Source: Ruminococcus sp. (GTDB taxonomy: Bacteria > Bacillota > Clostridia > Oscillospirales > Ruminococcaceae). Taken from it: a stretch of 64,000 nucleotides of DNA. The position numbers and the translations under genes are program-made. Location: positions 59,974 to 123,973 of the forward strand of contig JAFWSI010000012.1 of the NCBI GenBank assembly GCA_017519415.1, in the 5' to 3' direction. Under the pieces are notes generated by a model. The model made no database searches. It was not told where the DNA came from and saw nothing but the letters and a program-made list of their open reading frames with translations. Below are positions 1 to 64,000 of this stretch, in pieces; positions within the stretch are counted from its first letter, which is position 1; every line of letters starts with the position of its first letter.

Positions 1-715
1 CCTGAGCCTTCCAGCCGATATATGCTATGATAAGTCCCAGCGCTGCTGCGCCGAGAGCAATGAAATGCTTCTTGTTAACGCCGCCGCAGAGTATCATTGC
101 CACGGCTATAGTGCTTATAAGTATGATACCTGAGATATGCTTCTCGAGGGCTATCAGCAGTACGTATACACCGAGGATCCCCGCATATTTCAGTATGCCC
201 GTCTTGAAGGTGTTCATCCTGCGGCCGTCGTGCTCCATGCTGTAGGCAAAGAAGATTATGAGAGCCAGCTTCGCCACCTCGGAGGGCTGGAGATTGAAAG
301 GTCCGATGTCGATCCAGCGCCTTGCTCCCATGTTACCGCCTTCGTCGTTGCCTATGGCAAGAACAGCGATAAGGAGTACTGCTCCCGTGATGTACATAAG
401 ACCCGCTATATTGAGCTTTTTGAGCACGGGCAGCTTTAGGTTCTTGAAGTTATGATAGTCCATCTTCATAAAGAAGATCATGGCAGCGAAGCCGATAACG
501 GCATTCTTCGCCTGATTCTTGGCATAATAAAGGCCGTCCCCGCCGTGCTCGCTGTACGCCCATGCATAGCTCGCCGAGGACATCATTACGATACCCACGA
601 CCAGCAGTATCATTACATAAGCGAAGAACGAAAGGCTGAGGTCGCCCTTTCTGCCGCCCGAAAATATACCCGTCAGTGCGGGCCGCTTTTTGGTTTCAGT
701 TTTGCTTGCAGCCAT
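1..715 (-). CDS. ftsW: FtsW/SpoVE-type lipid II polymerase (SEDS family), partial
   Basis: The first 238 codons of a SEDS-family glycosyltransferase, which polymerises lipid II at the septum in partnership with a class B PBP; the 3' end lies beyond the left edge of the window. The ATG at 715 is preceded by AGGAGG at good spacing. After a basic cytoplasmic tail the protein has several hydrophobic helices and the block GARRWIDIGPFNLQPSE, diagnostic of FtsW/RodA/SpoVE. It follows mraY by 34 bp and is last in the visible mraZ-rsmH-ftsL-pbp-murE-mraY-ftsW series, which argues for FtsW/SpoVE rather than RodA. The murD usually found between mraY and ftsW is absent here and lies near 36 kb. Confidence 0.9.
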   Translation of the reverse strand, partial: MAASKTETKKRPALTGIFSGGRKGDLSLSFFAYVMILLVVGIVMMSSASYAWAYSEHGGDGLYYAKNQAKNAVIGFAAMIFFMKMDYHNFKNLKLPVLKKLNIAGLMYITGAVLLIAVLAIGNDEGGNMGARRWIDIGPFNLQPSEVAKLALIIFFAYSMEHDGRRMNTFKTGILKYAGILGVYVLLIALEKHISGIILISTIAVAMILCGGVNKKHFIALGAAALGLIIAYIGWKAQ

Positions 716-749
716 TTTTCCTCCTTATGGTCTGACCTGTTTCGTTATA

Positions 750-1787
750 TCAGAATGCCAGCAGTGTAATTATTCCCAGAATTCCGAAAATAATGCCGCA
801 GAGCGAAAAAGTTATCACTATCTTATACTCGCTGAAGCCGCTCATCTCAAAGTGATGATGGATAGGAGTCATTTTGAAGATACGTCTGCCCTCTCCGTAC
901 TTTTTCCTGGTATACTTGAAGTAGAGCACCTGCATCATAACGGAAAGCGCTTCTATGATGTATACTATGGCAACGAGAAGTATCAGCAGGTGCTTGTGGA
1001 GCACAAGTCCCACGCCCGTTACCGCTGCGCCGAGGAACATTGAACCCGTATCACCCATGAAGCACTTTGCGGGGTTAAGGTTCCAGAGAAGGAAGCCGAG
1101 ACATCCGCCTGCCAGCGCCATGGTGAAGCAGGTCATCTCATTCTTTTTCAGTATAGCACAGCATACCGTGAATATCAGCATGGCAACGAAGGTCACCGAG
1201 CCGCAGAGGCCGTCTACTCCGTCCGTAAGATTCACGGCGTTGGTGAGATAGATTATCAGGCCTATCATCAGTATATAGTAGAATATTCCCAGTGAAGGAC
1301 TTCTCCAGAAGCCCAGGTCTATCCTTGTGGAATTATCCCCGAAGCAGCGCACCGCAATGAGGAAGCCCACGGAGAAAACGAGCTGCATGGCGATTTTCTG
1401 CCACGGCGTCAGCCCGTCATTGTTCTTTCTTGCCACCTTGGTATAATCGTCGATAAATCCTATAAGCCCGAAGGAAGCCGAGTAAACTATACAGCTCAGG
1501 ACAAGATAGAACGCCTTGAAGCTCTCCTTGTCCGTGGTATCGATGCCCGTTTTCCACCTGTACAGCCAGTAGCCCGCTATCGCCGCTATAACCGTCGATA
1601 TTATGAACATGAAACCGCCCATTGTGGGAGTCCCCTGCTTTTTCGCGTGCCACTTCGGTCCGTCCTCAGTCTTTATCGGCTGACCGAACTTTATCCTGTG
1701 CAGGAAGGGTACAAGGAATATACCCGAAACTCCCGCTATCACAAACGATAAAAGCGCTGTTATAAGATTTATTACCCAGAAAGACAT
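750..1787 (-). CDS. mraY: Phospho-N-acetylmuramoyl-pentapeptide transferase MraY
   Basis: Transfers phospho-MurNAc-pentapeptide from UDP to undecaprenyl phosphate on the inner membrane face, giving lipid I. The 345-residue polytopic protein has the expected family signatures: an early TEDGPKWHAKKQGTPTMGG block, GLIGFIDDYTK with the Asp pair, NAVNLTDGVDGL, MGDTGSMFLG and the C-terminal PIHHHFE histidine motif. Length matches the family (about 320-360). It starts 26 bp after the murE stop and precedes ftsW by 34 bp, so the three are probably co-transcribed. Nothing looks damaged. Confidence 0.96.
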   Translation of the reverse strand: MSFWVINLITALLSFVIAGVSGIFLVPFLHRIKFGQPIKTEDGPKWHAKKQGTPTMGGFMFIISTVIAAIAGYWLYRWKTGIDTTDKESFKAFYLVLSCIVYSASFGLIGFIDDYTKVARKNNDGLTPWQKIAMQLVFSVGFLIAVRCFGDNSTRIDLGFWRSPSLGIFYYILMIGLIIYLTNAVNLTDGVDGLCGSVTFVAMLIFTVCCAILKKNEMTCFTMALAGGCLGFLLWNLNPAKCFMGDTGSMFLGAAVTGVGLVLHKHLLILLVAIVYIIEALSVMMQVLYFKYTRKKYGEGRRIFKMTPIHHHFEMSGFSEYKIVITFSLCGIIFGILGIITLLAF

Positions 1788-1813
1788 TTTATACCGACAA
1801 CTCCTGTTTAACT

Positions 1814-3253
1814 TTATTTATCGAGAAGCTTAAGGCCCTCTGCAACTATTTCTCTCTCGTCGAAATGGATATGCTCCATGCCCGCAAGTATCTGATAGTC
1901 CTCATGGCCTTTGCCCGCAAGAACTATTATATCACCTTTTTCAGCAATTTTCAAGGCATGAAATATAGCTTCTTTCCTGTCCACCACAACATCGTAGTCA
2001 GCAGACCCGCCTTCAAGTCCCGCAAGTATGTCGTCAATTATAGCCTCGGGAGCTTCATTTCTCGGATTATCCGAGGTAACTATGAGCTTATCCGCATATT
2101 TTGCAGCAGCCTGCGCCATTTTCGGACGCTTTGCCGCATCGCGGTTGCCGCCGCAGCCGAAGAGGCATATAAGGCGGTTTTCGGTGTATTCCCTGACGCT
2201 TTTCAGGATATTCTCAACTGCGTCTGGAGTATGGGCATAGTCGCATATAACGGTGAAGTCGCGTCCCGTGGGAATAACCTCGCAGCGTCCCTTGACGCCC
2301 TCGTACTCCTCAACGGCGGGGATTATGCTGTCGATAGCGAGCCCAGCCTCAAGACAGGCGGCAATGGCCGCCGTGATGTTTGAAACATTGAAGAATCCCG
2401 GAATCTTTGTTTTTATCAGGTGTGATTTGTCGCCGTTGCAGAACCAGAAGCTGGAGCCCGTGGACTTTATCTTTATGCCGTCCGCATAGAAGTCCGCATT
2501 CTCCTTCACGCTGAAGCTCTGCTTTTTGCAGCCTATCTCTCCGAAAAGCCGTCTGCCGTAATCGTCGTCAACGTTGATTATGGCGCTGTCGCATATATCA
2601 AAGAGCATTTTCTTGGCCTGGTAGTATTCCTCCATGTCCTTATGATAGTCAAGGTGATCCTGAGTCAGATTGGTGAATACCGCGGCGTCAAACCATGAGG
2701 CTCCTATCCTGTACTGGCAGAGGCCGAAGGAGGATACCTCCATTACCACATATTCGCAGCCTGCGTCCACCATTTTTGCCAGCAGCTCCATGAAATCATA
2801 GGCCATTGGCGTTGTATTGTCGGTATGAAGTATCTCGTCCCCTATCTCATTCTGGATAGTGCCCACAAGGCCTGTTTTATGGCCGTTCTTCATGAGGATA
2901 TGCTTGATAACGTTGGTTATGGTGGTCTTGCCGTTGGTACCCGTAACGCCTATGAGCTTCATTCTGCGCTCGGGGTGACCGAACCATGCGGAACATATCT
3001 GTCCGTAGAGCTTACGGGAATTCTTCGTAAGTATCTGTCTGTCGCCCAGTCCGAGATCGCGCTCGCAGACTACAGCCGCGGCGCCCTTTTCCAGCATCTC
3101 CGCAGCAGCGGTGTGGCCGTCGAAGCTTCCGCCCTTTACACAGACAAAGAGGCTCCCCTCCGTAACTTTACGCGTATCATCGGTAACGGAGCTTATCTCT
3201 GCGTCACCGATAGCCGTAACGGCATTGTTTTCAATAAGATCTCTTAGTTTCAT
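1814..3253 (-). CDS. murE: UDP-MurNAc-L-Ala-D-Glu:meso-diaminopimelate ligase MurE
   Basis: ATP-dependent ligase adding the third stem-peptide residue. The 479-residue protein has the three Mur-ligase domains: the N-terminal UDP-binding region (SSVTDDTRKV block), the central P-loop TGTNGKTT near residues 105-111, and a C-terminal domain with DNPR near residue 400. DNPR is the established signature for meso-diaminopimelate selection; L-Lys enzymes differ at this site, so diaminopimelate-type peptidoglycan is inferred. It lies 51 bp after the PASTA PBP in the dcw cluster, as in Bacillus and clostridia. Confidence 0.95.
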   Translation of the reverse strand: MKLRDLIENNAVTAIGDAEISSVTDDTRKVTEGSLFVCVKGGSFDGHTAAAEMLEKGAAAVVCERDLGLGDRQILTKNSRKLYGQICSAWFGHPERRMKLIGVTGTNGKTTITNVIKHILMKNGHKTGLVGTIQNEIGDEILHTDNTTPMAYDFMELLAKMVDAGCEYVVMEVSSFGLCQYRIGASWFDAAVFTNLTQDHLDYHKDMEEYYQAKKMLFDICDSAIINVDDDYGRRLFGEIGCKKQSFSVKENADFYADGIKIKSTGSSFWFCNGDKSHLIKTKIPGFFNVSNITAAIAACLEAGLAIDSIIPAVEEYEGVKGRCEVIPTGRDFTVICDYAHTPDAVENILKSVREYTENRLICLFGCGGNRDAAKRPKMAQAAAKYADKLIVTSDNPRNEAPEAIIDDILAGLEGGSADYDVVVDRKEAIFHALKIAEKGDIIVLAGKGHEDYQILAGMEHIHFDEREIVAEGLKLLDK

Positions 3254-3304
3254 TCTGGTCTGCCTCCTGTCTTTCTTTTGTTCCGTTTTATTTATTTCTT
3301 TATA

Positions 3305-5728
3305 TCAGTCCGTGAACTGTGCTGCCTCGAATTCAAGCTCTATGGTAGTACCCTTTGGCACCATGGAGCCGCCCTCGATGGACTGCTTCTTCACGCAGGC
3401 GCCCTCCTGAGTCGTAAGTGCGCCCTTTGCAGTATAGTTCAGATAGCACGCGTTTATGCTCTGATTTGCGACCTCGTGGCTGCACCCTATAAGGAACGGC
3501 ACCATGACCATTTCCGAGGTATTTCCCCTTTCGGTATAGAGGTATACGCTTCCGTCCTTGGATATGGACTTTCCTGTCTGGGGAGACTGCTCAACAACCT
3601 CTATTCCGTTGCCGATAACTATGATATTATCGTGGAGCACGCCTGCGCTCTCAATGGTTTTCACTGCGTCGTCTATGGTGGCGCCCTTTACGAGAGGCAC
3701 CTTTATATCAAGGTTCTTGAGCTCCTGCTCATTGTATTCGGGGCTCTTTCCCAGATACGGGAGCACCTCTGTGAGTATCTCCTCGGCCACGGGAACAGCT
3801 ACCTTGCTTCCGTAATACGCGTCGTTGGATTTGTTCGGCATATCAGCGAGCACAAGGAGTATGAGGTCGGGATCCTCTGCGGGAGTGAAGCATATGTACG
3901 AAGCTCCGTACTCCTGATCGTAGGCGTTCTCTATCTTATCCGCGCCCAGTACCTGCTTGATAACGCTGAGTCGCTGGGAGGTACCGGACTTTCCGCCTAT
4001 GGCAAAGCCCTTGATATTAACGTTGCCCGCAGGGTTATCCACTACAACGTTTTTAAGAGCCTCGCGCATTTTTGCGGAGGTATCCTCCGAGATTATCTGA
4101 CGTCTGACGGTACGCTCATTCCTGAGAACTATATTTCCGTCGCTGTCAACTATCTTATCCACCACATACGGCTTCAGCAGGTAGCCGCCGTTCACAACGG
4201 CGCTGCACGCGGTTATAAGCTCCATCGGAGTAACGGTCTCGCACTGTCCGAAGGAGCCCTCTGCAAGGTCGATATGAGTCATGCCCTGTCTTTCGGGAGT
4301 TCCCTCAACAGGAGGCACATCTCCCACGCTCTCTGCGGGGAGGTCTATGCCCGTTCTTTCCTCGAGGCCGAAGGCGTCAAAGTAATAATGGAACTTTTCA
4401 ATTCCAAGAGCCTTTCCTATAGCCATAAAGCAGGGGTTGCAAGAATCTGTCAGCGCCTTCTGGAAGGACTCCACGCCGTGTCCGGGCTCGGTCTTGTGGC
4501 AGTTGATCCTTATGGTATTCTGTCCGTCGGGAAGTATCTCGTAGCCGTTGCAGCAGTATGAGAACTTATCGGCGTCTATGGCCTTTTCCTCCAGTGCGGA
4601 GGCGGCTGTGATTATCTTGAATACCGAACCGGGCTCGTAACGCTCGGATATGCACTTGTTCTTCCACTGGCGCTCGCGAGCCTCGGGAGTGTACTCCTTA
4701 ATATCCGCCTTTGTTGGATTGTCTATCTTCTTCTCCCTGAAGATCATATTGAATATGCTCTCGTCGGGAAGCGCAAAGGGATCGTTAAGGTCGAATCCCG
4801 GATATGTAGCCATGCCGTAAACAGCACCCGTCTTTGGATTCATGAGGATCGCGCAGGATCTGTTCTTTACTCCGTTGTTCTCCACCATCTCCTTGAGATG
4901 CTTCTCAAGAGTATACTGTATCTGTCTGTCGATAGTCAGGTATATATCCGAGCCGTCCTTTGGCTCATAGGTCTTTGAATACCTGTATGGCAGAGCGTTT
5001 CCGTTGGAGTCCTTGGCGGAAATTGTCCTTCCGTCCACTCCAGACAGGTACTCATCATAATAGGCCTCTACACCGTAGGCGATATTTCCCGTAGTGAAGC
5101 CGATAACAGAAGCTGCAAGCTCATTCTGGGGATAATAGCGCTTTGTGTCCTCCTCGCTTATAACAGAGACTATGCCCTTGCTGCTGAAATACTGTAGAAT
5201 ATCGTCCGCAATGGGAGTTTCCACCTGATCCTGGAGCTTTTCGTATCTCGAGTCCTTATCCATTGCCTTTTTGACAGTGTCCACGGTTATGCCCAGCCTT
5301 CGTGAAAGAAGGTCTGCGCACTCCTCCCTGAAGGCGTCCGCCGACTCGGGAAGAGCGTTGAGCTCCTTGCCGTTCTCGTCATAGGCAGGCACATAGGTAC
5401 CGTTGGTCTTATCAAGATTTCTCTTGTCTATCCGCTTCTGGAGTTCTTCAAGCTCCTCCTTGAAGTTCTTGGGATCTATCGCTATCTTGTATACCGTCGC
5501 ACTCTTTGCAAGGGTAGAGCCTGTCGCGTCATATATTGATCCTCTGTGAGCAGATATGCTTATGGAGCCGAAATGCTGGTCATTAGCCATATCCTGATAC
5601 TTTTTATTATCAAGCACGGAAATGCGGAAGAAATTAGCAACAACGGCTATGAACAGCAGACTGAACACAGACGTCATCACAATTTTTGTCCTGAACCGCA
5701 TAGGCTTTGTGGGATTGGTATTCTGCAC
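3305..5728 (-). CDS. Class B penicillin-binding protein with C-terminal PASTA domains (PBP2x/SpoVD-like transpeptidase)
   Basis: Membrane-anchored transpeptidase that crosslinks septal peptidoglycan with FtsW. The frame stays open upstream to 5956, but the upstream part is low-complexity and runs through a GC-rich palindrome, so I place the start at GTG 5728 with an AGGGAAG-type ribosome site (ATG 5701 is the alternative). From that start: one transmembrane helix near residues 15-35, a dimerisation region, the SxxK motif in GSVFK (Ser about 366), SxN in TDSCN, KSGTS in place of KTG (about 580), then two PASTA domains (about 675-807). The dcw position fits PBP2x/SpoVD; the name SpoVD would imply sporulation, which the sequence does not show. 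Confidence 0.9.
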   Translation of the reverse strand: MQNTNPTKPMRFRTKIVMTSVFSLLFIAVVANFFRISVLDNKKYQDMANDQHFGSISISAHRGSIYDATGSTLAKSATVYKIAIDPKNFKEELEELQKRIDKRNLDKTNGTYVPAYDENGKELNALPESADAFREECADLLSRRLGITVDTVKKAMDKDSRYEKLQDQVETPIADDILQYFSSKGIVSVISEEDTKRYYPQNELAASVIGFTTGNIAYGVEAYYDEYLSGVDGRTISAKDSNGNALPYRYSKTYEPKDGSDIYLTIDRQIQYTLEKHLKEMVENNGVKNRSCAILMNPKTGAVYGMATYPGFDLNDPFALPDESIFNMIFREKKIDNPTKADIKEYTPEARERQWKNKCISERYEPGSVFKIITAASALEEKAIDADKFSYCCNGYEILPDGQNTIRINCHKTEPGHGVESFQKALTDSCNPCFMAIGKALGIEKFHYYFDAFGLEERTGIDLPAESVGDVPPVEGTPERQGMTHIDLAEGSFGQCETVTPMELITACSAVVNGGYLLKPYVVDKIVDSDGNIVLRNERTVRRQIISEDTSAKMREALKNVVVDNPAGNVNIKGFAIGGKSGTSQRLSVIKQVLGADKIENAYDQEYGASYICFTPAEDPDLILLVLADMPNKSNDAYYGSKVAVPVAEEILTEVLPYLGKSPEYNEQELKNLDIKVPLVKGATIDDAVKTIESAGVLHDNIIVIGNGIEVVEQSPQTGKSISKDGSVYLYTERGNTSEMVMVPFLIGCSHEVANQSINACYLNYTAKGALTTQEGACVKKQSIEGGSMVPKGTTIELEFEAAQFTD

Positions 5729-5801
5729 TTTGGCACGCTTCCCTTCCGTGGTAGTTTCTGTAAATAATGTATACGCAGCAGCCGCCTTCAGGCGGTTATT
5801 G

Positions 5802-5820
5802 CCCCGGGCTCTGCCCGGGG
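5802..5820. repeat. GC-rich perfect palindrome upstream of the PASTA PBP
   Basis: CCCCGGGC-TCT-GCCCGGGG forms a perfect 8-bp stem with a 3-nt loop. It lies in the 496-bp gap (5729-6249 region) between the PBP start and the FtsL-like gene. A second copy of the core CCCGGGCTC occurs at 6079. No U-run follows on the minus strand, so it is not a classical terminator; it may be a small dispersed repeat or an mRNA-processing or attenuation element. Confidence 0.6.
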
Positions 5821-6078
5821 TGCGCAGATATATGTCACGCTCATTCCGCCCTTCCGAGCAGAACAAACCGCAGAAAAAAGCTTTTATTGCGATTTGACGG
5901 CTTAAAACCGGCTTAAAGCATATTGCAAAGTCAATTTCAAGCTGTTGAACAGACACTAAATAAATAAGGCAGGGTTTTCATGTGCCCCGCCTCTGAACAT
6001 CTTATTTATCTTTTCCGGATGTCCTTTTCTTTTGATACGACGAAGGATTTCTCGCTATTCAAGCGTGGGACTGCCGTC

Positions 6079-6110
6079 CCCGGGCTCCCAATTTCCGCCC
6101 AGAGCCCGGG
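6079..6110. repeat. Second CCCGGGCTC/GAGCCCGGG inverted repeat in the same gap
   Basis: CCCGGGCTC (6079-6087) pairs perfectly with GAGCCCGGG (6102-6110) across a 14-nt loop. It shares its core with the palindrome at 5802. A 91-codon minus-strand frame spans this element (6006-6281), but its peptide is mostly translated palindrome (near-repeat VPGLW / SPGTAVP) and it has no convincing start. I see no gene in the gap. Confidence 0.6.
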
Positions 6111-6249
6111 AACTGCAATTCCGTTATTCCGATCACCCGCTGTATCTCCGTTTTGTTCTACATATAACTTCGGCTTTTTATATATTTTTATGGTCGCCGA
6201 TAGTATTCTTTGATTTACAGGCAGTCCTTTCTTTATATTTATATTGGTA

Positions 6250-6753
6250 CTACCCTCTGAAATATTCCACGCATTTGTCAAAAAGGGATTTTATTTTAGC
6301 GATTACGCCCTTTTTCTTCTCGGGAATATTTACCACGTCGTCCGTCTGTATCTTGATGTACTTTATCTGCGAGGAAACTATCTTCTGCATTCCAAGCTTG
6401 TTCTCCGCATATTCTTCTATATTCTTTGCGGACATCTTACTGTCAAGTTCAGACTGGAGCCTTACGTTTTCGGCTGCGGCGCTTTCAAGCTTTTCGTTCA
6501 TTGCCGACACCTTGTTGTACATGGTGTTGCGCTTGTCCAATGAATAGATCACCGAGCCCAGAAGTGCGGCTGCCAGGAGGGATACGAAAATAATCATCAG
6601 CACCGAACCGCTGCGGGCTTCGTTGCGTCTCATACGTATCTCAGGCTTCTGCTCAGTATCCTTCTGCTCAGCTTCATCCATTCCGGTCATCTCGTCCGAA
6701 TCGGCATCGTCGTAGCTTTCGTCGTTATAATAGCGTACAGTGTTTTCAGCCAT
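6250..6753 (-). CDS. FtsL/DivIC-like septum protein
   Basis: Small bitopic protein expected to act as the FtsL-type member of the FtsL-DivIC-FtsQ complex that activates FtsW-PBP at the septum. The N-terminal tail (about 50 residues) is acidic and cytoplasmic; one transmembrane helix (about 52-74, VLMIIFVSLLAAALLG) is followed by a heptad-like coiled coil (MNEKLESAAAENVRLQSELD) and the Leu/Gly-rich end typical of DivIC/FtsL (AENKLGMQK). The ATG at 6753 overlaps the end of rsmH by 8 bp and has AAGGAG upstream; an upstream GTG (6765) overlaps that ribosome site and is unlikely. Family sequences diverge strongly, so the call rests mainly on topology and position. Confidence 0.8.
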   Translation of the reverse strand: MAENTVRYYNDESYDDADSDEMTGMDEAEQKDTEQKPEIRMRRNEARSGSVLMIIFVSLLAAALLGSVIYSLDKRNTMYNKVSAMNEKLESAAAENVRLQSELDSKMSAKNIEEYAENKLGMQKIVSSQIKYIKIQTDDVVNIPEKKKGVIAKIKSLFDKCVEYFRG

Positions 6754-7687
6754 CGCTTTCCGCACTCCTTTCTATTATTCTGAGCTTAGCACTCCTGCTT
6801 CTGTTGTTTCTTTCGAGTTCTTGTTCTTTAGCCTCTATAGGCTTTCTGTTTATAAGCTTTCCCTGCGGTTTGCGTCCGCAGACGCACTGGGGAAAATCAG
6901 GTGGACATATACAGCCTCTGCACCATTCCGCAAATTTCTGCTTGACGATCCTGTCCTCAAGCGAATGGAAGGTGATGACCGCAAGGCGTCCGCCCGCCTT
7001 CAGACTGTGGAAGGCGTCCTCCAGCCCCTTTGAAAGGTGCTCAAATTCTCCGTTGACTGCGATCCTTATTGCCTGAAAGGTCTTTTTACATGGGTTCTTT
7101 TCACGTCTCGCCTTCTGTGGAACGCTTTCTCTTATTATATCGGCAAGCTGCAGCGTAGTCTCTATGGGAGTGATTTCACGGGCTCTGACAATATTTGAAG
7201 CTATCCTTCTGGAGAATTTCTCCTCTCCGTACTCAAATATTATCCTTACAAGCTCCGCCTCCGAATAGGTATTGACAACATCTGCCGCACTCATGCCCTC
7301 CTTGCTCATACGCATATCCAGCGGAGCGTCAGAGTGATACGAGAAGCCTCTGCTTCCCTCGTCAAGCTGGAACGACGATACGCCGAGATCCATAAGGATT
7401 CCGTCGGCATAATCTATATCAAGTTCATCGAGGACCGCTCTTATCTCGGAATAGTTCCTGTGAACCACCTGAGCATTTTTGTAGACCGAGAGCCTTTCTG
7501 TTGCCACAGCAACAGCATCGGGGTCCCTGTCAAGAGCGATAAGTCTGCCCTTTTCACTGAGCCGGGCAGCTATTGCAGAGGAGTGGCCTGCACCTCCTGC
7601 GGTACCGTCAACATAGACACCGTCGGGACGTATGCAAAGTCCTTCGATGCATTCCTCAAGCATTACGGGTATATGGCTGAATTCCAT
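6746..7687 (-). CDS. rsmH: 16S rRNA (cytosine1402-N4)-methyltransferase RsmH (MraW)
   Basis: SAM-dependent methyltransferase of 16S rRNA C1402. The 313-residue protein begins HIPVMLEECIEGL and has the SAM motif YVDGTAGGAGHS, followed by ILMDLGVSSFQLD, the GFSYHSDAPLDMRM block and ITFHSLEDRIVKQKF, all characteristic of RsmH. Length is normal. It is second in the dcw operon, 57 bp after mraZ, and overlaps the FtsL-like gene by 8 bp, suggesting translational coupling. Confidence 0.97.
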   Translation of the reverse strand: MEFSHIPVMLEECIEGLCIRPDGVYVDGTAGGAGHSSAIAARLSEKGRLIALDRDPDAVAVATERLSVYKNAQVVHRNYSEIRAVLDELDIDYADGILMDLGVSSFQLDEGSRGFSYHSDAPLDMRMSKEGMSAADVVNTYSEAELVRIIFEYGEEKFSRRIASNIVRAREITPIETTLQLADIIRESVPQKARREKNPCKKTFQAIRIAVNGEFEHLSKGLEDAFHSLKAGGRLAVITFHSLEDRIVKQKFAEWCRGCICPPDFPQCVCGRKPQGKLINRKPIEAKEQELERNNRSRSAKLRIIERSAESDG

Positions 7688-7744
7688 TGAAACATACTCT
7701 CCTTATCACCGGCCCGAGCCGGGAACAAAGACAAAAACGTCCGA

Positions 7745-8176
7745 TCAGAGAACAAGGTCGGCAAGAGCGTCGTTGATCTCCTCCTGAGAGATATTGCTGT
7801 TGAATTCTTCCCATCTGGACTTGTTCCATATCTCAGCCCTTCTGTTCGCACCGATAACGACTACCTCGTCTGTTATCCCTGCGTGATCCCTGAGCTGCTG
7901 CGTGATGAAGATACGTCCCTGCTTGTCGGGGACCTGCTTATCCGCGCCTGCAAGAAGCTTACGTCTTATGTCGCTTCCCTTCTTGCCTGTTATGGAGTTC
8001 AAAGTCTCACAGTATTCCTGAAATGCTTCCGGCGAATAAACGGCGATATAGGAATCATCATGGCCCTGACAGAGAAAGAATTCGTGTCCGAGTATCTCTC
8101 GGAGCTTTGTGGGGAAGCTCATACGGCCCTTCTGATCTATACTCGGGTAATAGGTACCGCATAACAGATCTGCCAT
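7745..8176 (-). CDS. mraZ: Transcriptional regulator MraZ
   Basis: AbrB-like fold regulator of the dcw operon. The 143-residue protein has two SpoVT/AbrB-like repeats, each with the DxKGR-type motif: SIDQKGRMSFPTKLRE near residue 15 and PDKQGRIFITQQLRDHAG near residue 90. It is the first gene of the cluster, with a clear promoter and an in-phase GGTGA box array just upstream, so autoregulation is inferred. Known MraZ proteins in E. coli and Mycoplasma bind short repeats spaced at about 10 bp next to their own promoter. Confidence 0.96.
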   Translation of the reverse strand: MADLLCGTYYPSIDQKGRMSFPTKLREILGHEFFLCQGHDDSYIAVYSPEAFQEYCETLNSITGKKGSDIRRKLLAGADKQVPDKQGRIFITQQLRDHAGITDEVVVIGANRRAEIWNKSRWEEFNSNISQEEINDALADLVL

Positions 8177-8234
8177 TGAACTTCGCCTCGCTTTCTCACA
8201 ACCTCAGGAATGATTTACCCTAATTTGGAAAATT

Positions 8235-8259
8235 TCACATCCAATCACCTTTTTTCACC
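8235..8259 (-). promoter_or_regulatory. Putative MraZ operator: three (G)GTGA boxes at exact 10-bp spacing
   Basis: On the plus strand TCAC occurs at 8235, 8245 and 8255, read on the coding strand as GGTGA, GGTGA and TGTGA boxes at exact 10-bp intervals. A weaker TTACC lies 20 bp further in phase at 8215. The array begins just downstream of the predicted transcription start (about 8261), where a bound multimer would block transcription. Spacing and position match the established MraZ box arrangement; binding itself is inferred. Confidence 0.75.
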
Positions 8260-8267
8260 CTAAATTT

Positions 8268-8296
8268 ATTTTATCATCATTTAAGAATAAATACAA
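8268..8296 (-). promoter_or_regulatory. mraZ/dcw operon promoter
   Basis: On the minus strand TTGTAT (8296-8291) and TAAAAT (8273-8268) are separated by exactly 17 bp, a good sigma-A type promoter. The predicted start site, near 8261, gives an 85-nt leader to the mraZ ATG. The adjacent GGTGA boxes overlap the initially transcribed region. Confidence 0.75.
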
Positions 8297-8424
8297 GATG
8301 GAAATTTTCACAAGAGTAAACGCCAAAATCAGCTATTTTTTGTTGATTTTGTTTAAAGTTTAACCTTTGATTGTTCAAAAGCAGAACAAACGTTTTTGTT
8401 TTAGTTAAATATTTTTCGAGTTAT

Positions 8425-8492
8425 TCACCTTTTTTCACCTTTTTGGATATTTTTAAGGTTTTTTTCACCTCTCGGCTTCACCCTTCATCACC
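8425..8492 (-). promoter_or_regulatory. Distal cluster of five GGTGA boxes
   Basis: TCACC on the plus strand (GGTGA on the coding strand) occurs at 8425, 8435, 8465, 8478 and 8488. Successive spacings are 10, 30, 13 and 10 bp, and the first three share helical phase with the operator at 8235-8258. It lies about 130-195 bp upstream of the mraZ promoter. It could be a second MraZ landing site allowing looping, or the operator of an upstream promoter I could not identify. Confidence 0.6.
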
Positions 8493-8502
8493 TCAAAGGC
8501 GA

Positions 8503-8557
8503 AATAAGTCTCCGGATATAAATAGAGTGTCTGTGCGTTTATATCCAAAGACTTATT
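8503..8557. repeat. Long imperfect inverted repeat between the SpoIID-like gene and mraZ
   Basis: AATAAGTCT (8503) and GGATATAAA (8514) pair with TTTATATCC (8538) and AGACTTATT (8549): two 9-bp perfect helices separated by a 2/2 internal loop, with a 15-nt apical loop. It follows the SpoIID-like stop codon by 43 bp, so it may be that operon's terminator, although no strong U-run follows on the minus strand. T-rich sequence follows on the plus strand. Confidence 0.6.
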
Positions 8558-8600
8558 CCTTTTGTTCCTTTTATATCTTTTTGCGGCTCAGAGCCGTTAA

Positions 8601-9887
8601 TCAATCATATGTATATGTAAGACTGAATTTCGAGGATTTGAGTCCCATCCTCTGGGAGAAGGGATAGCCCTTCGCTGTGGTCTGTCCGTCGATGATTACC
8701 TCCGTGACATAGCCCGTCTCCTCGGATACAACAGGCTGTATCCAGTTGCCGGGATCGTCCGAAAGCTTGACGTGGTAAAGTGTTTCAAGCTTCTTCTTTA
8801 CCGTTTCGGCGTCCATATATGTTACCGTACCCCAGTGAGGATCAAAAGCGGCGTCATAATCGCTGGGCACAGACCTCAGGTAAGGATAATCGGCATAGAA
8901 TACCTCAAAGCAGTTCGCCGAGCAGCCACCGCTGGACGCGGAGAACACTGTGAGGGCGTAATTATCGTCATAGAACAGAGCCTCGCCAAGCACCTCCTGG
9001 CAGGCGTCTATAACTATCTGCGGAGGATTGGGCTTTCCTCTCAGGTCGCTGGAGTCGTCGCCGTTATACTTTATATATGTATATACCGCAACTGCCTGAG
9101 CTTTGATAGCTTCATAGGAGAAGCTGCCGCCCACCTCTCTGTTTACTATCTCGGATACTACCTTGAGGGTATCGCCCGCAGGCTCGTGAGCAATGGTGAG
9201 CTCCTCCTCGTCGGTCATTTCCGTATTCATCAGGTATGTTCCGGGATAATAGTGGAACAGTATATCCTGATATGTCCAGCCTGCATATGCGGCATAGAAG
9301 TTGGCGCCGTTCTGGCTCATGCCGACTCCGTGACCCCAGCCGTAGGTAACGAACGCAAATTGTCCCGGCTCGGCATTTATACTGGGATCGGGCTGTGACG
9401 AGGGAATATCTCCCACGGCAGCTCCCGAAGTCTTAAGCTCTACAGCCGTCGGGGTCTTGCTGCGGCTCCTTGCCGCATTCTTTGAAAGGGTCGGCGTAGC
9501 CTTTCGGAGAGCGCTTCTTTTCTTTGCTATCGCCTCCTCAAGAGCCTTGCGTTCCTCCTCGGACAATCCCGCGAAACGGTCTACCGGCTCGCCCACCTTC
9601 GCCATCTCCGGAGTGGCGGTCTCATAGCTGATGAGAGTAAGGCTCGGATCGTATTCGCTTATGTCAGCCTTTTCCCAGTCTTCGGGCATTGTCTGCTCCG
9701 CAGGCTCATCAGCGACAGCCGTTGAAGCTTCCGTTGTCTCTGTCTCCGCCTCTCCCGAAGCGGAAGTCAGTACGGAAGTCTCCGCGGTAGTCTCCGTATC
9801 CGTGACCGCAACTGCGGTAGTGCCCGAAAAGACGAGAACTCCCGAAGCAGCCGCAGCCGCGCATTTTATGATTTTTTTCGTATACAT
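8601..9887 (-). CDS. Exported SpoIID/LytB-domain protein with circularly permuted blocks
   Basis: A 428-residue exported protein: signal peptide (about 1-28), a Thr/Ala/Glu-rich low-complexity region to about 170, then SpoIID-family blocks. SpoIID proteins are peptidoglycan-remodelling enzymes (lytic transglycosylase or amidase enhancer). Here GWGHGVGMSQNGA and ILFHYYPGT (about 183-220) come before VNREVGGSFSYEAIKAQAVA (about 245) and PYLRSV (about 335), and the protein ends with the block GYPFSQRMGLKSSKF. In SpoIID the GHGVGMSQ block normally comes last, right after that R-LGLRS-F block. The order is therefore a clean circular permutation. It is the last gene of the thiI-pncC-srtB-srtB series, 29 bp after the sortase. 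No LPXTG-like sorting signal is visible. Confidence 0.85.
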   Translation of the reverse strand: MYTKKIIKCAAAAASGVLVFSGTTAVAVTDTETTAETSVLTSASGEAETETTEASTAVADEPAEQTMPEDWEKADISEYDPSLTLISYETATPEMAKVGEPVDRFAGLSEEERKALEEAIAKKRSALRKATPTLSKNAARSRSKTPTAVELKTSGAAVGDIPSSQPDPSINAEPGQFAFVTYGWGHGVGMSQNGANFYAAYAGWTYQDILFHYYPGTYLMNTEMTDEEELTIAHEPAGDTLKVVSEIVNREVGGSFSYEAIKAQAVAVYTYIKYNGDDSSDLRGKPNPPQIVIDACQEVLGEALFYDDNYALTVFSASSGGCSANCFEVFYADYPYLRSVPSDYDAAFDPHWGTVTYMDAETVKKKLETLYHVKLSDDPGNWIQPVVSEETGYVTEVIIDGQTTAKGYPFSQRMGLKSSKFSLTYTYD

Positions 9888-9916
9888 AACGATCTCCTTA
9901 ATAACAAACAGTGGGC

Positions 9917-10846
9917 TTATTCCGCAGGCTTTTCTTCATGTGCCTTGTTATAAGCCTCCGTGTGCTGTACAGTCGAAAGGTCTCCTGCGACCTCTCCTTC
10001 CCTCAGCAGTCTTGCAACTACTATGAATCTCGTATTATCATCGTCGTTATAGCATGTCGAGAGGGTCAGGAGCTTATCTCCGAACCTCATATCAACTCCC
10101 GTATCGAGCATCTGCTTTTTGCGGCACTGGTCGATATAGAAGTTGAAGTCCTCCTCGTTATCGATCTGCTCCATGTTCCAGTAGTGAAAATCGGTATCGT
10201 CGTAGTTTCCCGGCGTAACAAGGTAAGAGAATATGACATAGTCGTAATCCCTGTAGTTCGAGCTCACCTTTATAAAAGCATTGGAGCCGTAAAACGCCGA
10301 GTTGAGATGATATTTTCTCAGGTCGCCCATCATGGTGCCGTCATACATTGCGTGGCCGTAAAGTATGAGGTTCTCGGTATGCTCAGACTCGTCGCTGCCG
10401 AATACATTGCGGTAATCGGCAAAGACAGTGCCGTAAAAGACCTGATTTCTGTAAAGGTCGTGATCGAGGTAATACTCGTTGGAGCCATAGCCCGCAGGCC
10501 CGTAAAACGGATCGCCTGCCTTTATATCACCGGGATCGAGAACTATTGGGTTGTGTATGACGGTATTGTCAAGGCTGAGCCAGCCCGCAATATCCTTGTT
10601 GTATCGCAAAAGCGACATGGTCCTCGGAGTATATCCCTCCTCAGAGGGAACGTATCCGTATTTTTTCTCCCAGTCCGACGGGATCTCATAGGAGATCTCC
10701 GTGGGAGCCTCCGTAGTGGTCATGATTATCTCGTTGGGTGTGGGTACCGTATCCCTGCCCCTGCCAAGGGTAAGAGCGAGGACTCCCAGTGCGACAGCAG
10801 CCGCACCTGCGCCCGCCGCCGTTATTATCTTTCCCTTTTTTTCCAT
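9917..10846 (-). CDS. Class B sortase (short form)
   Basis: Membrane-anchored cysteine transpeptidase that attaches surface proteins to peptidoglycan. Of its 309 residues, 5-25 form the N-terminal signal anchor; a Thr/Pro linker is followed by the sortase B fold. Catalytic His lies in LILYGHAM (about 163), Cys in LTLSTC (about 265) and Arg in NTRFIVVARL (about 272). The ATG directly abuts the TAA of the upstream sortase, with AAGGAAG inside that gene, so the pair is translationally coupled. Its substrates are not evident in this window. Confidence 0.92.
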   Translation of the reverse strand: MEKKGKIITAAGAGAAAVALGVLALTLGRGRDTVPTPNEIIMTTTEAPTEISYEIPSDWEKKYGYVPSEEGYTPRTMSLLRYNKDIAGWLSLDNTVIHNPIVLDPGDIKAGDPFYGPAGYGSNEYYLDHDLYRNQVFYGTVFADYRNVFGSDESEHTENLILYGHAMYDGTMMGDLRKYHLNSAFYGSNAFIKVSSNYRDYDYVIFSYLVTPGNYDDTDFHYWNMEQIDNEEDFNFYIDQCRKKQMLDTGVDMRFGDKLLTLSTCYNDDDNTRFIVVARLLREGEVAGDLSTVQHTEAYNKAHEEKPAE

Positions 10847-12631
10847 TTATCGACCATCTTCCTTCTGTGGGCCATAGGGAACGAATTCTCCGTTCGGATC
10901 GTACTTTTCATTTGGCCTTGCCACATAGTAGAGAGAAGGCCATTTTATATTCGGGTTCGGTCTGCTGTTCTGCGTTCCGTATTTCGGTGACTCGCCGTCC
11001 CTTAAACGTCTTGCCATTATGATAAGACGGCCTCTCTCCTCGTCCGCCGCAAGACTGGTATTGCAGGTCGAAAGCGTAAGCAGCGGATCGCCGTACTTCA
11101 CATCGACGTCGTTCAGACGGAGCGACCTCTTCTTCGCCTCGTTGACAAAGTCATAGAATTCATCTTCGTTGGCAAAATCGAGCTTGTTCCAGCAGTCGTA
11201 CCTTGTTTCGGTATCGTCCGAGGCGTCAAGTATGAAGAATGCGAATATTTTATATATGTATTTCTCGTAGTTCGAGCTGAGATATATCAGTGGATGCTCG
11301 CCATAATAGTTCTCGTTCCTCTGATACCACTTGAGGCAGCCGAACATCTGATCATCGTACATATTATGTCCGTAGATCACAAGGTTATCCGAATTCGGAT
11401 ATTTCAGATAGCCGTCCTCGCCCACGTCGTCGAAATGGTTCCTGTAGTCAAGGAAGAGCTCGCCTGCTATATTATCGGTGAGATCGTACTTCTTGTCGAG
11501 GTACTTCTCATTGTTTTCAGCCTGGAGTATGGGGTTGTTTACGGGAGTATCAGGGATACTGATGACGCCCACTATCTCATGGTTCTGATCCCAGAGCTTA
11601 CGTGCGCCGTCCATCATTCCGCCGTAACGTTTCCGTACCTCTCCCTCATCTGTCTTTTCCTCGATGATCTGCGGCTGACGGTCCTCGTAGATCTCATAGA
11701 TCTCCATGATCTCCCGGGTCTTGTGCTTGCTTGTCCACAGGTCGTAGTAATAGCTGAGCACAAGATAGCCGCACACGAATATCGCTATGACCGAGCAGAG
11801 GAAAACTATCTTTCTTATTATCTCAAAGACACTGTCGCCCTTTTCCGGAAACAGTCCTCTCACACGCTTTTTGAAGCTTTTCTTTTTCTTCTTTTTCTTG
11901 GGAGCACCCTCCTCAGCTGCCGTCAGCTTCTCAGCCTCCGCAGCAGGCGCTTCCTCAGCGGGAGCTTCTTCCTCTTCCTCAGCTTCTTCCGCAGCCGCGA
12001 CCGCTTCCGCGACGCTTACTGCCCTGAATACCTGAGTGGTCTCCTTATCCTCGTCCGCTCCGGGCTCCTCGTTTTCGGAGCTGAGCTCTTCATCGCTCCG
12101 CAGAGACTCCTCCTCAGGCTCTGCGCTCTCCTCTTCGGGAACGAGCCCGCCGGCAGCGCTTACGGGAATCTCCTCCGCGCCCGCGTCATTATCCTCAGTC
12201 ACATCGGCAGGCTCCTCGGTGAAGTCCATGACATCCTCAGTGATACCGCTCGGAACCTCCGAAAAATCCTCGGTTATGCTCTCTGCGATCTCGCTGAGCT
12301 CCTCCTGTGCGGGAGTCCCGAGGCCCGAAATTATATCCGATATTTCGGCGTCGGCAGCAGCCTTTTCGGCAGCAGCCGTCTCCTCTGCGGCAAGCCTTTC
12401 CTCTTCAGCCTTCGCAACGGCTATGGCTTCATCGAGCTCGTCGAGTATATCCTCTGCGGAGGAGCTTTTAGGCTCTTCGGTCGGTCTGGTATTCTCCGAG
12501 TCGGCGTCTGCCCTGTTCTCATATGTAGTCGGAGCGACCTCAGCCTCACTGTGTATCGCTCTTCTTATAGCTTTGATCTTTTCAGCTCTGCGCTGAGCCT
12601 CCGGGTCTGAGCCGCTGATCTTATCGTTCAT
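10847..12631 (-). CDS. Class B sortase with long acidic cytoplasmic N-terminus
   Basis: A 594-residue sortase. The C-terminal part (about 330-570) is a class B sortase with catalytic His in NLVIYGHNM (about 420), Cys in LLTLSTC (about 523) and Arg in the RGRLIIMARRL strand. The first about 245 residues are an unusual Glu/Ala/Ser-rich, probably disordered region with predicted cytoplasmic location, ending in a run of lysines (KKKKKKKSFKKR) just before the only transmembrane helix (about 268-290). Sortases normally have only a short cytoplasmic tail. The ATG overlaps the pncC stop (TGATG). The tail could bind a cytoplasmic or membrane partner; this is inference. Confidence 0.9.
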   Translation of the reverse strand: MNDKISGSDPEAQRRAEKIKAIRRAIHSEAEVAPTTYENRADADSENTRPTEEPKSSSAEDILDELDEAIAVAKAEEERLAAEETAAAEKAAADAEISDIISGLGTPAQEELSEIAESITEDFSEVPSGITEDVMDFTEEPADVTEDNDAGAEEIPVSAAGGLVPEEESAEPEEESLRSDEELSSENEEPGADEDKETTQVFRAVSVAEAVAAAEEAEEEEEAPAEEAPAAEAEKLTAAEEGAPKKKKKKKSFKKRVRGLFPEKGDSVFEIIRKIVFLCSVIAIFVCGYLVLSYYYDLWTSKHKTREIMEIYEIYEDRQPQIIEEKTDEGEVRKRYGGMMDGARKLWDQNHEIVGVISIPDTPVNNPILQAENNEKYLDKKYDLTDNIAGELFLDYRNHFDDVGEDGYLKYPNSDNLVIYGHNMYDDQMFGCLKWYQRNENYYGEHPLIYLSSNYEKYIYKIFAFFILDASDDTETRYDCWNKLDFANEDEFYDFVNEAKKRSLRLNDVDVKYGDPLLTLSTCNTSLAADEERGRLIIMARRLRDGESPKYGTQNSRPNPNIKWPSLYYVARPNEKYDPNGEFVPYGPQKEDGR

Positions 12632-13167
12632 CAGTCCGATCCTGCCTCCGTCAGTATTTTTTCTATTGTCTCAAATGCAAAAGCAGCCGCACATCTTCTG
12701 ATATTGCTCCTGCTCATGTCACTGAGCTTCCAAAGCTCAGGCAGCATGACAGATTCCCTGCCGCATATATCGAAGCCGATATACACTGTTCCCACAGGCG
12801 TTTCGGCAGTACCGCCCGACGGACCTGCCACACCTGTAACCGAAACACATACATCAGCGCCTGAGCGAACTTTCAGTCCCCTGACCATATACAGCGCTGT
12901 CTCCTCGCTCACTACTCCCCGCTCACGTATAATATCGGCGGGGACACCGAGGAACTCGGTCTTTATACGCTCGGAATAAGTACATATCCCCAGTTCAAAG
13001 ACCGCAGATGCGCCTGATACTGATGTTATAAGCTCTGAAAGGAGCCCACCCGTACAGCTTTCCGCCGTAGCAATGGTAAGACCTTTCCGTTCTAATAATT
13101 TTACAACATTTTCGGCTGTTTTGTCAAGTTTCAGCACATTACATTCAGTAAATTCACTGCTTACCAT
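12631..13167 (-). CDS. pncC: Nicotinamide-nucleotide amidase, CinA C-terminal domain (PncC-like)
   Basis: Stand-alone CinA_C domain that deamidates NMN to nicotinate mononucleotide in pyridine-nucleotide recycling. The family blocks are present: GLTIATAESCTGGLLSELIT, LGVPADIIRERGVVSEE, SVTGVAGPSGGTAETPVGTV and the C-terminal helix with SRSNIRRCAAAFAF (R-x-R-A-A-type). ATG 13167, preceded by AAGGGC, gives 178 residues, near the usual about 160; the frame is open further upstream, but that peptide is unlike the family. It overlaps the next sortase by 2 nt and follows thiI by 74 bp. Confidence 0.92.
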   Translation of the reverse strand: MVSSEFTECNVLKLDKTAENVVKLLERKGLTIATAESCTGGLLSELITSVSGASAVFELGICTYSERIKTEFLGVPADIIRERGVVSEETALYMVRGLKVRSGADVCVSVTGVAGPSGGTAETPVGTVYIGFDICGRESVMLPELWKLSDMSRSNIRRCAAAFAFETIEKILTEAGSD

Positions 13168-13241
13168 TATATGCCCTTTCCTGCTTTCATAAACATTATA
13201 CAAAAACACTGTGATAAATTTGTGAAAAAATTCAAAAAATA

Positions 13242-14420
13242 TCACTCGCAGTAATTAAAAGTCTTCATTTCCGTATTTTCAACGGCTTTCTGTATAAGAG
13301 GCTCGAAATCAAAGCTGTTCTGAGCCTTTTCTATGTCCGCCAGCTGAGGCCTTACCTTTGGGTGACGGGGAGTGAACACAGTACAGCAGTCCTCATAAGG
13401 GAGGACAGATATATCGAATGTGTCTATCTTACGAGCTGTTTCGATTATCTCGGTCTTGTCCATTCCAACGCAGGGACGGAACACGGGTATGCGGCATACC
13501 GCGTCTGTGCAGACCATAGCTGCCATTGTCTGGCTTGCAACCTGTCCCACGCTCTCGCCCGTGATAAGGGCAAGGCAGTTGTCCTTTGCGGCGATACGCT
13601 GGGCTATTTCCATCATAAGACGTCTCATTATAATAGTAAAGAACTCCTCGGGGCAGTGATCCTTTATAGCCTCCTGAAGCTCCGTAAAAGGTACGCAGTA
13701 GAATGCGATACCTCCGCAGTAGTCGGTAAGCTTCTGACAGAGCTGCTCCACCTTGAGCTGTGCGCGGTCTGAGGTATATGGAGGGCTGACGTAGTGTATG
13801 GCAGCGATGTGAACGCCGCGCTTTGCCATCATATAGCCTGCAACAGGGCTGTCGATACCGCCCGAAAGGAGCAGCATAGCCTTTCCGCTGCTGCCAACGG
13901 GAAGTCCGCCTGCTCCCTTGATATTCTCGGCATGGACGAAAGCGTTCTCGTCGCGTATCTCAACAGTTACCGTAACTTCGGGGTTCTTGACATCAACGGA
14001 CAGGTGCGGGAACTTTTCAAGAAGCTTTCCGCCCAGCTCCATGCATATCTCAGGAGATTTCATGGGGAAAGCCTTGTCCGAGCGCTTTGCGTTGACCTTG
14101 AATGTCTTTGCACAGCTCAGCACCTCGTTAAGATATTCATAGCTCTTGCTGCATATGTCCCCGAAGTCCTTTTCGCATACGCAGGCGCGGCAGTATGTAG
14201 CGATACCGAATATCTTGCCCACTCTGTTTGCGACTTCGTTGAGGTCGATGTCCTCGTCAAGAGGAGTTATGTATGTTGTGGACTGAGCGCTGGTCAGCTG
14301 AAAGCGGCCGAGGGGCTTCAGTCTGCGCTTTATGTTCTTTATGAGCATATCCTCAAAGGTCTTTTTGTTAAGGCCTTTAAGTGCCATTTCTCCGTATTTT
14401 ACAAGTATCAGTTCTTTCAT
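13242..14420 (-). CDS. thiI: tRNA uracil 4-sulfurtransferase ThiI
   Basis: Adenylates U8 of tRNA and inserts sulfur to form 4-thiouridine. The 392-residue protein has the N-terminal ferredoxin-like and THUMP region and a PP-loop domain with LLLSGGIDSPVAGYMM (about 187). It ends after YEDCCTVFTPRHPKVRP and lacks the C-terminal rhodanese domain found in E. coli ThiI. In B. subtilis such short ThiI receives sulfur from a dedicated NifS-like desulfurase; a matching enzyme is encoded two genes upstream at 14972-16102, so the two probably work together. Confidence 0.95.
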   Translation of the reverse strand: MKELILVKYGEMALKGLNKKTFEDMLIKNIKRRLKPLGRFQLTSAQSTTYITPLDEDIDLNEVANRVGKIFGIATYCRACVCEKDFGDICSKSYEYLNEVLSCAKTFKVNAKRSDKAFPMKSPEICMELGGKLLEKFPHLSVDVKNPEVTVTVEIRDENAFVHAENIKGAGGLPVGSSGKAMLLLSGGIDSPVAGYMMAKRGVHIAAIHYVSPPYTSDRAQLKVEQLCQKLTDYCGGIAFYCVPFTELQEAIKDHCPEEFFTIIMRRLMMEIAQRIAAKDNCLALITGESVGQVASQTMAAMVCTDAVCRIPVFRPCVGMDKTEIIETARKIDTFDISVLPYEDCCTVFTPRHPKVRPQLADIEKAQNSFDFEPLIQKAVENTEMKTFNYCE

Positions 14421-14451
14421 ATTCTTCTCCTATACTATTATAGTATCTGCG

Positions 14452-14970
14452 TCAGTGGAAGTAATTTACGCCTTCCTTGGCGTTGCAGTAGCCAACCACG
14501 TTTTTCGTATGTTTCATCACGTTTTTATTGTACATCTCCACCTGCTCATCCCTGCTGTAATATCGCAGTTCTTCATCTTTTATGGGGCGATAGCAGGTCC
14601 ACGCCTCGCAGGGGGCGCCGTCCCTGAACTTTACAACCCAGTACAGCTTTTTCCGGTCAGACAGATAATCACAGCGCCCGCTTTCCGTAACAAGTTCACA
14701 CGCTTCGATATTCCGTCCATTGCCTCTTACGATATATTCCTTGTCTTTCGGTATCTGTTCACCCTTTTTTTCATAAGTCTCGATAACAACTGTATTAACG
14801 GCTTTCATGCAGTATTCTGCTTTGGCGTTTTTCTCATCTATCCTATAGCCTAAAAAATACTTATTAAAGCAATAAGACATGAATTCGCAGCCAAACGCAA
14901 ACAAAATCAATATTACTGCGGCTATGACCAGACCTTTCGGAAACTTCTTCTTTTTCTGTCCCTCTTCCAT
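14452..14970 (-). CDS. Small single-pass membrane protein of unknown function
   Basis: A 172-residue protein with a basic start (MEEGQKKKKFPKG), one transmembrane helix (about 14-33) and an outward domain containing several Cys residues and the aromatic stretch KKLYWVVKFRDGAPCEAWTC. I do not recognise the family. The ATG lies one base after the nifS-like stop codon and thiI follows 31 bp downstream, so it is embedded in the sulfur-transfer operon. Nothing in the sequence ties it chemically to sulfur transfer. Confidence 0.7.
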   Translation of the reverse strand: MEEGQKKKKFPKGLVIAAVILILFAFGCEFMSYCFNKYFLGYRIDEKNAKAEYCMKAVNTVVIETYEKKGEQIPKDKEYIVRGNGRNIEACELVTESGRCDYLSDRKKLYWVVKFRDGAPCEAWTCYRPIKDEELRYYSRDEQVEMYNKNVMKHTKNVVGYCNAKEGVNYFH

Positions 14971-14971
14971 A

Positions 14972-16102
14972 TTAGCCTCTTACCTTCTCCACGCCCTCAC
15001 GGAGAGCCTCGCAGAACATATCAAGCTCTGCCTCTGTAGTCTCCGCGGTCATGCTGATACGCAGGGCGCTGTCCGCCCGCTTGTCACGTATGCCGAACTG
15101 TCCCAGAACTCCGCTCTGCTGTCCCTTTGAACAGGCAGAACCGCTGGACACGTATATCTCCCTGCTTTCAAGGAAATGGAGCATTATCTCCGAGCGCTTT
15201 CCCACAACCGATATATTCACCACATAGGGAGAGCCGTCCTCGGGAGAGTTCACCACAACGCCCTCGATTCCGCTGAGCTTGTCAAGCAGGTACTTTTTCA
15301 GTCCACCCACTTTTTCATAATGCTCAGTGATAGTGGGGACAAGCTTTTTCACAGCAGCTCCGAAAGCCGCTATCATGGGAACACTCTCAGTACCCGAGCG
15401 TATGCCCTTTTCCTGCTTGCCACCGGTGATAACGGGAATTACGCGGACTCCCTTTTTGATGTAAAGAGCTCCCACACCCTTGCCGCCGTGAATCTTATGA
15501 CCGCTGAGGGAGATAAGGTCGGCGCAGAGAGCACTTGCCTTTACGAGGAGCTTCATATAGGCCTGCACACAGTCGGTATGTGTGATAATGTGTGGATAAC
15601 GGCGCTTTACCGCCGAAAATGTCTCCTTAACTGGGAGAATATAGCCTGTCTCGTTGTTGACATACATCATGCTTATAAGGCAGGTGTCGTCATCGCAGGC
15701 ACTTACGAAGTCCGCCGCATAGAAGCGGCCGTCCTCACGGGGAGAGACCCGTACTACCTCGAAGCCCTTTTTCTCAAGGTCTGCGGCAGTCTCCTCAACA
15801 GAGGCGTGCTCCACCGCGGAAATGACTATTTTCTTGGCTTTTCTTCCGTAAGCCGCAGAAGCTCCGCGGAGAGCAAGATTATTGCTCTCTGTAGCGCCCG
15901 ACGTAAAATATATGCATTCGCTGTCCGCACCTATGCCCGAAGCTATGGTCTTTCTTGCGCCGTCCACCACAAGCTGGGCGCTGAGGCCTGCCCTGTGGAG
16001 GGACGAGGGATTCCCGTAATTCTCTGTCATGGCTGCCACGGCCGCCTCTACCGCCTCCGGACAGGGCTTTGTGGTCGCAGCGTTGTCAAGGTAAACTTCC
16101 AT
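14972..16102 (-). CDS. Cysteine desulfurase (NifS/IscS family)
   Basis: PLP enzyme that removes sulfur from cysteine and carries it as a persulfide. In 376 residues it starts MEVYLDNAATTKPCPEA, has YFTSGATESNNLAL, the PLP lysine in LSGHKIHGGKGVGALY (about 199) and the catalytic cysteine in SSGSACSKGQQ (about 320). The neighbouring thiI suggests it is the dedicated tRNA 4-thiouridine donor (NifZ/YrvO-like) rather than the general iron-sulfur enzyme, but this cannot be proved from sequence. Confidence 0.93.
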   Translation of the reverse strand: MEVYLDNAATTKPCPEAVEAAVAAMTENYGNPSSLHRAGLSAQLVVDGARKTIASGIGADSECIYFTSGATESNNLALRGASAAYGRKAKKIVISAVEHASVEETAADLEKKGFEVVRVSPREDGRFYAADFVSACDDDTCLISMMYVNNETGYILPVKETFSAVKRRYPHIITHTDCVQAYMKLLVKASALCADLISLSGHKIHGGKGVGALYIKKGVRVIPVITGGKQEKGIRSGTESVPMIAAFGAAVKKLVPTITEHYEKVGGLKKYLLDKLSGIEGVVVNSPEDGSPYVVNISVVGKRSEIMLHFLESREIYVSSGSACSKGQQSGVLGQFGIRDKRADSALRISMTAETTEAELDMFCEALREGVEKVRG

Positions 16103-16199
16103 TTCATGTTCCCTTCATTCATTTATAGTAGCATTCTTTTAATTATAGCATACTTTATAAAATAAAGCAAGTTTTTCACACTATCAAACCGAGTTTGTC

Positions 16200-16298
16200 A
16201 GTTGAGAGTTGAGAGTTTATGTGTTCGCTTCGCTCACGCTATTTAAATAATGCCGCTACAAGCGACACCATAACTTTCAACTCTCAGCTCTCAACTTT
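16200..16298. repeat. MITE-like element with imperfect terminal inverted repeats
   Basis: AGTTGAGAGTTGAGAG (16200-16215) is mirrored by the inverted copy at 16275-16298 (CTCTCAGCTCTCAAC), enclosing about 60 bp of non-coding sequence that includes TTCGCTTCGCTCACGC. About 100 bp long, it lies in the 300-bp gap between the divergent cysteine desulfurase and YfhO genes. No target-site duplication is obvious. Apart from it and the YfhO promoter, I see nothing else in this gap. Confidence 0.45.
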
Positions 16299-16337
16299 TA
16301 AAGCGGCGCCGCGCTGCGAAAATATATTCGATTTTTA

Positions 16338-16366
16338 TTGCTTTTTTATAAGGCTTGTGATATAAT
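16338..16366 (+). promoter_or_regulatory. Promoter of the YfhO-Nudix pair
   Basis: TTGCTT (16338-16343), 17 bp, TATAAT (16361-16366). The -10 is perfect and the -35 matches three of six bases. The TTG start of the YfhO gene follows 36 bp downstream. The same TTGCTT-17-TATAAT pair occurs upstream of spoVG. Confidence 0.6.
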
Positions 16367-16402
16367 TGATTTGTATATCTATTTTTTACGGAGGACAAAA
16401 CA

Positions 16403-18940
16403 TTGAAAAAGAGCTGCGGAAATTTACGCTCTTCAAAAGAAAAATACCTGTCCGCATTCCTTATCGGATTTGTGACCATGCTGTTCACAGTGCTTCCCAT
16501 GATGTTCACGGAGCGCGGATATTTCATATACTACGGCGATTTCAACGCCCAGCAGATACCCTTCTACAGCCTTGCCAACGATGCAGTGCGCAGCGGCAGC
16601 CTCGGCTGGAACTGGTTCACCGACCTCGGCTCGGACTTCCTCACCTCCTACTCCTTCTACCTTAGCGGAAGCCCATTTTTCTGGCTGACCGTACTGCTCC
16701 CGCGGGGACTGGTGCTTCGCTCCATGCCGGTTATCCTTGCAGTCAAGCACGGCGTTGCCACCCTCACTGCCTATGCCTATATAAGGCGATTTGTCCGCGG
16801 CAGGAACGCCGCTCTCACAGGAGCTCTGCTCTATGCGTTTTCGGGCTTTCAGGTTTACAATATCTTCTTCAATCATTTCCAGGACGTTACCGCACTTTTT
16901 CCTCTCATGCTCATCGCCATGGAGGAAAACATCAACTGCCGCCGCAAGGGAGTATTCGCCCTGTCGGTGGCTCTCATGGCCTGCGTGAACTACTACTTCT
17001 TCACGGGTCAGGCGGTATTCCTGATAATCTACTATCTCTTCCGCATGAGATGCAGTGACTTCCGGACTTCATGGAAGAAATTCTTCGGGCTCTGCCTTGA
17101 GGCCGTACTGGGCTCGCTCATGGCGGCATTCATACTGCTGCCGTCCGCCGTGGCTCTCATGGGCAATTACAGGATAAAGGAACACCTTTACGGCTCGGAA
17201 ATGGTGGCATATACAGATCACACCCTTATCCCGAGGATAATACAGAGCTTCTTCATGCCCTCGGATCCTCCCGCATATCCCAATCTTTTCGTATCGGATT
17301 ATGAAAAATGGGCATCTATCGGCGGTTATCTGCCGTTGTTCTCAATGGCGGGAGTCATCGTGTTCCTGCGCGGCAGAAAAAAGCACTGGGCTTCAGGACT
17401 TACGCTCTGCTGCACGGTGTTCGCATTTGTGCCCATACTTAACAGTCTTTTTCAGGCGGCAAACTCCTTCTACTATGCCCGCTGGTTCTATATGCCCATA
17501 CTCATAATGGCTATGATGACCGCTCAGACTGTTGATGACGAGAAAGCCGACGGCATATTCGGAGTAAAGGTATGCGCCGCTGTGGCGGCTGCATTTGCCG
17601 TTATGGGAATGTTCCCACGCAAGCCGGAAAAGGACGGAAAGCCGAAGCTTTTCTCGATGCCTGAGGATAAGCTCTATTTCTGGGTAACTGTCGGCGTGAC
17701 AGCTCTGTTCATAGTCTGCTCGTACCTCATATTCCGCAGAAAGAAAAAGGGCAGTCTCAATACCGCCTTCCTTGTGTTTGCCACTGCGGCTGCCTCTGTC
17801 ATATGCGTTTTCACCACCACCCTTTACGGAGCAAACAGCGTTTCCTCCGCAAACGAATACATCGACACCGTCATAGACGCGGAGGACGAGGTATACGAAA
17901 AGGTGAGCAGCGACAATTTCTTCCGCATAGACATTACCGAGAACTGCGACAACTATCCCATGGTGTGGGGGCTCCCCTCCATGAGAGCCTTCCAGAGCGT
18001 TGTCTGCACCTCTATCATGGATTTCTACAGTTACGTAGGCGTTAACCGCGACGTTGCCTCAAGGGCTAACCTGAATCATTATACTCTCCGCGGACTTCTC
18101 TCCGTAAAATATTACTACAAGGAAAAAGCCGAGGGCTACAGCTATGAGGAGCTCCTTGCGGCGGAAAGCGGCGGTCCTTCGCTGTCGCAGCAATCATCAT
18201 CCGCCGCTTCTGCGTCCGACAACGATGACACGCGGAACGTACTCATTCCCGACGAGCTGCCTTCTTTCAAATATGTGGGAGAGACCGAGCATTTCGAGAT
18301 ATACGAGAACGAGCTGTATATTCCCGTGGGCTTCGCCTATGATACCTATGTATCGTCGGAGTCTGCCGAGGACAAGACAAAGCTCCAGAGGGAAAAGCTG
18401 ATGATGAAGTCCCTTATCCTCAGTCCCGGACAGATCGAAAGATACAAGGATATTCTCACGGAGTACGATCCCGATAACCACACAGGACTCACCCGCATGA
18501 CCTATGCAGAATTTTGCCGTGAAAAGCAGCAATGCTGCTCAAAGAGCTTCACCTTCGACAGCAAGGGCTTCACCTCGGTGATCGACCTTGATAAACCCCA
18601 GCTGGTATTCTTCAGCGTCCCCTACAGCGAGGGCTGGAGCGCATCGGTAAACGGCAGGGAGGTAAAGCCCGAACGCGTCAGCGAAGGCTTTATGGCAGTA
18701 AGAGCCGAAAGCGGTGAAAATACTATAGTATTCAGCTATAGGACGCCATGGCTCAGGGAGGGTATTATCATAAGCCTCCTCGCAGCTGCCGCACTGATCG
18801 TATACGTGCTCATATCACGCAGGAAGCGGAACGGAGAGGAGTATGACACAAAGTATTCCTACGACTATGCGTCGCGCGAAAAAATAAAGGCCTCACAGGA
18901 CTACTGTCAGCGCCTTTTCAATGATAATAACGGAGGTTGA
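16403..18940 (+). CDS. YfhO-family polytopic membrane protein (first copy)
   Basis: An 845-residue membrane protein of the YfhO family, whose B. subtilis member is required for glycosylating lipoteichoic acid with a lipid-linked sugar (GT-C-like fold). About a dozen hydrophobic helices occupy residues 1-470; signature blocks are GYFIYYGDFNAQQIPFY near the start (acidic loop residue typical of GT-C enzymes) and YAFSGFQVYNIFFNHFQDV. A soluble outward domain of about 300 residues follows, with VFFSVPYSEGWSASVNGREV, which ends in a last helix and a charged tail. The start is TTG at 16403, with GGAGG 10 bp before it. The Nudix gene follows immediately. A second family member lies at 46.9 kb. Confidence 0.88.
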   Translation: MKKSCGNLRSSKEKYLSAFLIGFVTMLFTVLPMMFTERGYFIYYGDFNAQQIPFYSLANDAVRSGSLGWNWFTDLGSDFLTSYSFYLSGSPFFWLTVLLPRGLVLRSMPVILAVKHGVATLTAYAYIRRFVRGRNAALTGALLYAFSGFQVYNIFFNHFQDVTALFPLMLIAMEENINCRRKGVFALSVALMACVNYYFFTGQAVFLIIYYLFRMRCSDFRTSWKKFFGLCLEAVLGSLMAAFILLPSAVALMGNYRIKEHLYGSEMVAYTDHTLIPRIIQSFFMPSDPPAYPNLFVSDYEKWASIGGYLPLFSMAGVIVFLRGRKKHWASGLTLCCTVFAFVPILNSLFQAANSFYYARWFYMPILIMAMMTAQTVDDEKADGIFGVKVCAAVAAAFAVMGMFPRKPEKDGKPKLFSMPEDKLYFWVTVGVTALFIVCSYLIFRRKKKGSLNTAFLVFATAAASVICVFTTTLYGANSVSSANEYIDTVIDAEDEVYEKVSSDNFFRIDITENCDNYPMVWGLPSMRAFQSVVCTSIMDFYSYVGVNRDVASRANLNHYTLRGLLSVKYYYKEKAEGYSYEELLAAESGGPSLSQQSSSAASASDNDDTRNVLIPDELPSFKYVGETEHFEIYENELYIPVGFAYDTYVSSESAEDKTKLQREKLMMKSLILSPGQIERYKDILTEYDPDNHTGLTRMTYAEFCREKQQCCSKSFTFDSKGFTSVIDLDKPQLVFFSVPYSEGWSASVNGREVKPERVSEGFMAVRAESGENTIVFSYRTPWLREGIIISLLAAAALIVYVLISRRKRNGEEYDTKYSYDYASREKIKASQDYCQRLFNDNNGG

Positions 18941-18942
18941 AA

Positions 18943-19479
18943 ATGCATTTACAGGAAAAAACAATGACCAGCGAGTTAAAATACAAGGGTCCCATATTCA
19001 CCATAACCCACGATACCGCCGAGCTCGAAAACGGCAGGACAGCAGTCCGCGACGTCCTTCATCATCACGGCGGAGTCTGCGTTATCCCCATCACGGAAAA
19101 CAACGAGATATTTCTCGTGAAGCAGTTCCGCTATCCATTTCAGACGGTGACCCGCGAGGTTCCCGCAGGAAAGCTGGAAAAGGGCGAGGATCACGGCGAA
19201 TGCGGCAGGCGCGAGCTCCTTGAAGAAACAGGCTATACCTGCTCGGAGTACATCTACCTCGGCGAAATGCTGCCCACTCCCGCTTACAACAGCGAGATAA
19301 CATATATGTACCTTGCAAAGGGGCTGACCTTCAGCAGCCAGAGCCTCGATCCCGACGAGTTCCTCGACGTGGAGCGCATTCCTCTTGCCGAAGCCGTGAA
19401 GCAGGTAATGGACGGCACCATACGCGACGGCAAGACACAGGTGACGATACTCAAGGCGGCAAGGCTCCTGGGAATATAA
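18943..19479 (+). CDS. Nudix hydrolase, probably ADP-ribose pyrophosphatase
   Basis: Hydrolyses a nucleoside diphosphate linked to another moiety, probably ADP-ribose. The Nudix box is complete: G-KLEKG-E followed seven residues later by RELLEETGY. Downstream, P-x-P-A-Y (LPTPAYNSE), together with the VKQFRYPFQTVTREVPAGKLE block before the box, is typical of the ADP-ribose/NudF (YqkG) branch. ATG 18943 is chosen because GGAGG ends 6 nt before it; the frame also opens at TTG 18937, overlapping the YfhO stop. It gives 178 residues, normal for the family. Confidence 0.9.
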   Translation: MHLQEKTMTSELKYKGPIFTITHDTAELENGRTAVRDVLHHHGGVCVIPITENNEIFLVKQFRYPFQTVTREVPAGKLEKGEDHGECGRRELLEETGYTCSEYIYLGEMLPTPAYNSEITYMYLAKGLTFSSQSLDPDEFLDVERIPLAEAVKQVMDGTIRDGKTQVTILKAARLLGI

Positions 19480-19520
19480 AAAGACCCGCCGTCAGGCAGG
19501 CCTTTATGTAAAAATCCTTA

Positions 19521-19841
19521 TCAGAGAGCTTCAATTTCAGAAGGAGCTTCTGCGGAAGCGTTTTCAGCTTCCTCAGCTTCAAGGATAACTATCTGTCTCT
19601 CGTAAGCATCGAGAATAGTCTCCTCAAAGAGCTTTCTGGAAGAAGGTGAGATCGGATGAACGATGTCGCGGAAAATACCGTTTTCGTCTTTTCTGCTGGG
19701 CATTGCAACAAAAAGCCTCTCATCGCCCTGAACTACCTTGATGTCATGAACGGCAAGCATATCGTCAAGTGTTACTGATACTACTGCTCTTAGTCTGCCT
19801 TCAGACAAAATTTTTCTGATTTTTACATCTGTGATTTCCAT
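19521..19841 (-). CDS. spoVG: SpoVG, RNA/DNA-binding regulator
   Basis: A small conserved Firmicutes regulator binding RNA and DNA, known to affect septation, capsule and virulence genes and not restricted to spore formers. The 106-residue protein starts MEITDVKIRKI and contains LRAVVSVTLDDMLAVHDIKV and FVAMPSRKDENGIFRDIVHP, which are nearly invariant in the family, followed by the usual acidic, Ala-rich end. AAGGAGGT precedes the ATG. It is convergent with the Nudix gene, with about 40 bp between their ends. Confidence 0.96.
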   Translation of the reverse strand: MEITDVKIRKILSEGRLRAVVSVTLDDMLAVHDIKVVQGDERLFVAMPSRKDENGIFRDIVHPISPSSRKLFEETILDAYERQIVILEAEEAENASAEAPSEIEAL

Positions 19842-19943
19842 AGATTATACCTCCTTATTTGTCTATGCGACTCACGGTCTCGCCGCCGCGGATTTTTTCT
19901 TTCTTTATATAGTCTCCGTGGCAGTTAAATTAACCACAGTAAC

Positions 19944-19972
19944 ATTATAACTCATAATCCGAAAAAAAGCAA
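19944..19972 (-). promoter_or_regulatory. Probable spoVG promoter
   Basis: On the minus strand TTGCTT (19972-19967), a 17-bp spacer, and TATAAT (19949-19944). This leaves a leader of roughly 95 nt before the spoVG ATG. The rest of the divergent gap to murC (19973-20167) is AT-rich; it holds a 6-bp hairpin CGGAGC-TAA-GCTCCG at 20118-20132, but no clear murC promoter. Confidence 0.5.
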
Positions 19973-20167
19973 GATATTTTTTAAAAATGCAAGCAATAGC
20001 CAAATTGCATTGATAAAAAATTCTAACTCCGCAATATTTTCACCAATATTTCTGTTTTTTTCAAAGGATTTATCTGCATTTAGCTAAACGCTTTTAATTA
20101 TTAACAAAGCATTTCTTCGGAGCTAAGCTCCGGCATCATATCATTTAATTAAAGAAAGGTGATCATT

Positions 20168-21586
20168 TTGGATACCAGTATCTTAAACGGAAAAAAGCAC
20201 ATCCACTTCATAGGTATCGGAGGTTCGGGAATGTACCCTCTCGCTCAGATACTCCACTCCCAGGGCTACTACCTGACAGGCTCGGACAATAACGAGACCG
20301 AGACCCTCGATGCCGTAAGGAGCATGGGTATACCCGTTTTCATCGGTCAGAGAGCCGAAAATATCGAGGGAGCAGACCTTATTGTACACACCGCCGCTAT
20401 CATGGCTGACAATCCCGAGCTCATGGCCGCAAGAGCCAGCGGAGTCCCTGTGCTGGAGCGAGCAGACCTCCTGGGAATAGTCACGAGCTGGTACAGCAAT
20501 GCTATCTGCGTATCGGGAACCCACGGAAAGACGACCACCACCTCAATGATCACACAGATACTCTGCACCGCGGGAGTTGACCTCTCCGCATACATCGGCG
20601 GAAAGCTCCCCTGCATAGGCGGAAGCGGCAAGGCTGGCAAAAGCGACATAATGGTGTGCGAGTCCTGCGAATTCGAGGATCACTTTCTCAAATTCTTTCC
20701 CGACATATCCGTAATACTGAATATCGACACCGATCACCTTGACTACTTCGGCACTCTTGAAAATATCATCAAGTCCTTCCGCAAATTCAACGGGAACACC
20801 TCAAAATGCATCATAATCAACGGCTCGGACGAAAACTCCATGAAGTCTCTGGAGGGTATCAGCGGCAAGGAGATCATCACCTTCGGCAGGGACAGCTCCT
20901 GCGACTACTATCCCGAAAACGTAAAGCATGAAAACGGTCTCCTTACCACCTACGACGCCGTTTACAAGGGGGAAAAGCTGGGCACTGTAACTCTCCATGT
21001 GGCAGGTATACACAACGTTCTCAACTCTCTTGCAGCCGTTGCTGCCGCCCGTTACGTCGGCGCGGACTTTAAGTCCATACAGAAAGGCCTCGAGGAATTC
21101 CGCGGAGCCAAGCGCCGCTTTGAGAAGCTGGGCTATGAAAAGGGCATAACCGTGGTAGACGACTACGCTCACCACCCCACAGAGCTTGAAGCTACGCTGA
21201 ATGCCGCTATGGAGATGAACTTCAACAGCGTATGGGCGGTGTTCCAGCCCTTCACCTTCTCACGTACAAGCCTTCTGCTTGACGACTTCGCAAGAGTACT
21301 ACAGATACCCGACCACGCAGTGCTCACCGATATAATGGGAAGCCGCGAAAAGAACACCTACGGGATCTTCACACGCCACCTTGCGGAAAAGATACCCGGC
21401 TGCATATGGTTCCCGCAGGACGAGTCCGCGGAATGGACTGACGAGCGCAAATACGCCAACTTTGAGCAGATATGCGACTACGTCTGCGAGCACGCGCAGT
21501 CAGGCGACCTCGTAATTACCCTCGGCTGCGGCGACGCATACAAGATAGCCAAAATGATACTGAAAAAGCTTTCGGAGGAGAAATAA
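20168..21586 (+). CDS. murC: UDP-N-acetylmuramate:L-alanine ligase MurC
   Basis: Adds L-Ala to UDP-MurNAc, the first stem-peptide step. The product begins near HIHFIGIGGSGMYPLAQIL (UDP-binding), has VSGTHGKTTTTSMI as P-loop (about 118), SCEFEDHFLKF, NIDTDHLDYFG and DDYAHHPTE; all are MurC-specific. TTG 20168 is preferred, with AAAGG 8 nt upstream; an in-frame GTG at 20159 overlaps that ribosome site. The result is about 472 residues. The gene lies outside the dcw cluster and is followed one base later by lexA. Confidence 0.96.
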   Translation: MDTSILNGKKHIHFIGIGGSGMYPLAQILHSQGYYLTGSDNNETETLDAVRSMGIPVFIGQRAENIEGADLIVHTAAIMADNPELMAARASGVPVLERADLLGIVTSWYSNAICVSGTHGKTTTTSMITQILCTAGVDLSAYIGGKLPCIGGSGKAGKSDIMVCESCEFEDHFLKFFPDISVILNIDTDHLDYFGTLENIIKSFRKFNGNTSKCIIINGSDENSMKSLEGISGKEIITFGRDSSCDYYPENVKHENGLLTTYDAVYKGEKLGTVTLHVAGIHNVLNSLAAVAAARYVGADFKSIQKGLEEFRGAKRRFEKLGYEKGITVVDDYAHHPTELEATLNAAMEMNFNSVWAVFQPFTFSRTSLLLDDFARVLQIPDHAVLTDIMGSREKNTYGIFTRHLAEKIPGCIWFPQDESAEWTDERKYANFEQICDYVCEHAQSGDLVITLGCGDAYKIAKMILKKLSEEK

Positions 21587-21587
21587 T

Positions 21588-22169
21588 ATGCTAAAGGATA
21601 AGGAAATAGCTGTATTCAACTATATAAAATCCCGTCTGAGCGACGGGCTTTCCCCCTCGGTAAGGGAGATCATGGACGCTATGGGCTTCAAGTCCACGTC
21701 CACGGCTCACCGCTACATAGAAACTCTTGTCCGCGAGGGTCTCATCGAAAAATCCGGCAACCTAAACCGCACCCTGCGCCTGCCCAACAGCGGCACCACC
21801 TCTGTTCCCGTCATGGGTACAGTTACCGCAGGACAGCCTATAACTGCCGTTGAGGACATCACGGGATATATCGGCTTTGAGGCTCCCGGTGTGGACCCTC
21901 AGGAGCTCTTTGCTCTCAAAATACGCGGTGAAAGTATGATAAACGCAGGTATACTTGACGGCGACATAGTAATAGTAAAGCGTGTAAGCTACGCAGAGAA
22001 CGGCGATATTGTCGTAGCCTTCATCGACCGAGAAGAGGCTACCGTAAAGACCTTCTACAAGGAAAAGGGGCACTACCGCCTGCAGCCCGAAAACGACACT
22101 ATGGACCCCATTATCGTTGACGAGGTGGAGGTCCTCGGCAAGGTGATCGGACTCAAGAGATACTACTGA
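21588..22169 (+). CDS. lexA: SOS repressor LexA
   Basis: Winged-helix repressor with a self-cleaving S24 protease domain. The first 65 residues form the wHTH (LSPSVREIMDAMGFKSTSTAHRY). The Ala-Gly cleavage site is TVTAGQP (about 80), the catalytic Ser is in IRGESMINAGI (about 115) and Lys in EATVKTFY (about 153). At 193 residues it is normal. The ATG is one base after the murC stop, so it is co-transcribed with a cell-wall gene. I found no inverted GAAC/GTTC box upstream of murC, so autoregulation is not evident here. Confidence 0.95.
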   Translation: MLKDKEIAVFNYIKSRLSDGLSPSVREIMDAMGFKSTSTAHRYIETLVREGLIEKSGNLNRTLRLPNSGTTSVPVMGTVTAGQPITAVEDITGYIGFEAPGVDPQELFALKIRGESMINAGILDGDIVIVKRVSYAENGDIVVAFIDREEATVKTFYKEKGHYRLQPENDTMDPIIVDEVEVLGKVIGLKRYY

Positions 22170-22199
22170 CAAAGCCGTAACAGAATGGTATAAAAAGCT

Positions 22200-22439
22200 A
22201 TGAATGAGATAAAAAATACGATCGGTGTTCCCTTTTGCAGCTGCACAGACACAAAATGTCCCTGTCACCCGACAAATCATGACAAGGGCTGCGTGCCCTG
22301 CATTGCGAAAAATCTGAAAAACCGCGAGATACCCGTCTGCTTTTTCAAGGCAGCAGGCGGCGAAAAGCCCACCGATGGCTGGCACTTTGAGGATTTTGCC
22401 GCCCTTATATCAAGTCTGAACGGACAGAAAGGTCTGTGA
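22200..22439 (+). CDS. Small Cys-rich protein, DUF6485-like
   Basis: A 79-residue soluble protein with a Cys-rich first half: FCSCTDTKCPCHPTN, then HDKGCVPC, then PVCFFKAA, which suggests a zinc or iron-sulfur site. The pattern C-x-C, C-P-C-H, G-C-x-x-C, P-x-C-F-F resembles the small DUF6485 family of clostridia; function unknown. It lies 30 bp after lexA in the same direction. No good Shine-Dalgarno sequence is visible upstream. Confidence 0.65.
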   Translation: MNEIKNTIGVPFCSCTDTKCPCHPTNHDKGCVPCIAKNLKNREIPVCFFKAAGGEKPTDGWHFEDFAALISSLNGQKGL

Positions 22440-22492
22440 TCCGCAGGCAGCGCCGAAACACTTCGTTCAGTGCTGCGAAAAAGGAGAACGAT

Positions 22493-22693
22493 ATAAAAAG
22501 CATACTGGTGAAGCTCCGCGTTCTGCCGAAGGGCTTTATCCTCTGACTCGGCGGAACGGGACTGTGGATAGTTATAGTATCCCTTGTTTATGATAACATA
22601 GAGGACACTTTCGGCATCAGGGGCGGAGACATATTCTATGTTATAATTACTGCCTTTCCGGCTGAAATAAGCTGCGGCATACCGCAGCACTGA
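22493..22693 (+). pseudogene. Decayed small membrane-protein gene (start ATG to ATA, internal TGA)
   Basis: An AAGGAG ribosome site (22481) is followed 6 nt later by ATA where an ATG would be expected, then an open frame of 66 codons with one in-frame TGA at 22544 (codon 18), ending at TGA 22691. Read through, it gives KSILVKLRVLPKGFIL-x-LGGTGLWIVIV, a basic N-terminus and one transmembrane helix. Both defects are explained by single G-to-A changes (ATG to ATA, TGG to TGA). I do not recognise the family. Confidence 0.5.
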
Positions 22694-22733
22694 AAATCGC
22701 TGCTGACTCGGACCAGCATTCAGGAATAAGAAA

Positions 22734-23081
22734 ATGTGTGAGGAGATACTTCAGGCAGTAATGGACCGGCTTGAAAAAGTAACGGAAAAATATTCAGGCA
22801 TTATAGAATGAGATTTTGAGGACGGAAGACAGGACAGCCTTCTGTGCAGACTCGGAGCTTCTCGTTATATAGGTGAACTTATCATATCAATACCTGATTT
22901 TCGTCCGTACAGATACGTCGAGTTTCCGGTGCCGAACATCAGCAGGGACGAAATACAGCAGCCTGCGTTCGTATTCCGAGACAGTGACGGCGACAATGTT
23001 TCCGATATTATCAGCAGTCCGGATAAATGTATTGCATTTATCGCTTCCGCCGATAATCGTCAGACTGACGCCAAAAATTAA
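22734..23081 (+). pseudogene. Interrupted 115-codon gene (internal TGA at codon 26)
   Basis: From ATG 22734 an open frame runs to TAA 23081, broken only by TGA at 22809. The product begins MCEEILQAVMDRLEKVTEKY; after the stop the frame continues for 89 codons (IISIPDFRPYRYVEFPVPNI and so on) with ordinary composition. A TGG to TGA change would again explain the break. No ribosome site stands out. Function unknown. It may have formed a small operon with the decayed gene just upstream. Confidence 0.5.
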
Positions 23082-23167
23082 TTTTTTTCAAAAAACTCTT
23101 CCCTTTTTGCGAAAAATAGTGTATAATGTAAGTTGGTTTAAAATATACCACGGAAAGGACGATACAA

Positions 23168-23530
23168 ATGCTTAATGAAGTAAAGGTCATCATCTGCGGC
23201 AAGGAATACAAGATAAAGACCGCAGAAGCCCCGAACTACGTTTATGCTCTTGCAAGAGCGCTGGAGGCTAAGATCAATGAGATCACCGCAGCAAACGGCT
23301 CTTCGCCCTATGCTGCTTCAATAATGGTGTCAATGGCACTTCTTGACGACCTCAACAAGGCCAATCAGCGCCTCGACAATATCCGCGATCAGACAAAGGA
23401 GTATGTCGACGAGGCAGGCAGGACCCGTATCGAACGCGACGCCGCTCAGAAGGAGATCGAGGTGCTCAGGTCAAAGATCACTCAGCTTGAAAATATGGTC
23501 AAGCTCAAGCAGCTCAAGGACAGCATTTAA
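23168..23530 (+). CDS. zapA: Cell-division protein ZapA
   Basis: FtsZ-ring stabiliser. The 120-residue protein has the ZapA beta-hairpin start (NEVKVIICGKEYKIKTAEAP), the NYVYALARALEAKI helix, ASIMVSMALLDDLNKANQ and a long coiled coil to the end, a typical architecture. GGAAAGGACGATACAA precedes the ATG and TATAAT occurs at 23122-23127, about 40 bp upstream. Its stop overlaps the start of the U32 gene (TAATG). Confidence 0.93.
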   Translation: MLNEVKVIICGKEYKIKTAEAPNYVYALARALEAKINEITAANGSSPYAASIMVSMALLDDLNKANQRLDNIRDQTKEYVDEAGRTRIERDAAQKEIEVLRSKITQLENMVKLKQLKDSI

Positions 23531-25560
23531 TGAACAATACCGAGATACTGGCTCCCGCCGGAAGCATGGAGACTCTCCGTGCGGCGCTCAGAGCAGGCGC
23601 GGACGCAGTATACATCGGCGGGAAACGCTTTTCCGCCCGCAGCAGTGCAACGAACTTCTCAGAGGAGGAGATTGCAGAGGCAGCAGAGCTGTGCCATAAA
23701 TACGGCGCAAAGCTGGACCTTGCCGTGAATACGATCATTTCCGACGATGAAGCAGAGGACTTCTGCAAATATGTCATATCCGCCGCCGAAAACGGCGTTG
23801 ACGCCTTTATAGTTCAGGACTGGGGCTGCGCAGAGCTTATACGGCGCTGTGTTCCGGACGCTGTGCTTCACGGCTCGACTCAGATGTCGGTACATACCGC
23901 GGCAGGCGCTTCTCTGCTCAGGGAGTTGGGCTACGCAAGAGTCGTCCCCGCCCGGGAGCTTGACAGGAAAACGCTCTCCCGTATATGCAAAACAGGTATA
24001 GAGACCGAGATATTCGTACACGGTGCACTGTGTATGTCAGTCTCGGGACAGTGCTATATGTCGGCAATGATAGGCTCACGCTCCGCTAACCGCGGCTGCT
24101 GCGGACAGGCCTGCAGGCTTCCCTTCTCCGCTGTGGGAAACAAGGATAAAGCCGCCCTGTCCCTGAAGGATCTGTCGCTGCTCCCCTATGCAAGGGAGCT
24201 TGCCGAAGCAGGCGTTGACTCCTTCAAGATAGAGGGACGCATGAAACGTCCCGAATATGTGGCGTCGGCAGTACACGAGCTGAAAGCAGCTCTTGACGGC
24301 GAAGCCCCCGATATGAAGCTCCTGCGCGGAGTTTTCTCCCGCGGCGGCTTTACGGACGGCTACTACACGGGAAAACGCACGGATATGTTCGGAGTACGCG
24401 AAAAGGACGACGTTATCTCCGCCCATGAGCTTATCCCGAAGATTCATGAGCTCTACCGCTTCGAGCGCAAAGCCTGCACCGCTGATTTCCATGCGGTCAT
24501 AAAAGCGGGTCAGCCTGTTGTTATAACTGCCGTATGCGGAGATATTTCCGCTTCCGTACAGGGTGAGATACCCGAAAAGGCGGTAAGCCGCCCTACGGAC
24601 GCTGACAGTCTCGCCAGACAGCTCTCAAAGCTGGGCGATACGGTGTTCCGCTTCGGAAAGCTCACCGCAGAAATTGACGGCGGACTTATGGTCCCCGCCG
24701 GAAAACTTAACGAGCTGCGCAGAGCAGTCACAGAGGAGCTCACCTCACTCATTATAAAGAAAAATACTCCCTCATATACTATTTCCCGCGATATACCAAA
24801 GCTTACGGACACCGGCAGGGCAGTACCCTCCGGAAAGCCCGCACTTCGTACCTTCTGCCGCAATACAGAGCAGATAATGGCTGCCGGGGAGCTTTCGGAA
24901 TACCTGATCGTCCCTGAGGAGCTGATAAACAAGGAACTGCTCGGTACCGTGGACAGAGAAAGGATAATAGTCTCTCCTCCCCGCTTCATTGCCGACGAGG
25001 ACAGGCTCGCACGACGTCTCACGGAGCTCAGGGCTATGGGGCTTGACAGGCTGTACTGTCATACTCCCGACTGCATCGCCATTGGCAGAAAGCTCGGATA
25101 CAGGCTCCACGGAAGCTTTACTCTCAATGTGTTCAATTCCTACAGTGCGGAATATCTCCGCAGACTGGGACTTGAGGACTGTGTATTCTCCGTCGAGGCA
25201 ACTCTCCCGCAGACAGACGCCCTGCGTACTGAGCTTCCCATGGGAGCCGTGATATACGGCAGACTTCCGCTCATGCTCACAAGGAACTGTCCCGTAAGGA
25301 ATGAAGTGGGCTGCGGAAAATGCACGAAAAAGCTGATCGACCGTACAGGACGTGAGCTGCCTGTGATATGCTCGGCGGACTATGCCGAGATACTCAACGC
25401 GGACAGGCTCTGCATGACGGACAGGCTCGGCGAGATACATAACATATCCTTCGGCATCCTTTATCTCTCCGACGAGAACGCCGGGGAAACACGGTCAGCA
25501 CTGAGCTGCCGCAGGCCGCAGGGAAACATCACCCGCGGACTTTATTACAGAGGTATCTGA
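23530..25560 (+). CDS. U32-family protein (RlhA/TrhP-like RNA hydroxylation factor) with DUF3656-type C-terminus
   Basis: Annotated traditionally as collagenase-like peptidase U32; characterised relatives (TrhP, RlhA) are needed for 5-hydroxylation of tRNA uridine or 23S rRNA cytidine. The TIM-barrel-like N-terminal half has LAPAGSMETLRAALRAGADA and the Cys cluster region ALCMSVSGQCYMS through NRGCCGQACRLPF (about residues 160-200), likely an iron-sulfur site; DSFKIEGRMKRPEY follows. The C-terminal half has a further Cys motif (NCPVRNEVGCGKC). At 676 residues it is the long form. It overlaps zapA by 1 nt and dut follows at once. Confidence 0.9.
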   Translation: MNNTEILAPAGSMETLRAALRAGADAVYIGGKRFSARSSATNFSEEEIAEAAELCHKYGAKLDLAVNTIISDDEAEDFCKYVISAAENGVDAFIVQDWGCAELIRRCVPDAVLHGSTQMSVHTAAGASLLRELGYARVVPARELDRKTLSRICKTGIETEIFVHGALCMSVSGQCYMSAMIGSRSANRGCCGQACRLPFSAVGNKDKAALSLKDLSLLPYARELAEAGVDSFKIEGRMKRPEYVASAVHELKAALDGEAPDMKLLRGVFSRGGFTDGYYTGKRTDMFGVREKDDVISAHELIPKIHELYRFERKACTADFHAVIKAGQPVVITAVCGDISASVQGEIPEKAVSRPTDADSLARQLSKLGDTVFRFGKLTAEIDGGLMVPAGKLNELRRAVTEELTSLIIKKNTPSYTISRDIPKLTDTGRAVPSGKPALRTFCRNTEQIMAAGELSEYLIVPEELINKELLGTVDRERIIVSPPRFIADEDRLARRLTELRAMGLDRLYCHTPDCIAIGRKLGYRLHGSFTLNVFNSYSAEYLRRLGLEDCVFSVEATLPQTDALRTELPMGAVIYGRLPLMLTRNCPVRNEVGCGKCTKKLIDRTGRELPVICSADYAEILNADRLCMTDRLGEIHNISFGILYLSDENAGETRSALSCRRPQGNITRGLYYRGI

Positions 25561-25561
25561 T

Positions 25562-26002
25562 ATGAAACTCACCTTCAAAAAGCTGGATCCCAAAGCGGTG
25601 ATCCCCTCCCGTGCAACTCCGGGAAGCGCAGGCCTCGATCTGTGTGCCTGCCTCGACTCCTCCGTCACTATTGCTCCGGGAGAGATAAAAATGATACCAA
25701 TAGGTATCACTGCTCAGCCTGATTCTGACGATATAGCTCTCCTCATCTACCCCCGCTCGGGGCTCTCCTCAAAATTCGGAGTATCCCTTGCAAACTGCGT
25801 GGGCGTGGTGGACAGCGACTACCGCGGAGCATGGTTCGTCCCGCTAATCAATCACGGGAGCGCCCCTTTTACCGTGGAACACGGTATGCGGGTGGCACAG
25901 ATGATCCCGACACGTATATTAATGCCCGACATCGAGGTAAGCGACGAGCTCTCGGAAACAGAGCGCGGAAACGGCGGCTTCGGTTCATCGGGAATTAAAT
26001 AA
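25562..26002 (+). CDS. dut: Deoxyuridine 5'-triphosphate nucleotidohydrolase
   Basis: Hydrolyses dUTP to dUMP, keeping uracil out of DNA and supplying thymidylate synthesis. In 146 residues the five trimeric-dUTPase motifs are visible: PGSAGLDLCA, YPRSGLSSKFG, NCVGVVDSDYRG (catalytic Asp), the RVAQMIP strand and C-terminal ERGNGGFGSSG. The ATG is one base after the preceding stop; co-transcription with zapA and the U32 gene is likely. Confidence 0.96.
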   Translation: MKLTFKKLDPKAVIPSRATPGSAGLDLCACLDSSVTIAPGEIKMIPIGITAQPDSDDIALLIYPRSGLSSKFGVSLANCVGVVDSDYRGAWFVPLINHGSAPFTVEHGMRVAQMIPTRILMPDIEVSDELSETERGNGGFGSSGIK

Positions 26003-26034
26003 ATCATGAATAACAAAAGATAGGAGATATTACT

Positions 26035-26301
26035 ATGAAAAAGACCTTATACTTTCTGCTGCTTCTTATTTGTGCATGCGTACTCGGCGGAGTCCTCGGA
26101 AACGTTTCTTCCGGCTCATTCGCATGGCTGGGCTATTCACGCGGATTTGACTTCCAGCCGGGCACATTCATAAACACCGACGTTATTTCCCTTACCTTCG
26201 GTATTTCCATGAGCATAAGCGTTGCGCAGGTCATCTTCATAATCATCGCTATATACGCTTATATCAAGACCGTGGGCAAGGTAGTGCCCGACGGAAAATA
26301 A
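26035..26301 (+). CDS. Small two-helix membrane protein, DUF4321-like
   Basis: An 88-residue protein with an N-terminal hydrophobic helix (LYFLLLLICACVLGGVLG) and a C-terminal one (VAQVIFIIIAIYAYI), joined by a short outward loop. Size, order and the first-helix glycine motif resemble DUF4321, a family common in clostridia near cell-shape genes. Function unknown. It lies between dut and the mreB promoter, and AGGAG precedes the ATG. Confidence 0.75.
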   Translation: MKKTLYFLLLLICACVLGGVLGNVSSGSFAWLGYSRGFDFQPGTFINTDVISLTFGISMSISVAQVIFIIIAIYAYIKTVGKVVPDGK

Positions 26302-26401
26302 TGGCCCTGTCCTTTTCGACAGTTTTTTCTGCGGTATGATACATTAAGTTCCCGTATTGTACCAATATTCCTCACGAAACGAAAAAACGCGCCGGAAAAC
26401 A

Positions 26402-26430
26402 TTGTATATACCACCCTTCGGTGATATAAT
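26402..26430 (+). promoter_or_regulatory. Promoter of the mreBCD-PBP2 operon
   Basis: TTGTAT (26402-26407), exactly 17 bp, TATAAT (26425-26430). The mreB ATG at 26470 has AAGGAG 7 nt upstream. The -35 hexamer and spacer are the same as in the mraZ promoter. Confidence 0.75.
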
Positions 26431-26469
26431 ATTATTAAAGAATTATAGCATATTTTAAGGAGCTGCAAA

Positions 26470-27486
26470 ATGTTTACAAAAGATATTGGCATTGACCTCG
26501 GTACGGCTAATACACTCGTATATATGCGGGGAAAGGGTATTATAATAAGAGAGCCCTCTGTAGTAGCCGTCAACACAAGAACGGATAAATGCCGCTATGT
26601 TGGCAAGGAAGCCAAGGACGTCATAGGAAGGACCCCCGGCTCTATCGTTGCCGTGCGTCCCCTGAAGGACGGAGTCATCGCCGACTTCGACATAGCTACC
26701 ACCATGCTTCAGGAATTCATCAGAAAAGCCCTGAAGGGTACATTCTTCACAAAGGCTAACGTCATCATCTGCATACCCTCGGGAGTTACGGCCGTTGAGC
26801 GCCGTGCAGTGCGCGAATCCTGCAAGAAGGCAGGCGCAAACAACGTACTCATTATCGAGGAGCCAATGGCTGCCGCCATAGGTGCGGGACTCCCTACCAA
26901 CGAGCCCGCGGGAAGCATGATTGTGGACATCGGCGGCGGAACCAGCGAGGTGGCTGTCATCTCAATGGGCGGCATAGTTGCTTCACGCTCCGTAAGGTGC
27001 GCAGGCGACGAGTTTGACGCTGCCATAATCAACTACATAAAGAAAAAGTACAACCTCCTTATCGGTGAGCGTACAGCCGAGAACATCAAGCTCGATATCG
27101 GATCCGCATTCCCCAGTGAAAAGGAGGAATCACAGGAGAAAAAGGGCAGGAACCTACTCAACGGACTCCCCGAGAATATTACCGTTACCTCCGCGGAGAT
27201 ACGCGACGCTCTCGTAGAGCCCCTTTCAAGAGTCATCGACGCCATAAAGTCCACCCTTGAGGAAACTCCTCCCGAGCTCTCCGCAGATATAATCGACCAC
27301 GGCATCACACTGGCAGGCGGCGGCGCTCTGCTCCGCGGTCTGGATAAGCTCATAAACCGTGAAACAGGTATGCCCGTGTATATTGCGGAATTCCCTCTCG
27401 ACTGCGTTGCAGAGGGTACGGGCAGGATACTTGAGAATATCAGCGATTATCAGGACGCTCTCACCGAAAACGTCAAGTACTATTAA
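26470..27486 (+). CDS. mreB: Rod-shape actin homologue MreB
   Basis: Membrane-associated actin-like ATPase that organises lateral wall synthesis. The 338-residue protein contains [14 protein letters not shown]-type phosphate-1 (here [15 protein letters not shown]), [30 protein letters not shown] (phosphate-2), [11 protein letters not shown] and [16 protein letters not shown] (adenosine motif). Length and all motifs are normal. It is first of the mreBCD series, 11 bp before mreC. Confidence 0.97.
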
Positions 27487-27497
27487 GGAGGAGCTCC

Positions 27498-28361
27498 ATG
27501 CGTGATTTCATAAAAAGCACCAGATTCAAGGTTCTGCTTGCTTTTCTCGCCTTTCTCGTAGGAATAATGGTATATGCCGTCACCAAGGGAGGCTATTCCG
27601 TCTCGGGAGCTTCTTTCATCAATACGGTGACAAAGCCCTTCCGTATCGCCTCCAACGGCATAAGCTCAAAAATGGAGCATACGGTGGATAAGCTTTCCAA
27701 CGCCGACAAGTATTTCGAGGAAAATCAGCGGCTCAAGGAAAAGATCGGCGAGCTCAACGCCCAGCTCACGGACTACGACGCTATCAAGGCAGAGGTGGAG
27801 GAACTCCGCAAGTTCGTTACCATAAAGGAGACCCACGACGATTATATACTCTCACAGCCCTGCGGCGTTATAAGCTATGTGACCAACGATCCCTTCAAGT
27901 CCTTCACTATTGACAAGGGCAAGGCTGACGGAATACTCGTGAACTGTCCCGTTGTTACCGCAGAGGGCCTCGTAGGCATAACCGTAGAGGTATCGGAGCA
28001 TATTTCCACAGTCAGGACCATTCTCTCTCCCGACCTTTCGGTAGCGGCTGTCGCTTCCTCGTCAGGGGCGGATCAGGGAATAATCGAGGGAAGCATTCTT
28101 GCCTCGGAAAACGGTCAGACAAGACTTATACACGTTCCGAAGAAAAACAAGCTCAAGCGCGGTGATCTTATGATAACCTCCGGCAGCAGCGGACTCTTCC
28201 CAAAGGATTACCCCATAGGCACCATACAGAATATCGGCTTCGATTCAAACGGACTTTCCGTATGCGCCGACATACAGCCCTGCGTTGATCCCTCTCGTCT
28301 TACCTCGGTTATCGTCATAATCGATTTCAGCGGTAAAAAGGAGGACGGCGATGAAGATTAG
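27498..28361 (+). CDS. mreC: Rod-shape protein MreC
   Basis: Bitopic scaffold linking MreB to PBP2-RodA. The 287-residue protein has an N-terminal helix (about 12-30), a coiled coil (about 60-105, NQRLKEKIGELNAQLTDYD) and a beta-rich outer domain with GVISYVTNDPFKSFTIDKGK, GLVGITVEVSEHISTVRTIL and SSGLFPKDYPIGTI. AAGGAGGAG precedes the ATG. It overlaps mreD by 11 bp. Confidence 0.95.
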   Translation: MRDFIKSTRFKVLLAFLAFLVGIMVYAVTKGGYSVSGASFINTVTKPFRIASNGISSKMEHTVDKLSNADKYFEENQRLKEKIGELNAQLTDYDAIKAEVEELRKFVTIKETHDDYILSQPCGVISYVTNDPFKSFTIDKGKADGILVNCPVVTAEGLVGITVEVSEHISTVRTILSPDLSVAAVASSSGADQGIIEGSILASENGQTRLIHVPKKNKLKRGDLMITSGSSGLFPKDYPIGTIQNIGFDSNGLSVCADIQPCVDPSRLTSVIVIIDFSGKKEDGDED

Positions 28362-28929
28362 GACCACCCGTGAGCAGAGAATATTCCGCTTCAAGACCAC
28401 TCTGCGGTGGGTAATGTATTATCTGCTCATTTTCATAAGCTTCATCATAATGACATCGGGAACATGGTACAAGCCCATAATCCTCGTCCCACTTGCTCTG
28501 GGCATAGCTATAAACAACAATATCTACGCCTCAGCTCTTACGGGAGCGGTATGCGGCTACCTCATCGATATAGCCTGCGGAAAGCTTTTCGGCTTCAATG
28601 CGGTGATACTCACCTTCTTCTGCATTGCCGTAAATCTGCTTTTTGAACTTTATCTCAGGGACCGATTCATAAATTACATTATCCTGACAACAATAGTATC
28701 ATATATACAGTGCCGTCTGGATTACAAGTTCTTCTATCAGATATGGGGCTACGAGAATGTAGGCAGGATCTTCGCCAGAGTTACTCTCAGAGTGTGGATC
28801 TATACCGTAATATCCGCGGTATTCGTATATCTGATACTGAAGCTGGTGAACAGGCTCCTCATGCCCAAGGAGCACCTTACAATAGAGGAAGCCATAAACA
28901 CCAATCTCCAGGCCGAAAACAGAAGATAA
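28351..28929 (+). CDS. mreD: Rod-shape protein MreD
   Basis: A polytopic 192-residue protein with about five to six transmembrane helices and no catalytic motif, the expected MreD form; sequence conservation in this family is weak, so position between mreC and PBP2 carries the call. ATG 28351 lies inside the mreC end (GATGAAGATTAG), with AAGGAGG upstream. Confidence 0.88.
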   Translation: MKIRTTREQRIFRFKTTLRWVMYYLLIFISFIIMTSGTWYKPIILVPLALGIAINNNIYASALTGAVCGYLIDIACGKLFGFNAVILTFFCIAVNLLFELYLRDRFINYIILTTIVSYIQCRLDYKFFYQIWGYENVGRIFARVTLRVWIYTVISAVFVYLILKLVNRLLMPKEHLTIEEAINTNLQAENRR

Positions 28930-28937
28930 AACCGTCC

Positions 28938-28959
28938 GACCGCACCCGAAAGTGCGGTC
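28938..28959 (+). other. Intercistronic hairpin between mreD and PBP2
   Basis: GACCGCAC-CCGAAA-GTGCGGTC forms a perfect 8-bp stem with a 6-nt loop. No U-run follows, so it is not a typical terminator; it could set mRNA stability or partial attenuation between mreD and the PBP2 gene. Confidence 0.6.
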
Positions 28960-29010
28960 GTCATTGTAAAGCCGGAAGAAAAAGAAGGGCTTTATAAAGG
29001 AGGAACAGGA

Positions 29011-31332
29011 TTGAAAGGATTTGCGGAAAATCTTAAATCTATAATCATTATTCTCATGGTAGTTCTCCTTGCGGGACTGAGCTCCATGAGACTTATGAGG
29101 ATACAGGTGGTAGGCGACAAGGACATAGCTACTCCCCGTCAGTACGAGCCCGGCACCCTTATATACAAAAAGGGCATAAAGGCTACCCGCGGCGAGATAA
29201 TCGACTTCAGCGGCAATACCATCGTCACCAACGAGCCGAGGACAGACCTTGTGCTTCAGATGGCCTTCTTCCCTACCGACCTTCAGGAGGGCAACAAGGC
29301 TCTTCTCGGGATATACAGAGCCCTTGAGAAGAGAGGCTATAAATTCAAGGAGACAATACCTGTCTCGTTCAATAAGCCCTACATCTTCACCTCAAAGGAT
29401 ACCGAGGAGCTGCTGTCAGACCTTAATCTCAATGTATACGCTACTGCCGAGAACTGCATAGACAAGCTCATCTCCGACTATGAGATAGACGAGAAGTACA
29501 CCGACGAGGAAAAACGTATCATCGCAGGTATGCGCTATCAGATGATAGACAAGGACTTCTCCTACAGCAACGATCTTCTCCTTGCCGAAAAGGTGGACGA
29601 GCAGACCGTCATCGAATTGAAGGAGCTCGGCAACTTCTTCCGCGGCATCGAAGCCATAGACGCTTCCGACCGCAAGATAGTCCGCGGAGACATACTCCCC
29701 CATGAGATAGGCACGGTGGGTCCCATATATGCGGAGGAGTACGACGATCTCAAGTCAAAGGGCTACAGCTATAACGATACCCTCGGAAAAAGCGGTATCG
29801 AAGCCGCTATGGAAACCCAGCTCCGCGGCATGAACGGCGAGGACCAGATAGCCGTCAAGGACGGAGTTGTCCGCGATATTAAAAATATAGCCGAGGCTGC
29901 CTCGGGAGAGACCATAAAGCTCACCGTTGACGGAGCCTTCCAGCTCAAATTGCAGAATATACTGGATAACTTCCTTGATTATACCTTCCCCGGCATAAAC
30001 CCCAATCCCAGCGTTCTCAAGGGAAACTGCGGAGCTATATGCGTACTCGATGCCAAAACAGGAGCCGTAAAGGGCATGGCTACCGCTCCCACATACAACC
30101 TCAAGGACTATGTGGAGAATTACGAATATTTCTTGCAGGCAAAGGATACTCCTCTCGTAAACCGGTGCAGCTACGGCCTGTACCGCCCAGGCTCCACCTT
30201 CAAGACCGTTACTGCTACCGCAGGTCTTAACGAGGGCATAGTCACCAGCGGAACTCCCCTTGTCTGCAACATGGGATACGACTTCTACGGAACTCACTAT
30301 TCCTGTACGGGACTTCACGGAAATATCACCATACGCCACGCTATAGAGGTATCCTGCAACTCCTACTTCTACGAGCTCTCACGTATGCTCGGTATCGACA
30401 ACATAACAAAATATGCCAAGCTCTACGGACTCGGCTCCCATACGGGCATTGAAACAGGCGACGCAGAAGGCTACCTCTGTAACCCCGAGACCTTCGCCGA
30501 GCACGGTCAGGAATGGTACGTAGGATATGTTATTCAGGCAGGTATCGGTAACCAGGACTGCGGCATGACTCCGCTGCAAATGGCTGTTGTGGCAAGCACC
30601 ATTGGCAACCGCGGTGTAAGATATCAGCCCTACCTTGTGGACAGCTACTATTCCTACGGCTCACGTCAGCTCATAAAGAAGACCGAACCCGTTATCGCAA
30701 ATCAGATAGAGCTGAACACTCCCGACCTCTACGATTATATAGTAGGCGGTATGATGGACGCAGCAAAAAGCATGCCTGCAAGATACTCCCTTACAAACCT
30801 CGGCTACGACGTGGCTATAAAGACAGGTACTCCTCAGACAGGCCGCAACCTCAACGAGCAGAACTCTTTCTTTATCGGCTTTGCGCCTGCAAACGATCCC
30901 GAGGTGGCCTTTGCGGGAGTCGTCGAGAGCGGTGAATATTCAAAATATATGATCAGGGATATGCTTCTGGCATATCAGGAGTGCTACGGACTAAACGGTG
31001 TAAAGCCCACCAAGCAGAAGCTCCCCGACGAATACCGCCCCGTGCTTGTAACGACTACAGCACCGAATGCTGCTGCAAATAACCAGACCACCTCCACCGC
31101 AGCTGCTGTTCCTGCTGTTCCGGAGGAGAGCTACACAGAGCCCGCAACGGAAGCGTCGGGCGAACAGTGGACTCAGCCCACAACTCAGTTCTGGACTCAG
31201 GCAACTCAGCCTGTACAGACCACCGTCCCTGTACAGCCATGGACGGATTATCCGATAGTGATCGCAACTGTTCCCACTATCCCCTATGAGCCCTATGTCC
31301 CCCCGGCAGACCAGTCTCAGGAACCAAACTGA
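29011..31332 (+). CDS. mrdA: Penicillin-binding protein 2 (class B, elongasome transpeptidase)
   Basis: Crosslinks lateral-wall peptidoglycan with RodA. Of 773 residues, about 10-27 form the transmembrane anchor; a long dimerisation region with the RGEIIDFSGN block precedes the transpeptidase domain, with SxxK in RPGSTFK (about 394), SxN in VSCNSY and KTG in AIKTGTPQ (about 603). After about residue 680 there is an unusual Thr/Pro/Gln-rich tail of some 90 residues with repeats like QPTTQFWTQATQPVQTT. The start is TTG, with AAAGGAGG upstream. An intrinsic terminator follows. Confidence 0.94.
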   Translation: MKGFAENLKSIIIILMVVLLAGLSSMRLMRIQVVGDKDIATPRQYEPGTLIYKKGIKATRGEIIDFSGNTIVTNEPRTDLVLQMAFFPTDLQEGNKALLGIYRALEKRGYKFKETIPVSFNKPYIFTSKDTEELLSDLNLNVYATAENCIDKLISDYEIDEKYTDEEKRIIAGMRYQMIDKDFSYSNDLLLAEKVDEQTVIELKELGNFFRGIEAIDASDRKIVRGDILPHEIGTVGPIYAEEYDDLKSKGYSYNDTLGKSGIEAAMETQLRGMNGEDQIAVKDGVVRDIKNIAEAASGETIKLTVDGAFQLKLQNILDNFLDYTFPGINPNPSVLKGNCGAICVLDAKTGAVKGMATAPTYNLKDYVENYEYFLQAKDTPLVNRCSYGLYRPGSTFKTVTATAGLNEGIVTSGTPLVCNMGYDFYGTHYSCTGLHGNITIRHAIEVSCNSYFYELSRMLGIDNITKYAKLYGLGSHTGIETGDAEGYLCNPETFAEHGQEWYVGYVIQAGIGNQDCGMTPLQMAVVASTIGNRGVRYQPYLVDSYYSYGSRQLIKKTEPVIANQIELNTPDLYDYIVGGMMDAAKSMPARYSLTNLGYDVAIKTGTPQTGRNLNEQNSFFIGFAPANDPEVAFAGVVESGEYSKYMIRDMLLAYQECYGLNGVKPTKQKLPDEYRPVLVTTTAPNAAANNQTTSTAAAVPAVPEESYTEPATEASGEQWTQPTTQFWTQATQPVQTTVPVQPWTDYPIVIATVPTIPYEPYVPPADQSQEPN

Positions 31333-31344
31333 CAGATCAATCCG

Positions 31345-31371
31345 CAGCCCGGCATAAGCCGGGCTGTTTTT
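31345..31371 (+). terminator. Terminator of the mreBCD-PBP2 operon
   Basis: CAGCCCGGC-ATAA-GCCGGGCTG (9-bp perfect stem) followed by TTTTT at 31367. Confidence 0.9.
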
Positions 31372-31429
31372 ATAGGATAAAATGAATAAATGCAGATAAA
31401 CCGTTCATAATACTGTCGGAGGTGTTAGT

Positions 31430-32221
31430 GTGAAAAAAAACCAACTGACCGACAATAATTACGGAAAAGGCTCAAAGGGCTTCTACGCTGCTCTCGGAAT
31501 AAGCGCTGTAATGATAGGAGCCGCCTGCCTTTTCGCTCATAATCAGGGCGAGGATCTGAACAGTATCAGACAGAACGCCCCCAAAAATGCGATAGTACGC
31601 GACGCAGCTGCGGGGAGACCCGTTACAGGCATACCCAAAGCAACAACACGTCCTGTTATCACCACGGCTGTACGGACGGAAAGAACTCATGTTACCGCTC
31701 CTCAGCCCGTAACCATACCCGCTGCCGAAATAACCGTGGACGGGCCCGTCGAGGTGGACAAAAACTTCCTCGAACACTCTCAGCCTGCGGCTGCGGACAA
31801 GCTGGAGGCTGCAAAGCAGCCCCTTGCCGATATGAGCAGCGTCATAAACGAATTCAGCGGCGGAGAGCTGGTCAAAAACGCCACCACAGGCTCGTGGCAG
31901 ACCCATAACGGCGCCGACATTTCCGCAGAGGTGGGCGCCGACGTATACGCCGTCAGCAGCGGCGAGATCAGCGTGGTAAAAAATGACCCGCTGTGGGGAG
32001 TAACGGTCGTTATCGACCATAAGAACGGCTTTACCACTAAATACTGCGGCCTCGGAGCCGACCTTTCCGTACAGCAGGGAGATACCGTCAGCAGCGGCGA
32101 CGTTATAGGCGCAGTGGGAGAAACTGCGGATATAGAGAGCTCCCTGCCGCCTCATCTGCATATTGAGATAACTCACAACGGCGGATATATCGACCCCATG
32201 ACAGTTCTCGGCACACAATGA
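31430..32221 (+). CDS. Membrane-anchored M23 (LytM/SpoIIQ-like) metallopeptidase
   Basis: Predicted zinc endopeptidase acting on peptide crosslinks outside the membrane. In 263 residues: one N-terminal helix (about 20-38), a Thr/Pro/Val linker, then the LytM domain from about 135. The zinc ligands are present: H-x-x-x-D in THNGADIS (about 159) and H-x-H in HLHIE (about 242), unlike the degenerate B. subtilis SpoIIQ. Topology and the W-QTHNGADI block resemble SpoIIQ, but no other engulfment gene is near; a vegetative role with the elongasome is equally possible. GTG start, with GGAGG 7 nt upstream. Confidence 0.88.
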   Translation: MKKNQLTDNNYGKGSKGFYAALGISAVMIGAACLFAHNQGEDLNSIRQNAPKNAIVRDAAAGRPVTGIPKATTRPVITTAVRTERTHVTAPQPVTIPAAEITVDGPVEVDKNFLEHSQPAAADKLEAAKQPLADMSSVINEFSGGELVKNATTGSWQTHNGADISAEVGADVYAVSSGEISVVKNDPLWGVTVVIDHKNGFTTKYCGLGADLSVQQGDTVSSGDVIGAVGETADIESSLPPHLHIEITHNGGYIDPMTVLGTQ

Positions 32222-32226
32222 AAAAA

Positions 32227-32259
32227 GGATCACTTCCGACAGACGGGAGTGATCCTTTT
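32227..32259 (+). terminator. Terminator after the M23 peptidase gene
   Basis: GGATCACT (32227-32234) pairs with AGTGATCC (32248-32255), with inner CC/GG pairing, followed by TTTTC. It lies 6 bp after the stop codon. Confidence 0.85.
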
Positions 32260-32260
32260 C

Positions 32261-32289
32261 TTGACATATCTGCGTATTTGTGATAGAAT
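32261..32289 (+). promoter_or_regulatory. Consensus-like promoter of the flavodoxin-like gene
   Basis: TTGACA (32261-32266, perfect), 17 bp, TAGAAT (32284-32289, five of six). It begins directly after the preceding terminator, 32 bp before the start codon: one of the strongest-looking promoters in the window. Confidence 0.85.
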
Positions 32290-32320
32290 ATCATTTATTA
32301 CAATATACGGAGGTCCATAT

Positions 32321-32875
32321 ATGAATGCACTTGTTATGAATTGCAGTCCGGTACGCAGCGGAGCTACTGCGGAGACAGTCAGTATCATTGCCGGAGAGCT
32401 TTCAGGCACATTTGATACAAAGGCTGTATGTATCGACGATTACAGCTTCGGCTTCTGCCGCGGCTGCCGCAGCTGCCACAGTACCGCTGTCTGCGTTCAG
32501 AGTGACGATACAACCCTGTTGATGGCAGAATTTGACAATGCAGACATTATAGTCTGCGTATCCCCCTCCTACTGGGCAGACGTTCCCGCTCAGTTCAAGG
32601 CCTTTATCGACAGATGCACGCCCTGGTGCAATACCCATGAGCCTCACGCAAAACTGAAAAGCGGCAAAAAAGGCTATACAGCCGTTCTGCGTACAGGTCC
32701 GAACATGAAGGAATGTCAGCGTATTATCGGTACAGTAGAGCATTTCTACGGTCACCTTGAGATAGAATGCTGCGGAAGCCTCGGACTGTGCTCTGTCGAA
32801 TGCAGGGAAGACGTACTGCCGAGAAAGGCAGAGATAATTTCATTCTGCAATAACATAAAAAGCCCGGAGACCTGA
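32321..32875 (+). CDS. NADPH-dependent FMN reductase / flavodoxin-fold protein
   Basis: A 184-residue flavodoxin-like protein. The FMN phosphate loop is NCSPVRSGAT (about 7-16), followed by FCRGCRSCHST, a Cys pattern typical of the iron-sulfur flavoprotein/NAD(P)H oxidoreductase branch, and SPSYWADVPAQFKAFIDR (flavin-ring loop). Electron donor and acceptor cannot be predicted. ATG 32321 with CGGAGG upstream is chosen over the longer open frame from 32249, because the upstream part overlaps the promoter. Confidence 0.88.
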   Translation: MNALVMNCSPVRSGATAETVSIIAGELSGTFDTKAVCIDDYSFGFCRGCRSCHSTAVCVQSDDTTLLMAEFDNADIIVCVSPSYWADVPAQFKAFIDRCTPWCNTHEPHAKLKSGKKGYTAVLRTGPNMKECQRIIGTVEHFYGHLEIECCGSLGLCSVECREDVLPRKAEIISFCNNIKSPET

Positions 32876-32890
32876 CGGTCCCGGGCTTTT
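32857..32890. terminator. Bidirectional terminator
   Basis: AAAAAGCCCGG (32857 on) pairs with CCGGGCTTTT (to 32890), with additional ACC/GGT pairing around a TGAC loop. It has T-runs in both directions and separates convergent genes; its left arm overlaps the last codons of the flavodoxin-like gene. Confidence 0.85.
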
Positions 32891-32896
32891 CTGTCT

Positions 32897-33226
32897 TTAT
32901 CTGGGCGGAAGAAACATATTAAGGGTATTTACGAATTTAAGAACGTTTCCCTCATTCTTGGACTTCGCCATAAGCTCCACTCCAAGATTTGAAACGCTTG
33001 TGATATTCACGCCCGTTCTGCCGTCGGGAAGAACTCCCATACTTACATTCAGCTTCTCGCCCCATGTAAAAAGGGATATACCGTTGCTGAACTGCACTCT
33101 GTAATTGTTCCTGTCGGAGTCACAGAGCTTCAGTTTGAGCTGTGCAGCTGTACGCATTACCGCGTCAAAAACCGCATTTATATCATAGTTGTACACATAG
33201 CTCTGTCCGTAATTGCCCCATGCCAT
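32897..33226 (-). CDS. Small soluble protein of unknown function
   Basis: A 109-residue protein starting MAWGNYGQSYVYNYDINAVF; it has alternating strands and one long helix at each end, compatible with a small START/lipocalin-like or heat-shock-type sandwich. I do not recognise the family. No signal peptide or transmembrane helix. It lies 22 bp after the aldolase gene and shares the bidirectional terminator at 32857, so is probably co-transcribed with fba. Confidence 0.7.
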   Translation of the reverse strand: MAWGNYGQSYVYNYDINAVFDAVMRTAAQLKLKLCDSDRNNYRVQFSNGISLFTWGEKLNVSMGVLPDGRTGVNITSVSNLGVELMAKSKNEGNVLKFVNTLNMFLPPR

Positions 33227-33248
33227 TGCTGTTTTCTCCTGTACGGGA

Positions 33249-34112
33249 TCAAGCCTTGTTTACGCTTCCGAAGAGCTCCATCTTCTCCTTGACCTTAGCC
33301 TTGATAGCCTCAACGCCGGGTGCGAGGAGCTTTCTGGGATCGAAGCCCTTGCCCTGCTTGTCCTTGCCTGCCTCTATATAGCCTCTTACAGCCTCTGCAA
33401 ATACAAGCTGGCACTCTGTATTTACGTTGATCTTTGCAACGCCCAGTGAGATAGCCTTTGTGATCATATCGTCGGGGATACCTGTACCGCCGTGGAGTAC
33501 GAGAGGCATCTCGCCTACTGCCTTGTTTACAGCCTCGAGAGTCTCAAAGCTGAGTCCCTCCCAGTTGTCGGGATATACGCCGTGGATATTGCCGATACCT
33601 GCTGCAAGGAAGTCAACGCCGAGATCAGCGATCATCTTGCACTCTGCGGGATCTGCACACTCGCCTCTGCCGATAACGCCGTCCTCTTCGCCGCCGATAG
33701 CGCCTACCTCAGCCTCGATGGAAAGGCCGAGATTGTGAGAAGCGTTTACAAGCTCTGTTGTCTTTGCAACGTTCTCAGCGATCGGGAAGTGTGAACCGTC
33801 GAACATAATAGATGTGAAACCAGCCTTAATGCACTTGTAGCAAGCCTCGTACGAGCCGTGGTCAAGGTGAAGTGCAACGGGAACAGTGATACCGAGAGAC
33901 TTGTCCATAGCTGCTACCATAGCTGCTACTGTCTCAAAGCCGCACATATACTTGCCTGCGCCCTCTGATACACCGAGAATGACAGGTGAATTGCACTCCT
34001 GAGCTGTCTGAAGGATAGCCTTTGTCCACTCAAGGTTGTTGATATTGAACTGACCTACTGCGTATTTGCCTGCTCTTGCTTTCCTGAGCATTTCTGTAGC
34101 TGAAGTTAACAT
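33249..34112 (-). CDS. fba: Class II fructose-bisphosphate aldolase
   Basis: Zinc-dependent aldolase interconverting fructose 1,6-bisphosphate with dihydroxyacetone phosphate and glyceraldehyde 3-phosphate. The 287-residue protein has FNINNLEWTKA, PVALHLDHGSYE (zinc His and catalytic Asp), SIEAEVGAIGG, VDFLAAGIGNIHGVY, PLVLHGGTGIPDD and VAKINVNTECQ, all class II landmarks. The short length and GVYPDNWEGLSFE fit the FbaA/GatY-type subgroup, so a tagatose-bisphosphate role is a minor alternative. Confidence 0.94.
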   Translation of the reverse strand: MLTSATEMLRKARAGKYAVGQFNINNLEWTKAILQTAQECNSPVILGVSEGAGKYMCGFETVAAMVAAMDKSLGITVPVALHLDHGSYEACYKCIKAGFTSIMFDGSHFPIAENVAKTTELVNASHNLGLSIEAEVGAIGGEEDGVIGRGECADPAECKMIADLGVDFLAAGIGNIHGVYPDNWEGLSFETLEAVNKAVGEMPLVLHGGTGIPDDMITKAISLGVAKINVNTECQLVFAEAVRGYIEAGKDKQGKGFDPRKLLAPGVEAIKAKVKEKMELFGSVNKA

Positions 34113-34166
34113 AAAAATAATTCCTCCTGAGAATTCATTTACGGGGAAAAAGACCCCATCGTTAAT

Positions 34167-34195
34167 ATTATATCATAGCTTGCCGTCAATTGCAA
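34167..34195 (-). promoter_or_regulatory. fba promoter
   Basis: Minus strand: TTGCAA (34195-34190), 17 bp, TATAAT (34172-34167). It leaves a leader of about 45-50 nt with a small GGGG/CCCC hairpin before the aldolase start. Confidence 0.75.
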
Positions 34196-34241
34196 GAGTT
34201 TAATAAAAAATTAGCAATAATAGTCTATTCAGCAAGTTTTT

Positions 34242-34264
34242 AGTGATTAGTGCATAGTGATTAG
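34242..34264 (-). repeat. Dispersed 23-bp intergenic repeat, copy 1
   Basis: The reverse complement of this stretch (CTAATCACTAT then CACTAATCACT) matches 21 of 23 bases at 44484-44506. Both copies are intergenic and next to gene ends. Confidence 0.6.
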
Positions 34265-34287
34265 TTATCTAAGGTCTTTTAGGGGAC

Positions 34288-34347
34288 GGTGACTCCCCAC
34301 ACTGTAGGGAGTCACCCTCGGCGTTCCACAGGGCGGATAATATCCGC
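34288..34347. repeat. Left boundary repeat of the small-gene insertion
   Basis: It contains a hairpin GGTGACTCCC/GGGAGTCACC, the 19-mer GGGAGTCACCCTCGGCGTT (34307-34325), and the perfect palindrome GCGGATAATATCCGC (34333-34347). The 19-mer recurs as an exact reverse complement at 35303-35321, and the palindrome recurs with one change at 35237-35251, in mirrored order. Confidence 0.8.
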
Positions 34348-34359
34348 TCATACAGGATA

Positions 34360-34392
34360 AAAAAGCTCCCCGTGTTGGAGAGCGTTTTTTTT
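34360..34392. terminator. Hairpin flanked by A- and T-runs
   Basis: A-run, GCTCC-CCGTGTT-GGAGAGC, then eight T on the plus strand; on the minus strand the A-run gives a U-run. It could end the minus-strand Cys-rich gene at 34427. Confidence 0.6.
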
Positions 34393-34426
34393 ATTAAAAA
34401 TAAATGGTGTTTTAGGCGTTCTATTC

Positions 34427-34795
34427 TCAGAGCGCAACATTATTCGTTCGATACTGTTCTTCGTAATGAAGTACCTTTTTACACAAGTTACAGTAGGTTT
34501 TTATTACACGGCGTTGATATTCGTGCTTTACCCAATAAATACGTAACCTATTAGTAAATAGTCCATACCCCCCGGACACCCCAGTAACACAGACACAATC
34601 TTCATTATAAGTTACCCAACCTGAATCATCAGTAACTACATAATAACTTCCTCCATGACAATTATTACAAGTAGTTGCACTTGCAACAATTGTGTTGTCC
34701 TTCTGCGGTGCGATAGTTTTTGCTAAGGTTGTTCCTGTTCCAAGGAGTGTGAATGCCATAGCAACTGCTATGAGTTTTTTGAATGCCTTTTTCAT
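34427..34795 (-). CDS. Small secreted Cys-rich protein of unknown function
   Basis: A 122-residue protein with a clear Sec signal peptide (MKKAFKKLIAVAMAFTLLG, cleavage near residue 25) and three Cys pairs in the mature part: CNNCHGG, CVC and CNLCKK, suggesting a metal-binding or disulfide-stabilised domain. I do not recognise the family. Codon use is visibly more AT-rich than that of its neighbours, and the gene sits inside the inverted-repeat-bounded segment, which suggests acquisition. Confidence 0.65.
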   Translation of the reverse strand: MKKAFKKLIAVAMAFTLLGTGTTLAKTIAPQKDNTIVASATTCNNCHGGSYYVVTDDSGWVTYNEDCVCVTGVSGGYGLFTNRLRIYWVKHEYQRRVIKTYCNLCKKVLHYEEQYRTNNVAL

Positions 34796-34967
34796 TGTGT
34801 ATCAAGTCCTTTACATAATATTTAAGGGAATCCCCCCTTATGCCGATATTATATATTACTTTCAAACTATTGTCAATATTTTTGTGCGATTATTAACAAA
34901 CAAGAAACAAATGATACAGACAATCCACCCATGTAATTACGCATTACAAATGGAAAAGGTGATTTCC

Positions 34968-35213
34968 TTATTCTTCAGGTTTATAGACATATTTGGACTT
35001 AACACAGCCCTTTTCATCAAAAACATAGAGCCTTCCGCACTCAGGACAGCGCCACACATTATAATCGTCCTTGTTACATAGAGAAAGGAACGGGATACTG
35101 TCCTCAAAGGAAAGCGAGTCCATAGTCTTGTCCGAATACACCCAGAACTCAATATCATTGGGCGACTTGCCGTTCCACATATCATTTCCGCACCTGCATA
35201 TCAGATGTGCCAT
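34968..35213 (-). CDS. Small zinc-ribbon-like protein
   Basis: An 81-residue soluble protein with CRCGNDMWNG near the start and WRCPECGRLYVFDEKGC near residue 55, a split four-Cys zinc ribbon. Such proteins are often stand-alone zinc-ribbon domains of unknown role. AAGGAGG precedes the ATG. It is the second gene within the inverted-repeat-bounded segment, upstream of and in the same direction as the secreted Cys-rich gene, 172 bp away. Confidence 0.7.
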   Translation of the reverse strand: MAHLICRCGNDMWNGKSPNDIEFWVYSDKTMDSLSFEDSIPFLSLCNKDDYNVWRCPECGRLYVFDEKGCVKSKYVYKPEE

Positions 35214-35236
35214 AATAAGCCTCCTTACGAAAATGG

Positions 35237-35372
35237 GCAGATAATATCCGCCCCTACCGCGGGCTGTCGAGGACGCCAGCCCCTATAAATCGTATTTTGC
35301 GTAACGCCGAGGGTGACTCCCTGTAGTACAGGGAGATGTCAGCAAAGCTGACATCGGGTCGCGTCGCCTGTT
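35237..35372. repeat. Right boundary repeat of the small-gene insertion
   Basis: GCAGATAATATCCGC (35237-35251), AACGCCGAGGGTGACTCCC (35303-35321) and the hairpins CTCCCTGTA/TACAGGGAG and GATGTCAGC/GCTGACATC are followed by GCGTCGCC-TGTT-GGGCGGCG. The order is the mirror of the left boundary at 34288-34347. Confidence 0.75.
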
Positions 35373-35384
35373 GGGCGGCGTTCC

Positions 35385-36725
35385 CTACAAAGCAGAAACG
35401 AGCTTCTTGAAAGCATCGCCGCGCTCCTCGAAGTTTTTGAATATACCGTAGCTTGCCGCCGCAGGCGACATAACGCAGCTCATGCCCTCCGGAGTTATTT
35501 CCGCCGCAAGCCTTACCGCGTCCTCAAGGTGGTCCGCATAGTGAACACGGTTCCTGTCCCTGAAATCGTCCCTTGCCTGTATCATATCGTACACGCGCTT
35601 ACCCGAGGCCTCCATACATATAGCTCTTACGTCAAAGTCCGCCAGGAAGTCCACAAGGGGAGCGTAGTCGATACCTCTGTCCATGCCGCCGATAAGGATA
35701 GTGCCTGCATCGGGAACGCTCTGCACAGCTGAAATTGCCGTAGCACAGGCAGTTGAGATAGAATCGTCGTACCAGCGTATACCGCGGACTGTGTCCACAT
35801 ATTCAAGGCGGTGAGCCAGCGGTGAGAATGTGCAGAGAGCCTTTGTGAAGTCCTCCTCGCGTATGAAAAGTGTGGAGATATAATAGGCCACAGCGATATT
35901 ATAGTGATTGTGAACGCCGAGGAGCTTAACCTTATCGGTTGGGATAACATAGGGCTCCACACAGTGTACCATGCCGTCTTTCACGTAAATATCGGCTTTT
36001 CTGTCCGTATCGGAAACGGTATAGGTGTTCCATGAGATAGGCTCAGCCGGCGCAATAGCGGAGTTTATGAGCAGAACGTCGTTCTCCTGCTGGTGGAGAT
36101 AGATGTTCTTTTTTGCGTTGTAGTAGTTCTCCATAGTGCCGTAGTGGTCAAGGTGCTCCTCATAGAGATTGAGGAATACCGCGTATTTCGGCGAAACCGT
36201 CATATATTCCAGCTGGTGGCAGGAGAGCTCGCAGACAACTAAGGTGTACTCTTGCATGCCCTCGGCAATGTCAAATACGGGTATGCCGATATTCCCTGCG
36301 ATACGGCAGTCCACTCCGCTCTCATGCAGCACATGATAAATGAGGGAGGTGACGGTGCTTTTGCCCTTTGTGCCGGTTATACCGATTATCTGCTCGCGGA
36401 ACACCTCAAAGAACACCTGAGTCTCGCAGGTTATCATGCATTTCAGCTCCGAAAGGTTTTTTTCCAGTACGATGCCGGGGCTTTTGAATACCATGTCGAA
36501 GCGGTCAAGGCACTCCTGATAGTCCTTCCCGCATATAAGCTCAACGCTGTCGGGGAGTCCGTTTTCCTCTCTGTCAACGGGATTGAGATCGGCAACAGCC
36601 AGTGACGACTGTGCGCCGTATTTCTCCAGTATCTTATAGGTTGACCTGCCTTCCCTGCCGAAGCCCAGTATGCATACCGACTTTCCGTCGGTATATTTTC
36701 TTATATATTCGCAGAATCTGTTCAA
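35385..36725 (-). CDS. murD: MurD-family ligase (UDP-MurNAc-L-Ala:glutamate ligase), probable MurD2 type
   Basis: Adds glutamate to UDP-MurNAc-L-Ala. The 446-residue protein has an N-terminal Rossmann GFGREGRSTYK, P-loop ITGTKGKSTVTSLIYH (about 118), VCELSCHQLEYM (usually E-SSFQLE), NLYEEHLDHYG, GGMDRGIDYAPL and SPAAASYGIFKNFEERGDAF (usually SPACASFD). These departures, and the overlap with a MurL-like epimerase gene, suggest the MurD2 type that adds L-Glu rather than D-Glu; ordinary D-Glu MurD is the alternative. The TTG start overlaps the upstream stop (TTGA), with GGAG 8 nt before it. It lies outside the dcw cluster. Confidence 0.85.
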   Translation of the reverse strand: MNRFCEYIRKYTDGKSVCILGFGREGRSTYKILEKYGAQSSLAVADLNPVDREENGLPDSVELICGKDYQECLDRFDMVFKSPGIVLEKNLSELKCMITCETQVFFEVFREQIIGITGTKGKSTVTSLIYHVLHESGVDCRIAGNIGIPVFDIAEGMQEYTLVVCELSCHQLEYMTVSPKYAVFLNLYEEHLDHYGTMENYYNAKKNIYLHQQENDVLLINSAIAPAEPISWNTYTVSDTDRKADIYVKDGMVHCVEPYVIPTDKVKLLGVHNHYNIAVAYYISTLFIREEDFTKALCTFSPLAHRLEYVDTVRGIRWYDDSISTACATAISAVQSVPDAGTILIGGMDRGIDYAPLVDFLADFDVRAICMEASGKRVYDMIQARDDFRDRNRVHYADHLEDAVRLAAEITPEGMSCVMSPAAASYGIFKNFEERGDAFKKLVSAL

Positions 36726-38104
36726 AGCAGACGCTCCATTTCCTTTTTAAGTATAGTCCTGAACCTGTCGGGCAGCAAATTCTGCTCGTTGTACGAGTCG
36801 CAGCACTGTCTGTTCAGCTCATCTGTATTCTCAGGGTGATAGAGACCCCTGTTCTTGTACTCCTCAAAGAGCAGCGGCAGCTTTTCGCCCTTTTCCTCGA
36901 GCCTTCCTATAGCAAGGGATACCGCAAGGTTCACCTCGTCGATACTGCCCACACACTCAAAGGGCTTATGCTCCGACTGTCCGATGAGCTCGGTGAAGAA
37001 GCCCAGCATATCCCTGTCGTTCAGCATATCCTTTCCGAATATCTCCCCGAGCTCGGAAAGGCTCAGGAAGGGAGACAGGATAAGGCATACGAACAGGCAC
37101 TTTGGACACTCTCCGCACCATATATCGGGAGATACCTTGCTGCCAAGATTGCAGCTCCTGAAAACAGGCAGGTATTTCCTGTGGGATACGAACATCTTAG
37201 CTATCTGGAATTCCGCAAGAGGACGCAGGAAGCTGAAATAGTACTGTCCCGTGCGCAGGTACTTCTCCTCATAGCTGTGAAAGTCCTGCTCGAACTCAAA
37301 GCTCTTGGAATACTGATGATTTACGTCCTGACCGGCCACGGTGCTCTCATTTGCGCTGGATTCGTTGGAAAGGACGATATATTCCAGTCCGTTAAGGTAG
37401 GCGGTTATCTCCGCAGAAAAGGCTACAATGGACGAAAAGGGCGTATGACCGTTTATGAAGCCCCTGTTGTTCAGCTCTATCAGAGAGCGGTCGAACCTCC
37501 TCTGAGAAACGATCAGCGCATCCCCGGGAAGTCCCGCTGCCTTTACGGTCTCTGTTATGGAGCGCCTCCTGTTTATGGAGTAGCAGCGGCATTCCATACC
37601 CGCCTGCACAAGAGTTTCCAGCGTAAGTGCGGAATCCTTGCCGCCTCCTATCGGCACAAGGCAGCCCTCCGGCTGACGCTTTGTCTCCTTCAGCGAGCTG
37701 TCGTAGCTCCCTGTCGAGACAATATTAACGAAGCTGTCAAAGTCGGATGATATGCCGTTCACGAAGAAGAGCTCGCCCAGCCCCATGAACCACAGCTTCT
37801 TCCACCACTGCTTCTGCTCCTCGTCCAGCTCGCCGCACTCCGCACGGAATTCGGGAGAACAGGCTGCCTTCCAGTAGCTGACCGCCTCTGCCATTCCAAG
37901 TGAGAAAGCAAGGCGTTCAAAGGTCAGGTCGCCCTTTACGGTAAGACCTGCCGGCTTGCGGAAGCTCCAGCCCGGGTGGAAGTCCGCCAGTCCGCGGATA
38001 GAGAACTCATAGTCTATATCCACGGTATCCTCCGTCTCCTTTATATCATAGGATCTGTAAATAAAAACGGGATATTCCTCCCTGAATTTCTCATAACTGC
38101 TCAT
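36722..38104 (-). CDS. murL: MurL-like UDP-MurNAc-L-Ala-L-Glu epimerase
   Basis: A 460-residue soluble protein matching the MurL family, first shown in Xanthomonas: ATP-dependent epimerisation of the terminal L-Glu of UDP-MurNAc-L-Ala-L-Glu, made by MurD2, to D-Glu. Visible features: a PP-loop-like LVPIGGGKDSALTLETL (about 152-168), a central VLSNESSANESTV block and a Cys motif in IWCGECPKCLFVCL (about 330) typical of the family. It overlaps the murD-type gene by 4 nt. The ATG has GGAGGG upstream. A PP-loop enzyme of other function is the alternative, but the murD overlap favours MurL. Confidence 0.82.
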   Translation of the reverse strand: MSSYEKFREEYPVFIYRSYDIKETEDTVDIDYEFSIRGLADFHPGWSFRKPAGLTVKGDLTFERLAFSLGMAEAVSYWKAACSPEFRAECGELDEEQKQWWKKLWFMGLGELFFVNGISSDFDSFVNIVSTGSYDSSLKETKRQPEGCLVPIGGGKDSALTLETLVQAGMECRCYSINRRRSITETVKAAGLPGDALIVSQRRFDRSLIELNNRGFINGHTPFSSIVAFSAEITAYLNGLEYIVLSNESSANESTVAGQDVNHQYSKSFEFEQDFHSYEEKYLRTGQYYFSFLRPLAEFQIAKMFVSHRKYLPVFRSCNLGSKVSPDIWCGECPKCLFVCLILSPFLSLSELGEIFGKDMLNDRDMLGFFTELIGQSEHKPFECVGSIDEVNLAVSLAIGRLEEKGEKLPLLFEEYKNRGLYHPENTDELNRQCCDSYNEQNLLPDRFRTILKKEMERLL

Positions 38105-38128
38105 CAGTTCCCTCCGGAAGCGATACTA

Positions 38129-38509
38129 TTATTTCTTAGGATCAGAGAGCTTTTTGTAATACTCCTTGAGGAGAGCAAAGGTCTCGTCGGAAATATCATG
38201 CTCTATCTTGCAGGCGTCCTCGGCAGCCGTATCGCGGCTCACTCCGAGATACTCGAAAAAGCCTGTGATCACCTTATGACGGTCATATATGCGTTCAGCC
38301 ACCTTTTTCCCTTCTGCCGTCAGTCTGATATGATTATCGCCGTCAACGGTGACAAGTCCCTCGTCCTTCATTTTCTTCAGTATTATCGACACCGTGGGAC
38401 GTGAATAGCCAAGGTAAGAGCAAATGTCTATCGCATGTACATCGGGCTGCTTTTCAGAGAGTATAAGTATAGTCTCAAGGTAGTTTTCAACTGCTTCGGT
38501 AATAGCCAT
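38129..38509 (-). CDS. DtxR/MntR-family metal-dependent repressor
   Basis: A 126-residue regulator with the DtxR winged helix (AIDICSYLGYSRPTVSIILKK, about 28-48; DGDNHIRLTAEG wing) and dimerisation/metal domain (RHKVITGFFEYLGV, DACKIEHDISDETF). The E-x-x-C/H-x-x-x-H-type ligands (DACKIEHDIS) fit manganese- or iron-responsive members; the SH3 domain is absent, as in MntR. It lies 24 bp upstream of murL in the same direction, with no metal transporter nearby, an unexpected pairing. Confidence 0.9.
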   Translation of the reverse strand: MAITEAVENYLETILILSEKQPDVHAIDICSYLGYSRPTVSIILKKMKDEGLVTVDGDNHIRLTAEGKKVAERIYDRHKVITGFFEYLGVSRDTAAEDACKIEHDISDETFALLKEYYKKLSDPKK

Positions 38510-38619
38510 GCTGATTCTCCTTTACAATGAATTATTATTGCGAAAATCTATCAATGATATATTATACCATAAAACCAATAAAAATGCAACTGCTTAACAC
38601 AAATGAGCGGATATGCTCC

Positions 38620-40674
38620 TTATATCAGCGGGTGCTTTGTGAAATCCCAGGAAAGCTCGGAGCTGTCCCAGTCCTCGCGGCAGAGCTCCGCACATTCCCT
38701 TACCGTACCGATCACGTCATCACAGTCTTCCGGTAGCGCGGGAAGCGGCAGCCTTGCTATATCTCCGGGGTTCATATTCAGGGTGGGATTGAGTATGCCC
38801 GTCAGCGCCGAAGCCACGTTGCTGTTGAGGAGTCCCAGCAGCAGCCACAGTGTCCTGCCGTCCTCGGGAAAGGCGCTGGTTCCCGCAACGTTGAACATGA
38901 AGCTGTCGTCGAAATACCGCACTGAAAAAGCACCGCTGGTTATCTGCGACCAGCTCACATGAGAGCGGAAATTAAAGGCAAGTCCCTGGGGACGGGAACG
39001 AAGTCTGCCCTTTTCGTCGCGGAAGCTCTTTATCTCCTCGCCGTCGTTCTCCCAGTTTATGAGAAATTCGCGGTTGCCGTACCACCTGCGGTATTCCCCT
39101 CCCTTGTTCAGAGGATACCATTTTTTTCTCTGCTCCCCGGTAAAGGCTGTCTTTTCCTTTGACACCTCGAACCACCTGCGCAGGAAACGCTCGTTGTCGC
39201 CTGTTATCACGCCCTCCCGTACCGGTACAACGTCCCCCAGCTTGACGCCGCCGAAGGCTCTCAGCATGGCTTTTCCAAGCCAGTACGCAGCAGGAGCCGA
39301 AGGAATCCTCAGAAAATCAGCGGTATCCGCTGTGAACCTGTAGGGGCAGTTCGCGGTGCTTATCCCTTCCAGTACCTTCTGACGCTGTATATCCATGTCT
39401 CCCCTGAGCTCCGTAAGTCTCAGATATATGCCCCTGCCGCTTTCTGCCCCCTTTTTCACAGTAAAGGCGCACAGCGGCACCGTTGCATCGCCGAATGCGG
39501 AGTACTCGAAATGTATCAGGGTCTGCAAGCCGCTTTCGGAGTATATCCTGCGCCTTACGCTTTCATAGGACTGAAGAAACAGCCATGTGCTGGGAGTAAG
39601 AAAGCCCATATAGCCGCCGTCCTTCGTCATTTCAAGACAGCGCACCATGAATACGGAGAAGAGATCGGCTCCGTATGCGCCGTATCTCTCTCTCACAAAT
39701 CCCGACAGCTCCTCATTCATGGCAGATCTGCCGAGATAGGGAGGATTTGTTACGACTATGTCGTATTTTCTGTCGAGAAGGCTTCTTATTCTGCCGGCCT
39801 TACCGCTGCGGCTCACTATATCGCCGCTGTTCATAAGGGAACCGACAGAGCTGCTCACTCCCGAAAAATCATAAACATTGGGAGCGGTATAGGCTCCGTA
39901 TCTCGCCGCCTTGATCCTCAGTGCTGTTTCAGCGGCCGCACAGGCACGTTCATCAAGCTCCAGTCCGAAAAGATTCCGGCTGAGTATCTTCTCCGCGGCA
40001 GCAGTATCCGTATATCCGCAAAGACGGTAAAGCTCCATGAACACGTCAAAGGCATACAGCAGCACATTTCCGCCGCCCATGCACGGATCCGTCAGGCTTA
40101 TCTCTTCAGGCAGGACCTTTTCAGACAGCTCCGCTTCGCTGTCAAAGCAGTATTCCCCTGTGCATATATCATAGCCGTGCTCACGGATATACCGCGTAAG
40201 GGTGTTCTGAACCATATACCTCACCACCCATTCAGGCGTGAATATCTGGGTCGCAGCCGCTATCCTGTCAGCGCTGAGCCGCTTGCTGTTCTTCAGGCCT
40301 GCCGCTGTTTCGTTCCTGTCCGGCTCGTTGTAATACTGGTGCAGCCAGCCTATCGTCTCCTCATGCCCGAAAAGCTCACGCGGAAGCGACAGGAGCTCCG
40401 CAGCTGTTCCGCCCTCAGCCAAAAGCTGGGGCGGAAGGGGCAGCTCGCACGCTTTCCTGAATAAACCGCCGTATATTACCGCGAGCTGCCTGCACTTTTC
40501 CGTGAAAAGTGCACTGCGGAGCTCTTCGGGTGCAGACATTATCTCTTCAACGCCTGAATAGTCCGCAACAGCAGCCGCGCCAAGACACATAAAGTACAGG
40601 TACGCCGCTTCTCCGTGCCCGGACAAGGAGCTGCCTGCACGGAGGGCAAATTTTCTCAGACTGGAATGCTCCAC
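38620..40674 (-). CDS. Solitary PglX-like adenine-specific DNA methyltransferase
   Basis: Closest in pattern to PglX, the methyltransferase of BREX phage defence. N-terminal LRKFALRAG and IGWLHQYYNEP, ATQIFTPEWVVRYMVQNTL, motif I DPCMGGGNVLLYAFD (about 196), catalytic NPPYLGRSAMN (about 311), FLTPSTWLFLQSYE and LNPTLNMNPGDIARLPLP all follow PglX order; it ends SSELSWDFTKHPLI. Full PglX proteins continue for about 300 more residues after this WDF-HPL point and total about 1200, so this 684-residue form lacks the C-terminal region. No brxA/B/C, pglZ or brxL is near. GTG start with GGAGG 7 nt upstream. A type IIG-like orphan enzyme is the alternative. Confidence 0.82.
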   Translation of the reverse strand: MEHSSLRKFALRAGSSLSGHGEAAYLYFMCLGAAAVADYSGVEEIMSAPEELRSALFTEKCRQLAVIYGGLFRKACELPLPPQLLAEGGTAAELLSLPRELFGHEETIGWLHQYYNEPDRNETAAGLKNSKRLSADRIAAATQIFTPEWVVRYMVQNTLTRYIREHGYDICTGEYCFDSEAELSEKVLPEEISLTDPCMGGGNVLLYAFDVFMELYRLCGYTDTAAAEKILSRNLFGLELDERACAAAETALRIKAARYGAYTAPNVYDFSGVSSSVGSLMNSGDIVSRSGKAGRIRSLLDRKYDIVVTNPPYLGRSAMNEELSGFVRERYGAYGADLFSVFMVRCLEMTKDGGYMGFLTPSTWLFLQSYESVRRRIYSESGLQTLIHFEYSAFGDATVPLCAFTVKKGAESGRGIYLRLTELRGDMDIQRQKVLEGISTANCPYRFTADTADFLRIPSAPAAYWLGKAMLRAFGGVKLGDVVPVREGVITGDNERFLRRWFEVSKEKTAFTGEQRKKWYPLNKGGEYRRWYGNREFLINWENDGEEIKSFRDEKGRLRSRPQGLAFNFRSHVSWSQITSGAFSVRYFDDSFMFNVAGTSAFPEDGRTLWLLLGLLNSNVASALTGILNPTLNMNPGDIARLPLPALPEDCDDVIGTVRECAELCREDWDSSELSWDFTKHPLI

Positions 40675-40695
40675 CTAACCGCCTCCTCACAATTT

Positions 40696-40727
40696 CCAAA
40701 GGCGGACATAAAGTCCGCCTTTTTATT
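40696..40727. terminator. Hairpin between xylB and the PglX-like gene
   Basis: AAAGGCGGAC-ATAAA-GTCCGCCTTT, a 10-bp perfect stem; on the minus strand it lies after the xylB stop and ends in UUU, so is a moderate terminator there. The T-run is longer on the plus strand, where no gene ends. Confidence 0.65.
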
Positions 40728-40788
40728 ATTTTATTATGAAGCTCTGTAAAGATCGTCTCAAATACGGTATCTCCGTCAGAGACATATG

Positions 40789-42312
40789 TCAGAATGAAGC
40801 AAGCTTTGCGAACTGTGCCTTAAGTGCGGGATAGATCTCTCTGTAGAGCTGATAGTACTTCTCGTACTCGGGTACGTTCTCCGCCTTGGGAGCCTGTACC
40901 TTGTCGGTCTTGATAATAGCTCCGCAGGCCTCGGGAACGCTGCTGTATATACCGGCGCCTACGCTTGCGAGGATAGCTACGCCCAGTGCAGGACCTTCCT
41001 TTGAAGCCACTGTCTTTACGTTGCAGTTGTAAAGGTCAGCCAGCATGCTTCTCCAGAGCGGTGAGGAACCGCCGCCGCCGCAGGCCATCATATCGCTTAC
41101 GTTTACGTTCATCTCGCGGAATACCTCAACGCAGTCACGGAGAGAGTAGGTAACGCCCTCGAGAACGGCCCTCAGCATATCCTTTCTGGTGTGGATAGCG
41201 GAAAGTCCGAAGAATACTCCTCTTGCGTCGGGATCAAGGTGAGGGGTTCTCTCACCCATGAGATAAGGCAGATAGAGAAGTCTGTTTGCGCCTACGGGAA
41301 CAGTCTCAGCCTGCTTGTCCATGAGGTAGTACTCGTCAACGCCCATGAGCTTTGCAGTCTCCTTCTCCGTCATGCAGAAATTGTCTCTGAACCACTTCAG
41401 CGAAAGGCCTGCGCCCTGTGTAACGCCCATAACGTGCCATGTATTAGGTACTGCGGCACAGCAGGTGTGGACTCTGCCCTTCTTGTCGATGGATATATTT
41501 GAAGTATGAGCGAATACAACGCCCGATGTACCGATAGTTGTAAAGGCCTTTCCGTCCTCGACAACGCCTGTGCCGACAGCAGCTGCTGCATTGTCACCTG
41601 CGCCGCCCACAACGATGGTGCCTTCGCAGAGACCCAGCGTCTCAGCCATTTTCTTTGTGAGAATGCCTGTTACCTCACAGCTCTCATGTACCTTGCCCAG
41701 CCAGCTCTTGTCTATCTCAAATGCGCTGAGGAGCTCATCTGACCACTTGCGGTTCGGCACGTCAAGAAGCTGCATACCCGAAGCGTCTGAAACCTCGGTT
41801 GCGTACTCCCCTGTGAGGATAAATCTGAGGTAGTCCTTTGGAAGCAGTATATGAGCAACCTTTGAGTATACCTCGGGCTCGTTGTTCTTTACCCAGAGGA
41901 TCTTTGCAGCAGTCCAGCCTGTGAGTGCGGGGTTGGCTGTTATCTCAACGAGCTTGTCTCTGCCTACGATACGGTTCATTTCCTCTACCTCGGCAGCAGT
42001 TCTCTGATCGCACCAGATTATTGAACGGCGGAGCACGTTGTTATCCTTATCCAGCATTACAAGACCGTGCATCTGTCCCGAGATACCGATACCCTTGACG
42101 TCCTCCTTCTTTACACCGCTCTTGGCCATTACAGCCTTGATAGTATCCACCATTGCGTTTGCCCAGTCAGCAGGCTCCTGCTCTGCATAGCCGTTCTTGG
42201 GCTGATACATGGGGTATTCGATAGTCTTTGAAGCGATAACGCTTCCCTTTTCGTCAAAAAGAACTGTTTTGGTACCGCTCGTACCGCAGTCCACACCGAT
42301 TACATATGCCAT
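40789..42312 (-). CDS. xylB: Xylulokinase
   Basis: Phosphorylates D-xylulose to xylulose 5-phosphate, feeding xylan-derived pentose into the pentose phosphate pathway. The 507-residue FGGY kinase has GVDCGTSGTKTVLFD, GIGISGQMHGLVMLD (xylulokinase-specific QMHG), WCDQRT, GGAGDNAAAAVGTGV and MACGGGGSSPLW. Length is normal. It is a single gene with AGGAG upstream; no xylA is adjacent. A xylan-related ROK repressor and dockerin esterase elsewhere in the window fit a hemicellulose lifestyle. Confidence 0.95.
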   Translation of the reverse strand: MAYVIGVDCGTSGTKTVLFDEKGSVIASKTIEYPMYQPKNGYAEQEPADWANAMVDTIKAVMAKSGVKKEDVKGIGISGQMHGLVMLDKDNNVLRRSIIWCDQRTAAEVEEMNRIVGRDKLVEITANPALTGWTAAKILWVKNNEPEVYSKVAHILLPKDYLRFILTGEYATEVSDASGMQLLDVPNRKWSDELLSAFEIDKSWLGKVHESCEVTGILTKKMAETLGLCEGTIVVGGAGDNAAAAVGTGVVEDGKAFTTIGTSGVVFAHTSNISIDKKGRVHTCCAAVPNTWHVMGVTQGAGLSLKWFRDNFCMTEKETAKLMGVDEYYLMDKQAETVPVGANRLLYLPYLMGERTPHLDPDARGVFFGLSAIHTRKDMLRAVLEGVTYSLRDCVEVFREMNVNVSDMMACGGGGSSPLWRSMLADLYNCNVKTVASKEGPALGVAILASVGAGIYSSVPEACGAIIKTDKVQAPKAENVPEYEKYYQLYREIYPALKAQFAKLASF

Positions 42313-42472
42313 AGTATAGCAACTCCTTTTAGAATATTTACAGGGTGCCTCCCCCTGCGGTTTGATTCTCTAAATAATAATATCCCTGTTAAGCATTGTA
42401 ATATAGCCAAAGAGCGCCGCGGCCGCATCTCCTTACGGATCGCCTGTGTCCACAGCGCCCATTGTTGTTATA

Positions 42473-43753
42473 TCAGTTGAGAAGATCCACGGAAAGACTT
42501 CTCGAGTCAACGTTGTAGTAGTCCTCAAGCTCCGCAACATAGAAGCGGAATACTACCTTTTCCTCGGATTTGATCTCCTCGCTGCCGTCCTCTCCCGCAA
42601 ATCTTGTAGTGCTCAGGAGCATAACGTCTCCGCTTTCCGAAACGCCGAGATCGGCAAGCTGTGCGTCCGTAAGCGTGTTGAGCATTACGGTATGGTTCTT
42701 TGCAACGTTGAAGTAGGTTATACCCGTTGCAAGGTCGATATTATGGTTGTTGTAGTATTTAAGGACCTTGGCGGGCATCTCGTTGAAGTATACCCTGCTG
42801 CCCGTTGTATTGTCGAGCTTTGCCAGCAGCTCTGCACTCGGCTCCTTGATGTAATATCTTCCGCCGGGCTCTCTGCCGATGCCGAAGAAATCGAGCTGAT
42901 CCTCTGTAAGGTCGTCCAGCGCAACGGGATCAACGTCGGAAGCCGTCCTGTTTATGGCAAACTTTCGGCTCGCCGAAAGATTTGTGAGCATGAGCTTGTT
43001 ATCATAGGTAAATCCAAGCTTTTCAAGCTCTGCGTCGGTAAGTGTGACCTCGATCTTGTCCGAGATATGATTGAGATGATCCGTTATCTCCTGACGGTTC
43101 TCTGTCTTCCAGCTTATATGCACCTCGTCGTCCATAGGTCTGTCGAGGAATACAACGTGTTCAAGGTTCTTGAGGGTGAAGGTCGCGAACGCATACTTTA
43201 CGTCAGCCGTATTGGGCTCTACGTATACCGCGGTGCTTCCGTTTGAGGAATCCTCGGTATTCACCACTCTGTAGCGGTAATCTCCCGAAGGAGAAACACC
43301 CGTTTCTATGACGCTTTCCTTCGCTGCTGTTACAAAGAAGGAAGTAAACAGGAAGTAGCCCAGCGCTCCGAATATATACATAAGAAGTATCACTGTTGCA
43401 AGAGCGGTCTTTATTCCCTCTCCCGCGCCCGACATGAGCAGTATAACTATTCCCACCACAACGATGGGGATTATCATTCCCCATTCGCCGAAGTACAGCA
43501 GCACCACGGGCAGCATTGCGGGAAGTATGATAAAGCTTGCTATGCGGGTGAATATCTGACGTCTCGTATAAAGCATTATTATCAGTGCGGCAAGGGATAT
43601 GCCTGTTACGACGAGACAAAGTGATGTACGGTCATGGATATGGATATCATAGAATATGGAATAATAGCACAGTCTGCACACGAAATACGCATAGACAAGA
43701 CTGAGTATGGATATAACTCTCTTTGTCCATACGTTTGCAAAAAACTTCTTCAT
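42473..43753 (-). CDS. Membrane protein with about five helices and an outer domain, unknown function
   Basis: A 426-residue protein. Residues 1-150 contain about five transmembrane helices; the remaining about 270 residues are predicted outside the membrane, starting ETGVSPSGDYRYRVVNTED. The outer part has three loosely similar units built on L-(T/S)-x-A-(E/Q)-L-x-x-L-G (TDAELEKLGF, TEDQLDFFGI, TDAQLADLGV), a repeat structure. I do not recognise a family. It stands alone between xylB and the VanZ gene, with no obvious promoter. Confidence 0.7.
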   Translation of the reverse strand: MKKFFANVWTKRVISILSLVYAYFVCRLCYYSIFYDIHIHDRTSLCLVVTGISLAALIIMLYTRRQIFTRIASFIILPAMLPVVLLYFGEWGMIIPIVVVGIVILLMSGAGEGIKTALATVILLMYIFGALGYFLFTSFFVTAAKESVIETGVSPSGDYRYRVVNTEDSSNGSTAVYVEPNTADVKYAFATFTLKNLEHVVFLDRPMDDEVHISWKTENRQEITDHLNHISDKIEVTLTDAELEKLGFTYDNKLMLTNLSASRKFAINRTASDVDPVALDDLTEDQLDFFGIGREPGGRYYIKEPSAELLAKLDNTTGSRVYFNEMPAKVLKYYNNHNIDLATGITYFNVAKNHTVMLNTLTDAQLADLGVSESGDVMLLSTTRFAGEDGSEEIKSEEKVVFRFYVAELEDYYNVDSRSLSVDLLN

Positions 43754-43881
43754 TATTGCCTCCGAAATATTTATGTTCTATGTAAAAGCAATGCGGCTAA
43801 AAAGTCACACACAATATATTATATCATTTTTATCCTCAGGTTACAAGATATTTTCTGAAATTTTTTCCAAAAAACTACTAC

Positions 43882-43910
43882 TTTACAAAAGTCAGCAATA
43901 ATTGTATAAT
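43882..43910 (+). promoter_or_regulatory. Promoter of the VanZ-like gene
   Basis: TTTACA (43882-43887), 17 bp, TATAAT (43905-43910), 34 bp before the VanZ start. Confidence 0.75.
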
Positions 43911-43943
43911 ATATAAGGCAAAAAAAGTGAAAGGCAGATACGG

Positions 43944-44450
43944 ATGAAAAAGATTATTTCACGCAGTCCCGAAAAATATCGGGGGATATTTTTAATACTC
44001 ACCCTTGCCCTGATGACGGTCATATTCGTTCTGTCCGCTCAGGACGCAGACAGATCCGCTAATACCAGCAGCTTCCTTACGCGGATAATGGTAAAGCTGA
44101 TGGCAAAGGATTACGACTCGCTTCCCCTTGCCCAGCAGCAGGAGATATGGGACAAGGCATCATTCATAGTGCGGAAGCTGGCTCACTTCAGCATATATAC
44201 AGCGCTGGGATTCTGCGCCTCCTTTACTGCGGGAAAGAGAAAGCTCCTCACAGTGAAAAGCCTCGGCGTACTGATATTCGGCTTTCTGTACGCAGCCTCC
44301 GACGAATTCCACCAGCACTTTGTCCCGGGGCGCTCCTGCGAATTCCGCGATATGATGATAGATACGGGCGGAGTAACCGTCGGTATGATCGTTTCACTGA
44401 TATTTATGGTGATAATCGCGCATTTTGCCTCCAAACGGCGTAAGAGTTAA
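43944..44450 (+). CDS. VanZ-family membrane protein
   Basis: A 168-residue protein with about four transmembrane helices and the VanZ-like hallmarks: FVLSAQDADRSANTSS after the first helix, VRKLAHFSIYTALGF, and ASDEFHQHFVPGRSCEFRDMMIDTGGVTVG. VanZ gives low-level teicoplanin resistance in enterococci; most relatives in gut Firmicutes have unknown roles and lie outside van clusters, as here. It is monocistronic, between its own promoter and a strong bidirectional terminator. Confidence 0.88.
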   Translation: MKKIISRSPEKYRGIFLILTLALMTVIFVLSAQDADRSANTSSFLTRIMVKLMAKDYDSLPLAQQQEIWDKASFIVRKLAHFSIYTALGFCASFTAGKRKLLTVKSLGVLIFGFLYAASDEFHQHFVPGRSCEFRDMMIDTGGVTVGMIVSLIFMVIIAHFASKRRKS

Positions 44451-44483
44451 CGGCTCGGCTCAGGCGCAAATTGTGCTCCCCTG

Positions 44484-44506
44484 CTAATCACTATTCACTA
44501 ATCGCT
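44484..44506 (+). repeat. Dispersed 23-bp intergenic repeat, copy 2
   Basis: Matches the reverse complement of 34242-34264 at 21 of 23 bases. It lies between the VanZ stop and the terminator hairpin. Confidence 0.6.
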
Positions 44507-44510
44507 GAAA

Positions 44511-44545
44511 AACCCGTAAGAAGCTGAGCTTCTTACGGGTTTTAT
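44511..44545. terminator. Strong bidirectional terminator
   Basis: AACCCGTAAGAAGC-TGA-GCTTCTTACGGGTT: a 14-bp perfect stem with a 3-nt loop and A/T-runs on both sides, between the convergent VanZ and ROK genes. Confidence 0.93.
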
Positions 44546-44553
44546 TACTTGAT

Positions 44554-45774
44554 TTACTGCATTCCGCCTCTTACATAGAAGTTATCCTGAATAATCAGAG
44601 CACAGCCGCCGAGGAAATTGTTCTTTCCGTCCAATCTGCTGAGTACCACTCTGTCAGCGATCTCTTCGCTTACAAGGCGTATCATCTCGCGCTTGCAGTA
44701 GTCAAACTGCTTTTCGTTGAGCTTGAAATTATGAAGAACGATCTTCTTTGCAAAATGGCTTATCGCCAGATTGTTTATAAGCACCGTATACTTGGATATT
44801 ATGTCGTCAACTACGTTCTTGACGCTCTCCTCGCCTCTCATGAAAGCCATGAACACGTTATCGGTATTGATAGCGGTCTTGTCGCCCTCTGTGAGCTCAT
44901 AAAGCACGGGAGTCTTATCCTTTGAATAGATCTCATACAGTGCGTTGAGCATAGCCGTTCTTGAAAGCTCTGCCTTTACCGAGCCGTTGGGATAGCCCTC
45001 ATAGGACTTTCCGTTGGGACAAACGATATACCTCTCGATAGTTGAGGTGTATGATATATAATCGGCAGAAAGCTCATTCTTGTTGATTATAGCAAGATTT
45101 ACCTGATTTCCGTTATGGATAAAGGCCTGATTGGTCTGGTAGCCGTTCTGTGTCCTGAAATCATTGCTTGCAAGAGCCATAAGTCCTATGGCGTTGCCGC
45201 AGTGTATCTCAAAATTAAGGCCGCCCGAAAGCTTATCGATAAAGTTCGTGAAATCCAGCACGCCGTCCTTGTAGAAAATCTTCAGCTTGCCCCACATGGA
45301 CGGTACAACGCCCACGCCAAGACCCAGTATCTTATCCTTGGTAAGGGCGCTGTTCTCGACCATTTCGTTACTGGTCTTGATTATGTAATTTATAATATCC
45401 TTGCTGGTAGTCCTGTCATCGATCACCATGCTCGCCTTATCGAGGACCTCTGAATTAAGATTTGTAAGGCCGATGCTTACTTCCTTCTCATCGACTGTTG
45501 CGCCGAGAGCAAAGCGGCTGTTGACATTGATGTCGATAAGGATCTTTCTTCTGCCTTTCTGAAGCTTCTCCGTATTTACGGGAGCCTCTCCGATCTCAAC
45601 AAGAACGCCCTCCTCGATCATTTCGTTGGTGATAATGGTTACCGCAGCCCTTGTGATCTCAAGTGCGCTTGCGACGTCAACCCTTGAGATAGGGCCGGAT
45701 TCTCTGATAACCCTGAGGATCTGCATTCTGTTCCTTCTTTTCAGGTCAAGCTTACTAATACCTCTTTTTTCCAT
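44554..45774 (-). CDS. ROK-family transcriptional repressor (XylR/NagC-like)
   Basis: A 406-residue regulator: winged helix (about 15-75, ISRVDVASALEITRAAVTIITNEM) followed by a ROK sugar-binding fold. The ROK kinase loop and the zinc-binding C-x-C-G-x-x-G-C motif are absent, so it senses a ligand without phosphorylating it or coordinating the usual zinc. It could be a XylR-type regulator given xylB 2.2 kb away, but the two are not in one operon; this is inference. It has its own promoter. Confidence 0.85.
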   Translation of the reverse strand: MEKRGISKLDLKRRNRMQILRVIRESGPISRVDVASALEITRAAVTIITNEMIEEGVLVEIGEAPVNTEKLQKGRRKILIDINVNSRFALGATVDEKEVSIGLTNLNSEVLDKASMVIDDRTTSKDIINYIIKTSNEMVENSALTKDKILGLGVGVVPSMWGKLKIFYKDGVLDFTNFIDKLSGGLNFEIHCGNAIGLMALASNDFRTQNGYQTNQAFIHNGNQVNLAIINKNELSADYISYTSTIERYIVCPNGKSYEGYPNGSVKAELSRTAMLNALYEIYSKDKTPVLYELTEGDKTAINTDNVFMAFMRGEESVKNVVDDIISKYTVLINNLAISHFAKKIVLHNFKLNEKQFDYCKREMIRLVSEEIADRVVLSRLDGKNNFLGGCALIIQDNFYVRGGMQ

Positions 45775-45933
45775 ACTTCAACAACTCCGTTTCTGTTTTT
45801 CTGTTTTCGGGAACAAAGCCCTCTCTGTACGATCTGCATATCCCCTGCAGGTATTTGTGGCACGTCCACTACTATAACCCTTTGTATAATTTTTTCTTTT
45901 TATCAGAACAAAAATCTTTTTTAACGTATATAT

Positions 45934-45961
45934 ATTATAACACAATTTTATTAAAATTCAA
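45934..45961 (-). promoter_or_regulatory. Promoter of the ROK repressor gene
   Basis: Minus strand: TTGAAT (45961-45956), 16 bp, TATAAT (45939-45934). The leader is about 155 nt, longer than usual; I see no operator palindrome in it. Confidence 0.65.
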
Positions 45962-46008
45962 ACATTTTAAGGTAATTAATTATAAAATCAGCGTTTTTGC
46001 CAAAGTAA

Positions 46009-46938
46009 TTATATGTTTTTTGTTAAAAATTCCGTAGCTTTTACGATGAGGGGAAGAGTGCCTACAGACAGTACAGTTCCCGCCGCGAAAATTTCCGATG
46101 CGTATACAGAATCCCTGCCGTATCTTATGCTCATAAGAGTACCCATAGCCGCAGGTGGAGCTGCCGCTGCAACGAGGACTGTCATGCGGACCTTTTCATC
46201 TGCCCCGTCCATAAGCGCAAGGGGTACCGCAAGCAAAGCGGGCAGTATCAGCAGCTTCAGCAGGCATATGTAGTATATCCTGTGCTTTTTCAGCATTCCT
46301 GTTATCTTCGTTCCCGCAATGGTGACTCCGGAAACTATCATTGCCAGCGGAGTATTTAGATCCTTTATATAGCCGAGGGAGCTGAGGATAGCGTCAGGCA
46401 GGCTTATCCTTGTGAAAAAGGTGATAAGTCCGAGGTATATGGCTATCATTGTGGGCGAATAGAACACCTTGACAGCCTGTCCCAGCTTCCTTTCCCCCGA
46501 GATCATTATAACTCCGTGAGTCCATACCACGATATTGAATACGGTTATAAAAGCGGTCAGGTAGAATACTCCCTCCGCTCCGAAAAGAGCGTTGACAAGA
46601 GGGATACCTATAAAGCCGCAGTTTGAATATATAGCCGAAAAGCGGTCTATCTCGGTCTCCCTGCCCTCTTTTTTCCTCACAAATATATATGCTCCGCATA
46701 TGAACACCGCAAAGGCTGCCACGGAAAGCGCAAAGGTCATGATAAGGTTTTTCACCAGCTCGTGACGGTACTCCCTCTGATAGGATACGAAAATAACAGC
46801 GGGATTTACCACCTGAAGCACGAATTTCGACAGATCCCTGTTGGCGGCTTTGCTTATAAGTCCCGTTTTTGCACAGACCACGCCCACCAGCATCAGTATC
46901 AGCATTATCACGGTCTGACCAAGTATCGTTGATGCCAT
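46009..46938 (-). CDS. AEC-family (auxin efflux carrier-like) permease
   Basis: A 309-residue permease with ten predicted helices in two inverted halves; blocks typical of the family are FVLQVVNPAVIF, AIYSNCGFIGIPLVNALFG and AMIVSGVTIAG. Bacterial members export or import small organic acids such as malate or malonate; the substrate here cannot be told. It starts one base after the YfhO stop, so is co-transcribed with it. Confidence 0.9.
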   Translation of the reverse strand: MASTILGQTVIMLILMLVGVVCAKTGLISKAANRDLSKFVLQVVNPAVIFVSYQREYRHELVKNLIMTFALSVAAFAVFICGAYIFVRKKEGRETEIDRFSAIYSNCGFIGIPLVNALFGAEGVFYLTAFITVFNIVVWTHGVIMISGERKLGQAVKVFYSPTMIAIYLGLITFFTRISLPDAILSSLGYIKDLNTPLAMIVSGVTIAGTKITGMLKKHRIYYICLLKLLILPALLAVPLALMDGADEKVRMTVLVAAAAPPAAMGTLMSIRYGRDSVYASEIFAAGTVLSVGTLPLIVKATEFLTKNI

Positions 46939-46939
46939 T

Positions 46940-49603
46940 TTATCCTCCGATAATAAGATAGATTATATTGACCGCTATCCAGACAGCAGGAGCAGCAATA
47001 TAGAATACGACAAACGCAGCAGCGCTCAGTCCTCCTATGATCCTGACTGACAGCCGCCCCGCAGCTTCTCTGTTCCTTTCTCTGCGCAGAATAAGGAGCA
47101 GAGCAATAAACAGCGGAATTCCCGCAGCAGTCACGGCGGCTCCCGCCATAAAGCCCTTCGGCATGAAGCTGAGCTCAACAGTTCCGCCTCCCTGCGGCAG
47201 CTCGGCTGCGCAGAGGGAACCAAGAGTCCTGGTGAGAGGAGCTTTTTGTCCGTTGACGGTGCAGGTCCAGCCCTCCGACCATGCTATGGGGAAATAGACC
47301 CAGCCTCCCCTGTCGGCGGACAGGCTGACTTTTCTGCCCGACACGGTCAGGGGAGCCGTCACAGCCCGGGCTGCGGCATTTTCCCAGAGCTCCGCGTCAA
47401 AAAGGTACAGGCCGAAGGAGGTCGCTTCAATATCCTTCAGGATATGGACCGTCACGGACACTTTTTCGTCCTCAAAGGTGCCAAGATCGGCTATCCCGCA
47501 GAAGCCTGACGAGGGATAGCTGCCCAACACCAGTCTGCCGTTAACGAAGACCTCTGCCGAGCAGTAGTAATCCTCATCCACGTAGGTGGAGTAATTGCCG
47601 AATATATCGAAATAGAGCTCCTTCCTGCCCTTCACATCAATACTGTATCTAAGCTCTGAGGGAGCTTCGCTTTCGACCTTCACACCGACCTTTCCGTTTT
47701 CTCTTTCTATGGATAAGCCGCTTACGGTATCGGGAGGGAGCTCCACCGCTATGCCTGCGGCCCCGAACAGCTTTTCCGCCATGAGCTCTGTAGCGTCCAT
47801 GCGCTCCGTGCTGTCAAATCCGGTCAGCTCCGCGGGAGCGACCCGGGATATAAGGGCTCCGTCCAGCACATTCGGATCGGTATATACCGGCAGACTGCCT
47901 TTGCCGTCGTACAGGCTGTAAATTCGGTTGTTTCCGTACGGAGTCCCGATGATATATTTGTTCAGCAGCAGAGCGTCCGTCAGCATGGTGCCTCCCATAG
48001 AGCTTGAATCCATCCAGTAGGAGGAATAGCCCATCCTCTTCATGGCGTAGAGGAAATCCTTGTCGGTAAGGGAGGAATAGTGCCCGATGGAATAGGCTCC
48101 GAAGGCCTCTGCATAGTTTGAATAAAAGTATTTCCGCTGCTGCTTTACGCGGACAAAGCCCTCGTCGGGCAGCTTTGAGAAGACCTCCGCAGTTCTTTCA
48201 AAGCCCTCTGCTGACTCATATATATCCGAGACATTGACTCCGAAGCTCACCAGACTCTCGCATATAAGGACCGCCGTCATTACGGCAGCAGCGGCAGCCT
48301 TTGAGGTGCGTCCGCTGATATAGCCGTAAATGCATATAAAACAGACTGCCGCTCCCGCAAGTCCGAGAGCTGTAAGGATAAGCCCGTCCTTTTTTTCCAC
48401 CCACAGCGAATGGGAGTAGGAGCTTAGCTCCGTCCTGTGGATATACGCTGCCGCGGAAGCCGCTGCGAACAGGATAAGAGCCAAAAACGTCCATGGATAA
48501 AAGGACTTTTCACCGTTTTCTGCGGGCTTCTCCGAAAGAAGAACGCCGCAGGCCGAGAACATGAGCAGTATTATTATAAAGCCGTAGCGCAGCGGATAGG
48601 CCTGATAGCTTCCCGTCTGGAGCAGCTTGTTGACAGGCTCTATAAAGGCTCCGGCAAGTGCAATGAAGCCAGTAACGGCAAAAAAAGCTCCCTTTCCTCT
48701 TTCAAGGCGTTTCCTGCATACGACGGCAAGGGCTGCCGCCGCAAAGACCAATGACGAGCCTGAAAGCAAAGCCGTCTTGTCGAGAGTCCTTTCAAGAAAG
48801 TAGCCGCCGAAATACTTGCTGCCGAGGGAGTTTCCGCGTCCCGAGGCAGTATACTGTGCAAATGCCGGCAGCCAAACGATACCGCTGAGCAATGCCGCGC
48901 AGAGATCTGCAATAATGAGCTTCAGTGCCCTGTCTCCCCTGTGCTTTTCCTCACAGCAAAGATACAGGGCTGCTCCGCCCGCAAGCACAAGGAACAGTAC
49001 TACCATGAAGCTGATATAAAAATTCAGGAAAAGACACATGGCAGTGCAAAAAGCATATGTTCCCCACCTGCCTCTTTTCAGCAGTCTGAAAAGAGAGATC
49101 AGCAGCAGCGGGAACCATATCATCATATCCAGCCACATATCGTTCTGATAATACATCATCACATATCCGCTGAGGGAATACATAAGCGCCATGGGTATGC
49201 CGAAGCAGTCCGGCAGTTCCGGCAGCACTCTGCGGAAATACAGCTCCGCAGCCCCGGCACACAGACCAATCTTTATAACAAGTATGATATTCACGGAATA
49301 TATCATTTCGCTGTTATCCACCGCCAAAGATACAAGTGAAACAGGCGACGATACAAAGAACAGGAACACTCCGTAGACGTTCATAAGTCCGCCTCCTCTT
49401 CCAAGCAGCAGCGAGCCGTCGGAAAAAGCGGTCTTCAGCTCCATGAGCAGCGGTACGTACTGCTGATACATATCGCACCACGCCACAGATCTTCCGCCGA
49501 AGGGATAAAAGCCGTGCACCGCCATATATATCATAAAGAGGACGGCAGCGGCAGCTGCTGTCAGCAAAGGCGCTGCAACGTTCCTTATTCTGTTCCTGTC
49601 CAT
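46940..49603 (-). CDS. YfhO-family polytopic membrane protein (second copy)
   Basis: An 887-residue GT-C-like membrane protein, paralogous to the one at 16403: about a dozen helices, the early acidic motif YPFGGRSVAWCDMYQQYVPLL, MALMYSLSGYVMMYYQNDMW, then an outer domain and a C-terminal YFPIAWSEGWTCTVNGQKAP block parallel to the first copy's EGWSASVNG. It probably transfers a sugar from a lipid carrier to a cell-wall polymer. ATG 49603 with GAAGGGA upstream is chosen; the open frame to 49642 adds 13 atypical residues. An AEC permease gene follows at once. Confidence 0.87.
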   Translation of the reverse strand: MDRNRIRNVAAPLLTAAAAAVLFMIYMAVHGFYPFGGRSVAWCDMYQQYVPLLMELKTAFSDGSLLLGRGGGLMNVYGVFLFFVSSPVSLVSLAVDNSEMIYSVNIILVIKIGLCAGAAELYFRRVLPELPDCFGIPMALMYSLSGYVMMYYQNDMWLDMMIWFPLLLISLFRLLKRGRWGTYAFCTAMCLFLNFYISFMVVLFLVLAGGAALYLCCEEKHRGDRALKLIIADLCAALLSGIVWLPAFAQYTASGRGNSLGSKYFGGYFLERTLDKTALLSGSSLVFAAAALAVVCRKRLERGKGAFFAVTGFIALAGAFIEPVNKLLQTGSYQAYPLRYGFIIILLMFSACGVLLSEKPAENGEKSFYPWTFLALILFAAASAAAYIHRTELSSYSHSLWVEKKDGLILTALGLAGAAVCFICIYGYISGRTSKAAAAAVMTAVLICESLVSFGVNVSDIYESAEGFERTAEVFSKLPDEGFVRVKQQRKYFYSNYAEAFGAYSIGHYSSLTDKDFLYAMKRMGYSSYWMDSSSMGGTMLTDALLLNKYIIGTPYGNNRIYSLYDGKGSLPVYTDPNVLDGALISRVAPAELTGFDSTERMDATELMAEKLFGAAGIAVELPPDTVSGLSIERENGKVGVKVESEAPSELRYSIDVKGRKELYFDIFGNYSTYVDEDYYCSAEVFVNGRLVLGSYPSSGFCGIADLGTFEDEKVSVTVHILKDIEATSFGLYLFDAELWENAAARAVTAPLTVSGRKVSLSADRGGWVYFPIAWSEGWTCTVNGQKAPLTRTLGSLCAAELPQGGGTVELSFMPKGFMAGAAVTAAGIPLFIALLLILRRERNREAAGRLSVRIIGGLSAAAFVVFYIAAPAVWIAVNIIYLIIGG

Positions 49604-49668
49604 TCTATCCCTTCTTTCACATTGACCAGAATATTTTATCACATCTTAGCGAATTAGTCAACAAAAAA

Positions 49669-49693
49669 GATCCGGAGCCCACAGCTCCGGATC
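49669..49693 (-). terminator. Terminator of the zinc-ribbon/coiled-coil gene
   Basis: Minus strand: GATCCGGAGC-TGTGG-GCTCCGGATC (10-bp stem) followed by TTTTTT, 9 bp after the stop codon. Confidence 0.9.
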
Positions 49694-49701
49694 CGATAGC
49701 T

Positions 49702-50730
49702 TTATTTTGCAAGGCTCTCAAGGCTGTCGGCGTCCATGGGAATTATCTTCCAGCCGTCGCCCTTGACCTTGACAACGCAGACAGTGAACTTCTGATAGTC
49801 AGCGTCGCCGTCCTCGTCCTTTCTCTTTGTCTTTACTCTCATCTCGTAGCCGCTGCGTACCTTTATATCGTCATCGTCAGCGTCAAACTGCTTGCAGATG
49901 CTCCTGAAGTACTTCTCAGCGCCCTTGAGCTCTGTCTTCTTGAGCTTGTTCTTTCTTATGATCTTATTGAATCTCGCCATTGTCTCCTTGCCGTCAAGAT
50001 TGTCGATCTTATCCTCGATCCTCTCATTATAGCTGTCAATAAGGTCTCTGTACTTATCATCTTCCTTCAGTGCCTTTATAACGGTATCGGGATATATGAG
50101 GGAATAATAACTCTTTCCGCCGCTCTTGCTTGCGGAAGCCTTAACGAACTTCTTGACCGTAGCCTTTGGCCCGTTTACAGCCGAGCAAAGTGCCATGAGG
50201 AGACAGAGCACAAGTATGCCTATCACACCGGCAGCAATATATACCGCCTTTTTATTGTTCTTCATATCTCCGGGAAGCTTTTCCGAGATCTCGTCGGCAA
50301 CGCCGTCCACCTTCTTGGCAACGTCGTTTCCCGCCTTCTTAACAGCGTCCTCAGCCTTATCCACGGCATTCTCAGCCTTTTCCTTCACATTCTGTGCAGC
50401 CTCGGTAACGCCCTCCTTGATGTTCTGGACTGCGCTCTCCGCACTCTCCTTCACATCGGAAGCTTTCTCTTCGACCTTTTCCTTTACAGCCTCAGCTGCG
50501 TCCTCTGCCTTCTTCTCAGCGTTTTCAACGCCTTCCTTTACCTCTTTGACAGCAGATTCTGCCTCAGCCTTTACGTTTTCGGCAGCATTCTCGATATTAT
50601 CCTTGACATTCTCAGCCTGCTCCTTTACAGCGTCTGCTTCTTCCTTTGCAACGTCCTGTGCCTTTGAAGCGGGACAGTCACAGCTGCCGCCCTCGGGGAT
50701 CTGTTTTCCGCAATATTTACAAAATGCCAT
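49702..50730 (-). CDS. Membrane protein: zinc ribbon, LEA-like amphipathic repeats, one helix, outer domain
   Basis: In 342 residues: an N-terminal zinc ribbon (FCKYCGKQIPEGGSCDC), then about 130 residues of Ala/Glu/Lys/Val amphipathic repeats with an 11-residue rhythm (AENVKDNIENA, AESAVKEVKEG, AEDAAEAVKEK) resembling LEA or apolipoprotein-like helices, one transmembrane helix (about 163-185), then an outer domain with SYYSLIYPDTVIKALKEDDKY. That outer domain recurs in the lipoprotein at 51439. Function unknown; a membrane-associated stress or scaffold role is only a guess. It is monocistronic. Confidence 0.75.
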   Translation of the reverse strand: MAFCKYCGKQIPEGGSCDCPASKAQDVAKEEADAVKEQAENVKDNIENAAENVKAEAESAVKEVKEGVENAEKKAEDAAEAVKEKVEEKASDVKESAESAVQNIKEGVTEAAQNVKEKAENAVDKAEDAVKKAGNDVAKKVDGVADEISEKLPGDMKNNKKAVYIAAGVIGILVLCLLMALCSAVNGPKATVKKFVKASASKSGGKSYYSLIYPDTVIKALKEDDKYRDLIDSYNERIEDKIDNLDGKETMARFNKIIRKNKLKKTELKGAEKYFRSICKQFDADDDDIKVRSGYEMRVKTKRKDEDGDADYQKFTVCVVKVKGDGWKIIPMDADSLESLAK

Positions 50731-50939
50731 AAGAAAACCTCCATAAGATAAAATATTCTAATATTTATTTTATCACAGCAATCCTTTCAATGTCAAGTAT
50801 AAAGGTTTATATCCGCAGTCAGAAACCGCTTTTTCGTCATAATGCACAAAGCAGAAAAAAGCAGCCGGTCCCGTCGCGGAAACAGCTGCCCCAGTATATT
50901 CAGTCCAATGCCGCACATAATATATGCGGAGGTGATAAT

Positions 50940-51047
50940 ATGTCCGAAGAAAAAGAACAGGACGTAAAGATCTACATCCCGCGGAGCTCGTCGGAGAGCA
51001 GCTCTCAGGATCATTCCCTGCCTGCGCAGTCCGAACAGCGTCCGTAG
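50940..51047 (+). CDS. Possible 35-residue small protein
   Basis: ATG 50940 follows an almost ideal ribosome site, GGAGGTGAT (50928-50936). It encodes 35 residues, charged and Ser-rich (MSEEKEQDVKIYIPRSSSES), with no membrane segment. Its 3' end overlaps the end of the convergent Fur gene by 37 bp. The frame is open further upstream to 50790, but without another good start. The ribosome site is the main support. Confidence 0.4.
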   Translation: MSEEKEQDVKIYIPRSSSESSSQDHSLPAQSEQRP

Positions 51048-51427
51048 AACACGGTCTGCGAATAATCGATGCTGAACCCGTGTTCCTCCTCTATATGCTT
51101 TGAAAGCTCGGAAAGATGTCCGCAGTCGAGGTGTATCAGCCTGCCGCAGCTCAGACATTTCAGATGAAAATGGCTGCGGCACTGCGCCTCGTCCTCAATG
51201 TACTGATAGCAGGCACAGGTCTTTCCGTCAAAGGAGTATTTCCTGACAAGCCCCTGCTCCACCAGTCTGTCCAGCTGTCTGTATATGGTGGCAACTCCCA
51301 CGGGAGTTCCCTCCGCAGTCAGGAACGCACTTATTTCCTGTACATTTGTGTGCTTGTCCTTGTTTTTCACAAGATATTCCAGCAAATTCTCCTTTTGTCT
51401 GGTATTATATCCCGAATCTCTTTTCAT
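51011..51427 (-). CDS. Fur-family metalloregulator
   Basis: A 138-residue repressor: winged helix (TNVQEISAFLTAEGTPVGVATIYRQLDRLVEQG), the SHFHLKCLSCGRLIHLDC dimerisation segment and a second Cys pair in GRCSDCAGRE, forming the structural zinc site. The histidine set (H-F-H, HLDCGH) fits Fur or Zur; PerR-specific residues are not clear. The co-directional lipoprotein gene ends 11 bp upstream of its start. Confidence 0.92.
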   Translation of the reverse strand: MKRDSGYNTRQKENLLEYLVKNKDKHTNVQEISAFLTAEGTPVGVATIYRQLDRLVEQGLVRKYSFDGKTCACYQYIEDEAQCRSHFHLKCLSCGRLIHLDCGHLSELSKHIEEEHGFSIDYSQTVFYGRCSDCAGRE

Positions 51428-51438
51428 TTTTTCCTCCG

Positions 51439-51984
51439 TCAGCCCGTTATGACCTTCCAGCCCTCGTCGTTCAGCCTTACCACGAGCACTGTCTCAGATC
51501 CCTGTGATACGCCGTTGTTAAGAGTATTGAAGGTCACCTCGTAGCCCTCCTTTATATCCAGCTGATCCTCCGTAAGAGAGGGCAGATACATCTCGCTTAT
51601 GCTTTTGAGGTAAGATTTTGCCGCTACTGTCTGAGTTTCGTTTATCTCATGGGAATCCGTAACATTTCCGAAGGTAAAGTTATCCGTACTGTTTTCAAGC
51701 CGCTTTTTCTGACCTTCGTTGAAGGTGCTTATAAGCGCGTCATAGTTCCCGTCAGCCCTGAGTGCATCAAGAACTGCGTCGGGATACATATATGCATAGA
51801 AGACCTCGCCTCCGCCGATAGTATAGGATGCATTGAAGCACTCCTTGAGTGCGCTTATATACGAGCTGCTGCCCTGCTCCTGTACGGTAACGCCGCTTTT
51901 TTCCTCCGTTCTGGCATCCTGACAGCCTGTGAGCATACACAGTCCCGCTGCCGCTGCAAGTAATATAGCCGCCGTCTTTTTCAT
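51439..51984 (-). CDS. Lipoprotein with the same outer domain as the 49.7-kb membrane protein
   Basis: A 181-residue predicted lipoprotein: signal peptide MKKTAAILLAAAAGLCM with lipobox LTGC (Cys about 21). The mature domain contains FYAYMYPDAVLDALRADGNY, clearly parallel to YYSLIYPDTVIKALKEDDKY of the protein at 49702-50730; both end in a short V-V-x-L/V-x-x-x-G-W-K-(V/I)-I strand. I do not recognise the domain. ATG 51984 is 8 nt after GGAGG; 51987 is an alternative. It lies directly upstream of fur in the same direction, so envelope stress or metal-linked regulation is possible. Confidence 0.78.
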   Translation of the reverse strand: MKKTAAILLAAAAGLCMLTGCQDARTEEKSGVTVQEQGSSSYISALKECFNASYTIGGGEVFYAYMYPDAVLDALRADGNYDALISTFNEGQKKRLENSTDNFTFGNVTDSHEINETQTVAAKSYLKSISEMYLPSLTEDQLDIKEGYEVTFNTLNNGVSQGSETVLVVRLNDEGWKVITG

Positions 51985-52086
51985 CATATCTTCCTCCGTA
52001 GCGTTCAACTTTATCAATACCGATTATATCACTAATCCGCGTCGTTGTCAATGCAACAGGACCGACACCGTCACGGGAGCATAAAA

Positions 52087-52116
52087 GAGCCGCACCACCC
52101 GAGGTGCGGCTCATAT
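52087..52116 (-). terminator. Terminator after the DUF2225-like gene
   Basis: GAGCCGCACC pairs with GGTGCGGCTC across a 6-nt loop; TTTT follows on the minus strand. Confidence 0.8.
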
Positions 52117-52121
52117 AGTTT

Positions 52122-52766
52122 TTATTTAAGGGAAGCACCCTGTATCTCGCCAACGCTGTGACGGAAGGGATCCTTCTTTGCTGCCAGCTGCACCTCAAAG
52201 GCAGATATGGCAGTAAGTATGGGCATGGGGAAGAACCTGTTCATATACTCGCGGATAACTCCGTCAAAATCGCCGCTCCTTCTCATAAGATCGGCAACAA
52301 GTATCAGTATGTTAGGATCTCCCGCAAAAGCGTTCCTATGGTCGTGGTATACCTTGAGAGCAGCTTTACGGCAGCGTACCGCGCCCTCGTCGTCCTTTTC
52401 GTCATCGCAGGCCCACGCTGCATAGAGACAGGCCTTCAGCGCCTCCTCATACAGCTTGTTCTTCACGCATACCATGGACATCTTCATAAATTTGTCCGCA
52501 AGTCCGCTCAATTCGGTATTGTTGTACCTGTCGCTTTCAAGAAACTCACGTGTAAAGACCGCGGGTATATCCACAGAGGCGTTGCAGTATCCGCAGCAGG
52601 GGCACTCTTGCACCCAGTATTTCAGATAGGAGCGGTGAGGCTCATCGGGTCGCAGATCGAGATCGGGCATACTGCTGTCGAGGTCGTAGGATACCACCAC
52701 ATCCTGAGGAGAGCTCTCTCCGCACACGCCGCATATGAGGTCTCTTTTCTCTACTTCAAAGGCCAT
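52122..52766 (-). CDS. DUF2225-like zinc-binding protein with TPR-like helices
   Basis: A 214-residue soluble protein with an N-terminal double Cys-pair (LICGVCGESS, then QECPCCGYCN), separated by the D-D-L-D-L-R-P-region characteristic of DUF2225, and a helical C-terminal half that reads like tetratricopeptide repeats (LYEEALKACLYAAWACDD, RCRKAALKVYHDHR). Function unknown. It lies 11 bp after tex and is probably co-transcribed with it. Confidence 0.75.
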   Translation of the reverse strand: MAFEVEKRDLICGVCGESSPQDVVVSYDLDSSMPDLDLRPDEPHRSYLKYWVQECPCCGYCNASVDIPAVFTREFLESDRYNNTELSGLADKFMKMSMVCVKNKLYEEALKACLYAAWACDDEKDDEGAVRCRKAALKVYHDHRNAFAGDPNILILVADLMRRSGDFDGVIREYMNRFFPMPILTAISAFEVQLAAKKDPFRHSVGEIQGASLK

Positions 52767-52777
52767 TGCCGTCCTCC

Positions 52778-55054
52778 TTACTTCTGCTTTATGCGGAAGC
52801 TGCTGTTGTGGAACCTTGACGCGTCAAAGCCCTGAGGCCTGCGCTCCTCGCGCTTCCTGTTCTGTCTGTTGTCGGACCTCCTCTGCTGCTTTTTCTCCTC
52901 CTCGTCATTAAGACGCATGGTAAGGGAGATACGGTTTCTCTTGAGGTCAACGTCAAGGACTCTTACCTTGACTACCTCGCCTACCTTTACAGCCTCAAGG
53001 GGGTGCTTGATGTATTTGCTGCAAATCTGCGAGATGTGCACAAGTCCGTCCTCATGGACGCCGATGTCCACAAAGCAGCCGAAATCTATGATATTGCGGA
53101 CTGTGCCCACAAGCTCCATACCGGGCTTTAAGTCCTTTATCTCCATAACGTCTCCGCTTCTGAGAAGAGGTGCGGGCAGCTCGTCACGGAGGTCGCGTCC
53201 CGGCTTTTTAAGCTCGCCGATGATGTCGGTAAGAGTGGGAACGCCTATACCCAGCGACTTGCTGATATTTTCTATGCCGATGCTCTCGGCCTTCTCATTG
53301 ATACCCGAAGCTCCGCCGCCTGCAATGTCCGCAAGGGTGAAGCCGCACTCGCTGAGGAGAGATGAAGCCGCATCGTAGCTCTCGGGGTGAACGGCGGTAT
53401 TGTCGAGGGGATTCTTGCCGTCGCGGACTCTCAGGAAGCCCGCGCACTGCTCGAAGGCCTTCTTTCCCAGCTTCGGGACTTTAAGGAGCTCCTTGCGGTC
53501 GGTGAATCTGCCGTTTTCCTCACGGTAGGTAACTATATTCTTCGCTACGGAAGCGTTTATGCCTGCGATATAAGAAAGAAGCGAATGGGAAGCGGTGTTC
53601 AGGTCAACTCCCACGGAGTTAACGCAGTCCTCGACTACTCCGCCGAGAGCTTCACTCATTCTTGCCTGGGGCATATCGTGCTGATACTGTCCCACGCCTA
53701 TTGCCTTTGGGTCTATCTTTACCAGCTCCGCAAGAGGGTCCTGAAGACGTCTTGCTATGGAGATAGCGCCTCGAATAGATACGTCATACTCGGGGAATTC
53801 CTCTGCGGCTACCTTGGAAGCGGAATACACGGAAGCTCCCGCCTCGCTTACTACCATGTAGCTTACGTCCTGCGGTACCTCCTTTACTATCTCAGCGGCA
53901 AAGCTCTCGGTCTCGCGTGAAGCGGTGCCGTTTCCGATAGAGATGACGTTTACATTGTATTTCTGTATGAATTCCTTTACCTTGCGCTTGGCAGCCTCAA
54001 CAGCTCCCGCAGAACCCACGGGGTAAATTATTGCCGTATCAAGCACCTTGCCTGTTCCGTCGATGACCGCTGTCTTGCAGCCGTGAGCGTATCCGGGGTC
54101 GAGGCCGAGGATAATACTGCTCTTGAGAGGGGGCTGTAGAAGCATCTGCCTGAGATTTGCGGCAAATACCTTTATGGACTCCTCCGCTGCCTGTGCGCTC
54201 ATCTCCGAACGTATCTCACGCTCGATAGAGGGGAATATGAGTCTCTTGTAGCTGTCTGCGGCAGCCGCTCTCACAAGCTCTCCGCAGGCGTTGTTTGCCT
54301 TGATGTACTTGCCGAAGATAACATCCGTTGCAAGAGTCTCGTCAAGAGTCACCGATACCTTCAGGAAGCCCTCCTTCTCACCTCTGTCAAGGGCAAGAAC
54401 GCGGTGATTTGCAACCTTCGGGATAGCCTCCGAGTACTCATAGTAGTTCTGATATACGCTCTCCGCCTCGGGATCGGAAGCCTTTGATACCAGCTCGCCC
54501 TTTTCGCCTGCCAGTGCACGGAGCTTCTTTCTGATGTCCGCGTCGTCGGATATGTCCTCGGCGATTATGTCCATAGCGCCCTGCAACGCGGTCTGAGCGT
54601 CGTTTATCTTCTTCTCCTCGTCGATGAAGGCCTCTGCCTCCTTCTCGGGATCGTTGCCGTTCTCCTGAGCCATGAGCAGAACAGCCAGGGGCTCAAGTCC
54701 GTTCTCGCGGGCAATGCTTGCACGGGTACGGCGCTTGGGCTTGAAGGGACGGTAAATATCCTCTACCTCCACGAGGGTAACGGCTGCGCTTATAGCAGCC
54801 TCTATCTCGGGAGTCATCTTCTCCTGCTCGGTTATGGCCGCAGTTACCTCCTCCTTGCGCTTTTCAAGGTTGCGGAGGTACATGAGCCTGTCATAGAGCT
54901 CACGGAGTATCTGATCGTCCAGAGAGCCTGTTAGCTCCTTACGGTAACGGGCGATAAAGGGTATGGTCTTGTCATCGTCTATAAGAGCTACGGTATTGTC
55001 TACCTGCTCCTGTCTGAGTCCGAATTCCTTTGCCAGTGTCTTGTTTATATCCAT
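52778..55054 (-). CDS. tex: RNA-binding transcription accessory protein Tex
   Basis: A conserved 758-residue Tex/YhgF-type protein that associates with RNA polymerase and RNA. Features: N-terminal helical region (LDDQILRELYDRLMYLRNLEKRKEEVTAAI), the YqgF-like RNase H fold (LGLDPGYAHGCKTAVID; SIGNGTASRETESF), helix-hairpin-helix repeats (SLLSYIAGINASVAKNIV; LKVPKLGKKAFEQCAGFLRV) and a C-terminal S1 domain (VRNIIDFGCFVDIGVHEDGLVHIS), followed by a basic Arg/Gln/Lys tail. All expected parts are present. Confidence 0.96.
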   Translation of the reverse strand: MDINKTLAKEFGLRQEQVDNTVALIDDDKTIPFIARYRKELTGSLDDQILRELYDRLMYLRNLEKRKEEVTAAITEQEKMTPEIEAAISAAVTLVEVEDIYRPFKPKRRTRASIARENGLEPLAVLLMAQENGNDPEKEAEAFIDEEKKINDAQTALQGAMDIIAEDISDDADIRKKLRALAGEKGELVSKASDPEAESVYQNYYEYSEAIPKVANHRVLALDRGEKEGFLKVSVTLDETLATDVIFGKYIKANNACGELVRAAAADSYKRLIFPSIEREIRSEMSAQAAEESIKVFAANLRQMLLQPPLKSSIILGLDPGYAHGCKTAVIDGTGKVLDTAIIYPVGSAGAVEAAKRKVKEFIQKYNVNVISIGNGTASRETESFAAEIVKEVPQDVSYMVVSEAGASVYSASKVAAEEFPEYDVSIRGAISIARRLQDPLAELVKIDPKAIGVGQYQHDMPQARMSEALGGVVEDCVNSVGVDLNTASHSLLSYIAGINASVAKNIVTYREENGRFTDRKELLKVPKLGKKAFEQCAGFLRVRDGKNPLDNTAVHPESYDAASSLLSECGFTLADIAGGGASGINEKAESIGIENISKSLGIGVPTLTDIIGELKKPGRDLRDELPAPLLRSGDVMEIKDLKPGMELVGTVRNIIDFGCFVDIGVHEDGLVHISQICSKYIKHPLEAVKVGEVVKVRVLDVDLKRNRISLTMRLNDEEEKKQQRRSDNRQNRKREERRPQGFDASRFHNSSFRIKQK

Positions 55055-55068
55055 AATGTATCCTTTCG

Positions 55069-56067
55069 TTACTCCTGTTCTTCCGCGGGCTGAGCAGCTG
55101 CCGCTCCCGCAGGCGCAGCTTCGGACTGCCGGTCGTTAAGACGGTCCAGCCATGAGAACAGTGATTTTGCTATATCCTTGTACACGTTGATGCAGTTCTT
55201 TTCCATGAGAACGTCGTGCCTCATGCCGTCGAAAAGCCTGTGGGATATGCTTTCATATCCGTTCTTTTCCAGCTTTTTCACGGAGGACATGAATTTCTTC
55301 TCCGACAGCATCACGGGATCGTCCTTTCCCGAGATAAACCTGATAGGCAGGGTAGGATTCTTCATTTTCCAGCCTCTTCCCGACTGTGACTGCTTAACCA
55401 GCCATACCGTCTCCTCATAGGCGTTGAGGGTGGGCTTGAAATTGCAGAGCGGATCCTCATTGAAGGCAAGGACTGCGTCGGCATCGCCCGACCTCCACGA
55501 ATTTATGGGATCCTCGAAGAATTTACCGTAATTATCGTCAACTGCGTTGAATATCTTCTCGCTCCTGAAACGGCTGCCGGGACGCTTTGAGGACACCGAG
55601 CTCACCGCTCTTGCAACAGGCGAGAACATACTTATGCACATGGTACCGAGAAGCACCAGACCGTTTATACAGTCGTCGTGCTCCTTCAGGAAGCACCTTG
55701 CTCCTGCCGCGCCCATGCCGCTTGCCGCCATGAATACGGGAACATTCGGATAAGCCTCCCTTATCCTTTTGTTGAGCTGGGCAATATCGCTGATAATGCC
55801 CTCGCCGCCGTTCCTGAACATGAAGCCCAGATCGTCGGCCTCAACTATGCTTTTTCCGTGTCCGCGGTTATCGTTTATAACAGTTATGAAGCCCTGCTCG
55901 GCAAGGTAATCCATAAACGGATAATAGCGCTCCTTGTGCTCACAGAGATCGTGGACTATCTGTACAATACCGTTTATCTCTCCTGATGGTACTGCTGCCA
56001 CTGCCGAGATCACAAGTTCATCGAAATCAGAAGTAAATTCAAATTCCTTAAGGTCAGCATTTATCAT
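55069..56067 (-). CDS. Alpha/beta hydrolase (lysophospholipase-like) lacking the usual nucleophile
   Basis: A monoglyceride-lipase-like fold: IVQIVHDLCEHKERYYPFMDYLAEQG, INDNRGHGKS, an ISGKDDPVML acid-containing block and the C-terminal histidine in RLFDGMRHDVLMEK. The nucleophile elbow, normally G-H-S-M-G, reads A-S-G-M-G (AASGMGAAGA), so Gly stands at the catalytic position and Ser one residue earlier. Acid and His are kept. The enzyme may be inactive or use a shifted serine. ATG 56067 with AGGAGGG upstream gives 332 residues, with a short disordered Ala/Pro/Glu tail. It lies 14 bp upstream of tex in the same direction. Confidence 0.85.
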   Translation of the reverse strand: MINADLKEFEFTSDFDELVISAVAAVPSGEINGIVQIVHDLCEHKERYYPFMDYLAEQGFITVINDNRGHGKSIVEADDLGFMFRNGGEGIISDIAQLNKRIREAYPNVPVFMAASGMGAAGARCFLKEHDDCINGLVLLGTMCISMFSPVARAVSSVSSKRPGSRFRSEKIFNAVDDNYGKFFEDPINSWRSGDADAVLAFNEDPLCNFKPTLNAYEETVWLVKQSQSGRGWKMKNPTLPIRFISGKDDPVMLSEKKFMSSVKKLEKNGYESISHRLFDGMRHDVLMEKNCINVYKDIAKSLFSWLDRLNDRQSEAAPAGAAAAQPAEEQE

Positions 56068-56184
56068 AAGGACCCTCCTGTAAGTATTTCGGAAAAAATC
56101 AGTGTACAAAGGTTATTATAACATAAAAGGCCGATAAAATCAATAGTCTCGGCACTGTTTGCGGAAATAACGATGTTTCAGAGC

Positions 56185-56949
56185 TCATCTGCCGTTCCCG
56201 CGGACAAGGCTCTCAAGCTCCCTCAGGAGAGTCGGCGGGACTCCTCTCGGCCCCCTCACCGCAGCTGCTCCCAGCTCCTTCATACGTGAAAGGGGCATAT
56301 CGTCCGCACTGAATCTGTGCAGCAGCTTCAGCTTCATAGCCTTTCTGATATGATAGCTGCCGTTGTCATAGCGGAAGGGTATGTCCGCCTCCTCCACCGC
56401 CAGCTTGTACATTACCGCCGATACGGGAGCCGCCATGTACATATACACGGTATCCCCGGCGATCATCCTTGCGGTCTGCTTCCATATAATGGTGCCGCTC
56501 CTGCGGAAGTCCTGCTCCACATCATACATTGCAGGCGATGCAGGTATCAGCCATTTCCGCGGCTCTGTGCGGCTGCTGTTCCCGCTCTGACTGACGAGAC
56601 CGAAGCTCATATCGAGAAGACCGGTTATCTGCTCCTCCTCAACGGTACCGTCCAGAAGCACCGATACCCAGCTGTTCTTGTTCATATGATATGCGGGCAG
56701 CACGCCCTTTACCGCCAGCATGGAACCGGTCATCAGCGGACTGCACTTCACATTGAGTATATCGTAATATGTGCCCTTTTCAAGTCCGAGCCTGCTGCCG
56801 TCCACTCTCATCATTATGCCGTACCATTTGCCGTTCCCGCACCTGAAAACAGCGGCGTCAGGAGTGCTGCTCCAAAGATATTCGGGCTTGGTCCCGTAGC
56901 GGCGCTCCGCATATGCCGTTATACGCTCCCGCATATTGCTTCCGCTCAT
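56185..56949 (-). CDS. MmcQ/YjbR-like domain fused to an EVE-like domain
   Basis: A 254-residue soluble protein. The N-terminal half (about 5-115) has MmcQ/YjbR features (Y-G-T-K-P-E-Y-L-W, ALFR/VFRCGNGKWYGIMM, MTGSMLAVKGVLPAYHMNKNSWVSV). The C-terminal half (about 130-250) begins PRKWLIPASPAMYDVEQDF and has GDTVYMYMAAPVSAVMYKL, a PUA/EVE-type pattern that in other proteins reads modified bases. DNA- or nucleotide-binding is likely; the target is unknown. It is 4 bp after the exonuclease gene in the same direction, suggesting a nucleic-acid function for the pair. Confidence 0.75.
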   Translation of the reverse strand: MSGSNMRERITAYAERRYGTKPEYLWSSTPDAAVFRCGNGKWYGIMMRVDGSRLGLEKGTYYDILNVKCSPLMTGSMLAVKGVLPAYHMNKNSWVSVLLDGTVEEEQITGLLDMSFGLVSQSGNSSRTEPRKWLIPASPAMYDVEQDFRRSGTIIWKQTARMIAGDTVYMYMAAPVSAVMYKLAVEEADIPFRYDNGSYHIRKAMKLKLLHRFSADDMPLSRMKELGAAAVRGPRGVPPTLLRELESLVRGNGR

Positions 56950-56953
56950 CTTC

Positions 56954-57520
56954 TCACTCTCCCGCTCTGCTGCAAAGCTCTTCCCGCAGCTTCATATATA
57001 TAGCGTTGCATATCTCGCAGTCCTTTTCCGCACGGTGAGCTCCTGTTACGGAGATACCGTAATGATCCGCAACAGCCGTCTGTCTGCGGCTGGGCAGCAG
57101 GGGCAGAGCCTTCCGCGCAAAGCGCAGCACATCGACATAATCATTGTTCAGGCATATGCCATGACAGCGGAGCAGATTGTCATAGAGGAAGTTTATATCA
57201 AAGTTCACATTGTAGCCCACGAGCATATCGCTTCCCGCGAACTCGTAAAAGCGGAGTATAGCTTCGCTTACAGAGGGAGCACCCTTCACCATCTCGTTGG
57301 TTATGCCCGTAAGCTCCGTAATGAAGCTGCTTATCCTGTTCACGGGCCTGATGAGCGTAGAAAAAGCCGCGTCCCTGCACCCGTTCCTGTAGCGCACGGC
57401 GGCGATCTCAATTATCTCGCATTCCTCGGGAGAAAGCCCCGTAGTCTCTATATCCACCACGCAGTAATCCTGCAGGAAGGCAAGACGGCTGCGGCCCTTG
57501 CCGCATCTTTCCCTGCTCAC
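56954..57520 (-). CDS. DnaQ-like 3'-5' exonuclease (DEDDh)
   Basis: A 188-residue stand-alone exonuclease domain. The DEDDh residues are visible: D and E in VVDIETTGLSPEE, D in GYNVNFDINFLYDN, and H...D in GAHRAEKDCEICNAIY; LTGITNEMVKGAPSVSEA is the family spacer. It may trim or proofread nucleic acid. It could correspond to the epsilon-like domain used with DNA polymerase III, or to an RNase T/oligoribonuclease-like enzyme; single-domain form leaves this open. Confidence 0.9.
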   Translation of the reverse strand: MSRERCGKGRSRLAFLQDYCVVDIETTGLSPEECEIIEIAAVRYRNGCRDAAFSTLIRPVNRISSFITELTGITNEMVKGAPSVSEAILRFYEFAGSDMLVGYNVNFDINFLYDNLLRCHGICLNNDYVDVLRFARKALPLLPSRRQTAVADHYGISVTGAHRAEKDCEICNAIYMKLREELCSRAGE

Positions 57521-57537
57521 ACAAAAGCTCCTTTCCC

Positions 57538-57566
57538 TTGACGTTAATCTCAGAATACATTATAAT
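57538..57566 (+). promoter_or_regulatory. Promoter of the CPBP protease gene
   Basis: TTGACG (57538-57543), 17 bp, TATAAT (57561-57566). The start codon follows 94 bp downstream, leaving a leader of about 85 nt. Confidence 0.8.
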
Positions 57567-57659
57567 ATACATAAGAGAAAATGTCAATTGAGGGGAGACC
57601 CAGTCTCTCCGCAGCGGTATTTCAACACAGAATAAACCGCACCGGAAGGAGATAATATC

Positions 57660-58331
57660 TTGGAAAGCAATAAAAAGCACGTACCCGTACCGGTCATCGT
57701 CATCTATTCATTGGTATTCTATGCCGTATGGGCAGTATTTACGCTGCTTATTGAACCGCTTCTCGGAGACAGTATAAAAAATGAGATACTGCTCCGGATA
57801 GTTAAAGAAGGCATTATCAAGAACCTTGTGTGGACTGTTCCAGCCATGCTGCTGGTATACCATTTCAGGGACTGTGTATTTATCGGGCTCAGGGAAATGT
57901 TCACGACAAAGGTGAAATGGCTCCGCTACCTGCCCGTATTCATCTTTTTCACGCTGTGGATAGCGGGCGGAAGCTTCATGAGAAGAAAAGAGCTGAGCAT
58001 AAATGAAGGCTTCGGCATACCGGACATGATAATAGTCCTGTTCGTGGGAATTACGGAGGAAATGGTGTTCCGCGGGTGGCTTCTCAACGCCACCGTACGC
58101 GAGGACAACAAATGGCCTTATATCCTGCTGAATGCACTGATGTTCATGGCTATACACTTCCCGATATGGATAAGTACGGGCATTTTCGTATCATGCTTCA
58201 CTTCTCTCGGCTTCATATCCATCATCATACTCAGCTTCATATTCAGCCTGACCTTCCTGAAAAGCAGGAATATCCTCGTTCCGGTAGCTCTCCATATGTA
58301 CTGGGATCTGCTTATGTTCATGTATAACTGA
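57660..58331 (+). CDS. CPBP-family intramembrane metalloprotease (CAAX/Abi-like)
   Basis: A 223-residue polytopic protein with about six to seven helices. The CPBP motifs are present: E-E-x-x-x-R in TEEMVFRGWLL, H in MFMAIHFPIW and the third motif HMYWDLLMF near the end. Such proteases act in immunity to bacteriocins, in signalling or prenyl-protein processing; the substrate is unknown. TTG start with AAGGAG about 8 nt before. It is monocistronic. Confidence 0.9.
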   Translation: MESNKKHVPVPVIVIYSLVFYAVWAVFTLLIEPLLGDSIKNEILLRIVKEGIIKNLVWTVPAMLLVYHFRDCVFIGLREMFTTKVKWLRYLPVFIFFTLWIAGGSFMRRKELSINEGFGIPDMIIVLFVGITEEMVFRGWLLNATVREDNKWPYILLNALMFMAIHFPIWISTGIFVSCFTSLGFISIIILSFIFSLTFLKSRNILVPVALHMYWDLLMFMYN

Positions 58332-58345
58332 AAAGCTTATATGCA

Positions 58346-58389
58346 AACAGCCCGCGGCAAGCATTTCTGCTTACTGCGGGCTGTTGTTA
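58346..58389. terminator. Bidirectional terminator
   Basis: AACAGCCCGC (58346-58355) pairs with GCGGGCTGTT (58376-58385); an inner AAGCA/TGCTT stem extends it. It sits between convergent CPBP and GGDEF genes, its right arm next to the GGDEF stop. Confidence 0.85.
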
Positions 58390-59907
58390 TTCAGCGTCCA
58401 TATCCTTATAGTTTATCTGACCGTATACGGCATTTGGCTCCGTATTTATCATTTCCTTCATTACAGCTATGACAGAGGTGTTTATATCGCTTTTCTTTCT
58501 TACCACGGAAGCCCTGTACGGGAAACTGAGCCTGCCTGCGGGTGAGGTCTGCGGGGCGGTCAGCCTCTGATATGCATCATCTGCAAGAGCCGTCACATCA
58601 TCGGGACCTATGTCATCGCTTGCCGGGACTGCCGCAACGAACTCGTCCGAGCCGGTACGGAATACCTTTCCGTCCCTGAACACCTGCTTGATCGTTTCCG
58701 CCGTCTTTATCAGCAGCCAGTCTCCCACATCGTTGCCGTAGCCTGCGTTTATACCGCTGAAGCCGTCAATATTGAACATGGCAAAGTAATATGCCGCCTT
58801 TCTCTTGTTTGCCTCCTCAAGAGACATCGAGAAGGATATGCGGTTGCCCGTTTCGGTGAGTACGTCCTTGAACATGGCCGTGTAAAGAGATTCCTTCGTC
58901 TTGTCGTTCTTTACGATAGTTGAAGCCAGCTTCTGATTAACCTTTTCCTGCTTCTTGTTGAAGAAGCTGAACAGAATGACAAGTCCGGCAATGGCAAGTC
59001 CGAACAGGGCGATGTACGCTCTCAGTACATTTGTAAGGGAGTACACGTCCTTCTTGGTCTTGTCCAGCAGCAGGAGCCAGCCGTATTCGGGAATATAAGA
59101 GTATATGGAGATATACTTCTTTCCGCCGCTCCTGTATTCAAAGCTGCCCGAATCGGGACTGTTCTTTCCCTCATTGTTTTCACATATCGCCTTTATATGC
59201 TTATTCTCGGCGACCTTTCCCACAAGGTCGTTTTTCTTGTTGAACACGTACTTGCAGTCGTTTACGTTCACCATGCTGTATGAGATCTTTCCGGCGCCCT
59301 CTAATGAGAGCCTGTCGAGAGTCTCTATGAGCCTGCTGGTATATATGCCCAGCCCGACAAATCCCACGGGCTTGCCGTTATCATCGTATACGGCCTTGTA
59401 CATTGATACTATCTGCTTGCCGCTGGCAGGAGAAATTATCATACCCGTGTCGTATACTCCGCTGCCCGCCGCAAGAAGCGCCTCCTGAAGCTGCTTCAGG
59501 GACTCGGGATCCTTGCGGGTAATCATGCCGACCACATCGGGGCTGCTGTGGACAAGCACCTTCGTATCCCATGTGCTGACATAGATGCCCTCAAGGTTCT
59601 CTATGTCGGCAGAGTAATCCTCGGTATAAGCCTGAGCTCTCTCCCTTGCCCCTGAGTCGTCGGTTTTTTTGAGCAGCTCGCTCACCTGAGAGGCCTTGCT
59701 GTAGTATGTGAGTATCCTTTCGGAATTCTGAACGTAGGTCTTTATTATATGAGCACGCTCGTCTGTTATGGTCTGCAAATGCTGTATTGAATTCTCCCTT
59801 GTAGCAGAGCTTATCTTAGAAGCAAATATAAGAGAAAGTATTATCATCACGATAAGCTGTATTATCAGCAGCAAGGTAATCGCCGATATTCTTCGTGAAC
59901 CTCTCAT
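58387..59907 (-). CDS. Membrane Cache-domain protein with GGDEF-like cyclase domain
   Basis: A 506-residue sensor: helix (about 10-30), an outer Cache-like domain (about 30-305, with LEGIYVSTWDTKVLVHSSPDVVG and GKPVGFVGLGIYTS), a second helix (about 312-332), then a GGDEF domain (MFKDVLTETGNRISFSM, FNIDGFSGINAGYGNDVGD). The active loop reads RTGSDEF (about 420) instead of RxGGDEF, so activity is uncertain. The second-Gly-to-Ser change and loss of the usual A-D-x-A-L-Y signature hint at a degenerate cyclase or GTP-binding receptor. It lies 15 bp after the deaminase-fold gene. Confidence 0.85.
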   Translation of the reverse strand: MRGSRRISAITLLLIIQLIVMIILSLIFASKISSATRENSIQHLQTITDERAHIIKTYVQNSERILTYYSKASQVSELLKKTDDSGARERAQAYTEDYSADIENLEGIYVSTWDTKVLVHSSPDVVGMITRKDPESLKQLQEALLAAGSGVYDTGMIISPASGKQIVSMYKAVYDDNGKPVGFVGLGIYTSRLIETLDRLSLEGAGKISYSMVNVNDCKYVFNKKNDLVGKVAENKHIKAICENNEGKNSPDSGSFEYRSGGKKYISIYSYIPEYGWLLLLDKTKKDVYSLTNVLRAYIALFGLAIAGLVILFSFFNKKQEKVNQKLASTIVKNDKTKESLYTAMFKDVLTETGNRISFSMSLEEANKRKAAYYFAMFNIDGFSGINAGYGNDVGDWLLIKTAETIKQVFRDGKVFRTGSDEFVAAVPASDDIGPDDVTALADDAYQRLTAPQTSPAGRLSFPYRASVVRKKSDINTSVIAVMKEMINTEPNAVYGQINYKDMDAE

Positions 59908-59922
59908 ATTTTACCGACCTCC

Positions 59923-60552
59923 TTATTTTTTAAAAAAGCCGAACCTCTTTTTCTTCGGAGCAAGACTTTCAAGGAATTTCTCGGTCTCATCCTCCGAAGC
60001 TGCCTTCAGAAGATCATTCACCTTTTCCCTCAGAAGGGCTCCCTTTGAATTGGAGGCATTTGCCTGTATAGCCTCCTCCGTCAGGCTGCCGTGTCTTCCG
60101 GCACCCGCAGGGAACTGCGGAGAAGCTGCGTGGTAAGCCGTTCCCCCATTCATAACAGGCTGAGGTGCCGGATTCATGGGAGCAGCAAACATAGCTACCT
60201 CGTTGATATTTATGAGCCTGTCTGGCATCATTATCATGCATTCCGAATTCTCCGGCGCAAGTGACAGGATATATCCTATACAGTTATTGCAGGGCAGTAA
60301 GGACATCATGTCCTGTGTGCTGATAAGTATGAGCCCTCGGATCACAGTTTCCCCTGCCGCCAGCATATTCTGCACGGCCTCTGCCTCCGCATGGACAGGC
60401 ATATTCATGTCAGAACGGCTTATGCCCGTATATATCCTCCCCGAAGCTGATTCGATGGAGCACACCGTATCGGAAGCGGAAATAAATGCTCCCGATTCAA
60501 TTAAATTTATAGCAGCAGATTGTGCGGCACTTAGTATCGCGTCTGTATTCAT
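59923..60552 (-). CDS. Cytidine-deaminase-fold protein with C-terminal extension
   Basis: A 209-residue protein. The first about 125 residues follow the cytidine deaminase fold with zinc-site motifs MPVHAEAEAV (H-A-E, about 54) and LLPCNNCIGYI (P-C-x-x-C, about 88). The rest is Pro/Ala-rich, then a charged helix (LREKVNDLLKAASEDETEKFLES) and a basic end, KKKRFGFFKK. Zinc ligands and the catalytic Glu are kept, so deamination of some substrate is possible; the tail is unusual for Cdd. It is upstream of, and close to, the GGDEF gene, a likely operon. Confidence 0.78.
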   Translation of the reverse strand: MNTDAILSAAQSAAINLIESGAFISASDTVCSIESASGRIYTGISRSDMNMPVHAEAEAVQNMLAAGETVIRGLILISTQDMMSLLPCNNCIGYILSLAPENSECMIMMPDRLININEVAMFAAPMNPAPQPVMNGGTAYHAASPQFPAGAGRHGSLTEEAIQANASNSKGALLREKVNDLLKAASEDETEKFLESLAPKKKRFGFFKK

Positions 60553-60637
60553 TTTCCATCACCCCGAACATAAAGTACATTCTGCCAGAACAGCTGCAAC
60601 GGCAGCTGTCAGATCATCCGATGAGTGTTATAGTAAT

Positions 60638-60667
60638 ATTATAACATCATATAATATATAAATGCAA
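60638..60667 (-). promoter_or_regulatory. Promoter of the deaminase-fold/GGDEF operon
   Basis: Minus strand: TTGCAT (60667-60662), 18 bp, TATAAT (60643-60638). It leaves a leader of about 80 nt. The remainder of the gap to the esterase terminator (60668-60820) is AT-rich, and I see nothing else in it. Confidence 0.7.
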
Positions 60668-60821
60668 CCAGTTTTTGTCCGAAAAAGGTGGATATTTCGA
60701 GGAAGATACACAAAAGAAATAATAGTTCGCTATTTTTTTGTAAAAACCATCTAATCAGCAGGAGCTTTTTTCGTTAATTTGCTCTTATCATGTATTCTGC
60801 CCGTTAGTTCATATGACAAAA

Positions 60822-60846
60822 AGCCCCGGCGCTGTGCGCCGGGGCT
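60822..60846 (-). terminator. Terminator of the dockerin-esterase gene
   Basis: AGCCCCGGCGC-(3 nt)-GCGCCGGGGCT, an 11-bp perfect stem followed on the minus strand by TTTTT, 9 bp after the stop codon. Confidence 0.95.
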
Positions 60847-60855
60847 CTGCTTATA

Positions 60856-63441
60856 TCATTCAGTCGCCTGGAATATGCCTCTTACGAAGCTGTAGAGGTG
60901 CGAATGAATGGAGTCGTCACCGTGATGACCGTTGTTTACAACGTGCCATACATGAGGTACATTGTTCTTATTGAAGTTATTGTGGTAGCCCTCGGGAGTA
61001 TTCAGACCTACAACGTCGTCCTGAGTACCGCCTGTTATCATTATAAGATACGGTGTCTCGCTGGCATTGTTCCACTTCCATGAGCCGTTTGCTCCGGGTG
61101 CGGGACAGATAGCGCCTACATAGCCGAACTTACTGCCGTACTTCATACCGATCTGGAGAGACTCACGTCCGCCCATTGAGAAGCCTGTTACGGCTGTATT
61201 CTCTCTGCCTGTAGCAACGCTGTACTTGCCCTCGATATGCGGCATGAGGCTGTCAACAATATCGTCTACGAAGTTGTCGTAGCCCTCGTTGGAGCCCTGA
61301 TCCGCGAAGCCCGTAGCGTCATTCATAGTCGCGCTGGTGAATACGAAAGGTACTACAACGATCATCTCCTTGGCCTCGCCGGAAGCAATAGCGTTTCCGA
61401 TGATCTGCTTAGTATACATCTGACCGTTGCCCTGTGTTATCATACGGTTCTCGTTCTCGAAGAAGCCGTGGAGGAGATAGAGCACGGGATATTTCTTGCT
61501 CTCGCTGTAGTTTGCGGGGAGAAGTATATTGTAAGGCTTGTTCTTGTTTGCCTTCTTGGAGAAGTAGGTCTCTCTCTTGATAGTACCGTACTGAACTCCG
61601 CCCTTCTCCATATGAGAATCATTGGGCTCGTTGTTTACAAGTGCAGCCTGCACCTTCTTGGTGAGCTCCTCCATAGTGTATTTCTGCTGACCAGATCCGC
61701 TCTGAGTGCTTGTTCCGGAATTTCCGGTGCTTCCGTTGGTATTTCCGCTGCTTGAACTGCCGCTGTTTCCGTTGGTTTTTCCGCTGCTTGAACTGCCGCT
61801 GTTTCCACCGTCTGATCCTGAAACCGAGCCCTCAGTCGCCTGGAATATGCCTCTTACGAAGCTGTAGAGGTGCGAATGAATGGAGTCGTCGCCGTGGTGT
61901 CCGTTCTGAACAACGTGCCATACATGAGGTACATTGTTCCTGTTGAAGTTATTGTGGTAGCCCTCGGGAGTATTCAGACCTACAACGTCGTCCTGAGTAC
62001 CGCCTGTTATCATTATGAGATAAGGCGTTTCGTCCTCGCTGCTCCACTTCCATGAGCCGCTTGCTCCGGGTGCGGGGCAGATAGCGCCTACATATCCGAA
62101 CTTGTCGCCGTGCTTCATACCGATCTGGAGAGATTCGCGTCCGCCCATTGAGAAGCCTGTTACGGCTGTATTCTCTCTGCCTGTAGCAACGCTGTACTTG
62201 CTTTCGATATGCGGCATGAGGCTGTCAACAATATCGTCTACGAAGTTGTCGTAGCCCTCGTTGGAGCCCGGATCCGCGAAGCCCGTAGCGTCGTTCATGG
62301 TCGCGCTGGTGAATACGAAAGGTACTACAACGATCATATCCTTGGCTGCGCCCTCGGCGATAGCATTGCCTATGATCTGCTGTGTATACATCTGACCGTT
62401 GCCCTGTGTTATCATACGGTCCTCGTTCTCAAAGAAGCCATGGAGAACATAGAGTACGGGATACTGCTTGCTCTCGTCATAGTTTGCGGGAAGAAGTATA
62501 TTGTAAGGCTTGTTCTTGTTAGCCTTCTTGGAGAAGTAGGTCTCCTTCTTGATAGTACCGTACTGAACCCCGTTCTTCTTCATATGAGAATCATTAGGCT
62601 CGTTGTTTACGAGAGAATCCTGTACGATCTTAGTAAGCTCTTCCATAGTGTACTTCCTCTGTCCGGGTACGATAACCGGCTCAACTACAGGGAACTCCGT
62701 AATTCTACCTGCAACGAACTGCATGATGAGAACAGCGTCGTTCAACTCGTACACGCCGTTGCTGTCGGCATCGGCAGCTTTAAGCGTTCTCTTGTCCTCG
62801 ATGGACTTTATTAATCCCTTTCTTGCAAGAACGATGTCAAAGGAATCTATGACGCCGTCATAGTTTATATCGCCCTTGTTCATCTTGACAGGTGCAGAGG
62901 GTTCGCCGATCTCGGTACCGCTCTTTGCTCCCACGATCTCATCGATGTAGAAATCACAATTGCTTTCCTCTGTTTCCACATACAACTGTATATCAGTTGC
63001 TCCGTCCGGGATCGTAAAACTGTTGTTCTCAAGGTGTACCCATTTGCCCTTTTCCGAGCTCACCTCAGCGATCTTGGGATATTTTGCGCTTCCCCCGTCG
63101 CTGTACTGAAGTGTGAGGTAGAAGGTCACGGGTGACGATTCTTCTGTCATTACATACGCACTGAAAGCATAGTCCTGTCCCGCATTGAAACCTGAGCCAA
63201 GCGAAACTGTCGCACCGTTCCAGTTACTTGTTCTTCCGCTTGCCATAAGGGAATACTCTCCCGAGCGCGAGATACCCGATACGGTCTTTACTGAAGCGGC
63301 GCCTCTGCCGCTCCACTGTTCCGTTCCGTCCTCGAAGGTGCTGTGGAGAAGGTAATCCGACTCTGCGGCATCAGAGGGGAAAACCGCAAAGGTCGACAAG
63401 GAAAGGATTGCTGCAACGATAGCTGATATGCTTTTCTTCAT
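60856..63441 (-). CDS. Exported modular esterase: CBM, dockerin, two tandem CE1-type esterase domains
   Basis: An 861-residue cellulosomal-type enzyme, probably removing acetyl or feruloyl groups from xylan. Order: signal peptide (about 1-26); carbohydrate-binding module of CBM22/CBM4-9 type (about 28-175); type I dockerin (about 185-250) with two calcium loops (GDINYDGVIDSFD; ADADSNGVYELND); esterase 1 (about 265-540); Gly/Ser/Asn linker (about 545-585); esterase 2 (about 585-861). Both esterases have the nucleophile in VTGFSMGGRES, FLYVLHGFFEN-type oxyanion blocks and HVWHVVxNGHHGDD with the histidine. The two domains are nearly identical. ATG 63441 lies 7 nt after GGAGG; ATG 63447 is too close to it. 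Confidence 0.9.
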   Translation of the reverse strand: MKKSISAIVAAILSLSTFAVFPSDAAESDYLLHSTFEDGTEQWSGRGAASVKTVSGISRSGEYSLMASGRTSNWNGATVSLGSGFNAGQDYAFSAYVMTEESSPVTFYLTLQYSDGGSAKYPKIAEVSSEKGKWVHLENNSFTIPDGATDIQLYVETEESNCDFYIDEIVGAKSGTEIGEPSAPVKMNKGDINYDGVIDSFDIVLARKGLIKSIEDKRTLKAADADSNGVYELNDAVLIMQFVAGRITEFPVVEPVIVPGQRKYTMEELTKIVQDSLVNNEPNDSHMKKNGVQYGTIKKETYFSKKANKNKPYNILLPANYDESKQYPVLYVLHGFFENEDRMITQGNGQMYTQQIIGNAIAEGAAKDMIVVVPFVFTSATMNDATGFADPGSNEGYDNFVDDIVDSLMPHIESKYSVATGRENTAVTGFSMGGRESLQIGMKHGDKFGYVGAICPAPGASGSWKWSSEDETPYLIMITGGTQDDVVGLNTPEGYHNNFNRNNVPHVWHVVQNGHHGDDSIHSHLYSFVRGIFQATEGSVSGSDGGNSGSSSSGKTNGNSGSSSSGNTNGSTGNSGTSTQSGSGQQKYTMEELTKKVQAALVNNEPNDSHMEKGGVQYGTIKRETYFSKKANKNKPYNILLPANYSESKKYPVLYLLHGFFENENRMITQGNGQMYTKQIIGNAIASGEAKEMIVVVPFVFTSATMNDATGFADQGSNEGYDNFVDDIVDSLMPHIEGKYSVATGRENTAVTGFSMGGRESLQIGMKYGSKFGYVGAICPAPGANGSWKWNNASETPYLIMITGGTQDDVVGLNTPEGYHNNFNKNNVPHVWHVVNNGHHGDDSIHSHLYSFVRGIFQATE
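60861..62660. repeat. Tandem duplication of the esterase domain (972-bp period)
   Basis: Sequence beginning CAGTCGCCTGGAATATGCC at 60861 recurs at 61833, and near-identity extends for roughly 820 bp in each copy, up to the segment coding KYTMEELT. The 972-bp offset equals 324 codons, so the frame is kept. A Gly/Ser linker with internal short repeats lies between the copies. Confidence 0.9.
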
Positions 63442-63642
63442 AGACATTCCTCCTTTTAAAGAATCTTATATGTTATAATTACCATATTTTTTCACCATTG
63501 TCAACCCAAAAAGTGCTGTTTTTATATCATTCTCGTAATAATAATGCTAATTTAGTACTCTAATTACCATTTCAAGGAGCCAAATAGTAATTTATTGTAT
63601 TCATTGTTTTATATATTTTTAATATAGGGGCATTATATAAAA

Positions 63643-63679
63643 AAGAAGTCCTTCACGGATTTACCATGAAAGACTTCTT
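63643..63679 (-). terminator. Terminator of the right-edge dockerin gene
   Basis: AAGAAGTC (63643) pairs with GACTTCTT (63672), with an inner TTCA/TGAA, GG/CC stem; TTTTTT follows on the minus strand. The 63442-63642 gap up to the esterase start is otherwise AT-rich; I could not identify a confident esterase promoter in it. Confidence 0.8.
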
Positions 63680-63714
63680 GTTATTTATGAGCTTATGCTC
63701 ATCTCATTTACGGA

Positions 63715-64000
63715 TCAGTTGAAGTAATTATCGTAGCCTTCCCAGCCTGCAAGGTAACGAGCAAGTATCATGCCGTCTGCCTTTGTGATCTGGCCGTCTC
63801 CGTTGATGTCGCCGGACATGAGAATGATAACCACTCCATCCCAGCCTGCAAGGTAACGAGCAAGCATCATGCCGTCTGCCTTTGAAAGCTGTCCGTCACC
63901 GTTTGAGTCACCGTTGTTCTTAGGTGCCTCGCGCATTTCTGCGTTGAACTTTATCTTTTCTGTCAGTGACTCATTGTCTATGCCGATGCTTACAGCCTTC
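63715..64000 (-). CDS. C-terminal dockerin domain of an exported protein, partial
   Basis: The frame is open through the right edge of the window, so only the last 94 residues are seen. They contain a type I dockerin: two calcium-loop repeats, GDSNGDGQLSKADGMMLARY and GDINGDGQITKADGMILARY, each followed by LAGW(D/E)G, ending at TGA 63715. Both repeats share the symmetric K-A-D-G-M-(M/I)-L-A-R-Y cohesin-contact helix. The catalytic part lies outside the window; a plant cell-wall hydrolase is likely. This dockerin differs from the one in the adjacent esterase, so they may bind different cohesins. Confidence 0.9.
   Translation of the reverse strand, partial: KAVSIGIDNESLTEKIKFNAEMREAPKNNGDSNGDGQLSKADGMMLARYLAGWDGVVIILMSGDINGDGQITKADGMILARYLAGWEGYDNYFN

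Follow-up and report, generated by a model that had tools for sequence, protein, structure and literature searches.

How D-glutamate is supplied for peptidoglycan in Ruminococcus is the question raised by two overlapping genes in a 64,000-nucleotide stretch of contig JAFWSI010000012.1 (hereafter the window). The initial annotation read them as a MurL-MurD2 pair, in which L-Glu is added first and epimerised afterwards, in a Gram-positive gut lineage. The PP-loop and MurD-family open reading frames it described, overlapping by 4 nt, were found as follows:

35385–36725, reverse strand: MurD-like open reading frame of 446 amino acids with a TTG start (TIGR01087)
36722–38104, reverse strand: MurL-like open reading frame of 460 amino acids with an ATG start (NCBIfam NF041275)
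36722–36725, reverse strand: 4-nt overlap TTGA, joining the murL stop and the murD TTG start

The motifs PIGGGKDSAL and WCGECPKC pointed out in the PP-loop protein are both present in its translation. In a profile search NF041275 matched this protein with 235.7 bits (E 7.2e-70), below the cut-off of 700 of what is a Xanthomonadales model, and no clostridial MurL in the family and class scans scored above that cut-off. The alignment pairs MurL residues 69–398 with positions 64–393 of the 447 in the model, covering most of the characterised MurL, and the Xanthomonas sacchari MurL is 35% identical to the window protein over 69%. Residues G154, G155, D157 and S158 were invariant in the 44 aligned MurLs, X. 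sacchari included, and Lys156 was kept in 42 of them. C318, C330, C333 and C336, likewise invariant in 44/44, form a candidate Zn-type four-cysteine site, residues 319–326 being of low confidence in the structural model.

That AF2 model (pLDDT 82.8) gave QatC (9y02, E 0.0021) and QueC (3bl5, E 0.027) as top Foldseek matches, each with probability 1.00 and none at E 0.001 or below; hhalign of MurL against E. coli QueC gave E 2.8e-5 at a probability of 48%. The predicted fold resembles that of QueC/QatC PP-loop enzymes, which is consistent with the published ATP-to-AMP reaction and would give a mechanistic frame for MurL, a protein said to be without known conserved domains (PMC8788868). Pfam returned no match to MurL at E 0.1 and PADLOC none to three MurLs; two matches in a PDB sequence search (E 0.45–0.51) were regarded as chance, and none of 12 pattern matches to viral MurL copies was confirmed.

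Conservation of the gene pair was assessed in Ruminococcus and beyond. Both genes were present in all 80 Ruminococcus loci inspected (the best 80 of 313 relatives), and in 73 of these the first in-frame MurD start (68 TTG, 3 GTG, 2 ATG) produced the same 4-nt overlap, indicating that the pairing is not due to chance. MurD also adjoined MurL in 17 of 19 family-scan loci and in 14 of 14 further class-scan loci, a total that includes one locus truncated at the edge of a contig and one gene fusion. In the fused case, from a clostridial genome (G277), MurL and MurD occupy a single frame of 1019 amino acids.

The remaining genes of relevance in the window are these:

750–1787, reverse strand: mraY (TIGR00445, 260.9 bits), part of a dcw remnant
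from about 724 down, past the window edge: ftsW, the next gene downstream of mraY, with no murD between
1814–3253, reverse strand: murE (NF001126, 572 bits), part of the dcw remnant
20159–21586, forward strand: murC (TIGR01082, 406 bits), making the MurD substrate UDP-MurNAc-L-Ala
38129–38509, reverse strand: DtxR/MntR-type regulator (PF02742/PF01325; NF008273 below its cut-off)

The departure of murD from the dcw cluster was borne out, mraY being followed directly by ftsW and murG (locus L259), without murD. As a mark of MurD2 this position was dropped: two MurI-positive Ruminococcus have murD outside the cluster likewise, the 10–12 kb around it (loci L260 and L261) being without mraY or ftsW matches.

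The DtxR-type gene, lying 24 nt upstream of murL, had suggested a metal link. Control of murL-murD by such a regulator through Mn or Fe, an idea compatible with a MurD2-MurL cassette, draws on the occurrence of the gene upstream in 69 of the 71 Ruminococcus loci that extend far enough to show it. However, outside the genus it was absent: it was found in three of 18 family-scan loci, the three being those of the window genus, and in none of the 21 class loci. A neighbour confined to one genus is not part of the pathway, and metal regulation of the cassette is considered unlikely.

The MurD-like protein passes the canonical murD model TIGR01087 (316.8 bits; cut-off 211.95), and a single copy above that cut-off was found in 53 of 60 Ruminococcus genomes. 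Its specificity residues are of another kind. The window MurD carries Glu at the position of E. coli D182 (YEEHLDHY) and Arg at that of K348 (GGMDRG), as does X. sacchari MurD2, where E. coli itself has D and K; in X. oryzae MurD2 the double change of the equivalent Glu197 and Arg358 switches specificity (PMC8788868). In a residue census, MurDs from genomes with MurL had this Glu and Arg, except for two MurL-linked ones with Asp and Arg (G224, G562), whereas MurDs from MurL-less genomes had Asn or Asp together with Lys in 39/39. Even where murD is unlinked to murL (G166 and G245), Glu and Arg were found.

Other proposed marks were less informative. The segments ELSCHQLE and SPAAASYG, by which the window MurD was said to depart from its family, are both present in the translation, the former not being among the specificity residues named in a review (PMC8788868). 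The Tyr of SPAAASYG falls at the E. coli Leu416 site, where MurDs of MurL-less relatives mostly have Phe; the matching X. oryzae change, F435L, left specificity unaltered (PMC8788868). Neither segment held as evidence for MurD2. MurD2 is listed with four changes around the Glu site, and two of these, Pro433 and Phe435 (E. coli A414 and L416), are not matched in the window MurD, which retains Ala at the first site and has Tyr, not Phe, at the second. Since single changes at Pro433 and Phe435 are reported to be without effect on specificity (PMC8788868), they are not a defining feature of MurD2 function. Although E. coli MurD can use L-Glu once it carries K319T (PMC8788868), Ile at that position was discarded as a mark, being found in the window MurD and X. 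sacchari but also in 39/39 MurDs of MurL-less genomes.

In an unconstrained MurD tree, X. sacchari MurD2 and the MurDs used from MurL genomes (37 rows) shared one side of a 100/97 branch; a topology with X. sacchari MurD2 outside the clostridial and Ruminococcaceae set was not rejected (p-AU 0.217). Specificity residues and free tree would both place the window MurD with MurD2, and they are not independent lines of evidence because both reflect one clade. Removing Sinorhizobium and Nonomuraea, both very long rows in a first tree, left the main result unchanged; a short sequence of 136 amino acids (L234) was left out of the trees. Xanthomonas MurD2 is represented by a single sequence on a long branch.

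The distribution of MurL was compared with that of other sources of D-Glu. MurL was found in 49 of 60 Ruminococcus genomes, and in 31 of the 33 good ones. MurI was found in four of the 60, namely three MurL-less genomes (G016, G047 and G056) and the window genome itself, judged contaminated; in the other 48 MurL-positive genomes it was found in none. D-amino acid transaminase (Dat), also to be considered as a source, was above cut-off in 0/60. The same pattern was observed at higher ranks, MurI being above cut-off in 0/18 MurL-positive versus 163/178 other Ruminococcaceae genomes (p 8e-17) and in 0/15 MurL-positive versus 328/375 other Clostridia genomes (p 2e-13), with the window genome set aside; these p-values overstate the contrast, the genomes being related. 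Within each of seven bacterial families, genomes with MurL but not MurI and genomes with MurI but not MurL were both found. Across Ruminococcaceae and Clostridia, MurL and the racemase MurI thus show an alternating distribution. Some good genomes in the family and class scans had neither, so that absence of MurI alone is no proof of the MurL route.

The alternation bears on a different reading, in which MurD would be specific for D-Glu or unselective, MurL an accessory epimerase acting, for example, on another glycopeptide or a salvage substrate, and D-Glu the product of an unrecognised racemase. Ten MurL-positive genomes do contain weak racemase-family matches (E 2.6e-4 to 1.3e-9), the Arg is present in the MurD of Streptococcus mutans, which takes L-Glu to a slight extent (PMC8788868), and Chlamydia DapF can serve as Glu racemase (PMC5885031). 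Such an arrangement is nevertheless very improbable in view of the MurL/MurI alternation, the conserved linkage and the MurL-MurD fusion, and the joint change of both switch residues in nearly all MurDs of MurL genomes.

The window assembly, 74.9% complete, has one murI match (TIGR00067, above cut-off). It lies on a 71.6-kb contig (C29) beside UppS, a POTRA (BamA-like) protein and two OmpH genes. Among 81 matching records of a plasmid collection, only four reached at least 60% identity, all from Bacteroidota (64–67%), the next one listed being at 38%. Codon usage of six of its genes correlated with that of twelve window genes at 0.72, against a lowest value of 0.89 and a median of 0.96 when the window genes were themselves divided six against six in 924 ways. 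On this gene content, similarity and codon usage the murI was judged to be on a Bacteroidota-like contaminant contig, and it is on that judgement only that the window genome is free of genes for D-Glu formation. The canonical route, with MurI supplying D-Glu, an ordinary MurD and a PP-loop protein doing something else, is favoured by this match and by the murD model score and was rejected as very improbable, its murI being on a contig of that kind and MurI being absent from the other 48 MurL-positive Ruminococcus genomes of the 60.

MurL homology, linkage, MurI alternation, MurD residues, the free tree and the fusion point instead to the L-Glu-then-epimerise route put forward in the initial annotation. 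With a probability of roughly 0.9, judged from sequence, the two genes would be a MurD2-MurL cassette standing in for murI and canonical murD in the Ruminococcus lineage. MurD2 would attach L-Glu first, and MurL would then epimerise it to the D-Glu of the cell wall, possibly via an adenylate step. Substrate, stereochemistry and adenylate are here inferred from the published Xanthomonas, Micromonospora and Salinispora enzymes, for which the adenylate is a hypothesis too.

The published route is described as confined to relatively few genera of Proteobacteria and to rare actinobacteria, and it has been advocated as a target for narrow-spectrum antibiotics (PMC8788868). The pathway is known and the phylum new, no report in Clostridia having been found in literature searches. 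If the route operates in Ruminococcus and other Clostridia, inhibitors of MurL or MurD2 could hit fibre-degrading commensals, and D-Glu auxotrophy could not be concluded from the absence of murI in their genomes. A wider picture is offered tentatively, at somewhat less than even odds: MurD2-MurL may be a mobile replacement of MurI-MurD, widespread but patchy in Clostridia (present in nine families of the sample), which displaced the racemase in the main cellulolytic genus of the rumen. In Clostridia it would also occur with epimerase and ligase fused into one protein, and it could have originated there before it reached Xanthomonas, while MurL would be a PP-loop enzyme of QueC/QatC type that came to epimerise a peptide through carboxylate adenylation.

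The closest known system is the Xanthomonas MurD2-MurL pair, XOO_1320/XOO_1319 of X. oryzae in print and SB85_RS19150/SB85_RS19145 of X. sacchari (NZ_CP010410.1) as compared here. In both X. sacchari and the window, murL precedes and overlaps murD (by 20 and 4 nt, respectively), MurL has the PP-loop, the Cys set and other invariant residues in common, and MurD has Glu and Arg at the sites matching E. coli D182 and K348; X. oryzae is without MurI according to the review (PMC8788868), as are the other MurL-positive Ruminococcus. Unlike Xanthomonas, the window MurD has Ala-Ser-Tyr in place of Pro-Ser-Phe near the Glu site, and the two belong to different phyla and to opposite sides of the midpoint-rooted MurL tree. 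Canonical clostridial MurD, which works with MurI, shares the MurD family and a TIGR01087 score above cut-off; by contrast, it carries Asn or Asp with Lys in place of Glu and Arg and falls on the other side of the MurD tree. As to the QueC/QatC PP-loop ATP pyrophosphatases, the whole-chain TM of MurL to QatC is only 0.37–0.40 and its chain extends on either side of the QueC-like part, but the SGGxDS-type loop (GGGKDS in MurL) and an aligned Cys set ending in CxxCxxC are shared.

The pair of genes under study lies in the window, which is C75:59974-123973 of assembly G000 (74.9% complete, 1.7% contaminated); the closest relatives with a name are strains of Ruminococcus flavefaciens, with MurL identities of up to 83%. 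The two open reading frames overlap by 4 nt:

36722-38104, minus strand: MurL homologue, 460 aa (NCBIfam NF041275, E 7.2e-70, 235.7 bits)
35385-36725, minus strand: MurD, 446 aa, TTG start (TIGR01087, 316.8 bits; cut-off 211.95)

NF041275 is a narrow Xanthomonadales MurL model with a cut-off of 700 bits, and the window MurL scores below it; no Pfam family matched this protein at E 0.1. Both genes were present in all 80 named Ruminococcus loci analyzed (the best 80 of 313 relatives), 73 of which showed the identical overlap from the first in-frame MurD start, the remaining 7 having a candidate start placed earlier. The open reading frames, the two profile matches and these loci bear out the overlapping pair described in the initial annotation.

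Within the genus, MurL was found in 49 of 60 genomes, and in 31 of the 33 with a completeness of 90% or more and a contamination of 5% or less. The glutamate racemase MurI was found in four: G016, G047 and G056, all lacking MurL, and G000. D-amino acid transaminase, the alternative source of D-Glu that the initial annotation had also raised, was over cut-off in 0 of the 60, with only partial matches of 37-46 bits, in keeping with the predicted route. Four of the 11 MurL-less genomes (G016, G047, G056 and G054; loci L118-L121) carried a different, canonical MurD (344-349 bits), accompanied by MurI in three; in G054 (85% complete) MurI was not found. The MurD of G005 (90% complete, MurL not found) is of the MurD2 type and lies right where its contig begins, so that the MurL position would be cut off, and the other six (66-74% complete) also lacked a MurD over cut-off. 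MurD scored over cut-off in 53 genomes, never more than once per genome. Both states, the MurL type and the canonical MurD, thus occur within Ruminococcus.

A search of the window's own genome did yield one murI, but on contig C29 (71.6 kb; L001, L232), where it follows genes for UppS, a BamA-like POTRA protein of 889 aa and two OmpH proteins; such genes of outer-membrane biogenesis are not expected in a Gram-positive Ruminococcus. Against a plasmid collection this murI matched 81 records; among the matches listed, four reached at least 60% identity, from Prevotella, Parabacteroides, Phocaeicola and Bacteroides (64-67%), and the next stood at 38% (best 10 of 81). GC content was 54.9% for C29 (12 kb) versus 50.0% for the window, and codon usage of six C29 genes correlated at 0.72 with that of twelve window genes, versus a minimum of 0.89 and a median of 0.96 in 924 six-against-six splits of window genes. 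From these sequence traits C29 is judged to be a probable contaminating contig from Bacteroidota.

In Ruminococcaceae, NF041275 matched 19 of 197 genomes, which belong to 10 of 125 genera, and MurI was over cut-off in 164 of the 197. With G000 set aside, MurI exceeded the cut-off in 0 of 18 MurL-containing versus 163 of 178 MurL-less genomes (Fisher p 8e-17), weak racemase matches (E 2.6e-4 to 1.3e-9) appearing in 8 of the 18. Of 391 Clostridia genomes, 16, spread over 9 families, had MurL and 329 had MurI over cut-off; G000 set aside, the proportions were 0 of 15 versus 328 of 375 (p 2e-13), the absence in 7 of the 15 being taken from non-appearance among the matches listed, which do not name 16 unmatched genomes. 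Weak matches near 1e-8 occurred in 2 of the 15. These p-values overstate the alternation because the genomes are related. In a coarse kinship check, families f1, f9, f11, f31, f34, f42 and f55 each held MurL-containing genomes without MurI over cut-off together with MurL-less genomes having it, as did genera g141 and g214, besides g1. No genome but G000 had both in the genus, family or class scans. Some good genomes (G062, G183, G130 and G156, for example) had neither, and therefore other sources of D-Glu exist; of these, G062 and G183 are small (1.1-1.2 Mb), near-complete Ruminococcaceae lacking both by profile searches.

MurD adjoined MurL in 17 of the 19 loci of the family scan (three belong to the window genus) and in every one of the 14 loci that the class scan added, of which one is truncated at a contig end and another is a fusion. 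Among 25 clostridial pairs whose spacing was measured, 23 had the MurL stop at most 23 nt from the nearest MurD start; the other two, both f55 loci, had spacings of 70 and 144 nt. In the clostridial genome G277 (L229, 1975-5031) a single 1019-aa frame comprises MurL (about 6-414) and MurD (about 510-1011). The 13 kb surrounding MurL in G166 and in G245 showed no MurD; the MurD of each genome sits on another contig. MurL homologues also occur on three Pseudonocardia plasmids (L159, 4812-6212; L160, 4908-6317; L253, 4968-6362) with no annotated MurD nearby; each lies beside a sigma factor gene and a large gene, the latter with WD40 repeats on two of the plasmids.

According to a review, double exchange of the residues equivalent to E. 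coli D182 and K348 switches MurD2 specificity (PMC8788868). At positions 182/319/348/414/416 (E. coli MurD numbering) the references read DKKAL (E. coli) and EIRPF (Xanthomonas sacchari MurD2), and the window MurD EIRAY. EIRAY was found in 79 of 80 MurL-linked named loci, the other reading EIR then a gap, and in 54 of 54 genus loci, which represent 39 distinct sequences, count some genomes more than once and include G005. Family MurDs were EIRAY in 15 of 16 and DIRAY in one (L161, G224); the 14 class MurDs comprised eight EIRAY, two EIRSY, two EIR then gap, one DIRAY (L236, G562) and one all gap (L234, cut by the contig end). In MurL-less genomes, G005 apart, Lys348 was present in 39 of 39 MurDs, with Asn (36) or Asp (3) at position 182; these were the 30 best-scoring of the family, three of them (G183, G186, G062) from genomes also without a MurI match, five from genomes lacking both genes and four from the genus. 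Positions 182 and 348 therefore separate the two sets. Ile319, considered as a further mark, does not. Since G166 and G245 have MurL and no MurI over cut-off, their unlinked MurDs should carry Glu and Arg, and both read EIRAY; of all the residue data, this pair comes closest to an independent prediction.

In a MurD tree of 63 rows, the 37 MurDs of genomes with MurL (that of X. sacchari among them) fell on one side of a branch supported at 100/97, and 65 rows gave the same split; X. sacchari MurD2 forms a long branch, and a tree placing it outside was not rejected (p-AU 0.217). In a MurL tree built by a quick method, Ruminococcaceae were not one group: an f42 MurL grouped with genera g16, g94 and g99, a pairing absent from the MurD tree, and an f31 MurL with one from g77, a pairing recovered in the MurD tree at 100/99. 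Recovery of the f31-g77 pairing in both trees suggests that MurL and MurD were transferred together there.

The departure of murD from the dcw cluster holds for the window, which reads rsmH, PBP, murE, mraY, then ftsW and murG; as a sign of MurD2 it fails, since murD is also apart from mraY and ftsW in two MurI-containing Ruminococcus regions. As for the suggested metal link, a DtxR-type gene precedes murL in 69 of the 71 Ruminococcus loci that extend far enough, but this neighbour was seen in the window genus only: 3 of 18 family loci have it, all from that genus, and none of 21 class loci does (counts include some genomes twice). The DtxR-type gene is in turn preceded, on its own strand, by an Eco57I-type N6 methylase gene (38620-40674). 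Elsewhere in the window, 8601-12631 holds two adjacent class B sortase-like genes, whose scores fall narrowly or clearly short of the model's cut-off, next to a gene with a SpoIID/LytB domain.

An AlphaFold2 model from 20 Ruminococcus MurLs (mean pLDDT 82.8) best matched QatC (9y02, E 0.0021) and QueC (3bl5, E 0.027) in Foldseek, both at probability 1.00; none of 830 matches reached E 0.001, and the rest of the best 50 had probabilities of at most 0.41. Aligned by hhalign with E. coli QueC (probability 48%, E 2.8e-5), MurL matched in the PP-loop and the Cys set. Invariant in 44 MurLs were, among others, G154, G155, D157, S158, G219, H220, N247, E248, N262, H263, Q264, C318, C330, C333, C336, K380, P381, C384, V385 and G386. 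PP-loop enzymes of the QueC/QatC kind make adenylates. Such chemistry would agree with the ATP-to-AMP reaction and with the hypothesis of adenylation put forward in the review (PMC8788868).

The same review ascribes no known conserved domains to MurL (PMC8788868), and no paper tying it to QueC or the PP-loop was found in the open-access literature searched. Nor was MurL in Clostridia reported among the matches listed there; the single paper combining MurL and Ruminococcus concerns an L- to D-glutamate-converting enzyme, evidently MurI. Low-similarity orthologues are mentioned in another paper for a fungus, cyanobacteria and an amoeba (PMC5808125). Comparison of sequences across the genus, family and class gives strong support to the reading of the Ruminococcus pair as the known MurL-MurD2 pathway in a new phylum.
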